Shown here: positions 1 to 64,000 of the stretch, piece by piece
Layout: every line of letters begins with the position of its first letter
How positions within the stretch are numbered: the first letter of the stretch is position 1
Source: Salipiger thiooxidans
GTDB taxonomy: Bacteria > Pseudomonadota > Alphaproteobacteria > Rhodobacterales > Rhodobacteraceae
DNA length: 64,000 nucleotides
Direction of reading: 5' to 3'
Assembly: GCF_900102075.1 (NCBI RefSeq)
Contig: NZ_FNAV01000001.1
Coordinates: 186,001-250,000, forward strand
Program-made: the position numbers and the translations under genes
The notes under the pieces: model-generated
What the model was told of the DNA's origin: nothing
The model's input: only the letters and a program-made list of their open reading frames with translations
The model's database searches: none

Positions 1-138
1 CGAGATCAGCATGCCGTTGGCGATGAACTGGGTGTAGGGGTTGGTGGCGAGCGGCAGGAGCAGCAGCAGCACGGGCACCGCCCAGAAGGCATAGGTGCGC
101 AGGCGGCGTTGCGTGGCGGTGGGCATGGTCTGGCTCAT
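1..138 (-). CDS. livM: LivM-type branched-chain amino acid ABC permease, N-terminal fragment
   Basis: Only the first 46 codons lie in the window; the gene runs off the left edge. The visible protein begins MSQTMPTATQRR, then has a hydrophobic segment (AFWAVPVLLLLLPLA) followed by NPYTQFIANGML. This is the usual opening of LivM inner-membrane permeases of the HAAT (Liv) family. The start lies 4 bp after the stop of the LivH gene on the same strand, which is typical operon spacing. LivM would pair with LivH to form the membrane channel. The assignment rests on a short fragment plus its neighbours. Confidence 0.8.
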   Translation of the reverse strand, partial: MSQTMPTATQRRLRTYAFWAVPVLLLLLPLATNPYTQFIANGMLIS

Positions 139-142
139 GGGA

Positions 143-1012
143 TCAGACCTTCACCACGGCCTTGCGGCCGAAGAGCCCCTGCGGGCGGATGAACAGCACC
201 GCGACGATGACCACGTAGGCGGTGATCTCGATCAGCGCGCTGTCGATGTAGGCGCCGGCGTATTGCTCGGCGAGGCCCAGCAGCACACCGCCAAGCACCG
301 CCCCGCCCAGCGAGCCGAAGCCGCCCAGCGTCATGGCCGCGAAGCCCTTGATCAGGAACGATGCGCCCAGATCCGGGTGCAGGAGCGAGACCGGCGCCAC
401 GAGGATGCCGCCGAGCGCCCCGAGTGCCGCGCCGATGCCCCAGGAGAAATCGTTGAAGCGGTCGACGTTGAGCCCGATGAGGCGCGCGCCGCGCGGGCTT
501 TGGTAGACCGCCTGCACCATCTTGCCGAGGTCGGTCATGGCCATCAGGCCGAAGAACAGCAAGAGCAGCACCAGCACGGTGCCGATGATGAAGACCGCGT
601 CGCCGGTGATCACGAGTTCGCCCACGAAGATCGGGTCCATGTCGAAGACCGGCGGCATCGGCAGCACCTCGCGGCCCCAAACCATGCGCGCCAGCCCGCG
701 CAGCACGTAGCCCGCCGCGATGCACATGAGCGCGAGCCCGATGTGCGGCCCGCCGAGGATCGGCCGGATCAGGCCTCGGTTGAACATCACCCCCAGCACG
801 AACATCGCGATCATCGCCAGCGCCGCCGCGGGCAGGAAGGCCACCCCCGCCAGCACCACCAGCACGTAGGACAGGAAGGCGCCTGCCATGACGAAGTCGC
901 CGTGGCCGAAATTCACCACCGTGGTCGAGCGGTAGACCACCGTCAGCGACAGCGCGATGAGCGCGTAGATCATGCCCTGGGAGAGACCTCCCAAAGTCAG
1001 CTGCATCAGCAT
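143..1012 (-). CDS. livH: LivH-type branched-chain amino acid ABC transporter permease
   Basis: A 289-residue, highly hydrophobic inner-membrane protein with about eight predicted helices. It carries the LivH signature near the N-terminus (GMIYALIALSLTVVY, then VNFGHGDFVMAGAF) and the later loop GGFGSLGGAVLGG. The length fits the family (about 285-300). An in-frame ATG 21 bp upstream would give a longer protein, but AAGGAG sits 8 nt before the ATG at 1012, so I chose that start. The gene lies between the binding protein and LivM in one minus-strand operon. The ATPase genes (livG, livF) are presumably beyond the left edge. The substrate could be branched-chain amino acids or another small carboxylate or amide; the sequence does not decide. 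Confidence 0.92.
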   Translation of the reverse strand: MLMQLTLGGLSQGMIYALIALSLTVVYRSTTVVNFGHGDFVMAGAFLSYVLVVLAGVAFLPAAALAMIAMFVLGVMFNRGLIRPILGGPHIGLALMCIAAGYVLRGLARMVWGREVLPMPPVFDMDPIFVGELVITGDAVFIIGTVLVLLLLFFGLMAMTDLGKMVQAVYQSPRGARLIGLNVDRFNDFSWGIGAALGALGGILVAPVSLLHPDLGASFLIKGFAAMTLGGFGSLGGAVLGGVLLGLAEQYAGAYIDSALIEITAYVVIVAVLFIRPQGLFGRKAVVKV

Positions 1013-1044
1013 GTTGTCTGCTCCTTGGAACACCCCGGAAAAGA

Positions 1045-1070
1045 CCGGGCGCGAACGGCGCCGCGCCCGG
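1045..1070 (-). promoter_or_regulatory. Intercistronic GC hairpin between livK and livH
   Basis: A perfect 9-bp inverted repeat (CCGGGCGCG / CGCGCCCGG, 8-nt loop) lies in the 74-bp gap between the binding-protein stop and the permease ribosome binding site. No T-run follows, so it is unlikely to be a full terminator. Such hairpins often stabilise the upstream mRNA, giving more binding protein than permease. The role is inferred; the hairpin itself is directly visible. Confidence 0.5.
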
Positions 1071-1086
1071 CAGTCGGGGGGAGTGA

Positions 1087-2265
1087 TCAGTAGGGCTGGC
1101 CCCAGGCCTTCAGGACGGTCGGTTCGCCGTCGACGAAGCCCGCCACGGCCGAGCCCTTGACGCCCTGGTGGTCCTCGGGGGTCCAGGTGATCGGGTCCGA
1201 GAGGATGCCGGTGTCGAAGTCGCGCACCTCTTCCAGCGCCGCCATCAGCTTGGAGCGGGTGAGGTCAGGCCCCACGGCCTCGAGCGCGGCGACCAGCGCC
1301 TCGGCCGAGCCGATCGAGACGAAGGAGAAGGTCGAGAGCTCTTCATCCGGGTTGTACTTGTGGATCATGTCGCCCCACGGCTTCATCAGCGGGCCGTCGA
1401 GATTGTCCACGTAGGAGTGGATCACGTAGTAGTTCTTGACCGTGTCGAAATCGCCGGTGCGCTTGAGCGTGTTCTCGAGGTCGGTGCCCGCGGTGCCCAT
1501 GACCGGGACGTCGCCCATGCCGTATTTCTTCAGGTCCCGCAGGAAGATCGCCGTCTCGGCCTCGTAGAGCGCCGCGATGATGAAGTCGGGTTTCTCCTGC
1601 CGCAGCTTCAGCACCTGCGCGGTGGCGTCGGTCTGGCCGCGTTCCATGATCAGCTCAAGCGAGGGCGTGACGCCGTTCTCCTCGAGATACTCCCGCGCGG
1701 GGTTCGAGTAGCTGTGCGCCCAGTCGTTCGAGTGCTCGATGATGGCGACGTTGCCGGTGTCGGGCTTCGAGAGCACGAAGGCCGCCATGGCCCGGCCGTT
1801 GGCGCGGCCGGTGGGCACGCCGTGGAAGATGTTCTTCGCCAGCGGGTCCGAGATCGAGTCGCTCACCGCGTGGGCGACGATCCACGGCAGGCCCGCGTCC
1901 TCGATGGTGGGCCGCAGCGCCACGGCCACGCCCGAGCAGGAGTTGCCCTGCAGCATGAACACCTTGTCCTGCGAGATCAGCTTCTTGGCGGCGGCGAGCC
2001 CCTTGGCGCTGTCGCAGGCGGTGTCTTCCTGCACCGCCACGAGCTTGCGTCCGTGCACCCCGCCCTCTTCGTTGATCTTGTCGTAATAGGCCATCATGCC
2101 CACCAGCGCCTTGCTGTAGGACGAGGCGTTGCCCGAGAACGGGCCCATCACGCCGATGGTGATCGCGTCGTCGGAAAGACCCTCGGTCTCCCACTCTGCG
2201 TCCTGCGCGAATGCCGGCACCGCCGCGACGGCGAGGGTGGCAAGCAGGGTTGCGACTCTTTTCAT
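1087..2265 (-). CDS. Liv-type periplasmic substrate-binding protein
   Basis: A 392-residue secreted binding protein of the Peripla_BP_6 (LivJ/LivK) family. The N-terminus is a clear Sec signal peptide (MKRVATLLATL to AVPAFA, cleavage near residue 20). The mature part opens with ITIGVMGPFSG and YYDKINEEGGVHGRK, the hallmark first strand and helix of Liv-type binding proteins. The ATG at 2265 has AGGAG 6 nt upstream; the open frame extends further 5' without a comparable site. It is the first gene of the importer operon and delivers substrate to LivH/LivM. Ligand identity cannot be read from sequence. The TetR gene just upstream suggests ligand-controlled expression. Confidence 0.9.
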   Translation of the reverse strand: MKRVATLLATLAVAAVPAFAQDAEWETEGLSDDAITIGVMGPFSGNASSYSKALVGMMAYYDKINEEGGVHGRKLVAVQEDTACDSAKGLAAAKKLISQDKVFMLQGNSCSGVAVALRPTIEDAGLPWIVAHAVSDSISDPLAKNIFHGVPTGRANGRAMAAFVLSKPDTGNVAIIEHSNDWAHSYSNPAREYLEENGVTPSLELIMERGQTDATAQVLKLRQEKPDFIIAALYEAETAIFLRDLKKYGMGDVPVMGTAGTDLENTLKRTGDFDTVKNYYVIHSYVDNLDGPLMKPWGDMIHKYNPDEELSTFSFVSIGSAEALVAALEAVGPDLTRSKLMAALEEVRDFDTGILSDPITWTPEDHQGVKGSAVAGFVDGEPTVLKAWGQPY

Positions 2266-2348
2266 GTTGTTCTCCTGTTGGATGTCGGTTCCGAGCGCGG
2301 CTTGCTGCCGCTTTTGATTGGGGCCGGAGCCCATGTAGAAACCGGATG

Positions 2349-2360
2349 GACTGTTTGTTT
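2349..2360. promoter_or_regulatory. Possible TetR half-site upstream of the binding-protein gene
   Basis: The sequence GGACTGTTTG (reverse complement CAAACAGTCC) lies in the short gap between the TetR stop and the binding-protein start. It resembles one arm of the palindrome upstream of the TetR gene (ACAAACAG). It may be a second, weaker operator for the importer genes. Only half-site similarity is seen. Confidence 0.25.
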
Positions 2361-2366
2361 CTTTCG

Positions 2367-2990
2367 TCAGCCCTCTTGAGAGACCGGTTTGACGTGCACC
2401 GCGAGGATCGCCTTCAGCGCTTGCAGCATGTCGATGAAATAGCCTTCGTCGCGCCGCAGGACGGCCTGCACGGCCATGCCCCGGAACACGTTCATCACGA
2501 GATTCAGCGCCGAGCGCGCCGAGACCCGCTCGGGCGCCACCGCCACGAAGCTGTGTGCCCATGTCGCCTCGAGCCGCTCGTGCAGCGTCAGGATCAGCGG
2601 CGCGAGCCGGCCGCGCAATTCCGCGTCGCCGCGGGCCGCGACGATGATCTCGAGCGAGGAATAGAACCAGTCGCCCTTGAGGACCTCGGTCCAGAGCGCG
2701 TCGAAGAAGCCGTCATAGGTCAGCACGCCGCTGCGCAGGTCCGCTGACAGCGCCTCGAGACCGGCGGCGAAGTTCTCGAACATCTCCTCGGTGGCGGCGA
2801 CGATCAGGTCCATCTTGCCCGGGTAGTGGTGCGTCTGCGCCCCGCGCGAGACTCCTGCCCGCTTGGCGATCCCCGCGGTGCTGGTGTTGGCGTAGCCCAC
2901 CTCCATCAGCGAGCGCACGGTGGCCGCGAGCAGCAGCTTGCGGGTCTCGGCGCTACGTTGATCCTGGGTTCTGCGCTTCTTGACGGTCAT
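2367..2990 (-). CDS. TetR/AcrR-family transcriptional regulator
   Basis: A 207-residue repressor-type protein. The N-terminal helix-turn-helix is obvious: LLLAATVRSLMEVGYANTS, TAGIAKRAGVSRGAQTHHYP, then KMDLIVAATEEMF, matching the TetR_N pattern. The rest is an all-helical ligand-binding region typical of the family. It is transcribed in the same direction as the Liv-type importer and ends about 100 bp before the binding-protein start. It probably controls both itself and the importer. The effector is unknown. The ATG at 2990 is the first in-frame start after an upstream stop, and the HTH begins about 20 residues in, as usual. Confidence 0.9.
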   Translation of the reverse strand: MTVKKRRTQDQRSAETRKLLLAATVRSLMEVGYANTSTAGIAKRAGVSRGAQTHHYPGKMDLIVAATEEMFENFAAGLEALSADLRSGVLTYDGFFDALWTEVLKGDWFYSSLEIIVAARGDAELRGRLAPLILTLHERLEATWAHSFVAVAPERVSARSALNLVMNVFRGMAVQAVLRRDEGYFIDMLQALKAILAVHVKPVSQEG

Positions 2991-3005
2991 GATCGCTCCA
3001 AACTT

Positions 3006-3023
3006 ACAAACAGGTCAGTTTGT
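3006..3023. promoter_or_regulatory. Putative TetR operator (palindrome) in the tetR promoter
   Basis: A perfect inverted repeat ACAAAC-AGGTCA-GTTTGT lies 16 bp upstream of the TetR start. A TTGACA-like hexamer on the minus strand (3035-3040) lies just beyond it, so a bound repressor would cover the promoter. The AAAC...GTTT geometry is common for TetR operators. The rest of the 2991-3335 gap shows no gene. Confidence 0.5.
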
Positions 3024-3335
3024 TTTTATGATTCTGTCAAGCTTCGTCCAAGCCTTTTTCCGCCCGCCCCCGGATTCGCCCGACCTCTGCCTTTTTTGGC
3101 AGCAGACCGGTCCATCGCGGCGCCCGGACGGCCGCCACCCGGAACACTCTGGCGATCTTTCACCGGGCAGGCCTGAAGTTACCCCCAATTGGTCCCGGAC
3201 TTGACGCATAGACAACGATTACCATAGGTTGAATATGATGATGCCCGGACAACGCAGCCGATGAGGATCGCAGGAGTCTTAAGAGATTTTTAACACTCAC
3301 GTCACAGAACAGTCGCACCCGACACCGCGCACCGG

Positions 3336-5162
3336 TTGGCGCGGACCCACGTAACGATCGTCTCTGGACCGCAGTTAAGAAAGACGGAAGCCTTGACGCC
3401 TGCGCCAGACCTCCAGCATGACCATCGGGACGGCAGCCCAGCGGCGCAGGATCTCGAACGCCAGATCGAGGGCGTTCTTTCGGTTCTACTGTCACCTCAC
3501 ATCACCGGGGCGCAGTTCATCCCGATCCTGCCGAAGGGGCTCCCTCACCTGTGCCCCATCGCCGTCGGACGGCAGGAGGCGGACAAGATCGCGACGCTGT
3601 GCTGGTCGCTGCGCCTGCCAGAGGTTCCCGAGTGGCAAGCGGCGCTGGCCGCCAGGCCCTCGCACACCCGCCCCGACTTCATCGAGACCGGGCCGAACGG
3701 CAATTTCACCGCCTCGCTGGTGACCTCCAAGACCGGCGCCCGCTATGGCATCCTCGCGCTGAAATTCGCCCCCGGCGCCAAGCAGTGCGACATTCACCTC
3801 GAATACGGCACGCGCGCCGGGCTGCTGATCGGGCAGTCGATCCAGCAATGGCTCGAGTTGCGCATCCTCGAGCTCGAGCTTGCCGACGAGATCCGCCGCA
3901 TGTCGCAGCTGGCCGAGCTCGACGGGCTGACCCGTATCCTCAACCACCACGCCTTCAAGCTGAAATGCGCAGAGCGGATCGGCAAGGCCGAGCAGCCCTT
4001 CGCGATGATGATGATCGACGTCGACAACTTCAAATCGGTGAACGACGTCTACGGCCACCAGTTCGGCGACAGCTACCTGCGCGAGGTGGCGCTGGCGATC
4101 GTCCGGGCGCTGCCCAACGCCGCCGTTGTCGGCCGCATCGGCGGCGACGAATTCGCGGCGCTGGTGCCGATCCCCAACCAGCAGCCCGAGCCCTATCTCG
4201 ACCGCCTCATGCTGGGGTGCGCCTGCGACGTGCAGCGCGCCGCGGCCCGGCTCGGCAAGCCCAACCTCGGGCATGTGAGCATCGGCTGCGCGCTCAAGTC
4301 CAGCGTCTGCCCGGATGTCGAGAAACTGCTGCAGGGGGCGGATGCGGCGCTCTATGCCAACAAGAGCTCGGGCAAGTACTCGGGGGCGATCTTCGACCCC
4401 GACAGCCACGAGAACTTCAGCGCCATGCTGATCCGCCCGCGCTTTCTCAAGGCGCTGCACAACAACGAGCTGCGGCCGTTCTTCCAGCCGGTCATCGACC
4501 TTGCCACCGACCGCATCTGCGGGTTCGAGGTGCTGGTGCGCTGGATCGACCCGCAGCGCGGCGTGCTGGCGCCCGAGGAGTTTGCCTCGATCCTCGCCGC
4601 GCCGGAGCTGGCCGAGAAGCTCACACGCCTGCTCTTCGAGGACGCGCTGCAGCAGTTCGCCCGCCGCCCCGGCTACCAGAGCGAGACACTCGCGCTGAAC
4701 CTCGGGACGGTGGATCTCATCAAGCAGGAATTCGTCTTCGACCTGCAGTCGCAACTCAACCGCTACGCCGTGCAATGGCGCCAGATCGTGATCGAGGTGA
4801 CCGAGAACACCATGCTCGGCGCCATCAACGGTCCGGTGTTCCAGAACCTGACCGAGATGCGCAGCCGCGGCGCCAAGGTCGCGCTCGACGATTTCGGTAC
4901 CGGCTACGGCGGGCTTGCCCACCTGCGCAACTGGCCGGTGGACATCATCAAGCTCGACCGCAGCTATGTCGATGGCATCACCCGCGGCCCGCGCGACGCG
5001 ATCTTCGCACGCGCCCTGATCGAGATCGCCAGCACCCTGGGCCTCGAGGTGATCGCCGAGGGCATCGAGGACATCGAGACCGCCAACACCCTGCGCGAGC
5101 TCGGCTGCCAGATGGCGCAGGGCTACTTCTACTCCCCCGCCGCCCCGCTCGAGGAATTCTGA
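3336..5162 (+). CDS. GGDEF-EAL cyclic-di-GMP turnover protein
   Basis: About 608 residues: an N-terminal region of about 190 residues with no clear family (GAF-like at best), a GGDEF domain (DGLTRILNHHAF, MIDVDNFKSVND, intact RIGGDEFAAL near residue 270) and a C-terminal EAL domain (FEVLVRW, EVTENTML, DDFGTGYGGLAHL, KLDRSYV, VIAEGIED). The EAL signature reads EVL, a conservative change seen in active enzymes, and the other metal and loop-6 motifs look intact. Both synthesis and hydrolysis of c-di-GMP are therefore possible. No transmembrane segment is evident. There is no ATG before residue 188, so translation must begin at TTG: 3336, or 3393, which has a weak GGAAG upstream. The start is uncertain. 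Confidence 0.85.
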   Translation: MARTHVTIVSGPQLRKTEALTPAPDLQHDHRDGSPAAQDLERQIEGVLSVLLSPHITGAQFIPILPKGLPHLCPIAVGRQEADKIATLCWSLRLPEVPEWQAALAARPSHTRPDFIETGPNGNFTASLVTSKTGARYGILALKFAPGAKQCDIHLEYGTRAGLLIGQSIQQWLELRILELELADEIRRMSQLAELDGLTRILNHHAFKLKCAERIGKAEQPFAMMMIDVDNFKSVNDVYGHQFGDSYLREVALAIVRALPNAAVVGRIGGDEFAALVPIPNQQPEPYLDRLMLGCACDVQRAAARLGKPNLGHVSIGCALKSSVCPDVEKLLQGADAALYANKSSGKYSGAIFDPDSHENFSAMLIRPRFLKALHNNELRPFFQPVIDLATDRICGFEVLVRWIDPQRGVLAPEEFASILAAPELAEKLTRLLFEDALQQFARRPGYQSETLALNLGTVDLIKQEFVFDLQSQLNRYAVQWRQIVIEVTENTMLGAINGPVFQNLTEMRSRGAKVALDDFGTGYGGLAHLRNWPVDIIKLDRSYVDGITRGPRDAIFARALIEIASTLGLEVIAEGIEDIETANTLRELGCQMAQGYFYSPAAPLEEF

Positions 5163-5702
5163 GCCGCCACCCCCGTGTGGATCGCGTTGGCCAGCACCGG
5201 CAGCCGCACCGGCTTGCGGACCACCACGAAATCCGCGGTCTCACGACGGGTGCTGCCGAGCCCGGTGATCAGCGGCACCGGCAGCGCGGGATAGCGCCGG
5301 GCCGCCGTCCGTGCGAGGTCGATGCCGTCCACAGGTCCCGACCAGGGCTTTGACCGGATCGGCGAGGTCCCTGAGCTTGGTCGACTTGCGCACCCGCCGT
5401 TGCGCCAGCTGCAGCCCGTTGACAAAAAGCGGCGAGTTCACGATCTCGGCCCGCCCGGTGATGATCACGACGGGGAGTGCATCCCTGCGGTCGCGGATCC
5501 GGTGCAGCGGGCTGATGGCCCCGCCGTTGTCCATCACGACATCGAGGGAGACGAAATCGAAGGCGCCGTCCTCGGCGATGAGAAGTTCCAGCGCTTCGTC
5601 AGCGCTCCGCGCGGTCATGACCTCGTGCCCGATGGCCGTCATGCCGTTGCTGAACGCTTCGCTGTATTCGAAATCGTCATCGGCGATCAGAAGTCGCGCC
5701 AG
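5129..5702 (-). pseudogene. Broken response-regulator gene: one full receiver plus a frame-shifted receiver tail
   Basis: Read on the minus strand, one frame from about 5702 encodes a CheY-like receiver (LLIADDDFEYSEAF, then VSLDVVMDNGGA, VVIITGR, and a Lys-containing end VRKSTKLRDL). An in-frame TGA lies immediately before it and no ATG, GTG or TTG is available; the first ATG (5642) would remove the first strand and the acidic pocket. Near 5340 the similarity jumps to another frame, which encodes only the second half of a receiver (GIDLARTAARRYPALP, PLITGLGS, VVVRKPVRLPVL). This second part lacks its own phospho-Asp half. The pattern suggests a deletion that fused two signalling genes and left a remnant. 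A sequencing error cannot be excluded. Confidence 0.55.
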
Positions 5703-5738
5703 TCACGATCATCCGATAGTTGTGACAGCCACACCATG

Positions 5739-5757
5739 TGTTACGTTTCCTGTTACG
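5739..5757. promoter_or_regulatory. Direct repeat TGTTACG x2 upstream of the cheB-cheR gene
   Basis: Two identical heptamers TGTTACG start 12 bp apart in the 79-bp gap between the receiver remnant and the CheB-CheR start. They could be an activator or extracytoplasmic sigma-factor element. No known consensus was matched. Confidence 0.2.
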
Positions 5758-5781
5758 ACAAGATGTCAACGGGATGGTGGT

Positions 5782-8376
5782 ATGTCCGACTTCGAAGACG
5801 ATCGCGGTGGCGACGAGGCAACCGAGCGCATTCCGATCGTCGCAATCGGAACGTCGGCGGGCGGGCTCAACCCGCTGGAGGCGTTTTTCACCAATGCGCC
5901 CGACAGTCTCGGCTGGTGCTACATCATCATCCAGCACCTGTCGCCGGACTACCGCCCGGTCATGGACGAGTTGCTGGCGCGCACGACCCATCTCAAGATC
6001 CGCCATATCGAGGACGGGCTGCCGATCACGCCCGACACCATCTACCTCAACCGCCCCAACACCGGCTCGGTGGTCGAGGCCGACGTCTTCCGCACCTTCA
6101 CCTATGGCAAGGCCGACCAGGTCCCGCACCTGCCCATCGACAGCATGTTGGCCTCGCTGGCCTCGCGCGGGGGCGAGAAGACCGCCGCGGTGATCCTCTC
6201 GGGCTCGGGCAGCGACGGCTCGAACGGGGCACAGATCCTGCACGCCTCGGGCGGCGCGCTGCTGGTGCAGACCCCGCAGGAGGCCGACTTCCCGTCGATG
6301 CCGCGCGCCATCCTGTCGCTGGGCATCCACGACCGCATCGCCGACGCGGCGGACATCCCCAACGCGATTCGCGACATCTTCACCACCGGCCAGCGCACCG
6401 CGCCGCACATTGGCACCGGGCTCGACCAATCGCTGAACCAGTCGATCCTCGAGCTTCTGGAAAAGCAGCACGACCTCGACTTCGGCTCCTACAAGGAGAC
6501 CAACCTCCAGCGCCGCATCACCCACCGCCAGCATCTGCGGGGGATCGACGACCCGTCGCAATACCTCGAGCTGCTGCGCAATTCAGCGGAAGCGGTGGAC
6601 GAGCTCTACCAGGACCTGCTGATCGGCGTGACCGAATTCTACCGCGACCCCGAGGCCATCTCGATCCTGCGCGACGAGGTCATCCGGCCGATGATCGAGA
6701 GCTCGCAGTCCGACGAGCCGCTGCGAATCTGGGTGGCGGGCTGCGCCAGCGGCGAAGAGGCCTATACCATCGGCATCGAGATGACCGAGGCGCTGCAGGC
6801 GGCCGGCGACCTGCGCGGCTTCCGCATCATCGCGACCGACGTGCACCGCCATTCGATCGACTTCGCCTCGGCCGGCGCCTACTCGGCGGACGCGGTGCAT
6901 AAGATCCCCGAGCCGCTGCGGCGGAAGTATTTCGACCGGCGCGCCAACGTCTACACGGTCGTGCCCTCGCTGCGGCAGAAGATCATCTTCTCGGTGCATG
7001 ACGCGCTGAAAGATCCGCCCTTCCTCGACCTCGACCTCGTGTCCTGCCGCAACCTGCTGACCTACCTTCGCGAAGAGGCGCAGGCACGGGTGATCTCGAT
7101 GTTCCTCTTCGGGCTGAAGAAGCATGGCGTGCTGTTCCTCGGACCGTCCGAGACGCTGGGCCATTTCGGCGAGGAGTTCGACACGATCAACCCGCGCTGG
7201 CGGCTGTTCCGCAAGGCCTCGGGCCGGCGCGTCTTCGACCGGACCATGCTGCCGAACCGGCTCAGCCGCCGGGCCACGGGGCGTATGCCGGCCAATGACG
7301 ACCACGCCCCCGTGCCCCGGTCGCGGATGTCGCCGGTGCTGCGCGAGTTCGCCGACATGCGCGGGCGCGAGGCGCTGTTCCGCTCCTACGACCTGCTGCT
7401 CAAGAACTACGCGCCCTCGTCCTTCCTCGTCACCTCCGAGGGCGAGGTGCTGAGCTGGTTCGGCGCCGCCAGCGCCTTTGTCGACACCCGCAGCGACCTC
7501 ACCGAATGGTCGGTCGAGCACATCCTGCACCGCGACCTGCATTTCGTGATCGACGTGGCGCTCGAAAAGCTGCGTGCCGGCGATTTCGAGGTGTTCTCGC
7601 GCCGGGTCGACGTCGACATGGGCAAGGACGTGGCGCAGCCGGTGACCCTGACCTTCGAGCCGCTCGACAAGGTCAACAAGCCGCGCCTCATGCTGATCCG
7701 CCTGCGGCTCGAGGCCGAGGCCGACGACGAGCCGCAGGACTACGGCGGCGACGCCGAGGGTACCAACTCGGAAGACGCGATGGTGCTCTCCAAGCGCGTG
7801 CACGAGCTGGAACGCGACCTGCGGCTGACCGAGGAGACCCTGCAGCACGTCACCGAGCGACTCGGGGCCAGCGGCGAAGAGCTTCAGGCCTCCAACGCGG
7901 AGCTACAGGCCACCAACGAGGAACTGCAGGCATCGAACGAGGAGCTGCACGCGGCGAACAAGGAACTCGTCGCCGTCGGCGCCGAGCACGAGCGCAAGAT
8001 TCTCGACCTCTCCTCGCTGAACAAGGAGACGGAGCACCTGTTCCAGATCCTCAGGCTCGGCCTGATCGTGGTGAATGACGAAATGCTGGTGAAGCGGTTC
8101 AGCGGGCTGGGGGCCCGGCGGTTCTCGCTCGAGCCGCATGACATCAACCGAAAGCTCAGCGTCATCGGCCCGCGCTTCGACTTCATCGACCTGCCCGAGG
8201 CGGTGGAGCGGGTGCTGCTCGACCTCGAGCCGATCAGCGCGCACGGATTGTTCGAGAACGAGCCGCTGTCGGTCGAGATCCAGCCGATCATCGAAGAGGG
8301 CCGCTCGGGCAAGGCCACGGGCGCCTTCATCATCTTCCGTCCCCACGTTTCCGACCAGGAGGAGGGCAGCCTCTGA
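5782..8376 (+). CDS. CheB-CheR-coiled coil-PAS chemotaxis-type fusion protein
   Basis: An 864-residue protein. Domains in order: CheB methylesterase (GTSAGG Ser near residue 24, QHLSPDYRP His near 53, SGSGSDGSNG Asp near 145, so the Ser-His-Asp triad is present); CheR methyltransferase (GVTEFYRD, VAGCASGEEAYTIG for SAM binding, VSCRNLLTYL); a coiled coil of repeated EELQASNAELQATNE heptads (about 675-750); and a C-terminal PAS-like region. It lacks the N-terminal receiver of classical CheB and any histidine-kinase module found in longer homologues. The ATG at 5782 was chosen because the frame upstream covers the divergent receiver remnant. It may modify receptors or act as a signalling scaffold. 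No other chemotaxis gene is visible nearby. Confidence 0.88.
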   Translation: MSDFEDDRGGDEATERIPIVAIGTSAGGLNPLEAFFTNAPDSLGWCYIIIQHLSPDYRPVMDELLARTTHLKIRHIEDGLPITPDTIYLNRPNTGSVVEADVFRTFTYGKADQVPHLPIDSMLASLASRGGEKTAAVILSGSGSDGSNGAQILHASGGALLVQTPQEADFPSMPRAILSLGIHDRIADAADIPNAIRDIFTTGQRTAPHIGTGLDQSLNQSILELLEKQHDLDFGSYKETNLQRRITHRQHLRGIDDPSQYLELLRNSAEAVDELYQDLLIGVTEFYRDPEAISILRDEVIRPMIESSQSDEPLRIWVAGCASGEEAYTIGIEMTEALQAAGDLRGFRIIATDVHRHSIDFASAGAYSADAVHKIPEPLRRKYFDRRANVYTVVPSLRQKIIFSVHDALKDPPFLDLDLVSCRNLLTYLREEAQARVISMFLFGLKKHGVLFLGPSETLGHFGEEFDTINPRWRLFRKASGRRVFDRTMLPNRLSRRATGRMPANDDHAPVPRSRMSPVLREFADMRGREALFRSYDLLLKNYAPSSFLVTSEGEVLSWFGAASAFVDTRSDLTEWSVEHILHRDLHFVIDVALEKLRAGDFEVFSRRVDVDMGKDVAQPVTLTFEPLDKVNKPRLMLIRLRLEAEADDEPQDYGGDAEGTNSEDAMVLSKRVHELERDLRLTEETLQHVTERLGASGEELQASNAELQATNEELQASNEELHAANKELVAVGAEHERKILDLSSLNKETEHLFQILRLGLIVVNDEMLVKRFSGLGARRFSLEPHDINRKLSVIGPRFDFIDLPEAVERVLLDLEPISAHGLFENEPLSVEIQPIIEEGRSGKATGAFIIFRPHVSDQEEGSL

Positions 8377-8586
8377 CGCCTGCCCGGCAACCGCAGCGGG
8401 GGCGCGAGCGGGGTCGACGCCTGCCCTTCGCATGCCCGGTGTGACGACGTGCGTCCTGCATCCGCGCCGGACGATCCGCGCGGTGATCTGACACAACTCA
8501 CCCGAGGGGTGTCTTGCTTTGTCTAAGTGGGAAACTGTGACCCGGATGTGCTGACGCCTCTGCGCCTGCAACCCTCTCCGGGTAAA

Positions 8587-8673
8587 TGGTGCGGTCGAGA
8601 AGACTCGAACTTCCACGGGAGTTACCCCACAGCGACCTCAACGCTGCGCGTCTACCAATTCCGCCACGACCGC
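8587..8673 (-). tRNA. tRNA-Leu (anticodon GAG)
   Basis: A class II tRNA of 87 nt including an encoded CCA. The acceptor arm GCGGTCG pairs with CGACCGC, followed by discriminator A. The anticodon arm CAGCG-TTGAGGT-CGCTG places GAG at positions 34-36, which reads leucine CUC/CUU codons. There is a long variable arm (TGGGGTAACTCCCG) and a T loop GTTCGAGTC, as expected for leucine. It stands alone on the minus strand. The flanks 8377-8586 and 8674-8828 hold no gene that I can see. Confidence 0.96.
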
Positions 8674-8777
8674 ACTGTCTTGACTTGGTGAAGCGCTCTC
8701 TACAAAAGCCCGCCGGGGAAGAAAAGAGGGAAATCACATCCCGCCGAAGATTTTTTCCGCTCGCCCCGAAAAGCGAC

Positions 8778-8803
8778 GCGGCGGCCCCTTGCGACGCCGC
8801 CGC
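8778..8803 (-). terminator. Probable terminator of the peptidoglycan-binding protein gene
   Basis: An 8-bp GC stem (GCGGCGGC / GCCGCCGC, 10-nt loop) followed on the minus strand by GTCGCTTTT. It lies about 25 bp beyond the stop at 8829. The T-run is short and offset, so strength is uncertain. Confidence 0.45.
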
Positions 8804-8828
8804 GCGATGTCCCGGAAGCTGACCCGGA

Positions 8829-10547
8829 TCAGTCGGCGAGCTTGAACACCGGCACCGCCGAGGCCTGCGTGACCTTGGGTGCATCCTGCCCGGCAAGCCC
8901 GCTGTTGCCGCCCAGCATCATCGACGCCTTGCGCAGCAGCCCCGCCCGCTCGGGCTGGCCCGGGCCGAAGACCGGGGTCGCACCGGCGTCGAGCGCCGAC
9001 AGCGCCTGGTCGTACCAGCTCACCGCGAGGTCCGAGCGCTGGCTGGCGCCGAAACCCTGGCTCAGGTGGTGGCCCAGAAGCTCGGCATAGGGCCCCTTGC
9101 CCAGCGCCACGAGCATCAGCGCAGCCCCCATGGCGGTGCCCATGTCGTCGGTCTTGTAGCCCGAGGCGAGGCAGATCTGCGCCGTCTTCTCGAGCTGCGC
9201 CGGGGTCATCCCGGTCGACAGCACGAACTGGCCCACGCTTGCCAGCACCTGGTCACGCGGTTGCAGCGAGACCGAGGCCACCTGCTCCTTGAGCAGCGCG
9301 CCGAAGGTGCCGCACTGCTCGGCGATCTGCTGCGGCGAGGATTCGGCCACCTGCGACATCAGCGTCTCGCCCGCCGCGATGGCATAGGTGCGGGTCAGGC
9401 AGAGCTGCTCGCCCAGCGCCGCCGCCGGGTCGGTGAGCGTGTCGGCAGTGATATAGCCGCCGTTGGTCGAGGTCACGAGGTTCACGCTGTTGCAATGCGA
9501 GGCCAGCGAGGCCTCGACCGGGGCCGCGCCGCCGAAGAAGTTCGGCAGGGCGGGCGCCGCGTTCACCGCGGCGGTCGTCGCGGGCACCGCCGGCGTGGCC
9601 GAGGGCACCGGCATCGCCGCCATCTGCGGCCCGGGATCGCGCGGGATCGCCTGCGGCACCGGCATCGCGGGGGCTGCGGCGGTGGTGGTGTTGCTGCCGG
9701 TCTTGGCGCAGGTGCCGCGCTGGCAGGTGAACATCGCCGGCGTCACGTTGAAGGCCTGGAAGTCGTTGCGCTCGTAGCCGTCGGGGGTCGAGGCGAAGAC
9801 CCGCACCATGCAGCTCTGGGCGCTGCACCAGAAGGCCGAGCCGGTGACCGAGGTGTCGATGATGTAATCGGTCTGGCCATCACCGTTGATGTCGGAGAGC
9901 TGGATGAAGCCGTGGCGCTGCACCAGCTGCTCGGCGGTGGGGTCCGAACTCTTGGCGATCTCGTTCACCGCCGCGGCGACGACGCTCGGCAGCCCGTAGT
10001 GCCCGCCGATCGACGAGGTCGCGGTGGTGCCACCGCCGTTCATCTGCTCGTCGCGGTAGGCCACCAGCAGCCCCTTCACCCCGAGCGGGTTCGAGGCGAT
10101 GAGCTGCGACGTGGCGGGTCCGCCCGCCTGCGCGCGGTGGTAGGAGCCGATCAGGAAGTCGCGCTCGTACTGGGTGAGCTGCCCGGTCGGGGTGTAGCCC
10201 ATGTGCCCCTGATAGGCCGAAATCGCCGACCGCGACCGGCTGCCCATGACACCGTCGACAGAGCCCGCGTTGAAGCCGAAGTAGTTGAGTGCGGACTGCG
10301 TGTCGCGGTTGGTCTGGCGCTCGTAACTGCTGACCGAGCTGCTCTTCGTGGACTTGCTGCTGCTGTAGGTCTTGCGGGAGCTGCTGGCCGGCGCCCGGTA
10401 GACGCGCTGGGTCTTGGGTTGGTTGGCGATGGCGCTGCCGATGAAACCGCCGACGAGACCGCCCACGAAGGCGTTGTCGGCAAGGGCGGGAAGCGGGGTA
10501 AGGGCGACGCTGGCAGTCAGCAGTCCGGAAACAAGGATGCGTTTCAC
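8829..10547 (-). CDS. Secreted peptidoglycan-binding domain protein
   Basis: 572 residues. The start is GTG at 10547 with AGAGGAG upstream; it gives a signal peptide (VKRILVSGLLTASVALTPL, cleavage after ALA). The ATG 30 bp further upstream has no better site. The mature protein opens with a glycine-zipper-like segment (FVGGLVGGFIGSAIAN), then a Ser-rich linker, a PG_binding_1-like domain (ALNYFGFNAGSVDGVMGSRS), a central DINGDGQTDYIID calcium-loop-like motif as in FG-GAP/VCBS proteins, a Pro/Ala-rich linker and a C-terminal helical part with several cysteines (QLCLTRTYAI, AEQCGTFG). It probably resides in the periplasm bound to the wall. Function is unknown. Confidence 0.8.
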   Translation of the reverse strand: MKRILVSGLLTASVALTPLPALADNAFVGGLVGGFIGSAIANQPKTQRVYRAPASSSRKTYSSSKSTKSSSVSSYERQTNRDTQSALNYFGFNAGSVDGVMGSRSRSAISAYQGHMGYTPTGQLTQYERDFLIGSYHRAQAGGPATSQLIASNPLGVKGLLVAYRDEQMNGGGTTATSSIGGHYGLPSVVAAAVNEIAKSSDPTAEQLVQRHGFIQLSDINGDGQTDYIIDTSVTGSAFWCSAQSCMVRVFASTPDGYERNDFQAFNVTPAMFTCQRGTCAKTGSNTTTAAAPAMPVPQAIPRDPGPQMAAMPVPSATPAVPATTAAVNAAPALPNFFGGAAPVEASLASHCNSVNLVTSTNGGYITADTLTDPAAALGEQLCLTRTYAIAAGETLMSQVAESSPQQIAEQCGTFGALLKEQVASVSLQPRDQVLASVGQFVLSTGMTPAQLEKTAQICLASGYKTDDMGTAMGAALMLVALGKGPYAELLGHHLSQGFGASQRSDLAVSWYDQALSALDAGATPVFGPGQPERAGLLRKASMMLGGNSGLAGQDAPKVTQASAVPVFKLAD

Positions 10548-10792
10548 AGGAAATCTCCTCTGATGAAAAGCAAGCATGTCGCAAATTCTTGGCGGCGCGC
10601 CCGCTGGGACAGGTCGTTGCGCATTGAATGCAGTCAGGGTTTGCGGCGATCACGATTCTGTCAACCCTTGATGCCCCTCAGGGAGGCCGGAGGTCTGGAA
10701 TACCCGCCCTGAATGGCCCTCGCGGCCCCTCGCCACCCCTCGCTGCGCGTGGGATCTTGACGACGGCGGCGCGCGGGCCTAGCCCGCTCGGC

Positions 10793-11443
10793 ATGGTGGA
10801 ATGGATCACGAGCGACGGCCTGACGGGCTACGAGGACGCGGTTGCCTTCATGGAGGACCGGGCGGCGGCCATCGCACGTGGCGAGGCCGACGAGGCGATC
10901 TGGCTGGTCGAGCACCCGCCGCTCTACACCGCCGGCACCTCGGCCCGCCACGAGGACCTCCGCGATCCCGACCGGTTCCCGGTGTTCGAGAGCAAGCGCG
11001 GCGGCCAGTTCACCTATCACGGTCCCGGCCAGCGCGTGGTCTACGTGATGCTGGACCTCAACCGCCACGGCCGCGACATCCGCTGCTTCGTGCAGAACCT
11101 CGAGAAATGGGTGATCGCGGCGCTGGCCGAGTTCAACGTCACCGGCCACATCCGCGACGGCCGCGTCGGCGTCTGGGTCGAACGCCCCGAGCGCCCGCGC
11201 CTGCCCGACGGCAGCATGGCCGAGGACAAGATCGCCGCCATCGGCATCCGCCTGCGCAAATGGGTGAGCTTCCACGGCATCTCGATCAACGTCGAACCCG
11301 AGCTCGAGCACTTTTCCGGCATCGTGCCCTGCGGAATCACCGATTTCGGCGTCACCAGCCTTGTCGATCTCGGCCTGCCGGTGACCATGACCGACGTGGA
11401 CGTCGCCCTGAAGCGCAGCTTCGGCGAGATCTTCGGCGACTGA
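10793..11443 (+). CDS. lipB: Octanoyl-[ACP]:protein N-octanoyltransferase LipB
   Basis: A 216-residue cytoplasmic enzyme that moves octanoate from acyl carrier protein to lipoyl domains of 2-oxoacid dehydrogenases and GcvH. Family motifs are clear: [15 protein letters not shown], the [12 protein letters not shown] binding loop, [17 protein letters not shown] with the catalytic Lys, and the catalytic Cys in [14 protein letters not shown]. The start at 10793 gives normal LipB length; the frame is open 165 bp upstream without family similarity. Upstream, 10548-10792 is non-coding with no obvious element. Confidence 0.96.
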
Positions 11444-11452
11444 GCCGCGCGC

Positions 11453-11914
11453 TCAGCCCAGCCGCTTTGCCATGTAGACCCGGTGCAGGCCGTTGACCTC
11501 GGCCCGATGCGTCTCGACATAGCCGCGCCGCAGATAGATCTCGATGTTCTCGACCATGGTGACGTGGGTATAAAGCGTGATGCGGTCATACCCGGCGGCC
11601 CGCGCCCGCGCCTCGGCATGGTCCATGAGACGCCGCCCGAAGCCCCTGCCCTGCGCCCATGGCGCCACGGCGACGTTGTCCAGCAGCATGTGCTCGGGCT
11701 CGGGCACCAGCACCAGGAGCCCCGCGATGCGACCGTCGGCGCGCAGCACCTCGATCTGCCCCGCCGCCAGCGGCACGGCGTAATCAGTGCGCATCGGGCC
11801 GGGCAGCATCTCCATGCGCTCGACGTAATGACCATAGGCGCCGGACACCAGCTCGCCGATCTCGGCCAAGTCGGCGACCCAGCCCGGAGTGATGGCGTCG
11901 TCCCTGTCCTGCAT
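11453..11914 (-). CDS. GNAT-family N-acetyltransferase
   Basis: 153 residues with the acetyl-CoA binding motif A (NVAVAPWAQGRGFGRRLMDH; Q/RxxGxG/A pattern) and motif B (ENIEIYLRRGYVETHR). The ATG at 11914 has GGAGG 6-7 nt upstream. It converges on lipB with a 9-bp gap. A strong terminator of the DUF1127/small-RNA unit lies just upstream (11938-11977), so it likely has its own promoter or depends on read-through. The substrate is unknown. Confidence 0.88.
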   Translation of the reverse strand: MQDRDDAITPGWVADLAEIGELVSGAYGHYVERMEMLPGPMRTDYAVPLAAGQIEVLRADGRIAGLLVLVPEPEHMLLDNVAVAPWAQGRGFGRRLMDHAEARARAAGYDRITLYTHVTMVENIEIYLRRGYVETHRAEVNGLHRVYMAKRLG

Positions 11915-11928
11915 GGCCCCTCCCACCG

Positions 11929-12072
11929 CAAAAGAATGACCGGAGCGGCCTGTTCCGGGGAGAACGCCGCTCCGGTCACCATAGCCTGACACGGGCGGGA
12001 GCAACACCGTGCAGGAGCAAACGCTTCCGGTCGGGACAGGAGCGAAGCGTTTGTGACGGGCGCGCGCCGGGA
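11929..12072 (-). ncRNA. CcsR/cuckoo-like small RNA in the 3' region of the DUF1127 gene
   Basis: Directly after the DUF1127 stop on the minus strand come two strong hairpins. The first (12018-12053) is a perfect 10-bp stem CAAACGCTTC/GAAGCGTTTG with a 16-nt loop GCTCCTGTCCCGACCG. The second (11938-11977) is a perfect 12-bp stem GACCGGAGCGGC/GCCGCTCCGGTC, loop with CTCCCC, followed by ATTCTTTT, a textbook terminator. The linker repeats TTGCTCCTG and TTGCTCCCG, so four C/U-rich anti-Shine-Dalgarno-like motifs are exposed. In Rhodobacter sphaeroides the CcsR RNAs follow a DUF1127 gene (RSP_6037) and carry CCUCCUCCC motifs in hairpin loops; the related cuckoo family has the same design. The match here is by architecture, not by alignment. 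Confidence 0.65.
11938..11977 (-). terminator. Strong intrinsic terminator of the DUF1127/sRNA transcript
   Basis: A 12-bp perfect stem, with a further inner GTTC/GAAC pairing around TCCCCG, then ATTCTTTTGC on the minus strand. It ends the DUF1127-sRNA transcript before the GNAT gene. Confidence 0.8.
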
Positions 12073-12270
12073 TCAGCGCGCGCGGAAGACGTGGGCGAGG
12101 ATCTCGTCGCGCCGCAGCCCGAGCCGGGCGAGCTCCTCGTCGGTCAGCGCCCGCAGCGAGGCGATGCGCTCTGCAAGCTGGCGCTGGCGACGCGTGAAGG
12201 GGGTCTCGAAGATGCGCGCGATCCTGCGCGATACGGAAAAGGACGGCGTCCGGTGGTCGATGCAGGTCAT
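12073..12270 (-). CDS. DUF1127 (YjiS-like) small protein
   Basis: A 65-residue basic protein with the C-terminal DUF1127 pattern RQLAERIASLRALTDEELARL followed by GLRRDEILAHVF (the first stretch is given without its initial residues where needed). The ATG at 12270 has GGAGGGG upstream. Small DUF1127 proteins in alphaproteobacteria are linked to phosphate, stress and small-RNA metabolism, and some bind RNA. Here the gene is followed by a hairpin-rich RNA, matching the known CcsR arrangement. It is divergent from ctaD across a 351-bp gap (12271-12621). That gap contains a palindrome at 12374-12389 and an FNR-type box. Confidence 0.85.
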   Translation of the reverse strand: MTCIDHRTPSFSVSRRIARIFETPFTRRQRQLAERIASLRALTDEELARLGLRRDEILAHVFRAR

Positions 12271-12373
12271 GGGTGGCAGCCCCTCCTGGCGGAAATGTCG
12301 AATCTGGAAATGCGGCGCCGGAAATTGGTTCGGCAGATGAGACAATCCTAGCCGACTGCGCCCCGAGTCGCAG

Positions 12374-12389
12374 GTCAGGAATACCTGAC
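12374..12389. promoter_or_regulatory. Palindrome upstream of the DUF1127 gene
   Basis: A perfect inverted repeat GTCAGG-AATA-CCTGAC about 105 bp upstream of the DUF1127 start and about 230 bp upstream of ctaD. It has the size of a dimeric regulator site. No specific regulator is identified. Confidence 0.3.
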
Positions 12390-12499
12390 GCAAGGGCAAG
12401 CCCGCGGGTCGATTTCCGGCGAACGGGTGGCGACCGTCGCGCGGGACCGCCGCCTTGGGAGGCTCCGCTCCCCTGCGCAAGGTGGTGCGACAATAAAGT

Positions 12500-12513
12500 T
12501 TGATCCAGATCAA
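12500..12513. promoter_or_regulatory. FNR/FnrL box upstream of ctaD
   Basis: TTGATCCAGATCAA is a perfect match to the FNR/Anr/FnrL consensus TTGAT-N4-ATCAA. It lies 109 bp before the ctaD start. This suggests direct control of the oxidase gene by an oxygen-sensing FNR-type regulator, most simply repression at low oxygen. Confidence 0.8.
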
Positions 12514-12621
12514 ACGGCTATATTGCCCGGTCCCTGGAGACATTCTAAAAGGATGATTGGATATGAGGGGCGGATTGCGCGCAGTCGCAGCCGCCGGGAC
12601 GAGACCAACAGGAGGCAGACG

Positions 12622-14295
12622 ATGGCAGACGCCGCCATTCACGGCCACGAACACGAGGACAACCGGGGGTTCTTCACCCGCTGGTTCATGTCGACGAATC
12701 ACAAGGACATCGGGATTCTCTACCTGATCACCGCTGCGATCGTTGGCCTCATTTCGGTGTGCTTCACCGTCTACATGCGTCTGGAGCTCATGGAGCCCGG
12801 CGTGCAGTACATGTGCATGGAGGGCGCGCGTCTGATACCGACCGCGACCGAGAACTGCACCCCCAACGGCCACCTGTGGAACGTGATGATCACGGGCCAC
12901 GGCATCCTGATGATGTTCTTCGTGGTCATTCCGGCGCTGTTCGGCGGTTTCGGCAACTACTTCATGCCGCTGCAGATCGGCGCGCCGGACATGGCGTTCC
13001 CGCGCCTGAACAACCTCAGCTACTGGCTCTACGCCGCGGGCACCACGCTGGCGGTCTGCTCGGTGTTCTCGCCGGGCGGCAACGGCCAGCTCGGCTCGGG
13101 CATCGGCTGGGTGCTCTACCCGCCGCTCTCGACCTCGGAAGCGGGCATGTCGACCGACCTCGCGATCTTCGCGGTGCACGTTTCGGGCGCCTCGTCGATC
13201 CTCGGCGCGATCAACATCATCACCACCTTCCTGAACATGCGCGCCCCCGGCATGTCGCTGTTCAAGGTGCCGCTCTTCGCCTGGTCGGTGTTCGTCACCG
13301 CGTGGCTAATCCTGCTGTCGCTGCCCGTGCTGGCCGGCGCCATCACCATGCTGCTGACCGACCGCAACTTCGGCACCACCTTCTTCCAGCCCTCCGGCGG
13401 CGGTGACCCGATCCTCTACCAGCACATCCTGTGGTTCTTCGGCCACCCGGAAGTTTACATCGTGATCCTGCCCGGCTTCGGCATTGCCAGCCACGTGATC
13501 GCCACCTTCTCGCGCAAGCCGGTCTTCGGCTACCTGCCGATGGTCTGGGCGATCATCGCGATCGGCGCGCTCGGCTTCGTCGTGTGGGCGCACCACATGT
13601 ACACCGTGGGCATGTCGTTGTCCCAGCAGAGCTACTTCATGCTCGCGACCATGGTCATCGCCGTCCCGACCGGGGTGAAGATCTTCTCGTGGATCGCGAC
13701 GATGTGGGGCGGCTCGATCGAGTTCAAGACGCCGATGCTCTTCGCCATCGGCTTCCTGATCCTCTTCACCATCGGCGGCGTGACCGGCATCGTGCTGAGC
13801 CAGGCCGGCGTCGACCGCGCCTATCACGACACCTACTACGTCGTGGCGCACTTCCACTACACGATGTCCATGGGGGCCGCGTTCACCATCTTCGCGGGCT
13901 GTTACTTCTACATGCCAAAGATGACCGGCAAGATGTATCCCGAGGCGCTCGGCAAGCTGCACTTCTGGATGTTCTTCATCGGCGTGAACCTGACCTTCTT
14001 CCCGCAGCACTTCCTGGGCCGTCAGGGCATGCCGCGCCGCTACATCGACTACCCGGAGGCCTTCGCCACCTGGAACACCCTGTCGAGCTGGGGCGCGCTG
14101 CTGTCCTTTGCCTCCTTCCTGCTGTTCTTCGGCATCGTGATCTACACCGTGCGCAAGGGTGCTCCGTGCACCGCGAAGAACCCCTGGAACGAGTACGCGG
14201 ACACGCTCGAGTGGACCCTGCCCTCGCCGCCGCCGGAGCACACTTTCGAGCAGCTCCCCAAGCGTGAGGACTGGGACAAGCAGCACGCGCACTGA
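12622..14295 (+). CDS. ctaD: aa3-type cytochrome c oxidase subunit I
   Basis: 557 residues with about 12 transmembrane helices; the catalytic core of the respiratory oxidase. Visible ligands: the heme a His in [11 protein letters not shown] (near residue 93), the CuB centre with cross-linked Tyr in [10 protein letters not shown] (near 275), the HH pair in WAHHMYTVG (near 325), and heme a/a3 histidines in [12 protein letters not shown] (near 410). The GHPEVY motif marks an A1-type oxidase. The start [10 protein letters not shown] at 12622 has AGGAGG 7-12 nt upstream. Subunits II and III are not nearby, as in other Rhodobacteraceae where ctaD is separate. An FNR-type box precedes it and a terminator follows. 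Confidence 0.98.
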
Positions 14296-14321
14296 GCGCG
14301 GGGCTGACCAGACCAGAGATC

Positions 14322-14350
14322 AAGGCCCCGGAGCGTTCCGGGGCCTTTTT
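14322..14350 (+). terminator. Intrinsic terminator of ctaD
   Basis: An 11-bp perfect stem (AAGGCCCCGGA / TCCGGGGCCTT, loop GCGT) with the T-run overlapping the stem end (CCTTTTTCG). It lies 27 bp after the ctaD stop. Confidence 0.9.
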
Positions 14351-14462
14351 CGTATCCGGCACCGGATCCCCTGCGCGCCCCGCACGTTCCGTTATCGCCC
14401 CTGCACTCCCCTCTACGACCCGCGCAGCGCCGCGGAATCGCTGACCATCAACGGAGCCCCGG

Positions 14463-14960
14463 ATGCCCTATCGCTGGCAGACACCGGCCGCCGGCGAGCC
14501 CGGCACCGAGCTGCACCTCTGGCCGCACCAGTCGCTTTCGGCGCGGGGCTTCTCGATCTTCATCCTGAGCTTCTTCCTGCTCGCGCTGATTCCATTCTTC
14601 GGCCTCGTCGGCACCGTGCTGCTCTGGGCGCTCCTGCCCTTCATGCTGGCGGCGGTGGGCGGAATCTGGGTGGCGATCCGCTGGAACGCCCGCGACCGGC
14701 AGGTGCTCGAGATCCTGACGCTGAGCCCGGAGCGCACCCGGCTGGTGCGGCACAATCCGCGCGGACCGGACCAGTGCTGGGACAGCGACACGTACTGGGT
14801 GAGCGTCGTTCTGCACGAGGCCGGGGGCCCCGTCCCCTACTACGTCACGCTCAAGGGCGCCGGACGCGAGGTTGAGATCGGCGCGTTTCTGAGCGAAGAC
14901 GAGCGCAAGGCACTCTATGCCGAACTTCGCGACCAGGTCCGGCAACTGTCCCGCCCCTGA
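14463..14960 (+). CDS. DUF2244 family membrane protein
   Basis: 165 residues. A hydrophilic start (MPYRWQTPAAGEPG) is followed by LWPHQSLSARGF, which is the conserved opening of DUF2244, two close transmembrane helices (about residues 30-75) and a cytoplasmic domain containing NPRGPDQCWDSDTYWV. Length is normal for the family. It follows ctaD after a terminator; DUF2244 genes often sit beside oxidase genes in this group. The biochemical role is unknown. Confidence 0.85.
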   Translation: MPYRWQTPAAGEPGTELHLWPHQSLSARGFSIFILSFFLLALIPFFGLVGTVLLWALLPFMLAAVGGIWVAIRWNARDRQVLEILTLSPERTRLVRHNPRGPDQCWDSDTYWVSVVLHEAGGPVPYYVTLKGAGREVEIGAFLSEDERKALYAELRDQVRQLSRP

Positions 14961-14980
14961 CGCGGCCACAGGAGAGAGAC

Positions 14981-15874
14981 ATGGCGCAGGTCCCTGCGAC
15001 GCCGAAATGGAAACGCGCCCTGCGTCTCGCCGCCGCCGCGGTGTCGCCCGCGCTGGCACGCGGCCTCGCGCCCGCCGCCTCCGAGACCGCCGCGCTCGAC
15101 CTGCGCGCCGCCACGGGCGGCCCGCGTCGCGCCGCGCAGGAGGTGATCTTCCTCGTCCCCCTCGTCGGCCCGCATCACGTCGGCGACTGGCAGGCGGTGA
15201 CCGGGCGGCTGGCCCGGACCGTCGAGAGCCTCCGGCGTCAGGAGGGCGCTTGGCGCGCGGTGATCTGCTGTCAGGAGCGACCGCCCCTGCCCGACGATCC
15301 TCGGCTGATCTGGCTGCCCTTCACCGATCCCACGCCCGGCAACGACAAGTGGCGCAAGCTCGCGGCGCTCTGCGACCACCTCGCAGAGCTCGGACCCGAG
15401 CCCGCCTATGTCATGAGCTTCGACGCCGATGACCTGCTGCGCGACGGCACCGTGGCGGAGATGCTGGCACGGCAGGAGAGCGGCTATCTCGTCGAGTCCG
15501 GCTTCGTCATGGATCACGCCACTGGCGGCGTGGCACTTGCCGGGCCGCGCAGCCTGACCATGCCGCTGCGCAAGCCGTTCTGGAAGCTCTGCGGCTCCTG
15601 CGCTGCGGTGTTCCACGACCCGGCGCTGCCGCAAAGCGCCGCCTTCCTGCGCGCGATGACCGCCCACGAGCACCGGATGTTCCCTTATCTCGCGCAGCTG
15701 GCCGGACGAAGACTGCGCCCGCTGGCACGGCCCTCGGTGCTCTACGTGCTGAACCATGGCGAGAATTTCGGCGCCCGCCGCGGACGTGTCGGGTTCAAGA
15801 CCCGTTTCGTGCAGCGCTATGCCGTGACGGCGGAAGACTGGGCCCGGGTCGCGCCGGATTTCCCGACGCCCTGA
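14981..15874 (+). CDS. Putative GT-A-fold glycosyltransferase
   Basis: 297 residues, cytoplasmic. The central region has a nucleotide-sugar fold pattern: VIFLVPLVGPHHVGDW, a helix with TVESLRRQ, and the DXD-type metal motif in VMSFDADDLLRDGTVAEML. The C-terminus is basic and resembles small glycosyltransferases in Rhodobacteraceae. It follows DUF2244 by 20 bp with GGAGAGAG before the ATG, so the two may be co-transcribed. Acceptor and sugar are unknown. Confidence 0.65.
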   Translation: MAQVPATPKWKRALRLAAAAVSPALARGLAPAASETAALDLRAATGGPRRAAQEVIFLVPLVGPHHVGDWQAVTGRLARTVESLRRQEGAWRAVICCQERPPLPDDPRLIWLPFTDPTPGNDKWRKLAALCDHLAELGPEPAYVMSFDADDLLRDGTVAEMLARQESGYLVESGFVMDHATGGVALAGPRSLTMPLRKPFWKLCGSCAAVFHDPALPQSAAFLRAMTAHEHRMFPYLAQLAGRRLRPLARPSVLYVLNHGENFGARRGRVGFKTRFVQRYAVTAEDWARVAPDFPTP

Positions 15875-15904
15875 CCCGCAGGACCTCCGACCGGAGGGCC
15901 GGGC

Positions 15905-16372
15905 TCAGCCGGCGCTCGACAGGCGGTCCTTGACCTTGGCGCCCACCGCGCCGAAATCCATGCGGCCCTGGTAGCGCGACTTCAGCACGCCCATCACCCG
16001 GCCCATGTCGCGGATCGAGCTGGCGCCGACCTCCGCCACCGCGCTATCGAGCGCTGCCTCGATCTCGTTATCGCTGAGCGGCTTCGGCAGGAATTCCTCG
16101 ATCACCTCGATCTCGGACAGTTCCGCCTCGGCAAGGTCGAGCCGGCCGCCCTCTTCGTAGGTCCGTGCGCTCTCGCGGCGCTGCTTCACCATCTTGGCAA
16201 GGATCGCCAGAAGCTCGGGATCGGCGACGCCGCCGTCGATGCCTTCGGCGCGCGCGGCGATGTCGCGATCCTTGAATGCGGCGTTGATCAGCCGGAGCGT
16301 CGACAGCCGACTTGTCGCCTTGTCCTTCATTGCCTGCTTGGTCGCAGACGTGATGCGTTCTCGCAATTCCAT
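15905..16372 (-). CDS. GatB/YqeY domain-containing protein
   Basis: 155 residues beginning MELRERITSATKQAMKDKA, followed by STLRLINAAFKDRDI and a C-terminal EFLPKPLSDNEIEAALD and GRVMGVLKSRYQGRMD, which are signature stretches of YqeY. The family shares the tail domain of GatB, which contacts tRNA; YqeY itself has no settled role. The start at 16372 is preceded by GGGATGG. It is divergent from carA across 192 bp, a common YqeY neighbourhood in alphaproteobacteria. Confidence 0.93.
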   Translation of the reverse strand: MELRERITSATKQAMKDKATSRLSTLRLINAAFKDRDIAARAEGIDGGVADPELLAILAKMVKQRRESARTYEEGGRLDLAEAELSEIEVIEEFLPKPLSDNEIEAALDSAVAEVGASSIRDMGRVMGVLKSRYQGRMDFGAVGAKVKDRLSSAG

Positions 16373-16564
16373 TGATAGCCATCCCCAGAGCCATTCAGAA
16401 ACGCTAAGGTATCCAAAGGTCCCGCCGGGCGCAACTCCGCCTGATCCGAGCCAAGGCATTGAAAATGCTAGTTTTCGCATTTCCCAGCAGGCCTTGACCC
16501 CAAACTGCGCAGACTTTAGGTATTGCGCGATTTGCCGCCTGCCTGCTGCCAGAGGAGTCGCGCC

Positions 16565-17704
16565 ATGCCCGCAAGCCCCAAACCCACCGCCTGCCTCGCC
16601 CTAGCCGACGGCACGCTGTTCTATGGCCAGGGCTTCGGCGCCACCGGCCAGACCGAGGCGGAACTCTGCTTCAACACAGCCATGTCCGGCTATCAGGAAA
16701 TCATGACCGACCCGTCCTACGCGGGCCAGATCGTGACCTTCACCTTCCCCCACATCGGCAACACCGGCGTGACCCCCGAGGATGACGAAACCGGCGATCC
16801 GGTCGCCGCGGGCATGGTCGTGAAGTGGATGCCGACGCAATCCTCGAACTGGCGCGCCGTGCAGGAGCTGTCCGAGTGGCTGGCCTCCCGCGGCCGGATC
16901 GCCATCGGGGGCATCGACACCCGCAGACTGACCCGCGCGATCCGCCAGTCCGGCGCCCCGCACGTGGCGCTCGCCCACGATCCCGAGGGCAACTTCGACG
17001 TCGAGAAGCTGGTCGCCGCGGCCCGCGCCTTCCCCGGCCTGACCGGGCTCGACCTCGCCAAGGACGTGACCTGCACCCAGTCCTATCGCTGGGACGAGAT
17101 GCGGTGGGCGTGGCCCGAGGGCTATGCACGGCAGGAAGCGCCCAAGAAGAAGGTCGTCGCCATCGACTACGGCGCCAAGCGCAACATCCTGCGCTGCCTC
17201 GCCTCGGCCGGCTGCGACGTGACCGTGCTGCCCGCGACGGCGACCAAGGAAGACATCCTGGCCCACTCGCCTGACGGCGTGTTTCTGTCGAACGGCCCGG
17301 GCGACCCTGCAGCCACCGGCGCCTACGCGGTGCCGATGATCAAGGGCATCCTCGACGACACCGACCTGCCGATCTTCGGGATCTGCCTCGGTCACCAGAT
17401 GCTGGCGCTGGCGCTTGGCGGCAAGACCGTCAAGATGAACCACGGCCATCACGGCGCCAACCACCCGGTGAAGGAAATCGAGAGCGGCAAGGTCGAGATC
17501 ACCTCGATGAACCACGGTTTCGCAGTCGACGCGCAGAGCCTCCCGGCCGGCGTGATCGAGACTCACGTCTCGCTGTTCGACGGGTCGAACTGCGGGATTC
17601 GCATGGCCGACCGCCCGGTGTTTTCGGTCCAGCACCACCCTGAGGCGAGCCCCGGCCCACAGGACAGCTTCTACCTGTTCGAACGCTTCGTGAACGTGAT
17701 GTAA
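16565..17704 (+). CDS. carA: Carbamoyl-phosphate synthase small subunit
   Basis: 379 residues; the glutaminase subunit supplying ammonia for arginine and pyrimidine synthesis. The N-terminal CPSase_sm_chain domain starts ALADGTLFYGQGFGATG and includes FNTAMSGYQEIMTDPSY. The C-terminal class I amidotransferase holds the nucleophile Cys in IFGICLGHQMLALALGG and the His-Glu pair in FSVQHHPEASPGP. The ATG at 16565 has AGAGGAG 7 nt upstream. The large subunit carB is not in the window. Confidence 0.98.
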   Translation: MPASPKPTACLALADGTLFYGQGFGATGQTEAELCFNTAMSGYQEIMTDPSYAGQIVTFTFPHIGNTGVTPEDDETGDPVAAGMVVKWMPTQSSNWRAVQELSEWLASRGRIAIGGIDTRRLTRAIRQSGAPHVALAHDPEGNFDVEKLVAAARAFPGLTGLDLAKDVTCTQSYRWDEMRWAWPEGYARQEAPKKKVVAIDYGAKRNILRCLASAGCDVTVLPATATKEDILAHSPDGVFLSNGPGDPAATGAYAVPMIKGILDDTDLPIFGICLGHQMLALALGGKTVKMNHGHHGANHPVKEIESGKVEITSMNHGFAVDAQSLPAGVIETHVSLFDGSNCGIRMADRPVFSVQHHPEASPGPQDSFYLFERFVNVM

Positions 17705-17769
17705 TCGCAGGTGAAATCCGTTTCGCGGGCCTGAAATTAACGTCGCATTTACCAAATCAACCTGAATTG

Positions 17770-17793
17770 GACTCCTGTCAGAGCGCAGGAGTC
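17770..17793 (+). promoter_or_regulatory. Hairpin covering the ribosome binding site of the GT2 gene
   Basis: A perfect 8-bp inverted repeat GACTCCTG / CAGGAGTC with an 8-nt loop. The 3' arm contains AGGAG, the Shine-Dalgarno sequence 6 nt before the ATG at 17798. When folded, the site would be masked. This predicts low or conditional translation. Confidence 0.6.
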
Positions 17794-17797
17794 AGTC

Positions 17798-19687
17798 ATG
17801 TCGAGCCCAAGTCCGGTCTTTCGGACCTCCCGGATAGCCCAGGCGGAACTGCCGCGGGGCCGTCCGTTATGGGCGATCCTGCTCGCCAATGGCACCCTCA
17901 TGCCGACCGAGGCGGTGCAGGCGCTGGCCGAGGCCGGACGCAGCGGCGCCGCCCTACCCCGGGTGCTGGTGGCCGAGGATCTGGCGACGCCCGAGCAGGT
18001 GCTGGAGGCGCAGGCGCTGCACTACGGCGCGATGATCCTTCGGCGCGAGGCGAACCCGCCCGATCCCGCGCTCTCCGATCTTCTGTCCCCCGAGACCTGC
18101 CTGCGCCACTCGGTGCTGCCGTGGCTGCGCATCGGCGAGACCATCGTACTGGCCACCGCACAGCCCGACCGGTTCCATTCGGCGCTCGACGCCCTGCCCG
18201 AGGGCTGCGGGGCCGTCGCCATGGCGCTCGCCACCGAGGCCGACATCCAGTCCGAGATCGCCACCAGCCATGGCGAGGCGATGGCCCGCCGCGCCGAGAC
18301 GCAGGTGCCCGCCGACGAGAGCTGCCGCGACATGGACCGGATCACCCCGCTGCGGGCGGTGATCGGCGGCAGCTTCGCGCTTGCCTGTCTCGCGCTGCTG
18401 TTCCACGACGCGCGGCTGTTCTTCGCCCTCGCGACACTCGCCGCCGTGGTGACGCTGGTGCTGGCGCAACTGACCCGGCTCGCGGCCCTCGTGGCCGGGC
18501 TGCGTTCGCCCCCGCCGCTCGACGACCTGCCGCCACGTCTGCCGACAGTGTCGCTGCTGGTGCCGCTCTTTCGCGAAGAGCGCATTGCCCGTGATCTCGT
18601 GCAGCGGCTGTCGCGGCTCGACTACCCACGCGCGGCGCTGGATGTCCTGCTGGTGCTCGAGGCCCGCGACGAGACCACCCGTGCCACGCTCTCGCGCATG
18701 ATCCTGCCGCCGTGGATGCGGGTGATCGAGGTGCCGGACGGCCCGATCACCACCAAGCCCCGCGCGCTCAACTACGCGCTGCGCTTCGCCCGCGGCGAAA
18801 TCGTCGGCATCTACGACGCCGAGGATTCGCCCGCCCCGGACCAGCTCCGCCGGGTCGCCGCCCGCTTCGGACGCGCACCGCCGCGCACCGCCTGTCTGCA
18901 GGGCATCCTCGATTTCTACAACCCGCGCGCCAACTGGCTCTCGCGCTGCTTCACCATCGAATACGCCACCTGGTTCCGGGTGATGCTGCCCGGCCTCGCA
19001 AGGCTGGGCTTCGCAATTCCGCTGGGTGGCACCACCGTCTTCTTCCGCCGCGCCGTGCTCGAGGAGGTCGGCGGCTGGGACGCCCACAACGTCACCGAGG
19101 ACGCCGATCTCGGCATCCGCCTCGCCCGCCACGGCTATGTCACCGAGCTCTTGCCCGTGGTCACCCGCGAGGAGGCCAACAACCGCGTCTGGCCCTGGGT
19201 CCGGCAGCGGTCGCGCTGGCTCAAGGGTTACATGATCACCTGGGCGGTGCACATGCGCGCGCCGCGACGGCTCTGGCGCGAGCTCGGGGCCTGGCGCTTT
19301 CTGGGGGTGCAGCTGGTGCTGCTGACCGGCTGCCTGCAGTTCCTGCTCGCCCCGGCGCTCTGGTCGTTCTGGCTGCTGCTCGCCGGCTGGACATCGCAGC
19401 TTGCCAGCTGGGGCGCCCCCCACGTCACCCGCGCGCTGCTGCTGGGATTTCTCGTCGCCGAGGCGGTGTCGCTGCTGGTCTCCATCGCCGCCGTCTCGCG
19501 CTCGCCGCACAACGGGTTGCTGCTCTGGGTGCCGACGCTGTTCCTGTACTTCCCGCTCGGCACGCTCGCCGCCTACAAGGCCCTGTGGGAGCTCATCGCC
19601 CGCCCCTTCTACTGGGACAAGACGGCGCACGGCCACTCGGCGCCCGACCGGCCCGACGCCGACATCCCCGAGGACCTGCCCCGCTAG
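17798..19687 (+). CDS. Membrane family 2 glycosyltransferase with N-terminal MshEN/GspE-N-like region
   Basis: 629 residues. Residues about 20-165 look like a GspE N-terminal/MshEN domain: LWAILLANGTLMPTEAVQAL, VLVAEDLATPEQVLEAQALHYG, and LRIGETIVLATAQPDRF; such domains in secretion ATPases can bind c-di-GMP. A two-helix membrane segment follows (about 187-235), then a processive GT2 domain with VSLLVPLFREE, YDAEDSPAPDQLRR (DXD), TEDADLGIRL and the RQRSRWLKGY (Q/RxxRW) motif, and about four C-terminal helices. The layout is cellulose-synthase-like. The polymer is unknown. It has its own leader with a hairpin over the ribosome binding site. Confidence 0.85.
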   Translation: MSSPSPVFRTSRIAQAELPRGRPLWAILLANGTLMPTEAVQALAEAGRSGAALPRVLVAEDLATPEQVLEAQALHYGAMILRREANPPDPALSDLLSPETCLRHSVLPWLRIGETIVLATAQPDRFHSALDALPEGCGAVAMALATEADIQSEIATSHGEAMARRAETQVPADESCRDMDRITPLRAVIGGSFALACLALLFHDARLFFALATLAAVVTLVLAQLTRLAALVAGLRSPPPLDDLPPRLPTVSLLVPLFREERIARDLVQRLSRLDYPRAALDVLLVLEARDETTRATLSRMILPPWMRVIEVPDGPITTKPRALNYALRFARGEIVGIYDAEDSPAPDQLRRVAARFGRAPPRTACLQGILDFYNPRANWLSRCFTIEYATWFRVMLPGLARLGFAIPLGGTTVFFRRAVLEEVGGWDAHNVTEDADLGIRLARHGYVTELLPVVTREEANNRVWPWVRQRSRWLKGYMITWAVHMRAPRRLWRELGAWRFLGVQLVLLTGCLQFLLAPALWSFWLLLAGWTSQLASWGAPHVTRALLLGFLVAEAVSLLVSIAAVSRSPHNGLLLWVPTLFLYFPLGTLAAYKALWELIARPFYWDKTAHGHSAPDRPDADIPEDLPR

Positions 19688-19716
19688 GCGCCGGGCAGTC
19701 GTCGGATGGCCGTCGG

Positions 19717-20361
19717 TCAGTCCACCTTGCGGCTGTCGAGCTTCAGACGGGTCACGAACGCCACCGAGATATGATCGCGCAGCGCCTTGTAGGCCGCGTC
19801 CTCATCACGCCGGGCAATGGCGTCGACGATGGCCTTGTGCTCGGCGAGCGCGATCTCGCCCCGGCCCTGCGCCGCCAGCGAAGTGGTCGCCATCAGCGCC
19901 ATGGACCGGTGCACGAGGTCGAGCTGCTGCACGAGGAAGCGGTTGTGCGAGGCGAGATGGATCATCTTGTGAAACCGCCGGTTCGCCCGCGACAGCGCCG
20001 AAGGGTCGTTCAGCAACGCCCGGTCCTCGGAGACCATCTCGCGCAGCACGGTGATCTCTTCCTCGCTGGCATGGCGCGCCGCAAGCCGGGCGGCGAGCCC
20101 CTCGAGCTCGGTGCGCACCACGTAAAGCTCGGCCATCTGGTTGTGATCCAGCGACGCCACGATCAGCGACCGGCCGTCACGGGTCAGCAGCGACTGGGTC
20201 TCGAGCCGCTGCAGCGCCTCGCGGATCGGCGTGCGCGAGACCCCGAACCGCTCGGCCAGCTCGCTCTCGACCAGACGGTCGCCGGGGCGGTAGACGCCGG
20301 TGTCGATCGCCTCGAGGATCAGCGTGTAGGCGTCCTTGTTGGACGTCCGGATCTGGTTCAT
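19717..20361 (-). CDS. GntR-family (FadR/FCD) transcriptional regulator
   Basis: 214 residues with an N-terminal winged helix (AYTLILEAIDTGVYRPGDRL, ELAERFGVSRTPIREALQRL) and a helical FCD effector domain carrying the metal-binding pattern (RTELEGLAARLAA, NRRFHKMIHLASHN, EHKAIVDAIARRD). The ATG at 20361 has AGGAG 6 nt upstream. It is convergent with the GT2 gene and divergent from the HAD nucleotidase across 99 bp. The target and ligand are unknown; FCD members often sense small organic acids. Confidence 0.92.
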   Translation of the reverse strand: MNQIRTSNKDAYTLILEAIDTGVYRPGDRLVESELAERFGVSRTPIREALQRLETQSLLTRDGRSLIVASLDHNQMAELYVVRTELEGLAARLAARHASEEEITVLREMVSEDRALLNDPSALSRANRRFHKMIHLASHNRFLVQQLDLVHRSMALMATTSLAAQGRGEIALAEHKAIVDAIARRDEDAAYKALRDHISVAFVTRLKLDSRKVD

Positions 20362-20460
20362 TGGGTACTCCTGGCTCGATCCGGCCAAGATAGCGCCAAC
20401 GGCGCCTGTGGATCAATGCGCCCATTGCCGCAAACCGCGCAGAGGATTAAGCTTCGCGCC

Positions 20461-21102
20461 ATGGTGAAACAGCACTTCAGCCACGTCCGGCACTGGGTCT
20501 TCGACCTGGACAACACGCTCTACGCCCCCTCCGTGCGGCTCTTCGACCAGATCGAACGGCGGATGAACGCCTTCGTCGTGCGCGTGCTCGGCGTCGACGA
20601 CACCGAGGCCAACCGCCTGCGCAAGCATTACTGGCAGCTCCACGGCACCACGCTCGCCGGGCTCATGGCCGAGCACAAGATCGACCCCGACGCCTATCTT
20701 GAAGAGGTCCACGACATCTCCTTCGACGCGCTGGCGCCCGACCCGCATCTCGCCGAGCTGATCGGCAATTTGCCGGGCCGGCGCATCGTCTACACCAACG
20801 GCAGCGCTCCCTACGCGGCGCAAGTGCTGAAGGCGCGCGGGCTCGACGCGGCCTTCGACGCGATCTACGGCGTCGAACACGCGGGCTACCGTCCGAAACC
20901 GGAGGAAGACGCCTTCCGTACGGTCTTCGAACGCGACGGCACCGATCCCCTCAGGGCCGCGATGTTCGAGGACGACCCGCGCAACCTTACCGCTCCCCAC
21001 GCCATGGGGATGCGCACGGTGCATGTCGCCCCGGAACGGGCCGCGGGCTCGCATATCCAGCACCATACCGACGATCTGCCCGCCTTCCTCGGCCAGCTCT
21101 GA
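20461..21102 (+). CDS. HAD-superfamily pyrimidine 5'-nucleotidase-type hydrolase
   Basis: 213 residues with HAD motif I WVFDLDNTLYAPS (catalytic Asp pair), motif II VYTNGS, motif III YRPKPEEDAF and motif IV MFEDDPRNL. The DNTLY variant and the helical cap after motif I match the Sdt1/pyrimidine 5'-nucleotidase subgroup, which dephosphorylates UMP/CMP or related phosphates. The ATG at 20461 gives normal length (about 210-230). It stands between the GntR gene and a small membrane protein. Confidence 0.9.
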   Translation: MVKQHFSHVRHWVFDLDNTLYAPSVRLFDQIERRMNAFVVRVLGVDDTEANRLRKHYWQLHGTTLAGLMAEHKIDPDAYLEEVHDISFDALAPDPHLAELIGNLPGRRIVYTNGSAPYAAQVLKARGLDAAFDAIYGVEHAGYRPKPEEDAFRTVFERDGTDPLRAAMFEDDPRNLTAPHAMGMRTVHVAPERAAGSHIQHHTDDLPAFLGQL

Positions 21103-21225
21103 GCGCCCCTGCGACATTCCGTTCCTGCGGCAATCCGGCATGCTGATTTGCCGCCCGGCGGTCCTTATCTGCCTGCCGATGCGCCGCGCAAGATCGCCCG
21201 GCCCCAGTGACCAGGAGAGACCGAC

Positions 21226-21438
21226 ATGAGCATGAACGAAGCGACCGCCGCCGATCTGGCCCCCGCAACCGCCCGCGGCCTGAGCGTCGAGGCCCGGATC
21301 TGGATCGGCCTCGCCGTCTTCATCGCCGTGGTGGCCGCGGCGACCGTGACCTGGGGTGCCGTCGGCCTCGCCATGTGCGCGCTGGCCTGCGTGCCGGTCT
21401 GCTACGCGATGATCCTGCTGATCACCGTCGGCAAGTAA
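21226..21438 (+). CDS. Small two-helix membrane protein
   Basis: 70 residues: a short polar N-terminus (MSMNEATAADLAPATARG), then two hydrophobic stretches (IWIGLAVFIAVVAAATVTWG and VGLAMCALACVPVCYAMILL) ending in GK. CAGGAGAG lies about 8 nt upstream of the ATG, which supports real translation. The regions before (21103-21225) and after (21439-21619) contain no other gene that I can see. Family and role are unknown. Confidence 0.6.
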   Translation: MSMNEATAADLAPATARGLSVEARIWIGLAVFIAVVAAATVTWGAVGLAMCALACVPVCYAMILLITVGK

Positions 21439-21619
21439 GGCGGGCAAGGTGCGCCCGCGCCGCATGGCATCCCGCCGCCCACTGCCCTAGATCTCCCATC
21501 GGGACCCCGTCCGACTCGGCCCGGCAGCGCAGCCCGCATACGCACGGCTGCGCAAGCTTCCGCCGGGTGGTTCAGCTTCGTCCCGAAACGCTCTAGATAT
21601 GGGGCAAAGGAGAGCGGCC

Positions 21620-22813
21620 ATGGATTGCGACATTCTCATCTCGGGCGGCGGCATCGCCGGTCTGACCGCGGCCGCCGCCTTCGGCGCCGCCGGATTCTCG
21701 GTGATCTGCGTCGACCCGGCCCCGCCGGTGACCGACCGCGAGGCAAGCGGCGCCGACCTGCGCTCCACCGCCTTCCTGCAGCCGGCGCAGGCGTTCCTCG
21801 AGAAGGCGGGCCTCTGGGCCCGGCTCGAGGGCCACGCCATGCCGCTGCAGGTCATGCGCATCGTCGACGCCGGTGGCGAGCGCCCGGAACCGCGCGTGAC
21901 CCGCGATTTCGATGCCGACGACATCTCGGAGAAGCCTTTCGGCTGGAACCTCCCGAACTGGCTGCTGCGGCGCGAGATGGCGGCGCATCTGCACGACATG
22001 CCGACGGTCGACTTCCGCCCCGGCACCGCCACCACCACGCTCTTCACCCGCGAGGCCTATGCCCGCGTCGGCCTTTCGGACGGCAGCACGGTGCAGACCC
22101 GGCTGGTGATCGCCGCGGACGGGCGCAACTCCCCCATGCGCGAGGCCGCGGGCATCGGCGTGAAGACCACCCGTTTCGGCCAGAAGGCGCTGGCCTTCGC
22201 GGTCACCCACCCGATCCCTCACGGCAACGTCTCGACCGAGATCCACCGCACCGGCGGCCCCTTCACCCTCGTGCCGCTGCCCGACTTCGACGGCAAGCCC
22301 TCTTCGGCGGTGGTCTGGATGGAGGAAGGCCCCAAGGCCGAGGCGCTGTTCCGGCTCGACACGCCGACGCTCGAGGCGGCGATGTCCGAGCGCTCCTGCC
22401 ACCTCTTCGGCCCGCTGACGCTGGCCTCGCAGCGCACCCTCTGGCCGATCATCGCCCAGCATGCCGAGACGCTCTGCGGCGAAAGGCTGGCGCTGGTGGC
22501 CGAGGCCGCACACGTGGTGCCGCCGATCGGCGCGCAGGGGCTCAACATGTCGCTCAACGACATGGCGACCCTGCACGACCTCGCCACCGCCACGCCCGAA
22601 CGCCTCGGCGACCGGCAGATGCTCGAGAGCTACCACCGCAAGCGCATTCTCGACGTGCGCGCCCGCGTCGCCGGCATCACGCTGCTGAACCGCACCTCGA
22701 TGCTCTCGGCGCCGCTGCTGCGCGACGCCCGCGCCAAGGCGCTCGACGCGCTCTACGGCGTCACCCCGGTGCGCAAGACGCTGATGCAACTCGGACTCGG
22801 GGCCAAGGGCTGA
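21620..22813 (+). CDS. UbiH/UbiF-family FAD-dependent monooxygenase
   Basis: 397 residues. The Rossmann FAD motif GGGIAGLTAAAAFGAAG is at the very N-terminus; a middle motif VIAADGRNSPMRE and the late motif VPPIGAQGLNMSLND match the VisC/UbiH/COQ6 family. The usual GD before the last motif reads AE (LVAEAAHVVPP), a variant of unknown effect. The likely role is a ring hydroxylation in ubiquinone synthesis, at the inner membrane face. The ATG at 21620 has AAAGGAGA upstream; an earlier ATG at 21599 overlaps that site and was rejected. It ends 5 bp before the GFA gene. Confidence 0.9.
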   Translation: MDCDILISGGGIAGLTAAAAFGAAGFSVICVDPAPPVTDREASGADLRSTAFLQPAQAFLEKAGLWARLEGHAMPLQVMRIVDAGGERPEPRVTRDFDADDISEKPFGWNLPNWLLRREMAAHLHDMPTVDFRPGTATTTLFTREAYARVGLSDGSTVQTRLVIAADGRNSPMREAAGIGVKTTRFGQKALAFAVTHPIPHGNVSTEIHRTGGPFTLVPLPDFDGKPSSAVVWMEEGPKAEALFRLDTPTLEAAMSERSCHLFGPLTLASQRTLWPIIAQHAETLCGERLALVAEAAHVVPPIGAQGLNMSLNDMATLHDLATATPERLGDRQMLESYHRKRILDVRARVAGITLLNRTSMLSAPLLRDARAKALDALYGVTPVRKTLMQLGLGAKG

Positions 22814-22817
22814 GGCC

Positions 22818-23213
22818 ATGGCAGACACCCCCGACACCCCCACGGTCGAAGGCGGCTGCCTCTGCGGCGCCGTGCGCGTTACCGCCACCGGCCAGCCCGA
22901 CCGGGTCGGCATCTGCCACTGCCTCGACTGCCGCAAACACCACGGCGCGCTGTTCTTCGCCGCGGCGATCTACCCGGAACGCGCCGTGACCGTCACGGGA
23001 GAGACCGGCGAATACCTCCGTCGCCACTTCTGCCCGCGCTGCGGCTCGTCGGTGTTCTCGCGCACCGGGGACGAGATCGAGCTTCACCTCGGCAGCCTCG
23101 ACGCCCCCGACCGGTTCACCCCGGACTACGAGCTCTGGACCATTCGCCGCGAACGCTGGCTGCCGCCCTTCCCGCTCCGCGCGCGGCACGAATGCGATCG
23201 TCCCGAAGACTGA
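22818..23213 (+). CDS. GFA family (CENP-V/GFA domain) zinc protein
   Basis: 131 residues. Cysteine pairs typical of the GFA/CENP-V fold are in order: GGCLCGAVR, GICHCLDCRKHHG, and HFCPRCGSSVF. These bind structural and catalytic zinc. The family is named for glutathione-dependent formaldehyde-activating enzyme, but most members, probably this one, have no proven activity. It begins 5 bp after the monooxygenase stop, so they are likely co-transcribed. A dispersed repeat follows its stop. Confidence 0.92.
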   Translation: MADTPDTPTVEGGCLCGAVRVTATGQPDRVGICHCLDCRKHHGALFFAAAIYPERAVTVTGETGEYLRRHFCPRCGSSVFSRTGDEIELHLGSLDAPDRFTPDYELWTIRRERWLPPFPLRARHECDRPED

Positions 23214-23215
23214 TC

Positions 23216-23276
23216 CTTCATCTTGCCGGGAAAACTCCGGGGGAGTCCGCGTCAGCGGACGGGGGCAGCGCCCCCT
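23216..23276 (+). repeat. Dispersed palindromic repeat, copy A
   Basis: Pattern CTTCATCTTGCC...AACTCCGGGGGAG, then a small hairpin (GTCCGC/GCGGAC), then GGGGGCAGCGCCCCC. It lies between the convergent 3' ends of the GFA and aminotransferase genes. The same pattern recurs at 33158-33216 (inverted), 43683-43742 and 54911-54974. Confidence 0.85.
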
Positions 23277-23349
23277 CCAGGCCCACCACGCGGACCCACG
23301 ACCTGAAAACCAGGCCCGCGCGTACCAACACGCGCGGGCCCGGCAAAGG

Positions 23350-24474
23350 TCAGACCACCTCGTCCAGCACCTTCTCGAGCCGCGCCACCGTGGCCGAGAC
23401 ATCCGCCAGCTTGTCGAGCCCGAAGAGCCCCAGCCGGAAGGTCGAGAAGCCCGCCGGCTCGTCGCATTGCAGCGGCACGCCCGCGGCGATCTGCGTGCCC
23501 CTGGCGGCGAAGGCCCGGCCCGACTGCACCTCGGGATCGTCGGTGTAGCTCACCACCACGCCCGGCGCGCCGAAGCCCTCCGCCGCGACCGAGGCGATGC
23601 CGCGCGCCGCCAGCAACTCGCGCACGCGCCGCCCAAGCTCCCATTGCGCCGCCTTGGCCTCGGCAAAGCCCATCTCCCGGGTCTCGACCATGGCGTCGCG
23701 GAACATGCGCAGCCCGTCGGTCGGCATGGTGGCGTGGTAGGCGTGCCCACCGGCCTCGTAGGCGGCCATGATCTGGCGCCACTTCTTGAGATCCATGGCA
23801 AAGGAGTTCGACGCCGTCCCCTCCAGCCGCTCCAGCGCGCGCTCCGAGAACATCACGATGCCGGCGCAGGGGGTCGCCGACCAGCCCTTCTGCGGCGCCG
23901 AGATCAGCACGTCGACGCCGGTCTCCTCCATGTCGACCCAGATGCAGCCCGAGGCGATGCAGTCGAGCACCATCAGCGCCCCCACCTCATGCGCCGCCGC
24001 GGCGATCTGCGCGATGTAGTCGTCGGGCAGGATCACGCCCGAGCTGGTCTCGACATGCGGCGCGAAGACGATCTGCGGCGCCTCGCGGCGGATCGCCTCG
24101 ACCACCTCGGAGACGGGCGCGGGCGCAAAGGGCGCGACCGCCTCGTTGCCGGTCTGGCGCGCCTTCATCACGGTCACCTCGCCGCCGAAGCCGCCGGCCT
24201 CGAAGATCTGCGACCAGCGGAACGAGAACCAGCCGTTGCGCACCACCAGCGCCCGGGCGCCCTGTCCGAACTGCCGCGCCACGGCCTCCATGCCGAAGGT
24301 CCCGCCGCCCGGAACCAGCGCGACGCCGGCCGCACCATAGACCTCGCGCAGCATCGACGAGACGTCGCGCATCACCTCCTGGAAGGCGGCGGACATGTGG
24401 TTGAGAGACCGGTCGGTAAAGACCACCGAGAATTCCTCGAGACCCTTGGGGTCGACATCATCGCGCAGCGGCAT
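23350..24474 (-). CDS. Class V (PLP-dependent) aminotransferase
   Basis: 374 residues. Fold-type I class V features: GGGTFGMEAVARQ, APHVETSSGVILP, VLDCIASGCIWVDMEE (the Asp contacting the cofactor) and the PLP Lys in ISAPQKGWSATPC. It resembles the serine-glyoxylate/alanine-glyoxylate and related class V aminotransferases common in Rhodobacteraceae. The exact amino donor is undetermined. The ATG at 24474 has AGGAG 6 nt upstream. It follows two Lrp genes on the same strand; the 260-bp gap holds a tandem array of 28-bp units. Confidence 0.85.
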   Translation of the reverse strand: MPLRDDVDPKGLEEFSVVFTDRSLNHMSAAFQEVMRDVSSMLREVYGAAGVALVPGGGTFGMEAVARQFGQGARALVVRNGWFSFRWSQIFEAGGFGGEVTVMKARQTGNEAVAPFAPAPVSEVVEAIRREAPQIVFAPHVETSSGVILPDDYIAQIAAAAHEVGALMVLDCIASGCIWVDMEETGVDVLISAPQKGWSATPCAGIVMFSERALERLEGTASNSFAMDLKKWRQIMAAYEAGGHAYHATMPTDGLRMFRDAMVETREMGFAEAKAAQWELGRRVRELLAARGIASVAAEGFGAPGVVVSYTDDPEVQSGRAFAARGTQIAAGVPLQCDEPAGFSTFRLGLFGLDKLADVSATVARLEKVLDEVV

Positions 24475-24547
24475 GGCAAGCTCCTGTCTGTTTGACCCGT
24501 CGATACCGCATCGGTCACGGAACGCAACGCCTCCCTTGGGAGCAGTA

Positions 24548-24569
24548 GCGGGACGGCGGGCGGGGCGAT
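24548..24569. repeat. 22-bp dispersed repeat, copy 1
   Basis: GCGGGACGGCGGGCGGGGCGAT is found here and identically at 56155-56176 (quoted string split: GCGGGACGGCG then GGCGGGGCGAT). Both copies are intergenic and are followed by a similar CCGAAGG-type sequence. Confidence 0.6.
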
Positions 24570-24623
24570 TGCCGAAGGCGAGCGCCGTCCCGGCGTCCGG
24601 CGCGCCGCTCGGGCCGGGCGCGA

Positions 24624-24749
24624 CAGATCAGCCCGCCAGACCAACCCCCGGCGGATCGCGCCCACCAGACGAACCCGATCGGCTCCCCCCCGTCGGACCA
24701 CCCCCGTCAGATCGAGCCCATCGGACAGACCCCGTCAGATCGGCCCTGG
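24624..24749. repeat. Imperfect 28-bp tandem repeat array
   Basis: Four contiguous 28-bp units start at 24624, 24652, 24680 and 24708, and a partial fifth starts at 24736. Each opens with C(A/G)GATC or a close variant, has GCCC then CC/TC(A/G)GAC in the middle, and ends in a C-rich stretch plus GG, AT or GT. There are no spacers. The array runs into the 3' end of the adjacent Lrp gene, whose stop and last codons lie at the unit 4/5 junction. The unit length is not a multiple of three. Confidence 0.7.
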
Positions 24750-25202
24750 ACGACGCTCCTCGCTCAGCACCACGTTGGCCTCGACGTTGCCGACCCCGGG
24801 CAGCGTCATGATCCGGCGCCGCAGCACCCGCTCGAAATCCGGCAGATCCCGCGCCGCCACCCGCAGCCGGTAGTCGAAGGCACCCAGCACGTGCTCGACC
24901 AGCTGCACCTCGGGGATGGCGCTTACCGCGCGCTCGAAATCCTCGAGGCTCACCCGCCCCTTGGTGGCCAGCTTGATGCCGAGGAACACCGTCACCCCGA
25001 AGCCCAGCCGCCCGAGGTCGAGGTCCAGCCGCGCGCCGCGGAACACCCCGGCCTCGCGCAGCCGCTGGATGCGGCGCCAGCAAGCCGGCTGCGACAGGCC
25101 GAAGCGCCGCCCCAGCGCGCCTGCACTGGCCTGCGCGTCCTCGGCCAGGGCCCGGATCAGTCCCCGGTCGATCTCATCGAGCGCCAGCCCCTCCCCGGTC
25201 AC
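24735..25202 (-). CDS. Lrp/AsnC-family regulator (second of an overlapping pair)
   Basis: 155 residues: an N-terminal HTH (LDEIDRGLIRALAEDAQ, LGRRFGLSQPACWRRIQRLR) and a C-terminal RAM/AsnC ligand-binding domain (VQLVEHVLGAFDYRLRVAA, IMTLPGVGNVEANVVLSEE). The start is GTG at 25202 and overlaps the stop of the upstream Lrp gene by 4 bp, implying translational coupling. The last codons lie in a 28-bp tandem array. Likely senses an amino acid and controls nearby amino-acid genes. Confidence 0.9.
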   Translation of the reverse strand: MTGEGLALDEIDRGLIRALAEDAQASAGALGRRFGLSQPACWRRIQRLREAGVFRGARLDLDLGRLGFGVTVFLGIKLATKGRVSLEDFERAVSAIPEVQLVEHVLGAFDYRLRVAARDLPDFERVLRRRIMTLPGVGNVEANVVLSEERRPGPI

Positions 25203-25654
25203 AGCGGCACCGTCTCGTCGTGCTTCACCAGCGCCACGTGCATCAGCGCCTCGATGTCGGCGATATGCGGCAGGGTGAGCAGCTTCTCGCGGTAAAGCGT
25301 CTGGTAATGCCCCAGATCCCGCGCCACCACCGCGAGCCTCACGTCGACGGTGCCGAGGAAGGTCTGGATCTCGATCACCTCCGGCACCCCGCGCGCGCTC
25401 ACGATGAACTCGTCGAAGGCCCGCGGCGCGGTCTTGTCGAGCGTCACCCGCAACGACACCTCGAGCTCGTAGCCGAGCGCCGGCCAGTGGATCACCCCGC
25501 GCACGCCCTTCAGCACCCCCTCGGCCCGCATCGCCGCCAGCCGGCGCGCCAGCGTCGAGGGAGTCACCCCCGCCCGCTCGGCAAGCTCTGCCGAGGCGAC
25601 GCCCGGCGCCGCCTGGTATTGACGAAGAATGCGCCGATCGGTGTCGTCGAGCAT
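25199..25654 (-). CDS. Lrp/AsnC-family regulator (first of an overlapping pair)
   Basis: 151 residues with HTH (LDDTDRRILRQYQAAPGVA, ELAERAGVTPSTLARRLAAM) and AsnC_trans_reg domain (EVIEIQTFLGTVDVRLAVVA, LLTLPHIADIEALMHVALVK). The ATG at 25654 is preceded by GGTGG. It is divergent from ilvC across 146 bp and overlaps the second Lrp gene by 4 bp. Position suggests control of ilvC, its own operon and the class V aminotransferase. The two proteins could form mixed oligomers. Confidence 0.92.
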   Translation of the reverse strand: MLDDTDRRILRQYQAAPGVASAELAERAGVTPSTLARRLAAMRAEGVLKGVRGVIHWPALGYELEVSLRVTLDKTAPRAFDEFIVSARGVPEVIEIQTFLGTVDVRLAVVARDLGHYQTLYREKLLTLPHIADIEALMHVALVKHDETVPL

Positions 25655-25749
25655 GAATCCACCACCTTTCCAGGATTTCAGGAATGATCTTTCATCATTT
25701 CCGCAAATACTCAAGAAAAACGCAACCAACATCGCCGCGTGCAACCTAG

Positions 25750-26823
<1,074 letters not shown>

Positions 26824-26850
26824 TCCTCCGGATCATCCGATGATCTCCGC

Positions 26851-26880
26851 GGGCCCGTGCCGACAAGGCGCGGGCCCGTT
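26851..26880 (+). terminator. Hairpin terminator after ilvC
   Basis: An 11-bp stem GGGCCCGTGCC / GGCGCGGGCCC with one G-T pair and loop GACAA, 27 bp after the ilvC stop. The following T-run is poor (GTTCCGTT), so it may be only partly effective. Confidence 0.6.
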
Positions 26881-26912
26881 CCGTTGCGGCATTTCCCCTG
26901 CCAGCGCGCCTG

Positions 26913-27107
26913 TCAGAGCGCGGTGCCGCGCTTCAGGCGGATGTCGGCGTCACGCAGGGGCGCATCGGTGCACCACTGGTCGTCCCTGGGGAGCCAGACG
27001 GCATCGCGCACCTCGGCGTGGACGACGACCCGCTCTGGCGACACATCCACGATGTCCTCCGGCAGCACCGAGAGGAACAGGAAGAGGGCTTGGGCGGTGA
27101 GGCACAT
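26913..27107 (-). CDS. Small hypothetical protein
   Basis: 64 residues from the ATG at 27107, which has AAAGGA 7 nt upstream. The N-terminus is hydrophobic (MCLTAQALFLFLSVL), perhaps a short signal or membrane segment. The remainder is polar and acidic with VVVHAEVRDAVWLPRDDQW. No family is recognised. It lies after the ilvC terminator on the opposite strand; 27108-27272 has no gene that I can see. Confidence 0.5.
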   Translation of the reverse strand: MCLTAQALFLFLSVLPEDIVDVSPERVVVHAEVRDAVWLPRDDQWCTDAPLRDADIRLKRGTAL

Positions 27108-27272
27108 GGTCAAATCCTTTCGTGTCCTCCCGAGCCCAGCATGCCAGAAATCCGCAACCCTGTCACAGGCACGATGCTGCAACGCAGCACAAGCGCCCGA
27201 CAGAGGCGGCCGGCGCCTATCGTCTGATCGGTTTGCAGGCAGGCGCGCCGGCCCGGGGCGCCCCCTCCGGTT

Positions 27273-28658
27273 TCAGAGCCCCAGCGAGCCCAGCACGATG
27301 ACCGTGATCGTGGCGACCACGGGGATCGCCACCGCCACCACGAAGATGTCGGAGTAGCTCTTCTTGTGGGTCATGCCGGTGATCGCCAGCAGGGTGATGA
27401 CGGCGCCGTTGTGCGGCAGCGCGTCGAAGCCGCCCGAGGACAGCGACGTCACCCGGTGCATCAGCCCCATGCTCACGCCCTGCTCCTGCCCCATCTGTGC
27501 GAACTGCTCGCCCAGCGCGTTTAGCGCGATGGACATGCCGCCCGAGGCCGAGCCGGTGATGCCCGCGAGCACGTTCACCGCCACGGCCAGCGACGCCACG
27601 GGGTTATCCGGGAACAGCCCCAGCACCGCATCGCGGATCAGCGCAAAGGCGGGGAGCGAGGCGATCACCGCGCCGTAGCCGACCTCGGAAGCGGTGTTGA
27701 AGACCGGCAGGAGCGACCCCATGGTGCCGGCGTTGACAGTCTCGAGCACATCCTTGAACCGGCTCCAGTTCAGCGCGATGGCCAGCACGATGGAGATGGT
27801 CAGCGACACGATGATGGCCCAGATGCCCGCCACCGACGATAGGCTGGTCTCGCCGTACTGCGGCTCGGCAAGGTAATCCGCCGACATCATCGGGATCAGC
27901 ACGTAGGTGAAGAGCGCATTGAGCGCGATCACCGCCACCACCGGCGCGATGGCTATGGGGAAGCTCGGCAGGGTCGCGTCGGCGGGCAGCGTGCTGTCGG
28001 CGCCGGTCTCGTCATGCTCGCCATAGCCCTCGCCCTTGCCCTGCGCCGAGGCACGGCGACGGTTGAGCCAGAGCGTGCCGCCCACCAGCATGATCATCCC
28101 CGCCAGCGTGCCGAGCAGCGGCGCGGCAAAGACGTTGGTGCCGAAGAACGGGATGGGGATGGCGTTCTGAATCGCCGGTGTGCCCGGGAAAGCGGTCATG
28201 GTGAAGGTAAACGAGCCCAGCGCGATGGCCGCGGGCAGGAGCCGCTTGGGCACGTCGGCGCGGCGGAACAGCGCGTTGGCGATCGGGTAGATCGCGAAGG
28301 CCACCACGAAGAGCGACACCCCGCCGTAGGTGAGCACGCCGCAGGCCAGCACCACCGCGAGGATCGCCCGCCCCGCGCCAACCCAGTCCACGATGCGCTC
28401 GGCGATGGTCCGCGCGGCACCGCCGTCGGCCATGACCTTGCCGAAGATCGCTCCCAGCAGGAACAGCGGGAAATAGGTGATCACGTAGCCGCCGAGGCTT
28501 TTCATGAAGACCTGCGTGTAGGTCGCGAGCACCGGCAGGCCGCCCGAGAGCAGCACCGCCAGCATCGCCAGCAGCGGCGCAAGGATAAGAACGTTGATGC
28601 CGCGATAGGCAAGGTACATCAGCAGCCCGAGCGACAGGACGATCCCGAAAAGGCCCAT
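27273..28658 (-). CDS. GntP-family gluconate/organic-acid permease
   Basis: 461 residues, almost entirely hydrophobic, with about 12-14 helices. GntP-type features include GLFGIVLSLGLLMYLAYRG at the N-terminus, ITYFPLFLLGAIFGKVM, GGVSLFVVAFAIYPIANALF, TAFPGTPAIQN and SGGFDALPHNGAVITLLAI. It is an inner-membrane proton symporter for gluconate, hydroxybutyrate or another small acid. The ATG at 28658 has GGGGGGAG upstream; a TTG 18 bp earlier overlaps that site and is less likely. The nearest regulator is not obvious. The 227-bp region upstream (28659-28885) holds no gene. Confidence 0.88.
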   Translation of the reverse strand: MGLFGIVLSLGLLMYLAYRGINVLILAPLLAMLAVLLSGGLPVLATYTQVFMKSLGGYVITYFPLFLLGAIFGKVMADGGAARTIAERIVDWVGAGRAILAVVLACGVLTYGGVSLFVVAFAIYPIANALFRRADVPKRLLPAAIALGSFTFTMTAFPGTPAIQNAIPIPFFGTNVFAAPLLGTLAGMIMLVGGTLWLNRRRASAQGKGEGYGEHDETGADSTLPADATLPSFPIAIAPVVAVIALNALFTYVLIPMMSADYLAEPQYGETSLSSVAGIWAIIVSLTISIVLAIALNWSRFKDVLETVNAGTMGSLLPVFNTASEVGYGAVIASLPAFALIRDAVLGLFPDNPVASLAVAVNVLAGITGSASGGMSIALNALGEQFAQMGQEQGVSMGLMHRVTSLSSGGFDALPHNGAVITLLAITGMTHKKSYSDIFVVAVAIPVVATITVIVLGSLGL

Positions 28659-28885
28659 GAAGAATGCTCCCCCCAATGTCAGTTGCTGCAGACGTTAGCG
28701 CCCGGACTGGCGAGGGCCAGTGCGGGCGCACAGCTTTCGTTCCGGCCGGACGAACCGTCGCAGAGAGAGGCGACTAATTCAGCAAAATACAACTATGCGG
28801 AGAAATTGACCCCAACGCCTCACGAAAGGCACCGGGGTCTGGAAGGTCTGCGATCCGGATGAAGGAACGTCGGACCGCGCCCGGA

Positions 28886-30637
28886 TCAGTCCCAGCAGCT
28901 CACCTTCACGGTCATCTTGGTGGCCGCCGCCGCCAGATCCTCGGGCGCCAGCATGTCCTGCCCGGCGGTGCCGGAGCTGCGCACACCGGACGCGTCGAGG
29001 AAGGCCTTCAGCGCATCGGCGTCGGCGGCAAGCGCCACGCCCGCGGGCAGCTGCCGCGCGCCCTGCGCCTCGGGCAGCAACATGCCGAGCACCGCACCGC
29101 CGGCGTCGAGTACCGGGCCGCCCGCATCGCCGGGCTGTGCGGCGAGCGCCACCCGGGCCAGCGTCTCTTCGCCGCCGAGGCCGCGCGAATCCTCGAGCGA
29201 GCCATAGGTCAGGGTCGGCGCGCTGAGCACGCCGCCGAACGGGTAGCCCGCCACGGCGATCTCGGTCTTCAGACGCGGCGTGCCGCTGCGCAGGTTGGCG
29301 ACGCCGCGCGGGGCCAGCGCCTGCTCGGGCCGCAGCACCGCGACGCCGAGCTCGGCGTCGGTGGCCGCCACCGAGGCGTCGTAGATGTCGTCAAGCGTGA
29401 TCCGCCCGCAGGAGGCCACTGCCTCGGCCGAGGTCACCACCGCCCCGCCGGCATCGACGAAGAAGCCCGAGACCGTGGCGATGGGCTGGCGGATCTTCAG
29501 ACCGGAGACGAGATCCACCGCCTGGCCCTCGTCGGTGACCGAGGCCGGGTCGAGCACAGCCGCCGTCGTGGCGAAGGAGGCCTTCATCATCGCCGACACC
29601 CGCTCGCGCCGCTCTTCGTCGCCGGCGGGCCAGATCAGGGTCCAGCCCTTGATGTGACCCTCGCGCAGCGCGACCTCGGTGTGGCTGACGATGCGGACGT
29701 TCTGCCCGGTGATGCTGAAGCTGTCGCGGCCGCGCTCGCGCGGGCCGGTGGGCGGCACGATCTCGAGCGTCTGCATGATCTCGTAGAGCCCGGCGAGGGT
29801 CTTGCGGTCGCCCGGCTGGCTGATCAGCAGCACGCGCGCCTGCAGGTCGCCGCTCGGCTCGTAGAGCGCGAAGGGCGCCTCATAGCGGTCGAAGGACACG
29901 ACGCCGGTCGGCATCTCGATCTCGATCCCGGCGCGGCTGTCGCTGACCCGGGCCATGTCGAGCCCCTCGAGCACGGCGTTGTAGGCGCCGATGAGGTCCG
30001 CGCGCTGCGCCGAGGTCAGCACGCCGGTGACCTGGTAGCCGTTGGCGGCCTGCCATTCGGCCATGGCGTTGCGGGTGCCGGCGCCGAAGGCTCCGTCGAT
30101 GGCGGCATTGTAATGCCCCGACCATTGCAGCGCGACCTGCAGCAGCTCGCGCTCGCCGCGCGAGAGCAGCGCCTCGCTGGCGCGGGCCTGCCGCGGGGTT
30201 TCCTCGGCGATTTCGGGACGGGTGACCACCTCGGGCGTGCCGGTGTCGGGCGAAAGACCCGTGTCGGGCGCCTGCGGCACCGGCTGCGCGGTCGAAAGGC
30301 CCGCCCCCACCGGCCAGAACTGGTCGCGATACTCGGAGCTCGAGGCGAGGTAGCTGTCGCGCGGGATGATCCCGGTCAGCCGCAGCTCGCGCAGGAGCGC
30401 CCCGGCGCTGTCGGGCGCATAGGGGCCAAGCGCGATGCCGTACCAGCCGCTGCCCAGAGAGAATCCGTTCACATTGTCGAGCCGCGTGGCATAGCCGCGC
30501 AGCGCCGCTTCCGCCTGCGTGAGGCTCGGCTGCGCTTCGATCTGGATGTAGACAAGCTCCTGTCCGGTACCTTGTGCAAACGCGCCGCCCGCGATCAGCA
30601 GCGCCGTCGCGCTCCCCAGAAGAAAGGATCTCATCAT
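28886..30637 (-). CDS. Secreted SPOR/PG-binding protein with inactive trypsin-like domain
   Basis: 583 residues with a signal peptide (MMRSFLLGSATALLIAGGAFA). Next is a SPOR-like domain (LVYIQIEAQPSLTQAEAALR, GWYGIALGPY), a PG_binding_1 domain (YNAAIDGAFGAGTRNAMAEW) near 170-225, and a C-terminal trypsin-like beta-barrel (about 370-560). Catalytic positions are altered: the His motif reads VVTSAEAV, the Asp region AELGVAVL and the Ser motif GDAGGP, so His, Asp and Ser all appear lost. It should sit in the periplasm at peptidoglycan and bind rather than cut proteins. Two adjacent ATGs (30637, 30634) are possible. It is divergent from glyQ. Confidence 0.82.
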   Translation of the reverse strand: MMRSFLLGSATALLIAGGAFAQGTGQELVYIQIEAQPSLTQAEAALRGYATRLDNVNGFSLGSGWYGIALGPYAPDSAGALLRELRLTGIIPRDSYLASSSEYRDQFWPVGAGLSTAQPVPQAPDTGLSPDTGTPEVVTRPEIAEETPRQARASEALLSRGERELLQVALQWSGHYNAAIDGAFGAGTRNAMAEWQAANGYQVTGVLTSAQRADLIGAYNAVLEGLDMARVSDSRAGIEIEMPTGVVSFDRYEAPFALYEPSGDLQARVLLISQPGDRKTLAGLYEIMQTLEIVPPTGPRERGRDSFSITGQNVRIVSHTEVALREGHIKGWTLIWPAGDEERRERVSAMMKASFATTAAVLDPASVTDEGQAVDLVSGLKIRQPIATVSGFFVDAGGAVVTSAEAVASCGRITLDDIYDASVAATDAELGVAVLRPEQALAPRGVANLRSGTPRLKTEIAVAGYPFGGVLSAPTLTYGSLEDSRGLGGEETLARVALAAQPGDAGGPVLDAGGAVLGMLLPEAQGARQLPAGVALAADADALKAFLDASGVRSSGTAGQDMLAPEDLAAAATKMTVKVSCWD

Positions 30638-30797
30638 ACTCGCTAGTGCCCCTCAGGCCGTGAAATTCTTGTTGGCTCTGGCGGTCTGTGTAGCAAATCG
30701 GGCTGTGCCGTCACCTCAAAATATGGTCAGCCCCGCGATTGACCCCTGCGGCTGTGGCGCATAATCAAGGCCCCAGCTTCAAGACAGGGCAGATGCG

Positions 30798-31727
30798 ATG
30801 TTCGACACCGGCACCAAACCGAGGAGTTTCCAGGAGATCATCCTGCGGCTTCAGACCTACTGGGCCTCGAAGGGCTGCGCGGTGCTGCAACCCTACGACA
30901 TGGAGGTCGGCGCCGGCACCTTCCACCCCGCCACCACGCTGCGGGCGCTGGGGTCCAGGCCCTGGGCTGCGGCCTATGTCCAGCCCTCGCGCCGGCCGAC
31001 CGACGGGCGCTACGGCGAGAACCCGAACCGGCTGCAGCACTACTACCAGTTCCAGGTGCTGATCAAACCGTCGCCGCCGGACCTGCAGGACCTGTACCTC
31101 GGCTCGCTGGAGGCCATCGGCATCGACATGTCGGTGCATGACGTGCGCTTCGTCGAGGACGACTGGGAAAGCCCGACGCTGGGCGCATGGGGCCTTGGCT
31201 GGGAGGTCTGGTGCGACGGCATGGAAGTGTCGCAGTTCACCTATTTCCAGCAGGTCGGCGGTCACGACTGCACCCCGGTCTCGGGCGAACTGACCTACGG
31301 GCTCGAGCGTCTGGCCATGTACGTGCTCGGCATCGACCACGTGATGGACATGCCGTTCAACGACCCGCAGACGCCCATCGCGCTGAGCTACGGCGACATT
31401 TTCCGCCAGACCGAGCAGGAATACTCGCGCTGGAACTTCGACGTGGCCGACACCGAGATGCTCCTGAAGCATTTCGAGGACGCCGAGGCCGAGTGCCAGC
31501 GCATCCTCGACACGCCCGCCGAGGACGCCAAGACCGGCAAGCGCATCGTCATGGCCCACCCAGCCTATGACCAGTGCATCAAGGCCTCGCACCTCTTCAA
31601 CCTGCTCGACGCCCGCGGCGTGATCTCGGTCACCGAGCGGCAGGCCTATATCGGCCGCGTCCGGGCGCTGGCGAAGCGCTGTGCCGATGCCTTCGTGACG
31701 ACCGAGGCCGGCGGTTACGCCGCCTGA
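30798..31727 (+). CDS. glyQ: Glycyl-tRNA synthetase alpha subunit
   Basis: 309 residues; the class II catalytic subunit of the tetrameric bacterial glycyl-tRNA synthetase. Highly conserved stretches: [54 protein letters not shown], and [15 protein letters not shown]. The beta subunit glyS is 2.6 kb downstream on the same strand, separated by an opposite-strand marC gene and two plus-strand genes. Divergent 160-bp spacer upstream. Confidence 0.99.
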
Positions 31728-31771
31728 TGCGCGGGCGCCCCTCAGGCGCGGCGCCCGGCGGCATGGCCTCG

Positions 31772-32404
31772 TCAGGCCAGCCCCGGCAGCAGCGCCTTGA
31801 GGCCGCTCGCGATCATCTCGACCGCGATGGCGGCGAGAATCATGCCCATGATCCGGATCATCACCACGCGCAGGGTCTGCGACAGATAGCGGCCGATGCT
31901 GGCGGCGAAGAACATCACCACGCCGAGCGAAACCAGCACACCGGCCAGCGCCAGCGCGATGGCGAGATGGTCGCCCATGCCCTTGGCCTGCCCGGTGAAG
32001 ACCACGATGGTGGTGATGGTGCCCGGCCCCACGAGGATCGGGAAGGCCAGCGGGTAGAAGGACGGATCGCTCTCGGGGTCCTGCTGCGCGCGCTCGGCAC
32101 TGGTGCCGTGATGGGCGCTGCCGGCGCTGCCGTTCAGCATGCCGAGCCCGATGATCATCAGCACCAGCCCGCCCGCGACGCGGAAGTCGTCGACGCTGAT
32201 CCCGAAAAAGCCGAGGATCGCCGTGCCCGCCACCGCCACCACCGCGCAGAGTGCGCCGCTGTAGGTCACCGTGCGCAGCGCCGCGCCGCGCTGCTCGGCG
32301 AGGCTCATGCCGTCGGTGAGGCTCAGGAACATCGGCAGGTTCACGAACGGGTTCATGATCGCGAAGATCGCCCCCAGGAACTTGATAAGAAACGCCGTAT
32401 CCAT
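31772..32404 (-). CDS. MarC-family (UPF0056) membrane protein
   Basis: 210 residues with six predicted helices. Signature NPFVNLPMFLSLTDGM near the N-terminus, then LGFFGISVDDFRVAGGLVLM and FPILVGPGTITTIVVF, all typical of MarC. The loop after helix 3 is long and histidine-containing. The start at 32404 has AGGGA upstream. The family was once linked to antibiotic resistance without support; the function is unknown. It lies on the opposite strand between glyQ and the rest of the glyQ-glyS interval. Confidence 0.93.
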   Translation of the reverse strand: MDTAFLIKFLGAIFAIMNPFVNLPMFLSLTDGMSLAEQRGAALRTVTYSGALCAVVAVAGTAILGFFGISVDDFRVAGGLVLMIIGLGMLNGSAGSAHHGTSAERAQQDPESDPSFYPLAFPILVGPGTITTIVVFTGQAKGMGDHLAIALALAGVLVSLGVVMFFAASIGRYLSQTLRVVMIRIMGMILAAIAVEMIASGLKALLPGLA

Positions 32405-32484
32405 ATCTGTCCCTGTGCAGCCCACCCCGGCCTAGCACACGGGGCGGACCCGGCAAAGCCCGCATTCCAAGGAGGAATGGCAGT

Positions 32485-33000
32485 ATGAGCGGAAAGATCC
32501 TCGCCATCGCCATCGTCGTCAGCGCCCTGCTCTTCGGCGCCGGTGTCTACTATTTCCAGGTCTACTACTACTATGCCGCGGTCGAGGACGACGCCGGGCA
32601 GGTTTTCCTGACGCCCCTCGATGGCGGCGCGCCCGAGCACATCGCCTATGCCGGGTTCGAGGGCATCGACGCCACCAGCTCGCCCATCCGCTACCGCGCC
32701 TGCTTCACCACGCCGGAGCGACCGCAGGCGCTCGACGAGCGCTTCGAGCGCTACGGGGATGGCGAGCCGCGCAACGCGCCCTTCTGGTTCTCGTGCTTCG
32801 ACGCCGAGGAGATCGGGCGGATGATCGAGACCGGCGAGGCCCATGTCTACGTCGCCCAGCGCAACATCGAGTTCGGCATCGACCGGGTGGTGGCGGTGGC
32901 CGAGGATGGCCGCGGCTACGTCTGGGAAGAGATCAATGAATGCGGCGACAAGGCCTATGACGGCACGCCGCTCGGCGAGGATTGTCCGCCGCGAGACTGA
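32485..33000 (+). CDS. DUF6446-like membrane-anchored protein
   Basis: 171 residues. One N-terminal membrane anchor (ILAIAIVVSALLFGAGVYYF) is followed by VYYYYAAV and a periplasmic domain with three or four cysteines (RYRACFTTPERPQAL, FWFSCFDAEEIG, EINECGDKAYDG). Proteins of this kind sit between glyQ and glyS in many Rhodobacteraceae; I recall the family as DUF6446, not verified here. GGAGGAATGG overlaps the ribosome binding region 5' of the ATG. Function is unknown. Confidence 0.75.
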   Translation: MSGKILAIAIVVSALLFGAGVYYFQVYYYYAAVEDDAGQVFLTPLDGGAPEHIAYAGFEGIDATSSPIRYRACFTTPERPQALDERFERYGDGEPRNAPFWFSCFDAEEIGRMIETGEAHVYVAQRNIEFGIDRVVAVAEDGRGYVWEEINECGDKAYDGTPLGEDCPPRD

Positions 33001-33157
33001 TGCTGCGGGAGCCTTCGGCGCCGCCGTCACGCGGGCGGTTCGGCCTGGGTGATCCGCTGCCTGCAGTGCTCATCGCCCGCGCCCCGGCGGTTCCGGATCT
33101 CGCTGCGCGATGGTTCTGGCGGCAGGGACCGGGTGTCGTGCAGGCGGCGAGGGTCGA

Positions 33158-33216
33158 GGGGGCGCTGCCCCCGTCTCCTGCGGAGACACCCCCGGAGTTT
33201 ACCTGGCAAGATGAAG
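33158..33216 (-). repeat. Dispersed palindromic repeat, copy B (inverted)
   Basis: Read on the minus strand: CTTCATCTTGCC...AACTCCGGGGG, a small hairpin (GTCTCC/GGAGAC), then GGGGGCAGCGCCCC. It lies in the 364-bp gap 33001-33364 between the DUF6446-like and DUF1206 genes. Nothing else was found in that gap. Confidence 0.85.
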
Positions 33217-33364
33217 ATGAAGGCCGCGCTTGCTGCCTGAGGCAAGGGTCTGGTGGGGCTCGGGGTTTTGTCTTTGGCCATGGGTGGTGCGGGGGCGCCT
33301 GGCGTTTGTCGATGGAACCAGAACGGGGTCTGGCGCGCTCTGTCTGCAACCGAGGAGACACGCC

Positions 33365-34222
33365 ATGTCCGACAAAGCCCCTGCCTGGGTCGTTCCCGCA
33401 ATGCGCGCCGGCTACGCCGCCCGAGGCGCCGTCTACACCGTGGTGGGGGGGCTCGCCCTGTTCGCCGCCTGGCGCGGCGGCCAGGCCGAAGGCACCACCG
33501 ACGCGCTCGCCCAGCTGAAGGGAGAGCCCTGGGGCGTGCCGCTGCTGCTTGCCATCGCGCTCGGGCTGATCTGCTACACGATCTGGCGGCTGATCGACGC
33601 CTGGATGGACCTCGAGTGCTACGGCAGCGAGCTCAAGGGCATCGTGGCGCGGGCCGGCCAGGTGATCACCGGGCTGATCCACGGTGCCATCGGCGTTTCG
33701 GTCGCCACCATGGCGCTGCGCGGCAACTCCGGCGGTGACGGCGCGCAGAGCGCAACCCAGAAGCTGATGGCGATGCCCTGGGGCCCCTACCTCGTGATCG
33801 CGGCCGGTCTCGCGACCATCGGGGCGGGCATCTATTACGCCCACAAGGGCATCAAGGAGAAGTACAAGGAAGACATCCGCGTGACGCCGCTGGCGCGCAA
33901 GCTCGATCCGCTGATGAAGTTCGGCCTCGTGGCCGAGGGCGTGGTCATCGCCATCATCGGCGCCTCCATCGTCTACGCCGGGATCACCCACAACCCGGGC
34001 CAGGCCGGCGGTGTCGGCACCGCGCTCGACCAGATCCGTTCACTCGCCTTCGGACGCATCCTTCTGGGTGCCGTGGCCATCGGGCTCATCGGATTTGCCA
34101 TCGAGAACTTCATCGAAGCCGCCTATCGCATCGTCCCGCGCCGCTCGGGCACGGACGTGATGACGCTGGCGCGCCGCGCCAGGCTCAAGGCCGAGGGCAA
34201 GCTGCGCGAGGCCACCACCTGA
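33365..34222 (+). CDS. DUF1206 membrane protein
   Basis: 285 residues built from three repeats of two helices each (GYAARGAVYTVVGGLALF; ARAGQVITGLIHGAIGVSVA; KFGLVAEGVVIAIIGASIVY), which is the DUF1206 layout. Each repeat begins with an R/K-xG motif. The start at 33365 has GAGGAG 7-12 nt upstream. It precedes glyS by about 100 bp on the same strand. The function is unknown. Confidence 0.92.
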   Translation: MSDKAPAWVVPAMRAGYAARGAVYTVVGGLALFAAWRGGQAEGTTDALAQLKGEPWGVPLLLAIALGLICYTIWRLIDAWMDLECYGSELKGIVARAGQVITGLIHGAIGVSVATMALRGNSGGDGAQSATQKLMAMPWGPYLVIAAGLATIGAGIYYAHKGIKEKYKEDIRVTPLARKLDPLMKFGLVAEGVVIAIIGASIVYAGITHNPGQAGGVGTALDQIRSLAFGRILLGAVAIGLIGFAIENFIEAAYRIVPRRSGTDVMTLARRARLKAEGKLREATT

Positions 34223-34284
34223 GGCGATCGGCCTAATCGCTGGACCTCCGCCGTCCATCCCGTTATCCAGCCAAGCGAACAACA

Positions 34285-34308
34285 GCCCGCGCCCCTTCCG
34301 GCGCGGGC
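34285..34308 (+). promoter_or_regulatory. GC hairpin upstream of glyS
   Basis: A perfect 9-bp stem GCCCGCGCC / GGCGCGGGC with a 6-nt loop ends 18 bp before the glyS ATG. No T-run follows. It could end the DUF1206 message or modulate glyS translation. Confidence 0.45.
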
Positions 34309-34326
34309 AGATGCTTTGGTGAGACC

Positions 34327-36549
34327 ATGCCCGACCTTCTGATCGAACTCTTCTCCGAGGAAATTCCCGCCCGCATGCAGGCCCGCGCCGCGGAGGACCT
34401 GAAGAAGCTGGTCACCAACGGCCTCGTCGAGGCGGGCCTCACCTACGCGGGCGCCGCCGCCTTCTCGACCCCGCGCCGGCTGACGCTGGCGGTCGAAGGG
34501 CTGCTTGCCGCCTCACCCGCCACCCGCGAAGAGCGCCGCGGCCCCAAGGTCGACGCGCCGGAGAAGGCCATCGAGGGCTTCCTGCGCGGCGCCGGCGTCA
34601 CCCGCGAGCAATGCGAGGTGCGCGAGGACAAGAAGGGGGCCGTGCTCTACGCGGTGATCGAGAAGCCCGGTCGCCCCGCCGCCGAGATCGTGGCCGAGGT
34701 GCTTGAGACCACGGTGCGCAACTTCCCCTGGCCCAAGTCGATGCGCTGGGGCGCCGGCAGCCTGCGCTGGGTGCGCCCGCTGCACCGCATCCTCTGCGTG
34801 CTGACCACCGAGGCCGGCTCCGAGGTGGTGCCGCTCGAGATCGACGGCATCTGGGCCGGCAAGATTACGCAGGGTCACCGCTTCATGGGCGGCGCGCCCT
34901 TCGAGGTCACGTCCTTCGAGGATTACGAGACGAAGCTCAAGCGCTCGAAGGTGATCCTGTCGCCCGAGGAGCGGGCCCAGACGATCTGGCACGATGCCAC
35001 CAACCGCGCCTTCGCGGCCGGGCTGGAGGTGGTCGAGGATCGTGGCCTGCTGGCCGAGGTCTCGGGGCTGGTGGAGTGGCCGGTGGTGCTCATGGGCAAG
35101 ATCGGCGAGGATTTCCTCGATCTGCCGCCGGAGGTTCTGCAGACCTCGATGAAAGAGCACCAGAAGTTCTTTTCCGTCAAGAATCCGGCCTCCGGGCGCA
35201 TCGAGGGCTTCGTAACGGTTGCAAATGTGGAAACCGCCGATGACGGCGCGACCATCCTCGCGGGCAACGACAAGGTGCTCTCGGCCCGTCTGTCCGACGC
35301 CAAGTTCTTCTGGGAGAACGACCTGCGGGTGGCGAAGCAGGACGGGCTCGAGGCCTGGACCGCGCGGCTGGCCAACGTGACCTTCCACAACAAGCTGGGC
35401 AGCCAGAAGGACCGCATCGACCGCATCGCGGCACTGGCGCGCGAGATCGCGCCCATGGTTGGCGCCGATGCCGGCCTAGCCGAGCAGGCCGCGCGGGTGG
35501 CCAAGGCCGACCTGTCGTCGGAAATGGTCTACGAATTCCCCGAGCTTCAGGGGCTTATGGGCCGCTATTACGCCGAGGCCGCGGGCCTTCCCGCAGAGGT
35601 GGCCGCGGCCTGCCAGGAACACTACTCGCCGCTCGGGCCGTCGGATGACGTGCCCACCGCGCCGGTCTCGGTCGCCGTGGCGTTGGCCGACAAGCTCGAC
35701 ACGCTGACCGGCTTCTGGGCCATCGACGAGAAGCCCACCGGCTCCAAGGACCCCTACGCCCTGCGCCGCGCCGCGCTCGGGGTGATCCGTCTTGTGCTGG
35801 CGAACGGGTTGCGGCTGCATCTCGACCGGCTGGTCGATGCCCAGCTGCTGCGTCACCAGATCACCACCGACGGCAACAAGGATGCCGCCATGCTCGACGA
35901 CCTGCTGAGCGAGATCGCGCACCACGGCGTCTTCGGCTCGGCCGCGCGGACGATCATCGAACAGGCCAGGTCGGATGCGCCCTCGTGGCTGCCGGTGGTC
36001 GAGAACCACGCGCCGGACGTCAGCGACGACCTCGTGGCGTTCTTCCACGACCGGCTCAAGGTCTACCTCCGCGACGAGGGCATCCGCCACGATGTCATCG
36101 ACGCCGTGCTGGCGATGCCGAACCGCGACGACCTCGCGCTGGTGGTAGCCCGCGCGCGGGCGCTGATGGAGGTGCTGAACACCGAGGACGGGGCGAACCT
36201 CGTGCAGGGGTTCAAGCGCGCGAACAACATCCTCACCCAGGCCGAGGAGAAGGACGGCGTCGAATACAGCTTCGGGGCAGACGTCAAGTTCGCCGAGACC
36301 GAGGAGGAGAAGGCGCTCTTCGCGGCGCTCGACACCGCCGATGCCAGCATCAAGCCGGCGATGGCCTCCGAGGAGTTCGCTGCCGCGATGACGGCGATGG
36401 CCGCGCTGCGCGGGCCCATCGACGCCTTCTTCGAGGCGGTGCAGGTGAACGCCGAGAACGCCGTGGTGCGCCGCAACCGGCTCAACCTGCTGTCGCGAAT
36501 CCGCCACACCTGCCTTCAGGTCGCCGACCTCACCCGGGTCGAAGGCTAA
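34327..36549 (+). CDS. glyS: Glycyl-tRNA synthetase beta subunit
   Basis: 740 residues; the tRNA-binding subunit that partners GlyQ. It begins MPDLLIELFSEEIPARMQ, the near-invariant GlyS N-terminus, and includes KSMRWGAGSLRWVRPLHRIL, STPRRLTLAVEGL, and SMKEHQKFF. The C-terminal region has an HD-like part and a DALR-like anticodon-binding end (FKRANNILTQAEEKDG). Length matches alphaproteobacterial GlyS. The ATG follows GGTGAGACC without a strong Shine-Dalgarno. Confidence 0.99.
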   Translation: MPDLLIELFSEEIPARMQARAAEDLKKLVTNGLVEAGLTYAGAAAFSTPRRLTLAVEGLLAASPATREERRGPKVDAPEKAIEGFLRGAGVTREQCEVREDKKGAVLYAVIEKPGRPAAEIVAEVLETTVRNFPWPKSMRWGAGSLRWVRPLHRILCVLTTEAGSEVVPLEIDGIWAGKITQGHRFMGGAPFEVTSFEDYETKLKRSKVILSPEERAQTIWHDATNRAFAAGLEVVEDRGLLAEVSGLVEWPVVLMGKIGEDFLDLPPEVLQTSMKEHQKFFSVKNPASGRIEGFVTVANVETADDGATILAGNDKVLSARLSDAKFFWENDLRVAKQDGLEAWTARLANVTFHNKLGSQKDRIDRIAALAREIAPMVGADAGLAEQAARVAKADLSSEMVYEFPELQGLMGRYYAEAAGLPAEVAAACQEHYSPLGPSDDVPTAPVSVAVALADKLDTLTGFWAIDEKPTGSKDPYALRRAALGVIRLVLANGLRLHLDRLVDAQLLRHQITTDGNKDAAMLDDLLSEIAHHGVFGSAARTIIEQARSDAPSWLPVVENHAPDVSDDLVAFFHDRLKVYLRDEGIRHDVIDAVLAMPNRDDLALVVARARALMEVLNTEDGANLVQGFKRANNILTQAEEKDGVEYSFGADVKFAETEEEKALFAALDTADASIKPAMASEEFAAAMTAMAALRGPIDAFFEAVQVNAENAVVRRNRLNLLSRIRHTCLQVADLTRVEG

Positions 36550-36735
36550 CGCGGGAGTCGCCGGAGCCCCCCGTGTTTACGGGAATTTGGCGACACAAAC
36601 TCGCGTAACGGGTGAAGGGGCGCGCAACAATTGCGCGGCCCCGCCAGCGGTATTAACCTCGGCTTCGCAACTAAAGGTGATATTACGCACAGCCTTTTTG
36701 CGTTATGCTGCAGTGCGGAAAAATCAGGAATCCCC

Positions 36736-39291
36736 GTGCCAGACACGCTTCGACAGGACCAGGACCCGGAGGTCACGCTCATCACCCCCTCGGCGCCGAT
36801 TTCGACGCCGACGCACGGGGGCCGGGCGAAGTGTCTGCAACGGCTGGTGCGGCTCGACATGCCGGTGCCGCGCACGGTGGCGCTACGCTTCGACACGGTG
36901 CACAGGATCGCCCGCGGCGCGATGCCCGACATCGACCGCATCCTCGCCGAATTCCCGCGCGGCGCCCTGCTCTGCGTGCGGCCCTCGTCCGAGGATCCGG
37001 ACTGGGGCGGCCCCGGCTCGGTGCTCAATATCGGCATGAACGACGCCGCCTATGTCGAGCTTTCCGACAGTATCGGTGCCGATGCCGCGTCGTCGCTCTA
37101 CCAGCGCTTCGTCATGGCCTACGCGATCCACGTGGCGCGGCTCGATCCCGACGTGTTCGAGGAAATCGACGGCACTGGTCAGGACGGGCTGAGCGAGGCG
37201 CTGCGCTGCTACGAGGAAGAGGCGGAAGAGCCCTTCCCGCAGGATCCAGCGCGGCAGCTTGCCGAGGTGCTGCGCTCGATGGCGCGCGCCTGGGACGGCA
37301 CCACCGCACGGCTTCTGCGCCAGGCCAAGGGGGCGCCGGTCGATGCGGGGCTCGGGCTTATCGTGCAGCAGATGGCGCTGGGGCTCGGCATCGGCGAATG
37401 CGGCTCGGGCGTGCTGCAGCTGGTCAACTCCGAGACCGGGCTGCCGCAGATCACCGGCCGCTACCTGAGCCAGAGCCAGGGCCGCGAGGCCCTGCAGCGC
37501 GGGCAGAAGTCGCTGTTCCTCGAATGCGATCCGCGCGGCCCCTCGCTCGAGGAGATTGCGCCGGAGGCCTTCGAACAGCTCAAGCAATACGCCGCCTTCA
37601 TGCGGGAAAAGCTCCGCGCCGAAATGCAGATCGAGTTCACGCTCGAGAACGGCAGCGTGCACATCCTCGACGGCGTGCGCGTCAAGCGCAGCGCCCGGGC
37701 CGCCCTGCGCATCGCCGTGCGGCTGGCCGAAGAGGGAATCATCTCGCGGCAGGAAGCGGTGATGCGGGTCGAGCCCCGCGGCCTTTCCGAACTGCTGCAC
37801 CGCCAGATCGACCCCGAGGCCGAGCGTGACGTGCTCGGGCGCGGCGTCGCGGCCTCGCCCGGGGCCGCAACGGGGCGCATCGTGTTCTCCTCGTCCGAGG
37901 CGCAAGCCAGTGCCGCGCGCGGCGAGCCCTGCGTCCTCGTCCGGCGCGAGACCTCGCCCGAGGACGTGCGCGGCATGCACGCCGCCGTGGCCGTGCTGAC
38001 CGAGCGCGGCGGCATAACCAGCCACGCGGCGGTGATCGGGCGCGGGCTCGGCCTGCCCTGCGTGGTGGGCGCGGTGCGCATGGGCTTCCGCCTGCACGAC
38101 AAGCTCTTGCTGGCCGAGGACGGCCGCCGCTTCCGCGAAGGCGACATCATCACCGTCGACGGCAGCTCGGGACAGATCCTCGCCGGTGCGCCCAAGACCA
38201 TCGAGGCGGCGCTCGACGACGCCTTCCAGACCTTCATGTCCTGGGCTGACGCCGAGCGCGACATCGGCATCCGTGCCAACGCCGACACCCCCGCCGACGC
38301 CACCACCGCGCGCAACTTCGCGGCACAGGGCATCGGGCTGTGCCGGACCGAGCACATGTTCTTCGAGGCCGAGCGCATCACGCCGATGCGCGAGATGATC
38401 TTCGCCGACAGCCCCGACGACCGGAAGGCGGCACTGGCCCGGCTGCTGCCGATGCAGCGCGCCGATTTCATCGAGCTTTTCCGCATCATGGAGGGGATGC
38501 CCGTCTGCATCCGGCTCTTCGACCCGCCGCTGCATGAATTCCTGCCCTCGGACCGCGCCGGGATGCGCGATCTGGCCGAGGCGCTGGACCTGCCGGTTTC
38601 GGACGTCACCCGCCGGGTCGAGAGCATGGGCGAATACAACCCGATGCTGGGGATGCGCGGCGTGCGTCTCGGCATCGCGGTGCCCGAGATCTACGACATG
38701 CAGGCCCGCGCCATCTTCGAGGCGACGCTCGAGGCCTCACGCGATGGGGCGCCGGTGGTGCCCGAGATCATGCTGCCGCTGGTCTCTGCCTGCCGCGAGG
38801 TCGAGCTGGTGCGTTCGCGCATCGACGCGGTGGCCGCCGCCGTGCGCCATGAGCGCGGGCGCGACTTCGACTACTCGCTCGGCGTCATGGTCGAGACCCC
38901 GCGCGCCTGTCTGCGCGCCGACGAGATTGCGCAGCACGCGCATTTCCTCTCTTTCGGCACCAACGACCTGACGCAGATGACCTACGGGCTCTCGCGCGAC
39001 GACGCGGGCCGGTTCATGTCGGACTACGTGCAGCAGGGCGTCTTCCCCGAGGATCCCTTCCACCGGCTCGATGCCGAGGGCGTGGGTGAGCTCATCCGCA
39101 TCGGTGTCCGACGCGGCCGGCAGGGCAATGGCGGCGTCATGCTGTCGGTCTGCGGCGAGCACGGAGGGAACCCCGAATCGATTGCCTTCTGCCGCAGCGT
39201 CGGAATCGACTACGTGAGCTGCTCGCCGTTTCGCGTTCCGGTAGCAAGGCTGGCTGCAGCACAACTCGCCATTCAGGACAAGATGGGGTAG
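36736..39291 (+). CDS. Divergent pyruvate phosphate dikinase / PEP-utilising enzyme
   Basis: 851 residues in PPDK order. The N-terminal nucleotide-binding domain is weakly conserved (HGGRAKCLQRLVRLDMPVP; CVRPSSEDPDWGGPGSVLNI). The swivelling domain keeps the phospho-His loop LTERGGITSHAAVIGRGLG. The PEP-binding barrel has GTNDLTQMTYGLSRDD and the catalytic Cys in LSVCGEHGGNP. Classical PPDK would interconvert pyruvate and PEP with ATP and phosphate. The altered ATP domain leaves the exact reaction open. The frame is open upstream; GTG at 36736 with AGGAA upstream is the best start. It follows glyS by 186 bp. Confidence 0.85.
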   Translation: MPDTLRQDQDPEVTLITPSAPISTPTHGGRAKCLQRLVRLDMPVPRTVALRFDTVHRIARGAMPDIDRILAEFPRGALLCVRPSSEDPDWGGPGSVLNIGMNDAAYVELSDSIGADAASSLYQRFVMAYAIHVARLDPDVFEEIDGTGQDGLSEALRCYEEEAEEPFPQDPARQLAEVLRSMARAWDGTTARLLRQAKGAPVDAGLGLIVQQMALGLGIGECGSGVLQLVNSETGLPQITGRYLSQSQGREALQRGQKSLFLECDPRGPSLEEIAPEAFEQLKQYAAFMREKLRAEMQIEFTLENGSVHILDGVRVKRSARAALRIAVRLAEEGIISRQEAVMRVEPRGLSELLHRQIDPEAERDVLGRGVAASPGAATGRIVFSSSEAQASAARGEPCVLVRRETSPEDVRGMHAAVAVLTERGGITSHAAVIGRGLGLPCVVGAVRMGFRLHDKLLLAEDGRRFREGDIITVDGSSGQILAGAPKTIEAALDDAFQTFMSWADAERDIGIRANADTPADATTARNFAAQGIGLCRTEHMFFEAERITPMREMIFADSPDDRKAALARLLPMQRADFIELFRIMEGMPVCIRLFDPPLHEFLPSDRAGMRDLAEALDLPVSDVTRRVESMGEYNPMLGMRGVRLGIAVPEIYDMQARAIFEATLEASRDGAPVVPEIMLPLVSACREVELVRSRIDAVAAAVRHERGRDFDYSLGVMVETPRACLRADEIAQHAHFLSFGTNDLTQMTYGLSRDDAGRFMSDYVQQGVFPEDPFHRLDAEGVGELIRIGVRRGRQGNGGVMLSVCGEHGGNPESIAFCRSVGIDYVSCSPFRVPVARLAAAQLAIQDKMG

Positions 39292-39337
39292 CCCCTCACC
39301 TCTCACCCACTTCATATTGTAGGTTAGTGGTAAATTT

Positions 39338-39363
39338 GAGCCGGATTCTGCCGGTTCATTTTT
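39338..39363 (+). terminator. Intrinsic terminator after the PPDK-like gene
   Basis: Stem GAGCCGG / CCGGTTC (one G-T pair), loop ATTCTG, followed by ATTTTT. It lies 46 bp after the stop codon. Confidence 0.75.
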
Positions 39364-39455
39364 CGTCTGCTGGACCCATAGTCACATTTTTATTAAAGAC
39401 GCCCGGGTTTTGAGCGGTTTGGGGCAGCCGCACCTGGGACGTAACTGAGGGACAG

Positions 39456-40091
39456 ATGATCAAAGCTATCGTGATAGCGCTTGCAGCGCTTTCCGTAGCC
39501 GTGCCTGCGGCTGCCGAAGTGAAACAGGATAACATCCGCCGCCTGGTCCGGTTGGAACAACGCGGATTGAAGTCCGCCCAACAGGCCCATCTCAACGGCT
39601 TGATTACCCCGGTCTCGACCGGTGCCGTGCGTGGGTTCAACTACGACAGGGCCTGGCTCGCAAGTCAACCCGAGGCAAGCGGCGGTGCGCAATTCCAGTG
39701 CCTGGCCGAGGCGCTCTATTTCGAGGCACGCGGCGAATCGCTGAAAGGCCAGTTCGCCGTCGCCGAGGTGATCCTGAACCGGGTCGACTCGCCACGCTTT
39801 CCGAACTCGGTCTGCGGCGTGATCAACCAGGGCACCGGGCGCAAGTACGCCTGCCAGTTCACCTACACCTGCGACGGCCTGCCCGAGCACATCAGCGAGC
39901 CCGCCGCATGGGACCGGGTCGCCAAGGTCGCCAAGGCGATGCTCTCGGGCGCGCCCCGGGCGCTGACCAACGGCGCGACCTTCTACCATACCCACGCGGT
40001 GCGCCCCTCGTGGTCGCGCAAGTTCACCAAGACCGCGTCGATCGGCGACCACTTCTTCTACCGCGCCGGTTACCGGGTCAGCAGCAACTGA
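39456..40091 (+). CDS. SleB-type cell wall hydrolase
   Basis: 211 residues with a signal peptide (MIKAIVIALAALSVAVPAAA). The C-terminal hydrolase_2/SleB domain starts QCLAEALYFEARGESLKGQ with the catalytic Glu in the YFEARGE region, followed by AVAEVILNRVDSPRFPNSVC and GATFYHTHAVRPSWSR. It would cut peptidoglycan in the periplasm as a lytic transglycosylase-like enzyme. Several cysteines may form disulfides. A GC hairpin (40099-40130) follows the stop. Confidence 0.93.
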   Translation: MIKAIVIALAALSVAVPAAAEVKQDNIRRLVRLEQRGLKSAQQAHLNGLITPVSTGAVRGFNYDRAWLASQPEASGGAQFQCLAEALYFEARGESLKGQFAVAEVILNRVDSPRFPNSVCGVINQGTGRKYACQFTYTCDGLPEHISEPAAWDRVAKVAKAMLSGAPRALTNGATFYHTHAVRPSWSRKFTKTASIGDHFFYRAGYRVSSN

Positions 40092-40098
40092 CGCCGCA

Positions 40099-40130
40099 CG
40101 AGGGCCGGGAAGTGCCGCTTCCGGCCCTCG
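40099..40130 (+). terminator. GC-rich hairpin after the SleB-type gene
   Basis: A long imperfect stem (CGAGGGCCGG / CCGGCCCTCG, with a GAAG/CTTC extension) begins 8 bp after the stop. It lacks a T-run, so it may protect the 3' end or be Rho-assisted. Confidence 0.4.
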
Positions 40131-40289
40131 CGCAAGTGCTCTGCCTGCGCTATAGGCAGCGACACGCTCCGCGACGGCGGGCGGGCGCAGGGGTCTTCGG
40201 CAGACGCCAGCAGGGCCCGTCCGGCAGCTTCGGCCTTGTGCCGGCCCCGGGAAACAGACACTTGCCGATCCGCGCCGGGGGACCCTGCC

Positions 40290-41210
40290 ATGGCCAATGA
40301 AATCCGCCTCGCCTTTGCACATCCGTCGGAGCGCGCCATCGCCACCGAGGGAGAGGCCCCGCGCGACCGGATCAGCCTGCGCGAGCACGTACGCGAGGTC
40401 GAGATCGGCGCCTTCCAGGCCGAACGCGGCCACACCCAGCGCATCCGCTTCGACATCGTGGTCGAGGTCACCCCCGCCGGCGGCCCGCTCGACGACGACG
40501 TCGACCGCATCCTGTCCTACGACCGGGTGACCGAGGCGATCGGCATCGAGCTCGCCGCCGAGCGGGTGAACCTGCTCGAGACGCTGGCCGAACGCATCGC
40601 CGAGCGCATCCTGCTCGAGCCGCAGGCGATGCGCGCCTTCGTCCGCATCGAGAAGCTCGACCGCGGGCCCGGCGCGCTTGGCGTCGAGATCGTCCGAACC
40701 CGTGGCGACTATGGCAAGCACCTGCAGGAAGTGGCGCAGCCGCGCCCGCATCCGCGCGTGCTGTACCTCTCGAACGAGGCCATCGCCTCGGACGAGCTGC
40801 CGGGCTGGATCGACCGCTACGCCTCGGAGCCCGCGCCGCTGATCCTATGCGTCGGTCTCCCCGACGTGGCGCGTCCACAAGCCTCGCACCCGCTGGCACA
40901 GCGCCGCGTCGACCTGCTCGCCATCGAGCAGAACGGCTGGCTGCTCGCCGCGCGCGACCCGCGTTGCAAGGTCGTCGCCACCCGGACCGAGCTCGACTGG
41001 GCGGTGAGGAACGGCCAGATCTGCGTCTGGGCGCCGTCGAAGATCGTGCTCGACGCGACGCAGGGCCCGTCCACGCAGCCGCGGGATTCCGTGGCGCTTG
41101 CGGCCTGGTTCGCCGGGCTGGTCGAGGCCTGCGAGCTGGTCGCCATCGGCGAAACGCCGCCCGCCGAGGTCACCGTCCCGGTCCGCACCGTAACACTCGG
41201 AAACGGGTAG
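40290..41210 (+). CDS. folB: Dihydroneopterin aldolase with a long C-terminal extension
   Basis: 306 residues. Residues about 25-145 are FolB: ISLREHVREVEIGAFQAERG, RIRFDIVVEV, VNLLETLAERIAERIL, and FVRIEKLDRGPGALGVEI with the conserved Lys. FolB normally ends near residue 120. The remaining 150 residues (PRVLYLSNEAIASDELPGWI to the end) form a separate unassigned domain. The enzyme cleaves dihydroneopterin in folate synthesis; the tail is unexplained. It is followed closely by folP and glmM in one operon. Confidence 0.88.
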   Translation: MANEIRLAFAHPSERAIATEGEAPRDRISLREHVREVEIGAFQAERGHTQRIRFDIVVEVTPAGGPLDDDVDRILSYDRVTEAIGIELAAERVNLLETLAERIAERILLEPQAMRAFVRIEKLDRGPGALGVEIVRTRGDYGKHLQEVAQPRPHPRVLYLSNEAIASDELPGWIDRYASEPAPLILCVGLPDVARPQASHPLAQRRVDLLAIEQNGWLLAARDPRCKVVATRTELDWAVRNGQICVWAPSKIVLDATQGPSTQPRDSVALAAWFAGLVEACELVAIGETPPAEVTVPVRTVTLGNG

Positions 41211-41258
41211 GACCGCGCCCGCTTGCCAAGGAGGCAGCGGCAGGGCTACAGACCCGGT

Positions 41259-42269
41259 ATGCGTGATTATTATCGCCCCCTGGTTCGATCCGATTTCCCC
41301 CGTCCCGACACGGCGCTGTCGCTCGCCGGGGGTCCCCGCTGGTTCACCCACGTCGCCCGGCACCGGCGCGACGGCAGCGTGACCCGGCTTGCCGCGACCG
41401 AGGTTCCGCCCGAGGCGCTGGCCCGTCTCACCGCGCGGCGGCCGTCGCTGCTCGGCCTGCCGATGGACCGGGCCCAGATCATGGGCATCCTCAACGTCAC
41501 CCCCGACAGCTTCTCGGACGGCGGCAGCGACCGCAACGCCGCCGAGGCGGCCCTGCGCGGACGGCGGCTGATCAACGAGGGTGCCGACATTCTCGACATC
41601 GGCGGCGAAAGCACCCGCCCCGGCGCCCCCGAGGTGCCGAGCGGCGAGGAGATCGCCCGCACCGAGCCGGTGATCCGCGCGCTGGCGGGCGTGCCGATCT
41701 CGATCGACACCCGCAAGGCCAAGGTCGCCCGCGCCGCGGTGCGCGCCGGCGCCTCCATCGTCAACGACGTCTCGGGCCTGACCCACGATCCGGCGCTGGC
41801 CGGCTACTGCGTCGAGAACGGCCTGCCGGTCTGCGTCATGCATTCGCAGGGCGACCCCGAGACCATGCAGGACGATCCGGTCTACGAGAACGTGCTGCTC
41901 GACATCTACGATTTCCTTGAGCGGCAGGTCGACATGCTCGAGGCGCAGGGCCTGGCCCGCGGCAAGATCATCGTCGACCCGGGCATCGGCTTCGGCAAGA
42001 CGCAGGCGCACAACCTCGCGCTGCTGAACGGGCTCTCGCTGTTCCACGGGATTGGCTGTCCGGTGCTGCTGGGCGTGTCCCGCAAGGGCTTCATCGGGCG
42101 CATCGGACGCGCCCCCGAGCCCGCGTCACGCGCGCCGGGCTCCATCGCCGTGGCGCTCGCCGGGATCGCGCAGGGCATCCAGATCATCAGGGTTCACGAC
42201 GTGGCCGCAACCCGCCAGGCGCTCGCGCTGTGGCAGGCCGTCGAGCAGGGAGGCAAAGATGACGCGTAA
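41259..42269 (+). CDS. folP: Dihydropteroate synthase
   Basis: 336 residues; condenses hydroxymethyl-dihydropterin pyrophosphate with p-aminobenzoate. Motifs: [49 protein letters not shown] and [11 protein letters not shown]. The N-terminal 75 residues before the barrel are longer than in E. coli. The ATG at 41259 gives [11 protein letters not shown]; the frame upstream lacks a better site. It overlaps glmM by 11 bp. Confidence 0.97.
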
Positions 42270-43602
42270 GCTTTTCGGGACCGACGGGGTGCGCGGCACC
42301 GCCAACGCCTTTCCGATGACCGCCGAGATGGCGCTGATGATCGGCGCCGCCGCCGGCCGCTACTTCCGCCGCGAACGCGCCGGGGTGCACCGGGTGGTGA
42401 TCGGCAAGGACACCCGGCTCTCGGGCTACATGTTCGAGAACGCGCTGACCGCGGGCCTGACCTCGACCGGCATGAGCGTGCTGCTGCTGGGCCCGGTCCC
42501 CACCCCCGCGGTGGGGCTGCTGACACCGGCGATGCGCGCCGATCTGGGCATCATGATCTCGGCCAGCCACAACCCGGCAGACGACAACGGCATCAAGTTC
42601 TTCGGCCCCGACGGGTTCAAGCTCTCGGACGAGGTCGAGGCCGAGATCGAGGCGCTGGTCGAGGCCGGCGTGCAGCCGGCGCAGGCCCACAACATCGGCC
42701 GCGCCAAGCGCATCGACGATGGCCGCTTCCGCTACATGGAGCGGGTGAAATCCACCCTGCCCCACGGCATGCGGCTCGACGGGATGAAGGTGGTGGTGGA
42801 CTGCGCCAACGGCGCCGCCTACCGCACCGCCCCGGAGGTCCTGTGGGAGCTCGGCGCCGACGTGATCCCCGTGGGCACCTCGCCCAACGGCCTCAACATC
42901 AACGCCAACTGCGGCTCGACCAGGCCGCAGGCCGCCGCCGAGGCGGTGGTGGCCCATGGCGCTGACGTCGGCATCTGCCTCGACGGCGATGCCGACCGCA
43001 TCATCCTCATCGACGAGACCGGCACCATCGCCGACGGCGACCAGATCATGGCGCTGATGGCCGCCCGCTGGGCCGAGGAGCAGCGCCTGCACGAGGGCAC
43101 GCTGGTCGCGACCGTGATGTCGAACCTCGGGCTCGAGCGCTTCCTCGAATCGCGGGGGCTGCGGCTCCAGCGCACCAAGGTCGGCGACCGCTACGTCGTC
43201 GAGGCGATGCGTGCGCATGGCTGGAACCTTGGCGGCGAGCAGTCCGGGCACATCGTGATGACCGATTACGCCACCACCGGCGACGGTCTGATGGCGGGGC
43301 TTCAGTTCCTCTGCGAGATGGTGCGCACCGGCCAGCCCGCCTCGGACCTTGCGCGCAACTTCGCGCCGGTGCCGCAGCTGCTGAAGAACGTCCGCTTCGG
43401 CGCCGACAAGGCCCCGCTCGAGGCCGCCTCCGTACAGGGCGCCATCGCCGAGGCCGAGGCCGCGCTCACCGGCAAGGGCCGGCTGCTGATCCGCAAGTCC
43501 GGCACCGAGCCGCTGATCCGCGTGATGGCCGAGTGCGAGGACGAGGCGCTGCTGGCACAGGTCGTCGACGGCATCGTGGCCGAGGTCCAGGCCGCGGTCT
43601 GA
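42259..43602 (+). CDS. glmM: Phosphoglucosamine mutase
   Basis: 447 residues; converts glucosamine-6-phosphate to glucosamine-1-phosphate for peptidoglycan and LPS. It begins [14 protein letters not shown], carries the active-site phosphoserine in [19 protein letters not shown], the metal loop [10 protein letters not shown], and the [18 protein letters not shown] sugar-binding motif. The start lies inside the end of folP (11-bp overlap) with GGGAGG upstream, implying coupling. Confidence 0.98.
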
Positions 43603-43682
43603 CCGCCTGCCCGGGCCGCCCCCGGCCTGCATCCCGACCGAAAAAGGCAGCCCTGCCCACCCGGGAACGGCCCCTGCCCTTC

Positions 43683-43742
43683 CTTTGGCCTCAAATATCC
43701 CGGGGGAGACGCGCGGAACGCGCGGCGGGGGCAGAGCCCCTC
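43683..43742 (+). repeat. Dispersed palindromic repeat, copy C
   Basis: Pattern CCTCAAATATCCCGGGGGAG, then a small GC hairpin (CGCG..CGCG), then GGGGGCAGAGCCCC. It lies between the convergent glmM and DUF2937 genes and contains the DUF2937 stop and the end of its coding sequence. The 5' block differs from copies A, B and D. Confidence 0.8.
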
Positions 43743-44329
43743 ACGGCGCGCAGCGGCGTTCCGCACCGATGACGGGGCACTGGGCGGCTCAGCACCGGCT
43801 CACGGCGCCGGGCCGCGGCCCGCTTCCTGCGGCGCGGGCGGAAGGGCAGCGCCAGAAGCGACAGCACGAAGGTCAGCGCCAGCCAGCCGCTGACGAAGCC
43901 CACCCCGGCAAAGGCCAGCCCCTCGGGCGTCGTGGGCACCGCCGGGCGATAGGCCTGCCACGTCCGCTCCATGATCTCCGGGTCTCCGAAATGCCGGGCC
44001 AGTGCCACGCGCTGGAAGGCGCCGCTGCCCGCAAGCGCCTCGAGATCCGCGGCCAGCCGGTCGTGGCGGGCGATGGTCTCGGCCATGCGCTCGGCGCGGG
44101 AGGCGCCGAAATCGCCGCCGGTGGCGAGCTGGTCGAGCGCGGTGTCGCGGCCAAGACCCAGCTCCGCCGCATCCGCGTCGAAGTCGCGGATCAGCCGCGA
44201 CAGCTCGTCGACCGCGCCACCGAGGCGCTGGACGTATTGCTGCGTGAATTCGGGGAACTGCGAGAACCCCACCGCACCGGTCAGCCCGGCGGCGAGGGCA
44301 ACGGCCCTGATGACCATACCTGCGAACAT
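43691..44329 (-). CDS. DUF2937 membrane protein with a repeat-derived C-terminal tail
   Basis: 212 residues. An N-terminal hydrophobic segment (MFAGMVIRAVALAAGLTG) is followed by FSQFPEFTQQYVQRLGGAVD, the conserved DUF2937 stretch, a helical middle, and a C-terminal membrane helix (VGFVSGWLALTFVLSLLAL) with a basic end. The last residues (after about 185) are encoded by dispersed repeat copy C rather than by family-like sequence. The ATG at 44329 has AGGAGG 7-12 nt upstream. Function unknown. Confidence 0.85.
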   Translation of the reverse strand: MFAGMVIRAVALAAGLTGAVGFSQFPEFTQQYVQRLGGAVDELSRLIRDFDADAAELGLGRDTALDQLATGGDFGASRAERMAETIARHDRLAADLEALAGSGAFQRVALARHFGDPEIMERTWQAYRPAVPTTPEGLAFAGVGFVSGWLALTFVLSLLALPFRPRRRKRAAARRREPVLSRPVPRHRCGTPLRAVRGSAPAARSARLPRDI

Positions 44330-44394
44330 GCCTGCCTCCTGCGGCCCTCTTGCGGGGCCGACAGGGGACAGTCTAGCGCGAATCGCGGGGCCTG

Positions 44395-45738
44395 TCAGGC
44401 CGCCGCGACGCCGTAGATCTCCGCGATCTTCGCGACGGCCGCCTCGGGCGGCATCTCTTCGCTCTCGCCGGTGCGGCGCGAGGTCAGCTCGACCACGCCG
44501 TTCTTGAGCCCGCGCGGGCCCACGGTGATGCGCCACGGCAGGCCGATCAGGTCCATGGTGGCGAACTTGGCGCCGGCGCGCTCGGTGGTGTCGTCGTAGA
44601 GCGGGTCCAGCCCCAGCGCGATCAGCGCCGCGTGGATCTTCTCGCAGGCGGCATCGGCCTCGGCGTCACCGGTCTTGAGGTTGACGATCCCGCAATGGAA
44701 CGGGGTCACGCCCTCGGGCCAGATGATGCCCTTGTCGTCGTGGCTGGCCTCGATGATCGCGCCCAGCAGGCGCGAGACGCCGATGCCGTGCGAGCCCATG
44801 TGCACCGGCACCTGGTTGCCGTCCGCATCCGCCACGGTGGCGCCCAGCGGCTCGGAATACTTGGTGCCGAAGTAGAAGATCTGGCCGACCTCGATGCCGC
44901 GCGCCACGCGGCGGCGCTCTTCGGGGACCTGGTTGAAGACCGCCTCGTCGTGGGTCTCGTCGGTGCGGGCATAACGCGAGGTGAATTCCTCAAGCACCGC
45001 CTGACACTGCTCGCGCGAATCATAGTCGATCTCGCGGTCGCCGAACTTCAGGTCGGTGATCTGGCTGTCGTAGAACACCTCGGACTCGCCGGTTTCTGCC
45101 AGCACCAGGAACTCGTGCGTGTCGTCGCCGCCGATGGGGCCGCTGTCGGCGCGCATCGGGATCGCCTGCAGGCCCATACGCTCATAGGTGCGCAGGTACG
45201 AGACGAGGTGCCGGTTGTAGGCGTGCAGCGCGTCTTCCTTGGTGAGGTCGAAGTTGTAGCCGTCCTTCATCAGGAATTCGCGCCCGCGCATCACGCCGAA
45301 GCGCGGGCGGATCTCGTCGCGGAACTTCCACTGGATTTGGTACATAGTCAGCGGCAGGTCGCGGTAGGACGAGACGTTGGCGCGGAAGATGTCGGTAATC
45401 AGCTCTTCGGCGGTCGGCGTGAACAGCATCTCGCGGTCGTGGCGGTCGGTGATGCGCAGCATCTCGGCGCCGTAGGCGTCGTAGCGGCCGGACTCGCGCC
45501 ACAGATCGGCGGACTGGATCGTCGGCATCAGCATCGGGATGTGGCCCGCGCGCTGCTGCTCCTCGTGGATGATGTTCTCGATCTTGCGGAGAACCTTGAA
45601 GCCCATCGGCAGCCAGGAGTAGATCCCGGCGCTCGCCTGCTTGATCATGCCGGCGCGCAGCATGTAGCGGTGCGAGACGATCTGCGCCTCGGCGGGCGTC
45701 TCCTTGAGAACGGGCAGGAAGTAGCGGCTCAGGCGCAT
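44395..45738 (-). CDS. proS: Prolyl-tRNA synthetase (short alphaproteobacterial form)
   Basis: 447 residues; class II synthetase charging tRNA-Pro. Motifs: [40 protein letters not shown], and [16 protein letters not shown]. It lacks the editing insertion of the longer E. coli-type enzyme, as expected in alphaproteobacteria. The start [13 protein letters not shown] at 45738 is standard for the family. It is divergent from the AI-2E family gene across 237 bp; nothing else was seen in that gap. Confidence 0.98.
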
Positions 45739-45975
45739 CAGGGCGGGCCTCCCGGTAGAAATCAGGTCCGGAACGGCCTATGCGATGGGCCGCGCAAGAG
45801 CAAGAGCCGCATGTGTGACGGCGCGCACGCCGTTGCCCTGCCCCGCCGGCGGCGGAGGCCGCGCCGGGGCCACTGCGCAAACCGGCCACGACCACGCCCT
45901 GCAAGGCGTTCACAGCCTTGCAACCGCTGCTGCGACACGCGATGAAGGGACAGGGTCCTACGCGAAAGGCAGGAG

Positions 45976-47049
45976 ATGGCGTTGCCGGTGCGCGCACAGC
46001 TGAAATACTGGGGCATCGCGGCCATCGCCTTTGCGGTGGTGCTGTGGTTCCTGGGCGACGTGCTGCTGCCCTTCGTGCTTGGCGGCGCGATCGCCTATTT
46101 CCTCGACCCGGTCGCCGACCGTCTCGAGCGGGCGGGCATGAGCCGCGCCATGGCCACGGGCACCATCACCATCGGTGCCGTGGTGCTCTTCGTCATCCTC
46201 GCGCTTGCGGTGGCGCCGGCGCTGGCGCGGCAGACCAGCCAGCTCATCGACACCGCGCCCGAGCTCTTCCGCCAACTCCAGAGCTTCCTGACCACGCATT
46301 TCCCCTCGATCATGGTCGAGGGCAGCCCGGTGCGCGAGACGCTGGTCTCGATCGGCGAGACCATCAAGGAGCGCGGCGCGCAGCTCTTCGATACGGTGCT
46401 GACCTCGGCGATGTCGCTGCTCAACATCCTGCTGCTCTTCGTCATCGTGCCGGTGGTGGCGGTCTACATGCTGCTCGACTGGGACAACATGGTGGCCCGC
46501 GTGGACGAGCTGCTGCCGCGCGACCACGCCCCGGTGATCCGCGGCCTCGCCCGCGAGATCGACGCGACGCTGGCGGGCTTCATCCGCGGCATGGGCTCGG
46601 TCTGCCTGATTCTCGGCACCTACTACGCCGTTACGCTGTGGCTGGTGGGGCTGAACTTCGGCCTCGTCGTCGGCGTGGTTGCGGGCATGCTCACCTTCAT
46701 CCCCTATGTCGGCGCCATCGTCGGCGGCGCGCTGGCCATCGGGCTGGCGCTGTTCCAGTTCTGGGGCGACTGGGTCTGGATCGCGGTGGTGGCCGGGATC
46801 TTCTTCTTCGGCCAGTTCCTCGAGGGCAATTTCCTGACACCGAAGCTGGTGGGCGAATCCGTCGGGCTGCACCCGGTGTGGCTGATCCTCGCGCTGTCGG
46901 TGTTCGGCTCGCTCTTCGGCTTCATCGGCATGCTGGTGGCGGTGCCGCTGGCTGCGTCGCTCGGCGTCATCATGCGTTTCCTCGTGGGCCAGTACACCGA
47001 CAGCAAGCTCTATCGCGGGCTGTCCGACGGGGACCATATCGGCGAATGA
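45976..47049 (+). CDS. AI-2E-family (PerM-like) transporter
   Basis: 357 residues with about eight helices in the family pattern: paired N-terminal helices (WGIAAIAFAVVLWFLGDVLL, LGGAIAYFLDPVADRLER), a long periplasmic or cytoplasmic helix region, and the conserved end GLHPVWLILALSVFGSLFGF with LVAVPLAASLGVIMRF. Family members are putative exporters; function varies. The stop overlaps the hdaA start (ATGA), a conserved pairing in this group. Confidence 0.93.
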   Translation: MALPVRAQLKYWGIAAIAFAVVLWFLGDVLLPFVLGGAIAYFLDPVADRLERAGMSRAMATGTITIGAVVLFVILALAVAPALARQTSQLIDTAPELFRQLQSFLTTHFPSIMVEGSPVRETLVSIGETIKERGAQLFDTVLTSAMSLLNILLLFVIVPVVAVYMLLDWDNMVARVDELLPRDHAPVIRGLAREIDATLAGFIRGMGSVCLILGTYYAVTLWLVGLNFGLVVGVVAGMLTFIPYVGAIVGGALAIGLALFQFWGDWVWIAVVAGIFFFGQFLEGNFLTPKLVGESVGLHPVWLILALSVFGSLFGFIGMLVAVPLAASLGVIMRFLVGQYTDSKLYRGLSDGDHIGE

Positions 47050-47747
47050 CCGGACCGGACCAGCTTCCCCTTCCCCTGCCGGTCCGCCCCGCGCTGGGGC
47101 GTGAGGACTATTTCGTCAGCCGCTCGAACGGCCTGGCGGTGGCGCTCATGGACGACTGGCGCAACTGGCCGAATCGCAAGCTGGTGCTGGTGGGCCCGCA
47201 TGGCGCCGGCAAGACCCACCTCGCGCACGTCTGGGCGGCCGAGACCGGCGCCGTGATCGTCCCCGCCAAAGGGCTCGAGACCGCCGACATTCCGGCGCTG
47301 GCCAACGGGCCGCTCTGCGTCGAGGACGTGCCCGCGATCGCCGGGGACCGCCCCGCCGAGGAGGCGCTCTTTCACCTGCACAACCTCACGCTGGCGCAGG
47401 GCCAGCCGCTGATGGTGACGGCGCAGACACCGCCGGCGCTCTGGCCGCTGGTGATTCCCGACCTCAAGAGCCGGATGGAGGGCACCCAGACCGCCACCCT
47501 GCCCAACCCGGACGACACGCTGCTGTCGGCGGTGCTGGCCAAGCTGCTGGCCGACCGGCAATGCGTGCCCGCGCCTGACGTCATCCCCTATCTCGTGCGG
47601 CACATGCCACGCAGCTTCGCGATGGCGCGCGAGCTGGTGTCGGCGCTCGACGCCCATGCCATGACGCGGCCCAAGGGCATCACCCGGGCACTTGCGCGCG
47701 AGGTCCTGTCGCGACTTGAACCGCCCCCGCCCAACTTGCCAGAATGA
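47046..47747 (+). CDS. hdaA: Hda-type DnaA regulatory protein
   Basis: 233 residues. The N-terminus carries QLPLPLP, matching the sliding-clamp-binding motif of Hda. A DnaA-like AAA+ core follows: Walker A GPHGAGKTHLAHVW, and a Walker B-like region GPLCVEDVPAI in which the usual acidic pair is reduced to ED. It likely promotes ATP hydrolysis on DnaA (RIDA) and prevents re-initiation. The start at 47046 overlaps the transporter stop by 4 bp. It precedes ppk by 51 bp. Confidence 0.9.
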   Translation: MTGPDQLPLPLPVRPALGREDYFVSRSNGLAVALMDDWRNWPNRKLVLVGPHGAGKTHLAHVWAAETGAVIVPAKGLETADIPALANGPLCVEDVPAIAGDRPAEEALFHLHNLTLAQGQPLMVTAQTPPALWPLVIPDLKSRMEGTQTATLPNPDDTLLSAVLAKLLADRQCVPAPDVIPYLVRHMPRSFAMARELVSALDAHAMTRPKGITRALAREVLSRLEPPPPNLPE

Positions 47748-47798
47748 GCCTCGCCGACCGTCACGAATCTGTTTCAACCCTTAGCGCATAAGCCCCTC

Positions 47799-49973
47799 AT
47801 GAGCATTGCAGATTTCCTCAAGGCCCCGATGCCCGCGCCGAGCGAGCTCGCGGAGGTCGACCTCACCGGCCCCGGCCGTTTCTACAACCGCGAACTCAGC
47901 TGGCTGGGGTTCAACTGGCGCGTCCTCGAAGAAGCCGAGAACCCGCGGGTGCCCCTGCTCGAGCGGCTGCGCTTCCTGTCGATCTCGGCGACCAACCTCG
48001 ACGAGTTCTACACCGTGCGCGTCGCCGGTCTGCGCGAGCTGGCCCATGCCGGCAACACCAACCCGGCCGCCGACGGGCTGACCCCGGCCGAACAGCTCGT
48101 GCTGATCAACGAGGACGCCCGCCGCCTGATGGCGCACCAGCAGAAGGTGCTGCACACGCTCGAGGCCGAGATGGCCGCCGCCGGCATCGACATCGTGCCC
48201 ACGGCCGAGCTTACCGACGAGGACCGCGCCCACGTCGAGACCGAGTTCCTGAGCCAGGTCTTTCCGGTGCTGTCGCCGCTGGCCATCGACCCGGCGCACC
48301 CGTTCCCCTTCATCGCCAACATGGGCTACTGTCTCGCGATAACGCTGGAGCGCAAGAAGGACCGCCGCTCGCGCAACGCGCTGCTGCCGATCCCGCACCA
48401 GGTCGCCCGCTTCATGGCGCTGCCCGCCCCCGACGGCCAGAACCGCTTCATCTACCTCGAGCACGTGCTGCTGCTGCACATCGAGAGCCTGTTCCCCGGC
48501 TACCGGATCAAGGATCACTTCGGCTTCCGCGTGCTGCGCGACAGCGACCTCGAAGTCGAGGAAGAGGCCGAGGATCTCGTGCGCGAGTTCGAGGTGGCGC
48601 TGAAGCGCCGCCGCCGGGGCGAGGTCGTGCGCCTCACCGTCACCACCGGCGCGCCGCAGGGCCTGCGCGACATCGTGCAGCGCGAGCTGCACGTGCAGGA
48701 CGACGAGGTCATCGAGCTAGACGGCATGATCGGCATTGCCGACCTCAAGGAGCTGGTGCTCGACAACCGTCCCGACCTGCTCTGGCCCACGTTCACGCCG
48801 CGCGTGCCCGAGCGGGTGCAGGACCACGAGGGCAACATGTTCGCGGCCATCGCGCAGAAGGACATGCTGCTGCACCACCCCTACGAGACCTTCGACATGG
48901 TGGTGCGCTTCCTGCAGCAGGCGGCACTGGATCCCAACGTCGTGGCGATCAAGCAGACGCTCTACCGCACCTCGCGCAACTCGCCCATCGTCGAGGCGCT
49001 TTGCGAGGCTGCCGAGGAAGGCAAGTCGGTCACCGCGCTGGTCGAGCTCAAGGCGCGCTTCGACGAGGCTGCCAACATCCGCCAGTCGCGGCGGCTGGAG
49101 CGTTCGGGCGCCCACGTGGTCTATGGCTTCCTCGACTGGAAGACCCACGCCAAGATCAGCCAGGTGGTGCGCCGCGAGGGCGACAAGCTGGTGACCTACA
49201 CCCACTGGGGCACCGGCAATTACCACCCGATCACCGCGAAGATCTACACCGACCTGTCGTTCTTCACCTGCGATGCCGCGCTTGGCCGCGACGCCGCGAA
49301 GATCTTCAATTACCTCTCGGGCTACGCCCAGCCGGAAGGGCTCGAGAAGCTGGTGATCTCGCCGCATTCGCTGAAGCCGAAGATGCTCGAGCTGATCGCC
49401 GCCGAGGCCGAGCACGCCCGTGCCGGCCGTCCCGCGAAGATCTGGCTCAAGATGAACTCGCTCATCGAGCCCGACATGATCGATGCGCTCTATGCCGCCA
49501 GCCAGGCGGGCGTCGAGATCGACTGCGTGATCCGCGGCATCTGCGGCCTCAAGCCCGGCGTGAAGGGCCTGTCCGAGAACATCCGGGTGAAGTCCATCAT
49601 CGGCCGCTTCCTCGAACACTCGCGGATCATCTGCTTCGGCAACGGCCACGGGCTGCCGCACAAGAAGGCGCGGGTGTTCATCTCCTCCGCCGACTGGATG
49701 GGGCGCAACCTCAACCGCCGGGTCGAAACCGGCGTCGAAATCGAGAACCCCACGGTCAAGGCGCAGATCGTCAGCCAGGTGATGGCAGCGAATCTCGCCG
49801 ACAACATGCAGAGCTGGGTCATGGAGCCCTCGGGCAAGTTCACCCGGCACCCGGTGCCCGAGGATGCGACCCCCTTCAGCTGTCACCGCTTCTTCATGGA
49901 GAACCCGTCGCTGTCGGGCCGCGGTTCGGCCGGCGCCAGCGACGTGCCCAGCCTCACGCACAGCGAGGACTGA
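47799..49973 (+). CDS. ppk: Polyphosphate kinase 1
   Basis: 724 residues; makes inorganic polyphosphate from ATP. N domain: [19 protein letters not shown]. Head domain: [16 protein letters not shown]. Catalytic domains: the phospho-accepting His in [11 protein letters not shown], and [19 protein letters not shown] with the second active-site region. Full length for PPK1. In related genomes ppx usually follows directly; here a flagellin gene intervenes. A terminator follows the stop. Confidence 0.98.
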
Positions 49974-49981
49974 TCCTTGCG

Positions 49982-50008
49982 TCCCGGGCCCCTCGCAGCC
50001 CGGGATTT
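49982..50008 (+). terminator. Terminator after ppk
   Basis: An 8-bp stem TCCCGGGC / GCCCGGGA with an 8-nt loop, then TTTGCTT, 9 bp after the ppk stop. It would separate ppk from the flagellin gene. The rest of the gap to 50257 shows no further gene and no clear sigma-28 or sigma-54 promoter. Confidence 0.65.
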
Positions 50009-50257
50009 GCTTCCGCAGCCACCGGCTGGCGCCCAGAAACCGCCACGAAATGACCGCGGCAGCGCCCCGGTCACTTAAGCGGTTCGCAACCCCGAATTGG
50101 CAAGAGTCTAGGTCGCACTTGGGGGCAAGTGGCGCGGGCCGTGCTGTATCCCGAATTCGATACGGTCCCGCGGACCGGCTGAATCGCCGGATCGGATGCC
50201 CCTCGAGTCCGGGGCCGACCGCGCGAACGGCGCGTCCCTCCCCGAACAGGCAGACCC

Positions 50258-51556
50258 ATGTCCAGCATCCTCACAAACGACAGCGCGTCGATCGCGCTGA
50301 TGACGCTTCAGTCCATCAATTCCAACATCGCCGACGTGCAGAGCGAGATCTCGACCGGGCGCAAGGTCGCCGGGGCCGACGACAACGCCGCCGTCTGGGC
50401 CATCGCCAAGACCATGGAGGCCGACGTGCTCGGCTACCGCAAGGTCTCGGACAGCCTCGCGCTCGGAGGCTCGACCCTGAGCGTGGCGCGCAACGCGGCA
50501 GAAACGATCACCGACCTGCTCACCAAGATTAAGGGCCACGTGGTCACCGCGCAGGGCGAGAACGTCGACCGCAGCAAGATCCAGGCGAACATCGGCGCAC
50601 TGCGCGACCAGATCGCCGCCGTGGTCGGTGCGGCGCAGTTCAACGGCATGAACCTCCTGCAGAACACCGAGGCCACCGAGGGCAGCGGCAGCGAGGCGGT
50701 GCTCGGCTTCCTGCAGCGCGACGCCTCCGGGGTCCGCGGCGTCGACATCGCCATCACCAAGCGCGATCTCGGCCAGGGCGCGGGGGCCATCTCGGCCTCG
50801 GGCGGGACCTATGTCGCCGCCGTCGCCAGCGCCACGCTTAACGCCACTCAGTCCGGCACGCTCAATGCCAGCGCCGTGACGGTCACTGCGGGCATGGCCT
50901 TCTCGCTCAACATCTTCGGCACCGACGCGGATGATTCGACCTTCACCCAGGCCGACCTGCGCTTCACCACCGCCGCCAGCGAGACCCGCGCCGAGATGAC
51001 CAACGCGCCGATCTTCTACGTGGCGCGCGACGGCGACACGACCTCGGACGTCATGACACAGCTCGTGCGCCGGTTCGAGAGTTACGCCGCGCAGAACGAC
51101 ATCGACGAATCGGTGCTCTCGATGACCGCCTCGGGCAGTTCCATCAGCATAAGCTCCGGCGTCACCGACGGCACCGACACCATCGCCATGAGCCTCAACA
51201 CCCTGACCGCGGACGCCGGCAACACCGTCGGCGGCGGGCTCGAGCTGCTCTCGGGCTTCGACGTCACCACCACCAGCGGCGCCTCCGACGCGCTCAGCCA
51301 GATCGAAGGGCTGCTCACCACCGCCACCGATGCCGCCGCCGGTTTCGGCTCGGACCAGAATCGGCTCGAGACCCAGACCGCCTTCAACGGCAAGCTCACC
51401 GACGCGATGCGGGCCGGTATCGGCACACTCGTGGACGCGGATCTCGAGGAAAGCTCGGCACGGCTTCAGGTCCTCCAGGTGCAGCAACAGCTTGCCATTC
51501 AGGCACTGTCGATTGCCAATGGCTCGCCACGGGCGCTTCTAGGCCTCTTCCGCTGA
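50258..51556 (+). CDS. Flagellin
   Basis: 432 residues. The conserved N-terminal D0/D1 helices (SSILTNDSASIALMTLQSIN, EISTGRKVAGADDNAAVWAI) and C-terminal D1/D0 helices (SDQNRLETQTAFNGKLTDAM, ARLQVLQVQQQLAIQALSIA, RALLGLFR) frame a variable Thr/Ser-rich middle of about 200 residues. This is an export-competent alphaproteobacterial filament protein. No signal peptide, as expected for the flagellar export route. It stands alone, without other flagellar genes, between ppk and ppx. Confidence 0.96.
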   Translation: MSSILTNDSASIALMTLQSINSNIADVQSEISTGRKVAGADDNAAVWAIAKTMEADVLGYRKVSDSLALGGSTLSVARNAAETITDLLTKIKGHVVTAQGENVDRSKIQANIGALRDQIAAVVGAAQFNGMNLLQNTEATEGSGSEAVLGFLQRDASGVRGVDIAITKRDLGQGAGAISASGGTYVAAVASATLNATQSGTLNASAVTVTAGMAFSLNIFGTDADDSTFTQADLRFTTAASETRAEMTNAPIFYVARDGDTTSDVMTQLVRRFESYAAQNDIDESVLSMTASGSSISISSGVTDGTDTIAMSLNTLTADAGNTVGGGLELLSGFDVTTTSGASDALSQIEGLLTTATDAAAGFGSDQNRLETQTAFNGKLTDAMRAGIGTLVDADLEESSARLQVLQVQQQLAIQALSIANGSPRALLGLFR

Positions 51557-51662
51557 CGCAGCAGCCGACGCGGCGGAAGCTCTGGCGGAACCCCATCGGA
51601 AGCACTTTCGCCCGACTGGGTTCGCGTGGTAGAGGAGTCGCGCAGAAAAGCCGAGGAAGCAC

Positions 51663-53219
51663 ATGGACGGACAAGGCGACTCCGCCCAGAGCGACTGGGG
51701 CCCGTTCGGGCGCCCGCTCTTCGACGATCCGCAGGCGCGGCGCTTGTCGCGCGTCGGAGTCGTGGACATCGGATCGAATTCGGTTCGGTTGGTGGTCTTC
51801 GACGGCGCGGCGCGCAGCCCGGCGTATTTCTACAATGAAAAGATCATGTGCGGCCTCGGCGCGGGCATGCCCGAGACCGGGCGCCTGAACCCCGAGGGCA
51901 AGGAACGTGCCCTTGCCGCGCTGGCGCGGTTCAACACGCTCGCCCGCGGCATGGACCTGCCGCCGCTGACCACCGTCGCGACCGCCGCAATGCGCGAGGC
52001 CGAGGACGGCCCCGCCTTCCGCGCCGAGATCGAGCAGAAGACCGGGCTCAAGGTCTGGGTCATCGACGGCGAGGAAGAGGCCCGGCTCTCGGCGCAGGGC
52101 GTGCTGCTGGGCTGGCCCGGCGCCAACGGCCTGATCTGCGACATCGGCGGCTCGTCGATGGAGCTGGCCGAGCTCTCCGACGGCCAGGTCGGGCGGCGGG
52201 TGACCTCTCCGCTGGGACCGCTGCGCTTCAAGGATCTCGAGGGCGGCAAGAAGGCCCGCGAGAAGCACATCCGCAAGAGCATGGCCAAGCTCACCGAGAA
52301 GATCGACACCACCGGCTCGCGCCTGTTCCTCGTCGGCGGCTCGTGGCGCGCCATCGCGCGCATCGACATGGAGCGGCGCAACTACCCGCTTCACGTCCTC
52401 CACGAGTACCGCATGGACACCGCCGCGGTCGAGGAAACGCTGAAGTTCATCGAACGCGCCGATCTCGAGACCCTGCGCAACGCCTGCTCGATTTCCGCCG
52501 CCCGCATGAGCCTCGTGCCCTACGCCTCCGAGGTGCTGGGCGTGCTGCTCGAGACCTACCAGCCGTCCGAGATCGCCATCTCCTCCTACGGGATCCGCGA
52601 GGGCCTGCTCTACGAGCAGATGCCGCAGATGCTGCGCGACCGCGATCCGCTGGTCGAGGCCTGCCGCTTCTCCGAGGCCAAGGACGCCCGCCTGCCCGGC
52701 TTCGGCAAGACGCTTTACAAGTTCGTGCTGCCGCTCTTCGCGACGTCCGGCGAGGCCCGGCTGCGCCTCGTCAAGGCCGCCTGCCTGCTGCACGACGTCA
52801 GCTGGCGCGCCCACCCGGACTACCGGGCGCAGACCTGCTTCGACAACGCCACCCGCGCCAACCTCGGCGGGCTCGGCCACCCCGAGCGGGTGTTCCTCGG
52901 GCTCGCCCTGCTGCACCGCTACAAGAACAAGCGCGAGGGCACCGGGTTCGAGGATTTCTACTCGCTCATCGACGAGGCGGAACAGCGCGAGGCCGAGGTG
53001 CTCGGCAAGGCGATGCGCTTCGGCTCAATGCTGTGGATGTCCGACGCCAAGAAGGAAGACGGGGCGGATCTCGACTGGAACCCCGAGACGCGCAGCCTCG
53101 TGCTTAACCTGACCGCCGAGGCGGCCCCGCTCTACGGCGAGGTGGCCGAGGCCCGGTTCAACTCTCTGGCGCGGGCGCTGGACGCGGAAGAGGTCCGGGT
53201 GGAACTGGCACCGGCCTGA
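51663..53219 (+). CDS. ppx: Exopolyphosphatase / guanosine pentaphosphatase family
   Basis: 518 residues. Two actin-like ATPase-fold phosphate loops: GVVDIGSNSVRLVVFDG and ICDIGGSSMELAEL, with the catalytic Glu region ATAAMREAEDGPAF. A C-terminal HD-like helical domain follows (LVKAACLLHDVSWRAH). It degrades polyphosphate or (p)ppGpp. GAGGAAGC precedes the ATG at 51663. It is separated from ppk by the flagellin gene. Confidence 0.95.
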   Translation: MDGQGDSAQSDWGPFGRPLFDDPQARRLSRVGVVDIGSNSVRLVVFDGAARSPAYFYNEKIMCGLGAGMPETGRLNPEGKERALAALARFNTLARGMDLPPLTTVATAAMREAEDGPAFRAEIEQKTGLKVWVIDGEEEARLSAQGVLLGWPGANGLICDIGGSSMELAELSDGQVGRRVTSPLGPLRFKDLEGGKKAREKHIRKSMAKLTEKIDTTGSRLFLVGGSWRAIARIDMERRNYPLHVLHEYRMDTAAVEETLKFIERADLETLRNACSISAARMSLVPYASEVLGVLLETYQPSEIAISSYGIREGLLYEQMPQMLRDRDPLVEACRFSEAKDARLPGFGKTLYKFVLPLFATSGEARLRLVKAACLLHDVSWRAHPDYRAQTCFDNATRANLGGLGHPERVFLGLALLHRYKNKREGTGFEDFYSLIDEAEQREAEVLGKAMRFGSMLWMSDAKKEDGADLDWNPETRSLVLNLTAEAAPLYGEVAEARFNSLARALDAEEVRVELAPA

Positions 53220-53238
53220 GGCCGGTCGTGCGGCGACG

Positions 53239-53661
53239 CTAGAGTTCGATCTCGGACCCGTCGGAGGGGCTGTCGAAGGGCGACGGCGCCTCTTCCTCCT
53301 CCTCCTCGCCCGGCAACCGCTTGCGCAGGATGATGTCGCCATTGGGCAGCATCTCTGGCGGATGGTAGTCCGACCAGTCCCGCACCTTCCCCATGAGCTC
53401 GTGCAGGGCCGGCCCCATCTCCTTGGCGAAGCTGCGCAGCGCCGGCTGCATCTCGCCGGCAAGATCCTCGAGCCCGCGCAGCGCCGGGTCGAGCTCGTCC
53501 ATCAGGCCGCGCAGGAACATCTCCGCCCCGCGCTTCATCAGCCCGTCTTCCTCGGCAGGCGCCTCGGTCTCGGGCGCCTCCTCGACCTGTGCGACAGCCA
53601 GGCCCGCGCCGGATCCGGCGACAAGGGCGGTGGAAAGGATCAGGGCAGCGATGCGTCTCAT
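53239..53661 (-). CDS. Secreted acidic protein of unknown function
   Basis: 140 residues. Signal peptide (MRRIAALILSTALVAGSG, cleavage after AVA). A helical segment repeats the theme EMFLRGLMDELDPALRGLED / MQPALRSFAKEMGPALHELM, then DWSDYHPPEMLPNGDIILRK and an acidic tail of glutamates ending SEIEL. The repeated PALR/PALH helices suggest an amphipathic periplasmic protein. No Walker or other catalytic motif is present. It is convergent with ppx by 19 bp. The start at 53661 has only a GGGGG upstream. Confidence 0.75.
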   Translation of the reverse strand: MRRIAALILSTALVAGSGAGLAVAQVEEAPETEAPAEEDGLMKRGAEMFLRGLMDELDPALRGLEDLAGEMQPALRSFAKEMGPALHELMGKVRDWSDYHPPEMLPNGDIILRKRLPGEEEEEEAPSPFDSPSDGSEIEL

Positions 53662-53763
53662 GCCCCCAATATAGGCGCAGAGCGTCTCCCGTTTAAGACG
53701 ATTCGTCGCGCGACACGTCCGGGGGCCGCTTTCCGCCGCCCCCCCGCAACGCGCCAAGAAGGC

Positions 53764-54867
53764 CTAGAGCGGGTTCGTGCGATAGAGCCGGATCTTCAGC
53801 GAGCCATGTGCCACCGGCGGTCCCGGCGGCAGGAACGGCAGCCCGGTCGCGCGCGCCAGCCCCGCCTCCGGCGTCACCAGACCCACGCGCCAGCCGCGGA
53901 AACGCTCCTTGAGCACATCGCCAAGGCTCCGGTGCAACGCGTGCAGCGGCCCCGGCTTGCCGATACGCGCGCCCCAGGGCGGGTTCACGATGACCAGCCC
54001 CGGTTCCCCCTCGGGCCGCTCCAGCGCGCTCACCGGCTGGCAGGCAAACACCGCCGTGCCGTCGACGCCCGCCCGCTGCGCGTTGGCGCCCGCCATGCGC
54101 ACCGCCCCCGCGTCGCGATCGTACCCCCGGAACAGCAGCCCGGTCTCGCGCCGCGCGGCACCGCGCTTCATCGCCTCCCACGCAGCCGCATCGAAGCTCG
54201 CCAGACGCTCGAAATCGAACCTACGGGTCCGCCCCGGCAACAGGCCCATGGCGATCTCCGCCGCCTCCAGCACGAAGGTGCCCGAGCCGCACATCGGGTC
54301 GATCACCGGCTCTTCGCCGGTGTACCCGCACTCGCGCAGGAACATCGCCGCCAGCGTCTCGCGCATCGGCGCCTTGCCGACCTCTTCCTTGTGCCCCCGC
54401 CGGTGCAGCGGCTCGCCCGAAGTGTCGACCGAGAAGCTCACGAGGTTCTCCTCGATCCGCACCAGAAGCCGCACCCCGTCATCGCTGACCGGCGCGCCCA
54501 GCGTCTCGGAAATCGCCCGTTCGACCCGCTCCCTGGCGGCGCCGCCGTGATAGATCCGGGACTTCCGGCTGATCGCCTCGACCCGCACGCCCTGGTCCGG
54601 GCGCAGCACCTCGCCCCACGGGAACTTGCGCGCCCGCTTGTCGAGCTGCGCGAGATGCACCGCCGGGAACCCACCGATCCGCGCCAGCACCCGCGCCGCG
54701 CCGCGCAGCACCAGGTTGGCACGCCAGACGTCGGGCCAGCCGCCGTCGAAGGCCACCCCGCCCGCATCCGGCCGCAACGGCCCGAAGCCCGCGGCCTTGG
54801 CCTCGCCCACCAGCGTCGTCTCCAGCCCCGGCGCGCAGGCCAGGAAGATCTCGAATCTCTCGTCCAT
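53764..54867 (-). CDS. THUMP-domain class I SAM-dependent RNA methyltransferase
   Basis: 367 residues. The N-terminal THUMP-like part (FEIFLACAPGLETTLVGEAK, VRVEAISRKSRIYHGGAARE) is followed by an UPF0020 methyltransferase with VIDPMCGSGTFVLEAAEIAM (motif I) and VIVNPPWGARIG (NPPY/W motif IV). This matches RlmL N-terminal-type/YpsC rRNA guanine-N2 methyltransferases acting on 23S rRNA. The ATG at 54867 fits the family start. A dispersed repeat lies upstream. Confidence 0.92.
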   Translation of the reverse strand: MDERFEIFLACAPGLETTLVGEAKAAGFGPLRPDAGGVAFDGGWPDVWRANLVLRGAARVLARIGGFPAVHLAQLDKRARKFPWGEVLRPDQGVRVEAISRKSRIYHGGAARERVERAISETLGAPVSDDGVRLLVRIEENLVSFSVDTSGEPLHRRGHKEEVGKAPMRETLAAMFLRECGYTGEEPVIDPMCGSGTFVLEAAEIAMGLLPGRTRRFDFERLASFDAAAWEAMKRGAARRETGLLFRGYDRDAGAVRMAGANAQRAGVDGTAVFACQPVSALERPEGEPGLVIVNPPWGARIGKPGPLHALHRSLGDVLKERFRGWRVGLVTPEAGLARATGLPFLPPGPPVAHGSLKIRLYRTNPL

Positions 54868-54910
54868 CCGGCCCGAATAGCGCCTTTGGACCATCGCGAC
54901 GAGTCCGTCC

Positions 54911-54974
54911 CTTCATCTTGCCCGACAAACTCCGGGGGAGCCGCGCAGCGGCGGGGGCAGAGCCCCCTGCCACG
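54911..54974 (+). repeat. Dispersed palindromic repeat, copy D
   Basis: Pattern CTTCATCTTGCC...AACTCCGGGGGAG, short hairpin CCGC/GCGG, then GGGGGCAGAGCCCCC. It lies between the divergent methyltransferase and hisF genes, 46 bp before the hisF start. Confidence 0.85.
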
Positions 54975-55020
54975 CCCATTCCCCCTTCCATAGCCACGGA
55001 TTCCGCGCCATAAGCGGGCC

Positions 55021-55782
55021 ATGCTCAAGACCCGCATCATACCCTGTCTCGATGTCGCCGACGGCCGCGTGGTCAAGGGCGTCAATTTCGTCGACCTGCG
55101 CGATGCGGGAGACCCCGTCGATGCCGCCCGCGCCTACGATGCCGCCGGCGCCGACGAGATCACCTTCCTCGACATCCACGCCACCCACGAAAACCGCGGC
55201 ACCATGTTCGACGTGGTCACCCGCACCGCCGAGCAATGCTTCATCCCGCTCACCGTGGGCGGCGGCGTGCGCACCGTGGCGGATGTCCGGGCCCTGCTGC
55301 TCGCGGGTGCCGACAAGGTCAGCTTCAACTCCGCCGCCGTCGCCAATCCCGACGTGGTGGCCGAGGCCGCGGACCATTTCGGCTCGCAATGCATCGTGGT
55401 GGCGATCGACGCCAAGACCGTCGAACCCGGCCGCTGGGAGATCTTCACCCACGGCGGCCGCCGCCCCACCGGCATCGACGCGGTGGCGTTCGCCCGCACC
55501 GTCGCCGCCAAGGGCGCGGGCGAGATCCTGCTGACCTCGATGGACCGCGACGGCACCAAGTCCGGCTTCAATATTCCCCTCACCCGCGCCATCGCCGACG
55601 CGGTGGACGTGCCGGTGATCGCCTCCGGCGGCGTCGGCACGCTCGACCACCTGGTCGAGGGCGTGACCGAGGGCCATGCCTCGGCGGTGCTCGCCGCCTC
55701 GATCTTCCACTTCGGCGAATACTCGATCCAGCAGGCCAAGGCCCACATGGCCGCCGCCGGCATCCCGGTGAGGCCCGCATGA
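55021..55782 (+). CDS. hisF: Imidazole glycerol phosphate synthase cyclase subunit
   Basis: 253 residues; the (beta/alpha)8 barrel that makes imidazole glycerol phosphate and AICAR with ammonia from HisH. Start [20 protein letters not shown] contains the catalytic Asp; the second is in [10 protein letters not shown]. Phosphate-binding loops: [10 protein letters not shown] and [13 protein letters not shown]. Overlaps hisE by 4 bp. hisH and hisA are not adjacent here. Confidence 0.99.
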
Positions 55783-56090
55783 CCCTCGAAGAGCTCGACC
55801 AGATCGTCGCCACCCGCGCCAACGCCTCGCCCGACGAGAGCTGGACCGCGAAGCTGCTCGCCAAGGGCCCCGAGAAATGCGCCGAGAAATTCGGCGAAGA
55901 GGCCATCGAGGCCATCATCGAGGCCACCAGGGGCGACCGCGACCGCCTGACCTCCGAGGCCGCCGACGTGCTCTTCCACCTGCTCGTGATGCTGCGCGCC
56001 CGCGACGTGTCTCTGGCCGAGGTCATGACCGAACTGGCGCGCCGCCAGGGGCAGTCGGGCATCGCCGAGAAGGCCTCGCGCCAGGGCTGA
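55779..56090 (+). CDS. hisE: Phosphoribosyl-ATP pyrophosphatase
   Basis: 103 residues; second step of histidine synthesis. MazG-like helices with [20 protein letters not shown] and [35 protein letters not shown]. The start overlaps the hisF stop (ATGA), so translation is coupled. The stand-alone form is normal for alphaproteobacteria. Confidence 0.98.
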
Positions 56091-56154
56091 CGGACCGCCC
56101 GAAAGGGTACAGCCCCACCTTCCAGTCCAGGTCAAGTGAATCAGCGAGCGCCCT

Positions 56155-56176
56155 GCGGGACGGCGGGCGGGGCGAT
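56155..56176. repeat. 22-bp dispersed repeat, copy 2
   Basis: Identical over 22 bp to 24548-24569. It lies between hisE and the CoA-binding protein gene. A shorter related stretch (GACGGCGGGCGGG) occurs near 40175. Confidence 0.6.
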
Positions 56177-56206
56177 GTTCCCGAAGGGGACGAGCGGCGC
56201 GCGTCG

Positions 56207-56674
56207 TCACAGCTTCGACGAGATCACCCCGGTATTGAACCCACCCATGCGCAATTCGCCGTGCAGCCGCTGGTACTCGATCTTCGGGCAGCGGTTCATC
56301 ACAACGTCGATGCCCCGGGACTCGGCGCGCGCGGCGGCCTCGGCGTTCTCGACCCCGATCTGCATCCACACCGTCCGCAGCCCCGGCAGGTGCTCGAGCG
56401 CCTCATCGACCAGCGGGCCCACCGCCTCGGAACGACGGAAGAGGTCGAGCATGTCGACCTCCGGCGGAAGCTCCGCGATACTGCTGCGTACGGTCTCCCC
56501 GAAAAGCTGCGCCCCGGCATGGCCCGGGTTGACCCCGATCACGCGAAAGCCGCGCTGGCTCAGGTAGCGCGCCACGTAGTAGCTCGGGCGCACCGGGTTC
56601 AGCGACACGCCCACGACGGCGATCACCCTGGTGCGCCGCAGGATCTCTTTCAGGAAGGCATCCGAATATCTCAT
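56207..56674 (-). CDS. CoA-binding (YccU-type) protein
   Basis: 155 residues with a CoA_binding_2 Rossmann fold: [60 protein letters not shown], and [20 protein letters not shown] ending in [12 protein letters not shown]. Family members resemble the CoA domain of succinyl-CoA synthetase; function unknown. Convergent with hisE. Confidence 0.92.
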
Positions 56675-56730
56675 GCGCCCACCCTATTGCGATTCAGGGG
56701 AGGCCCGAAAGGTGCCCGATCAGCCCGGCG

Positions 56731-56820
56731 CAAAGAAAAAGCGCCCAAGGAAAACCTTGGGCGCAAGTGCGGAACGAGGGACAGTGAAGGCTTCGCGGAG
56801 GTTCCGTATCCGCGATCCTG
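56731..56820 (-). ncRNA. Candidate small RNA with intrinsic terminator
   Basis: On the minus strand, within the gap between two minus-strand genes, a hairpin CGCGGA-(9 nt)-TCCGCG (56814-56794) is followed by a linker and then a perfect 10-bp stem GCGCCCAAGG / CCTTGGGCGC (loop TTTT, 56764-56741) and TTTTTCTTTG. A weak promoter-like pair (TTGTGT, 17 nt, CTATCA) lies upstream. The upstream gene has its own terminator at 56897-56916, so this RNA would be independent, about 85-90 nt. No open frame of useful size lies in it. No known family was matched. Confidence 0.45.
56733..56764 (-). terminator. Intrinsic terminator of the candidate small RNA
   Basis: A perfect 10-bp stem, 4-nt loop and T5CT3 tail read on the minus strand. 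It lies about 155 bp beyond the coxL-type stop, after that gene's own terminator. Confidence 0.85.
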
Positions 56821-56896
56821 ATAGGGATATGGGCGCAAAAGACACAATTGGAAGCCCCCTCAAGGAAGCGTGAACAAAAATCTTGACGCCATAACG

Positions 56897-56916
56897 AAAA
56901 GCCGCCTTGCGGCGGC
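56897..56916 (-). terminator. Terminator of the CoxL-type gene
   Basis: Stem GCCGCC / GGCGGC with loop GCAA, then TTTTCG on the minus strand, immediately after the stop at 56920. Confidence 0.7.
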
Positions 56917-56919
56917 GGA

Positions 56920-59211
56920 TCACTCCGCCGCCTGCTTCGCGCCCCCGAGCAGGCTCCAGAGCCGCATCGGCGTGAAGGGCATGTCGACCTGCCGGATGCC
57001 CAGCGGCCAGAGCGCATCCTGCACCGCGTTCGACACCGCCGCGAGCGCACCGACGGTGCCCGCCTCGCCGCAGCCCTTCATCCCCATCGGGTTGCCGGTC
57101 GAGGGCACGGGCTCCACGTCGAACTTGATCCACGGCATGTCATAGGCGCGCGGCAGGGCGTAATCCATGAAGGTCGCCGACAGCAGCTGGCCATCCTCGT
57201 CGAACACCGTCTGCTCGCAAAGCGCCTGCCCCAGCCCCTGCGCGACACCGCCATGGACCTGCCCCTCGGCCAGCATCGGGTTGATGAGGTTTCCGAAATC
57301 GTCGACGACGGTGTATTTCACCACCTCCGCCACGCCGGTCTCGCGGTCGATCTCAATCTCGGCAAAATGCGCCCCGTTGGGATAGGAGCGCGCCTGGATC
57401 TTGTCGCGCACCGACCAGGTCAGCAGGTCCTCGCGCCCCTTTTCCCGCGCCAGCGCCGCGGTCTCGAGCATGGTCGGCGTCAGGTTCGAGCCCTCGGCCC
57501 GGAACCGCTCGTCGTCGAAGCGCACCTCGCCGGGCTCCACCCCCATCTCCTCGGCGAGGAAGGCCGAGAAGCCCTCGACCATCGCCGCAACCGCGGTGAG
57601 CGTCACGTTGGCCTGCGTCGTCACCGAGCGCGAGCCGCCGGTGCCGCCGCCCTGCGCGATCAGGTCGCTGTCGCCCTGCACGAAGACGATCTTGTCGAAG
57701 GGAATGCCGGTGTGGTCGCTCAGGAACTTGGCGAACACCGTCTCGTGCCCCTGCCCGTTCGACTGGGTGCCCACGTAGATCCGCGCGCCGCCGTCCTCGG
57801 TGAACTCGACCTTCACCCCCTCGGACGGGTCGCCGAGGATGGATTCGATGTAGAAGCACAGTCCCAGCCCGCGCAGCTTGCCCTCGGCCTCGCTGGCCGC
57901 CCGCCGCGCCGCGAAGCCCGCAACGTCGGCATCCGCGATGGCGTGGTCGAGCACCCGCGGGAAATCGCCCACGTCATAGGTCTCGCCGGTGACCGTGGTG
58001 TAGGGGAACTCCTTGACGAAGTTGATCTTGCGCAGCTCGATCGGGTCGATGCCGAGGTCCCGCGCCGCGCGGTCCATGACTCGCTCGATGACGTAGATCG
58101 CCTCCGGACGCCCCGCGCCGCGGTAGGCGTCGACCTGTGTGGTGTTGGTGTAGATGCCCTCGACCCGCATCCACGCGGTCGGGATGTCGTAGGTGCCGGT
58201 CAGCACCTTGGCGAAGAGCAGCGTCTGGATCGGCTGACCGAAGCCCGAGTTGTAGGCCCCGAGGTTGCAGATCGTGTGGATACGATAGCCGAGGATCCGG
58301 TGCCCCTCGTCGAAGGCCAGCTCGGCCATGGTCACCAGATCGCGCCCGGCGTGGTCCGAGAGCATCCCCTCGGTGCGCTCCGAATACCAGCGCACAGGAC
58401 GGCCCAGCACACGCGCGGCCTGCGCCACGCAGAAATACTCGGGGTAGGACGCCGCCTTCATGCCGAAGCCACCACCCACGTCGGGGTTGGTGATGCGCAC
58501 GTCCGCCTCGTCGAGCCCCATGGCCTGCGCCAGCTCGCCCTTCATGTCCCAGACGCCCTGCCCGTTGAAGGCCAGGTGGATCCGCGAGCCGTCCCATTCG
58601 GCGAAACAACCGCGCCCTTCCATGGCGTTCACGATGACCCGGTTGTCGCCGACCTCGAGCCGCACCACCCGCGCGGCCCTGGCAAAGGCCTCCTCGGTCG
58701 CCGCCTCGTCGCCCATGCCCCAGTCGAAGGCGCGGTTGTCCGGCGCCTCGGCGTGGATGGTCTCGCCACCGGCGCAAAGCTCCACGTGGGCAGGCAGCTC
58801 GTCGTAGTCGAGCTCGATGAGCTCGGCCGCGTCCTTGGCCTGCTGCATGGTCTCGGCAACGATCAGCGCCACCGGCTCGCCGACGTGGCGCAGCCGACCG
58901 CGCGCAAGGACCGGGCGCTCGGGATCGGCGCCCTGCGTGCCGTCACGGTTCGGCACCACGGTCGCGGCCATGCGTACGTCCATGCCCGCAGCGAGCAGGT
59001 CGTCCACGGTCAGCACCAGCGCCACGCCCTCGGCCTCGCGCGCCGCGCTCACGTCGAGCGTGCCGATGACCGCATGGGCGACGGGCGAGCGGAACATGTA
59101 GGCGTGCAGCGCACCCTCGGGCGCGATGTCATCCACGTAGCGTCCATGGCCGGTGAGGAACCGCACGTCCTCGCTCCGCTTCATCGCCTGGCTCTTGCCG
59201 AACTTTTCCAT
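56920..59211 (-). CDS. Form-II CoxL-type xanthine dehydrogenase family molybdenum subunit
   Basis: 763 residues. The N-terminal Ald_Xan_dh_C domain (RFLTGHGRYVDDI, GEPVALIVAETMQQA) is followed by the molybdopterin cytosine dinucleotide-binding part. The active-site loop reads AYRGAGR, the form-II (BMS/putative) signature, not the AYRCSFR of true CO dehydrogenase. The catalytic Glu lies in KGCGEAGTVG near the C-terminus. It should bind Mo-MCD and need FAD (M) and 2Fe-2S (S) subunits, but neither gene is adjacent. The substrate may be an aldehyde or N-heterocycle. The ATG at 59211 gives MEKFGKSQAMKRSED. Confidence 0.92.
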   Translation of the reverse strand: MEKFGKSQAMKRSEDVRFLTGHGRYVDDIAPEGALHAYMFRSPVAHAVIGTLDVSAAREAEGVALVLTVDDLLAAGMDVRMAATVVPNRDGTQGADPERPVLARGRLRHVGEPVALIVAETMQQAKDAAELIELDYDELPAHVELCAGGETIHAEAPDNRAFDWGMGDEAATEEAFARAARVVRLEVGDNRVIVNAMEGRGCFAEWDGSRIHLAFNGQGVWDMKGELAQAMGLDEADVRITNPDVGGGFGMKAASYPEYFCVAQAARVLGRPVRWYSERTEGMLSDHAGRDLVTMAELAFDEGHRILGYRIHTICNLGAYNSGFGQPIQTLLFAKVLTGTYDIPTAWMRVEGIYTNTTQVDAYRGAGRPEAIYVIERVMDRAARDLGIDPIELRKINFVKEFPYTTVTGETYDVGDFPRVLDHAIADADVAGFAARRAASEAEGKLRGLGLCFYIESILGDPSEGVKVEFTEDGGARIYVGTQSNGQGHETVFAKFLSDHTGIPFDKIVFVQGDSDLIAQGGGTGGSRSVTTQANVTLTAVAAMVEGFSAFLAEEMGVEPGEVRFDDERFRAEGSNLTPTMLETAALAREKGREDLLTWSVRDKIQARSYPNGAHFAEIEIDRETGVAEVVKYTVVDDFGNLINPMLAEGQVHGGVAQGLGQALCEQTVFDEDGQLLSATFMDYALPRAYDMPWIKFDVEPVPSTGNPMGMKGCGEAGTVGALAAVSNAVQDALWPLGIRQVDMPFTPMRLWSLLGGAKQAAE

Positions 59212-59295
59212 GCTGGGTCCCCTGCGCCTCGCTTGTCCTGTGCGCGGGACTGTAAGGAGCATGCTGGCGGTGTCCAGCGCCGCCAGCGGGAATTC

Positions 59296-60423
59296 TCAGC
59301 AGGCAGTGGTCATGCGGATGATCCTGCGCGCTCCGTAGCCGTTGAAGCCCGTGACCAGCGCACGCGAATAGGCGCCCATGCCCTCGAAGACGATGAAGTC
59401 GTCCTCGCGGATGCCCTCGGGCAGCGCCACCGGATCGGGCAGCCGGTCGAGGCTGTCGCAGGTCGGGCCGAAGACGATGCGTCCGCGGAAGGCCCCGCCG
59501 CGCGGCAGGCCCTCGGGCGTCACCACCCGCAGCCGGCCCATCGGTCCGAGATCGCGCCATTCCGCCATGCCGCCGTAGATGCCGTCGTTGAGGAACACCG
59601 CTGCGTCCTCGACCGCCTTGACCCGCAGCGCCAGCAAGAAGGCCTCGGCGCAAAGCCCGCGCCCCGGCTCGCAGACCAGCCGTGGCGGCACGTCGAAGGC
59701 GGCGCGGGTGGTCTCGGCGATGGTGCGGAAGATGGCGTCGAGGTCGGGATGCCCCTCGCCCCGGTCCGACGGGAAGCCGCCGCCCACGTTCAGCCGGTGC
59801 AGCGTGACGCCGGCGGCGCGGGCGATTTCCGCCGCCGCCTGAATATAGCGCGCCCAGGGCTCGGGGGTGCGGCACTGGGTGCCCGGGTGGAAGGTCAGCG
59901 AGGGCACGAAGCCCATCTCGACCACCCGCTCCAGCAACTCCTGCGCCAGCCGCGGCTCGGCGCCGAACTTGGCCCCGAAATCATAGGCAGCACCGGTCAC
60001 CGGCAGCTTCAGCCGCACCGCGATCTCGGTGCCCTTCGGCAGGCGCGACAGCTTCTCGAGCTCGCGCATCCGGTCCACCGACCAGGACACGCAGCCATGC
60101 GCCAGACCGGCGTCGATCTCGGCCTCCGAGCGGACCGGGTTGTGATAGTGCAGCACCGCGTCGGGACAATGCGCCCGCACCAGCGCCATCTCTGCGGGCG
60201 AGGCGACGTCGAAGGCGCGGATGCCCGCGGCAACAAGCCCGTCGAGCATCTCGGGCGCCGGGTTGGCCTTGACCGCGTAGGTCACCAGACCGGGGAACCC
60301 CCTGCGGAACCGCTCGGTCACCTGCGCCAGCCGGACCGGGCAGAAGAAGAACACCGGATCGTCCGGCCGCCTGCGGGACAACCATGCCTCGGGCGAGGGT
60401 AGCAGGGTCTGCTCGATCCCCAT
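59296..60423 (-). CDS. Ornithine-decarboxylase-like fold-type III PLP decarboxylase
   Basis: 375 residues. PLP Lys in LVTYAVKANPAPEML, Gly-rich phosphate loop RLNVGGGFPSDRG, VCEPGRGLC, and the substrate motif FGPTCDSLDRL (CDSxD) that marks ornithine/lysine decarboxylases over arginine or meso-DAP enzymes. It makes putrescine or a similar diamine. The ATG at 60423 has AGGAGG 8 nt upstream. It is divergent from an Lrp regulator over an 87-bp gap, which probably contains both promoters. Confidence 0.9.
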   Translation of the reverse strand: MGIEQTLLPSPEAWLSRRRPDDPVFFFCPVRLAQVTERFRRGFPGLVTYAVKANPAPEMLDGLVAAGIRAFDVASPAEMALVRAHCPDAVLHYHNPVRSEAEIDAGLAHGCVSWSVDRMRELEKLSRLPKGTEIAVRLKLPVTGAAYDFGAKFGAEPRLAQELLERVVEMGFVPSLTFHPGTQCRTPEPWARYIQAAAEIARAAGVTLHRLNVGGGFPSDRGEGHPDLDAIFRTIAETTRAAFDVPPRLVCEPGRGLCAEAFLLALRVKAVEDAAVFLNDGIYGGMAEWRDLGPMGRLRVVTPEGLPRGGAFRGRIVFGPTCDSLDRLPDPVALPEGIREDDFIVFEGMGAYSRALVTGFNGYGARRIIRMTTAC

Positions 60424-60510
60424 ATGTCGATACCTCCTGTTTGCGCTCCCCCAAGTATGGGCCGCTTTTCGCTCGCTTTCGCCCGGCGGATCGGTCAATC
60501 TGAGGGGCAC

Positions 60511-60969
60511 ATGAAACAGATCAACGACATAACCTCACAGATCGACGAGACCGATCGGGCGCTCGTGGCGCTGCTGTCTGCCAATGCGCGCATGCCCGTG
60601 GCCGATCTTGCGCGGCGGCTGGGGCTTGCCCGCACCACGGTGCAGGCGCGGATCGAGCGGCTGGTGCTGCGCGGTGCCATCGCGGGCTTCACCATCCGCC
60701 GCGGCGCCGCCCTGCAGGAGGCGATCCGCGCCACGGTACTGGTTTGCATCGAGCCTCGCGCGCAGGCGGACGTGCTGTCGCGGCTGAAGCTGATGCCCAC
60801 GGTCGAATCGGTGCACACGACCTCGGGGCGGGTCGATCTGATGGTGGTGGTCTGCGCCAGCTCGACCGCCGAGCTGGACGCGGCGCTCGACCGGATCGCC
60901 GAGGCGCGGGGCGTGAAGAGCTCCGAGAGCCTCATCCACCTGACGACCAAGCTCGACCGCCGGGCCTGA
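60511..60969 (+). CDS. Lrp/AsnC-family regulator
   Basis: 152 residues: HTH (IDETDRALVALLSANARMP, LARRLGLARTTVQARIERL) and AsnC ligand domain (TVLVCIEPRAQADVLSRL, SVHTTSGRVDLMVVVCASS). The ATG at 60511 is preceded by TGAGGGG. Divergent from the decarboxylase gene, which it is likely to control in response to an amino acid. The tail region to 61063 contains no gene. Confidence 0.92.
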   Translation: MKQINDITSQIDETDRALVALLSANARMPVADLARRLGLARTTVQARIERLVLRGAIAGFTIRRGAALQEAIRATVLVCIEPRAQADVLSRLKLMPTVESVHTTSGRVDLMVVVCASSTAELDAALDRIAEARGVKSSESLIHLTTKLDRRA

Positions 60970-61063
60970 TCGCTGTTCGGAGCGATCACGCCCTTGCCGG
61001 TTGTCCGATCGAACCCCAACCGACACCTCTGTCACGACGCACAACCCGACCCGTAGTTATGAC

Positions 61064-61098
61064 GAAAGAAAAACGGCGGGCGCCTGCGCACCCGCCGT
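61064..61098 (-). terminator. Terminator of the acidic 664-residue protein gene
   Basis: An 8-bp stem ACGGCGGG / CCCGCCGT with a 10-nt loop, then TTTTCTTTC on the minus strand. It lies 21 bp after the stop at 61120. Confidence 0.8.
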
Positions 61099-61119
61099 GC
61101 TGTCGGTCTGGTGAGGCCG

Positions 61120-63114
61120 TCAGCCCGCGGCGCGGGCGTCGGGCTTGAAGCTGATCCGTTCCGAAGCGGTGAAGCGGCCGCCGCGGGTCTTCTCGATCTT
61201 GCCCTCGCGGAGGAGCTGGCCAAAGGTCCGAAGCCGGTCTTCGCGGCTCGACTCGGTCAGCTCTGCCTGGCGGACCTTCGTCATCAGCTGCGGGCGCGAG
61301 AACTGCTCGCGGCGCTCGACGAAAGACATGTAGGCAGCCGCCGCCTCGAGCAGCTCGGAGAGGTCTGTCGCGCCGACGTTCTCGGCATAGGTCGCGAAGC
61401 CGCTGTCGACATCGTCGTCCTGCAGGCTGTCATCCTCGAAGTCCGAGAGCTTGACGCGGCGCGGCACTGGTGCGGCCGCACTGCTGTCGACGCGCTGCTC
61501 GGCCACCAGCTTGAGCGGCGCCGGGCGGCCTTGATCCGCCGGACGCTCGGTGTGGCTTGCGGGTGCGTCGGGACGGCGGGGGCGTACCACGTCGGCAAGA
61601 TCCTCACGGTAGGGCTGCATGCCCTCGGCGGCGTCCTTCTTGCGGCCCAGCAGCTTGTCGGCGCGGGTGGCGGCGACGGCGGCGCGCAGATGCGCGATGG
61701 CGCTGCGGCGGCGGTTGCCCTCGGGCTCGCGCATCTGGGTGTTGGTCTCGTCGAGGATGCGCGAGGCGTCGGTGTCGCCCACTCTGTTCTCGGTGAGCAT
61801 GACCCGGCCCGGGCTCGCGAGCTTGACCGCCTTGCGCACGCCCTCGTCGGTGAGGCGCTCGGCGTCGGCCACGGCGGCGGCGATCACCGCTGCCCCATGC
61901 GCGTCGACGGCATCGTCATCTTCGTCCTCGTAGAACTCGTCGAACTCGTCTTCGAAGGCCTCCGAGAACTCCTCGTCGTCCCACTCGGCCTCGGCGGCCT
62001 CGCTGCGGGCGGCCGGCTCGGGCTGCACCTCGTCGTCATCGTCCCAGGCGGCGTCGAAGTCGGCTTCGAGCTCGGCCCGCACGGCGGCAAGCTCGCGGGC
62101 GAGGTCATCCTCGTCCTCGGCGCTGAGGCTGCTCACGGTGTCGGCGCCGCTTTGGCCCGGCACTTCCTCGAGCACGCCGGCGGCGACGGCAGTGTCGAAG
62201 CTCGCGCGCTTGACCTTGACCACGCGGGCGCGGCGCAGGGGCGGCGCGGCTTCGGGCGCGACCGGCTTCACGGGCTCTGGCGCGACGAGCGTCTCGTCCT
62301 CGTCGAAGCTGTCGCCGAAATCCATGCCCGCGAGCGTGTCCGCGAAAAGGCGATCATCGGAGTCCGAGATCGCCTCGGGCAGCTCCTCGACCACCGGAGC
62401 CAGAGACCCGAGCATCGCGGAAACCGCGCCGGTGTCCTCGTCCTCGGTGAACTCGTCCTCGCCACCGGCGTCGGTCGACACGGCGGAAGTGGGGCGCGAC
62501 GCCCCCTCGGCGACAACGGCCCTGATGCGGCGCAGCTTGGCAGCAACGCTCTCGGGGTCGTTCAGCGGAGCGGAGGGCGCAGCCGTCGCGGCGACCACCG
62601 GCCCTGCGAGTGTGAAGCTGCCCTCGGCGGCAGGCGCATCCTGTGCGGCCACGACCGGCGCCTCGGCGGCCTTGGAGGTGTGCTCTTCGACGACCGCGAC
62701 CGGCTCTGTTGTGACGGCGGTCTGGACGACCTCGACCTCATCGGCCCCGGCGTTCGTCGCGACGGCCTCTTCCGCCACCTCGGCCGGCGCTTCCCCATGC
62801 GCGGGGCACGCGGCGGCCGGGCGGGCGGCGAGGGCCGCGCCCATGGCTCCGACCGAGGCGCCGTTGCCGCCGTACGGGTTGCGCAGAGTCAGATGCCCCT
62901 CCCCCGCTTCGGAGGCCAGCTGCGCCGTGAGAAGTTCGGCGGCGAGCTCCGGGTCGAACCGGGGCGGCTCGGCTCCGAAGAAGCGGTCCTCGTGCACCAC
63001 GCCGCGGAAGAAATGCGTGGTGTCCTTGACCACGCCGAGCGGATCATCGAACCCCTCCGCCGTGCAGGAGAAGGTGCCGTAGGAGACCGTCAGGATTTTG
63101 CTCGAACTCACCAT
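61120..63114 (-). CDS. Large acidic protein with conserved N- and C-terminal domains
   Basis: 664 residues, no signal peptide or membrane segment. The N-terminus SSKILTVSYGTFSCTAEGFD with FFRGVVHEDRFFGAEPPRFD is a strongly patterned domain that I recall in hypothetical proteins of Rhodobacteraceae. The middle (about 90-440) is low-complexity, rich in Ala, Glu, Asp and Val with acidic runs, and probably disordered. The C-terminus (about 440-664) is basic and ordered: a helix pair around AIAHLRAAVAATRADKLLGR and a winged-helix-like end (LSELLEAAAAYMSFVERREQ, GQLLREGKIEKTRGGRFTAS). It may bind nucleic acid or act as a cytosolic scaffold. Function unknown. Confidence 0.8.
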   Translation of the reverse strand: MVSSSKILTVSYGTFSCTAEGFDDPLGVVKDTTHFFRGVVHEDRFFGAEPPRFDPELAAELLTAQLASEAGEGHLTLRNPYGGNGASVGAMGAALAARPAAACPAHGEAPAEVAEEAVATNAGADEVEVVQTAVTTEPVAVVEEHTSKAAEAPVVAAQDAPAAEGSFTLAGPVVAATAAPSAPLNDPESVAAKLRRIRAVVAEGASRPTSAVSTDAGGEDEFTEDEDTGAVSAMLGSLAPVVEELPEAISDSDDRLFADTLAGMDFGDSFDEDETLVAPEPVKPVAPEAAPPLRRARVVKVKRASFDTAVAAGVLEEVPGQSGADTVSSLSAEDEDDLARELAAVRAELEADFDAAWDDDDEVQPEPAARSEAAEAEWDDEEFSEAFEDEFDEFYEDEDDDAVDAHGAAVIAAAVADAERLTDEGVRKAVKLASPGRVMLTENRVGDTDASRILDETNTQMREPEGNRRRSAIAHLRAAVAATRADKLLGRKKDAAEGMQPYREDLADVVRPRRPDAPASHTERPADQGRPAPLKLVAEQRVDSSAAAPVPRRVKLSDFEDDSLQDDDVDSGFATYAENVGATDLSELLEAAAAYMSFVERREQFSRPQLMTKVRQAELTESSREDRLRTFGQLLREGKIEKTRGGRFTASERISFKPDARAAG

Positions 63115-63252
63115 GTGCTGCTCACTTTCGATCGGACTTCAACCGAGTATGTACCATGTTTACCAAGACCAAAGCCGATCAAATCTTAGGTAAACACAGT
63201 ATCATTTCATGTTCGGATTGTGTCCTGTTTCGCGAAAAGCCATTAATTCGCC

Positions 63253-63942
63253 ATGAATGACGGTCTCGTTTCCCATCCCGGCCCTGTTCTCCTCGTCGGA
63301 GGCGGCAAAAGCGACCCAGATCAGCTTCGGGAGCTGCTCGACACCTGCGCCCTGCGGGTGGCGGCCGATGGCGGTGCCGAAACGCTGCTTGCGCTCGGCG
63401 TCATGCCGGATGCGGTGATCGGGGACCTGGATTCCCTCACCGACGTGTCGCGCGCCCGCATCCCGGCGGAGCGCGTGCATCACATACCCGAGCAGAACAG
63501 CACCGATTTCGACAAGTGCCTGAGCAACATCACCGCGCCGCTGGTCTACGGGACGGGCTTCCTCGGGCCGCGGGTCGATCACCAGCTTGCCGGGCTCACG
63601 GTGCTGGCGAACCGGCCCGACCGGCGCTGCATCCTGCTGGGCGAGGAAGACGTCATCGCGCTGGCGCCGCCCGAGATCGAGCTCTCACTGCCTGTGGCGA
63701 CGCGGCTGTCTCTCTATCCTCTGGCGGCCATGCGGGGCGAAAGCGAGGGGCTGCGCTGGCCGCTCGACGGCATCGAGTTTGCGCCCGCCCGGCGCGTGGG
63801 AACGTCGAACGAGACCAGCGAGACGCGGGTCCGCCTGCGCTTCGACGCGCCGGCGATGCTGATCATTCTGCCGGTGGAGTCGACACCTGCGCTGTCGCGA
63901 GGGCTGCTTTCTGCGCCCGCGACGTGGCCCGCTCACGCATGA
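63253..63942 (+). CDS. thiN: Thiamine diphosphokinase
   Basis: 229 residues; transfers pyrophosphate from ATP to thiamine. Motifs: LLVGGGKSDPDQLRELLDT, RVAADGGAETLLALGV, AVIGDLDSL (metal-binding Asp), and QNSTDFDKCLSN. The C-terminal thiamine-binding barrel includes GTSNETSETRVRLRF. Length is typical. The 3' end overlaps an opposite-strand transporter gene by 80 bp. Confidence 0.93.
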   Translation: MNDGLVSHPGPVLLVGGGKSDPDQLRELLDTCALRVAADGGAETLLALGVMPDAVIGDLDSLTDVSRARIPAERVHHIPEQNSTDFDKCLSNITAPLVYGTGFLGPRVDHQLAGLTVLANRPDRRCILLGEEDVIALAPPEIELSLPVATRLSLYPLAAMRGESEGLRWPLDGIEFAPARRVGTSNETSETRVRLRFDAPAMLIILPVESTPALSRGLLSAPATWPAHA

Positions 63943-64000
63943 GGATATAGAGCCCTGCCGCGATGGTGACGCAGATGCCCACCGTCGCGAGGGGATTCGG
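63863..64000 (-). CDS. EamA/DMT-family transporter, C-terminal fragment
   Basis: The minus frame from the right edge reads PNPLATVGICVTIAAGLYIL then MRERATSRAQ, ending at 63863. This looks like the last helix and tail of an EamA drug/metabolite transporter (final helix followed by R-E-R). Forty-five codons are visible; the rest lies beyond the window. It overlaps thiN by 80 bp, which is long but tolerable for a C-terminal tail. Assignment is tentative. Confidence 0.5.
   Translation of the reverse strand, partial: PNPLATVGICVTIAAGLYILMRERATSRAQKAALATAQVSTPPAE

Follow-up and report, generated by a model that had tools for sequence, protein, structure and literature searches.

A conserved three-hairpin RNA with C/U-rich loops behind a DUF1127-like gene at the Salipiger ctaD locus

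Small RNAs of the CcsR/cuckoo/ar14 family are described, in the sections cited here, as carrying the motif CCUCCUCCC in each hairpin loop (PMC3927594 section 2.7; PMC10746234). The cited part of PMC7143759 places an anti-Shine-Dalgarno motif in all ar14 loops, and RS0680a is presented as two stem loops with an anti-Shine-Dalgarno motif in each (PMC3927594 section 2.7). Within the literature library searched, no publication on an sRNA in Salipiger turned up.

Here we analyse a window of 64,000 nucleotides (G000:C39:186001-250000) from a Salipiger genome of 5.87 Mb (G000), in which the original prediction had placed a DUF1127 gene followed by a CcsR/cuckoo-like RNA. The locus was compared with a sample of 20 Salipiger genomes and with 394 genomes of the family, using two covariance models, R1 built from 5 loci and R2 built from 10 loci.

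Three hairpins downstream of a DUF1127-like gene

The features of the locus, in window coordinates, are as follows.

11453–11914, minus strand: GNAT acetyltransferase gene, directly downstream (Pfam Acetyltransf_1, 54.2 bits)
11930–12072, minus strand: candidate 3′-UTR-derived RNA of three hairpins and a U-rich tail (R1 match, fold, covariation)
11930–11936, minus strand: U-rich tail UUCUUUU of the H3 terminator (inspection)
11937–11978, minus strand: hairpin H3, of intrinsic-terminator form, loop UUCUCCCC with CUCCCC (folding, covariation)
11985–12015, minus strand: hairpin H2, loop UUGCUCCCG, in the genus often UUGUUCCC (folding, comparison, covariation)
12018–12053, minus strand: hairpin H1, perfect 10-bp stem and 16-nt loop with CUCCU, loop GCUCCUGUCCCGACCG (folding)
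12073–12270, minus strand: DUF1127-like protein gene, 65 aa (ORF list, Pfam, homologues beside ctaD)
12373–12389, minus strand: perfect dyad GTCAGGTATTCCTGACC, ahead of the DUF1127/RNA unit, a candidate regulator or promoter site
12500–12513, no strand assigned: site TTGATCCAGATCAA, which we take to be an FNR-type box, between the DUF1127/RNA unit and ctaD, some 110 bp ahead of the latter
12622–14295, plus strand: ctaD, cytochrome c oxidase subunit I, the divergent neighbour (Pfam COX1, 510.4 bits)

The three hairpins and the U-rich tail lie in the gap between the stop codon of the DUF1127-like gene and the GNAT start, and a Pfam scan of the window identified a LipB-like gene beyond the GNAT gene on the opposite strand. 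As for the short DUF1127 gene that stands in front in the DUF1127-cuckoo (CIN1) arrangement, the window ORF scored 12.4 bits (E 0.14) against Pfam DUF1127 (PF06568), below the gathering cut-off of 23.3, while 10 of the 15 proteins scanned from its alignment matched the family at E ≤ 1, the best at 1.4e-4. The DUF1127 assignment of the original prediction is thus retained as a weak similarity. G000 encodes further DUF1127 proteins at other places.

The 153 nt from 11920 to 12072 fold with a predicted energy of −75.2 kcal/mol (z = −3.92), and none of 200 shuffles was equally stable. Two perfect long-stem hairpins separated by a linker had been proposed; H1 is indeed perfect over 10 bp, but three hairpins exist, H3 is perfect only over its basal 13 bp (its 20-nt arms are 85% complementary), and part of the supposed linker forms H2 (12015–11985), which had been overlooked. 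The exposed CTCCT and CTCCCC motifs were read correctly, as CUCCU in the H1 loop and CUCCCC in the H3 loop. Two more CTCC motifs had been assigned to the linker: the 143 nt hold five CTCC in all, against a mean of 1.43 and with at least five in 8 of 1000 shuffles, but one of the two linker motifs lies in the H2 loop and the fifth CTCC sits paired in the H3 stem. The C/U-rich loops are CUCCUGUCCC in H1, UUGCUCCCG in H2 and UUCUCCCC in H3; two to four hairpins with such loops were looked for, and the window has three, with UCCC in each.

The last hairpin was correctly recognised as an intrinsic terminator in form, since folding and inspection show a G+C-rich hairpin, H3, followed by the U-run UUCUUUU. 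A terminator consensus scan limited to loops of 3–8 nt returned one site, where shuffles lead one to expect 0.5; this site is a 5-pair stem within the 3′ arm and not H3 as a whole. R1 matches the window at 11930–12054 with 126.9 bits, the window locus being part of its training set, and the RNA occupies a single place in the genome.

Relation to the CcsR/cuckoo/ar14 family

The family motif CCUCCUCCC is absent from both strands of the 64-kb window. The Rfam covariance-model search that had been proposed as a check found neither CcsR1 (RF02791) nor ar14 (RF02344) in the window stretch, even at E ≤ 10; across 16 homologous or sister loci, neither appeared at E ≤ 1. As a positive control, both models matched a cuckoo array of the same genome at 41.7–52.5 bits, with E down to 1.4e-10, short of their gathering thresholds (65.3 and 58.8). 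This array follows a different DUF1127 gene, at G000:C28:33256, which scores 45.1 bits with Pfam, and holds at least 10 exact copies of CCTCCTCCC within 517 nt (L003, G000:C28:33391-33907), the contig ending inside it; the CCTCCTCCC loops recur in units of about 100 nt, and exact paired CCTCCTCCC motifs occur in 20/20 Salipiger genomes. Around the cuckoo locus of G000, R2 reached at most 6 bits, and BLASTP found no convincing similarity between the DUF1127 proteins of the window and of the cuckoo locus (E 0.50).

Judged from sequence, the ctaD-locus RNA is not a member of the CcsR/cuckoo/ar14 family, which it resembles in outline of arrangement, and the membership originally proposed had to be given up; the results also gave no pointer to the control of stress or C1 metabolism suggested with it. 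A highly diverged member that arose from the DUF1127-cuckoo (CIN1) locus and lost the exact motif would account for the similar layout, in which a small DUF1127-type gene precedes hairpins with C/U-rich loops. Such an origin is nevertheless improbable, given the lack of CCUCCUCCC and of CcsR1/ar14 matches at a locus whose own genome yields both, the genuine array with its many exact motif copies and the mutual silence of the two loci in the protein and R2 comparisons.

Conservation and distribution

Among the 20 Salipiger genomes, all 20 carry ctaD and 13 have the DUF1127-like gene beside it. R2 gave sense matches at the ctaD locus in 12/20, including two outside its training set, G006 (39.2 bits) and G007 (32.9 bits). 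R1 matched at the ctaD position in seven further Salipiger genomes with E from 2.6e-13 to 0.009; five of these (G019, G018, G002, G011, G016) range from 2.6e-13 to 1.2e-4, and the remaining two are G006 (30.4 bits, E 0.007) and G007 (30.3 bits, E 0.009). The calls in G006 and G007 rest on position together with score, because R1 also matches weakly elsewhere at close scores, the best such match away from ctaD being G009:C1 (28.3 bits, E 0.02) and the rest having E ≥ 0.24. Weaker antisense R2 matches occur at RNA loci because the terminator is palindromic, and the one in the window (36.8 bits) exceeds the sense match of G007 (32.9 bits). In G001 the gene is present and R2 found no match for the RNA.

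The order of three hairpins was seen in L036–L040, L042, L046 and L048, whereas G016 and G007 seemingly have two hairpins only, and the H1 loops of G018 and G006 are without UCCC. Loop types in the genus include UUGUUCCC, UCGUCCCC and ACUGUCCC for H2 and UUCUCCCC, UCUCUCCCC, UUUUCCCC and GCUCCCC for H3; the C/U-rich loops, of the CTCCCC and GTTCCC types, persist despite changes in the stems. In three genomes the encoded protein is only 28–36% identical to that of the window (G018 30%, G019 34%, G006 28%), and the RNA is kept in all three. Relative to the window, the H2–H3 DNA of G018, G019 and G006 is 80, 82 and 72% identical, against 60–61% for the coding sequence and 60–66% for the intergenic DNA on the ctaD side; in other pairs the whole RNA falls below the coding sequence (64 against 76% for G003–G017, 78 against 84% for G019–G018). 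In G002 the DUF1127-like gene carries an in-frame TAG (L045, G002:C8:129007-129153), possibly a sequencing error, and the RNA is kept.

We then counted compensatory changes in an alignment of 10 Salipiger loci (A4), whose fitting to the structure favours the outcome: 93.1% of its cells are paired, and both partners have changed in 16 of 32 pairs, where shuffles give 6.2 (0/500 as high) and slid controls no more than 9. Over the modelled pairs of A4, both-side changes affect 8/9 pairs in H1, 5/10 in the outer and inner stems of H2 and 3/13 in H3. A hand count of H3, independent of the model, in which 11 distinct hairpins were set flush (G012, identical to G005, was left out), gave both-side changes in 5 of 13 pairs and 5 unpaired cells out of 143. 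The covariation sought in related loci is therefore present in all three hairpins, and the absence of compensatory changes, on which the original prediction would have been abandoned, does not apply because the stems do show both-side changes.

Hairpins with a stem of at least 7 pairs and a UCCC loop were also enriched in sequence past the gene. Within 150 nt, 18 were found in 10 Salipiger loci (10 of the 12 carriers, G002 and G006 being left out), with at least one in 9 of the 10, and a single one past the related genes of 28 loci in other genera (L061); dinucleotide shuffles gave 0.07 and 0.05 per locus, respectively. A broader count over the 900 nt upstream of ctaD yielded 25 UCCC loops across the 12 carriers, 22 of them inside the RNA; the opposite strand had 0, and approximate shuffles gave about 0.7 per locus. 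A conserved structured RNA after the DUF1127-like gene is thus well supported: the 3′ RNA of the ctaD locus is genuine and structured, with significant matches so far only in Salipiger.

Two explanations in cis bear on these data. The GNAT start lies 15 nt past the U-rich tail on the same strand, as might be expected of a cis-acting leader or attenuator of the GNAT gene. The RNA is, however, present in L042, L043 and L045, where the locus holds no GNAT match; the attenuator was rejected for this reason, and such a role in cis appears very improbable. The hairpins might instead belong to the DUF1127 mRNA itself, as a terminator with stabilising hairpins whose C/U-rich loops have no role in trans. 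H3 and its tail have the appropriate form, a terminator that is needed would also show conserved stems with compensatory changes, and the anti-Shine-Dalgarno signal (see below) is weak; yet a terminator needs neither three hairpins nor conserved loop letters of the CTCCCC and GTTCCC types, a UCCC-loop hairpin follows the gene in 9/10 Salipiger loci against 1/28 in other genera (L061), and G002 keeps the RNA despite its in-frame stop, if this is no sequencing error. We regard this account as a real possibility, although on balance an unlikely one.

Across the family, 28/394 genomes contain a similar DUF1127-like gene at E ≤ 1e-6, 2 of them being Salipiger, and ctaD was also present at 19 of 29 inspected loci of that gene. 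R2 matched 2 of the 394 genomes, both Salipiger, under stricter filters that lose weak matches. On the 28 family loci R2 gave sub-threshold matches only: two of these, at L069 (16.5 bits, E 0.22) and L061 (15.2 bits, E 0.37), are in sense and just past the gene, and those at L063 and L080 (21.1 bits, E 0.033) run antisense to it. At L061 (G300, outside Salipiger), a hairpin with loop AATCCCCC and then a terminator-like hairpin lie at about 1675–1765, 3′ of the DUF1127-like gene. We treat L061 as a lead towards a distant relative, and no more. Among 80 named lipB loci, 65 of which show ctaD, R1 matched five: S. abyssi (L082), S. bermudensis (L085 and L133), S. mucosus (L084) and Citreicella sp. 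C3M06 (L083).

A wider distribution inferred from UCCC loops was considered and rejected. Such loops occur within 900 nt upstream of ctaD at 21 loci of other genera, and the inspected ones fall in ORFs: when 10 of the 21 were inspected together with L093, 10 of these 11 loci had the loop inside one conserved ORF (starting M-x-x-Y-D-P-x-N) and L101 had it in other ORFs.

Seven Salipiger genomes are without the DUF1127-like gene at ctaD. Five of them (G004, G010, G013, G014, G015) carry other hairpins, namely a GGTATTCC-bearing element followed by a hairpin with a GUCCC/GUUCCC-type loop and a strong hairpin with a CUCCC loop region; in G008 and G009 no such hairpin stretch was seen. The five stretches (L198 and L200–L203, of G015, G013, G010, G004 and G014) lie about 250–450 nt upstream of ctaD, display an outer GTGCCG/CGGCAC pairing and are a possible stand-alone RNA. 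R2 fails on the gene-less stretch (7.6 bits, E 8.4, at L202), and covariation among the five sequences is not significant: both sides changed in 3 pairs, shuffles give 2.1, and 150 of 500 shuffles reach the observed value. An automatic count of UCCC loops gave 2 each in G004, G010 and G015, 1 in G013 and 0 in G014, with no clear excess over shuffles. Because of the R2 E-value of 8.4 and the non-significant covariation, these hairpins are a hint only, and a weak one, that the RNA can stand alone without the gene.

Possible mode of action and comparison with known systems

We favour, with a probability of about 50%, a 3′-UTR-derived small RNA that would act in a CcsR-like manner, its loops pairing with ribosome-binding sites, while being no CcsR/ar14 member. 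Transcription would begin at a promoter close to the 12373–12389 dyad, and the DUF1127 transcript would be cleaved past the stop codon, whereupon a 3′ part of about 125–140 nt would persist as the small RNA. By analogy with ar14 and CcsR, the C/U-rich loops would pair with purine-rich ribosome-binding regions of mRNAs, and the DUF1127 protein may be a partner of the RNA, as described for CcaF1 and CcsR in the part of PMC10253847 cited here.

A sigma-70 promoter scan found no promoter. The only exact match to GTCAGGNNNNCCTGACC in the whole genome of G000 is the dyad at 12373–12389, and the exact dyad core GGTATTCC is present in 4/13 gene-carrying against 5/7 gene-less Salipiger loci. A second, similar dyad stands next to the first in G017, G012 and G005. 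A regulon defined by the dyad was rejected: beside the single exact genomic match, the search with one mismatch gave 18 matches against 5 for the reversed pattern, palindromes being counted twice, and these look scattered, the other one in the window falling within an ORF. An FNR-like pattern precedes ctaD in 18/20 Salipiger loci. A connection with respiration is possible, to judge from the cytochrome c oxidase gene next to the RNA and the presumed FNR-type box that lies between them.

Loop pairing was evaluated on 294 ORFs of a single contig, of which about 444 kb were covered, with the first ATG taken as the start. For the loops of H2 and H3, pairing is stronger ahead of start codons than in upstream DNA, and the difference exceeds that of 39 of 40 shuffles of the loop concerned. 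H1 (6/40 shuffles as low), the linker (5/40) and the 8-nt cores of H2 (21/40) and H3 (16/40) do not stand out. The test has little power because the genuine cuckoo motif is also unremarkable in it (6/40 shuffles). The ctaD mRNA itself was considered as a target and rejected, because, over 10 genomes, the loops did not pair with ctaD leaders consistently better than with shuffled ones; single outliers were the H2 loop of G011 (2/200), two G013 loops (6 and 5), and the H3 loop of G011 and one G010 loop (13 each).

In a different role, the C/U-rich loops might bind or titrate an RNA-binding protein, perhaps a DUF1127 protein. The cited part of PMC10253847 reports the DUF1127 protein CcaF1 to be RNA-binding and to act on CcsR maturation, and repeated similar loops would fit repeated binding; against this, the sister genomes bear UCCC-loop hairpins with no adjacent gene, although the window's genome encodes other DUF1127 proteins. 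We consider a protein-binding role doubtful and decidedly less than probable. A further reading, which is tentative and in our view rather unlikely, takes the RNA as an independent C/U-loop family at Salipiger ctaD that arose behind a DUF1127-type gene apart from the cuckoo RNAs and can outlive this gene; in the five gene-less sisters, an RNA with UCCC-loop hairpins of its own would then appear to start from a promoter that shares the dyad core. If so, the 3′ ends of DUF1127 genes would be recurrent nurseries of anti-Shine-Dalgarno RNAs.

Should the favoured reading of a small RNA hold, the link between DUF1127-type genes and C/U-loop RNAs would extend beyond the CCUCCUCCC family. A cuckoo array and a motif-divergent analogue in one genome would then allow the share of the loop letters in function to be tested, and the same pair could show whether DUF1127 proteins process RNAs besides CcsR.

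Among described systems, the UTR-derived sRNAs of the UdsC type in Rhodobacter resemble the Salipiger RNA, as proposed here, in that the 3′ UTR of a small-protein mRNA is the source of the sRNA (cited parts of PMC9779115 and PMC8625941); their sequences were compared with it through the Rfam scan alone. The Rhizobiales cuckoo RNAs ar14/NfeR1/SmelA075 (RF02344) share the three hairpins and the C/U-rich loops, and their stems are described, in the sections cited, as variable in sequence (PMC10746234; PMC3927594), whereas the terminator stem of the Salipiger RNA is strongly conserved in sequence. Unlike ar14, the Salipiger RNA carries no CCUCCUCCC and gives no ar14 match, and its significant matches are confined to Salipiger. 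CcsR1–4 with CcaF1 of Rhodobacter sphaeroides (RF02791) are alike in that a small DUF1127-type gene is followed by same-strand RNAs and a terminator (PMC10253847, in the part cited), and the hairpin loops are C/U-rich in both systems. The CcsR1–4 loops carry CCUCCUCCC (PMC3927594, section cited), whereas the Salipiger RNA is one three-hairpin unit with UCCC-type loops; it also differs from CcsR1–4 in having no Rfam match, a different DUF1127-like protein and a place beside ctaD. The genuine equivalent of CcsR1–4 in the window's genome begins at G000:C28:33391.
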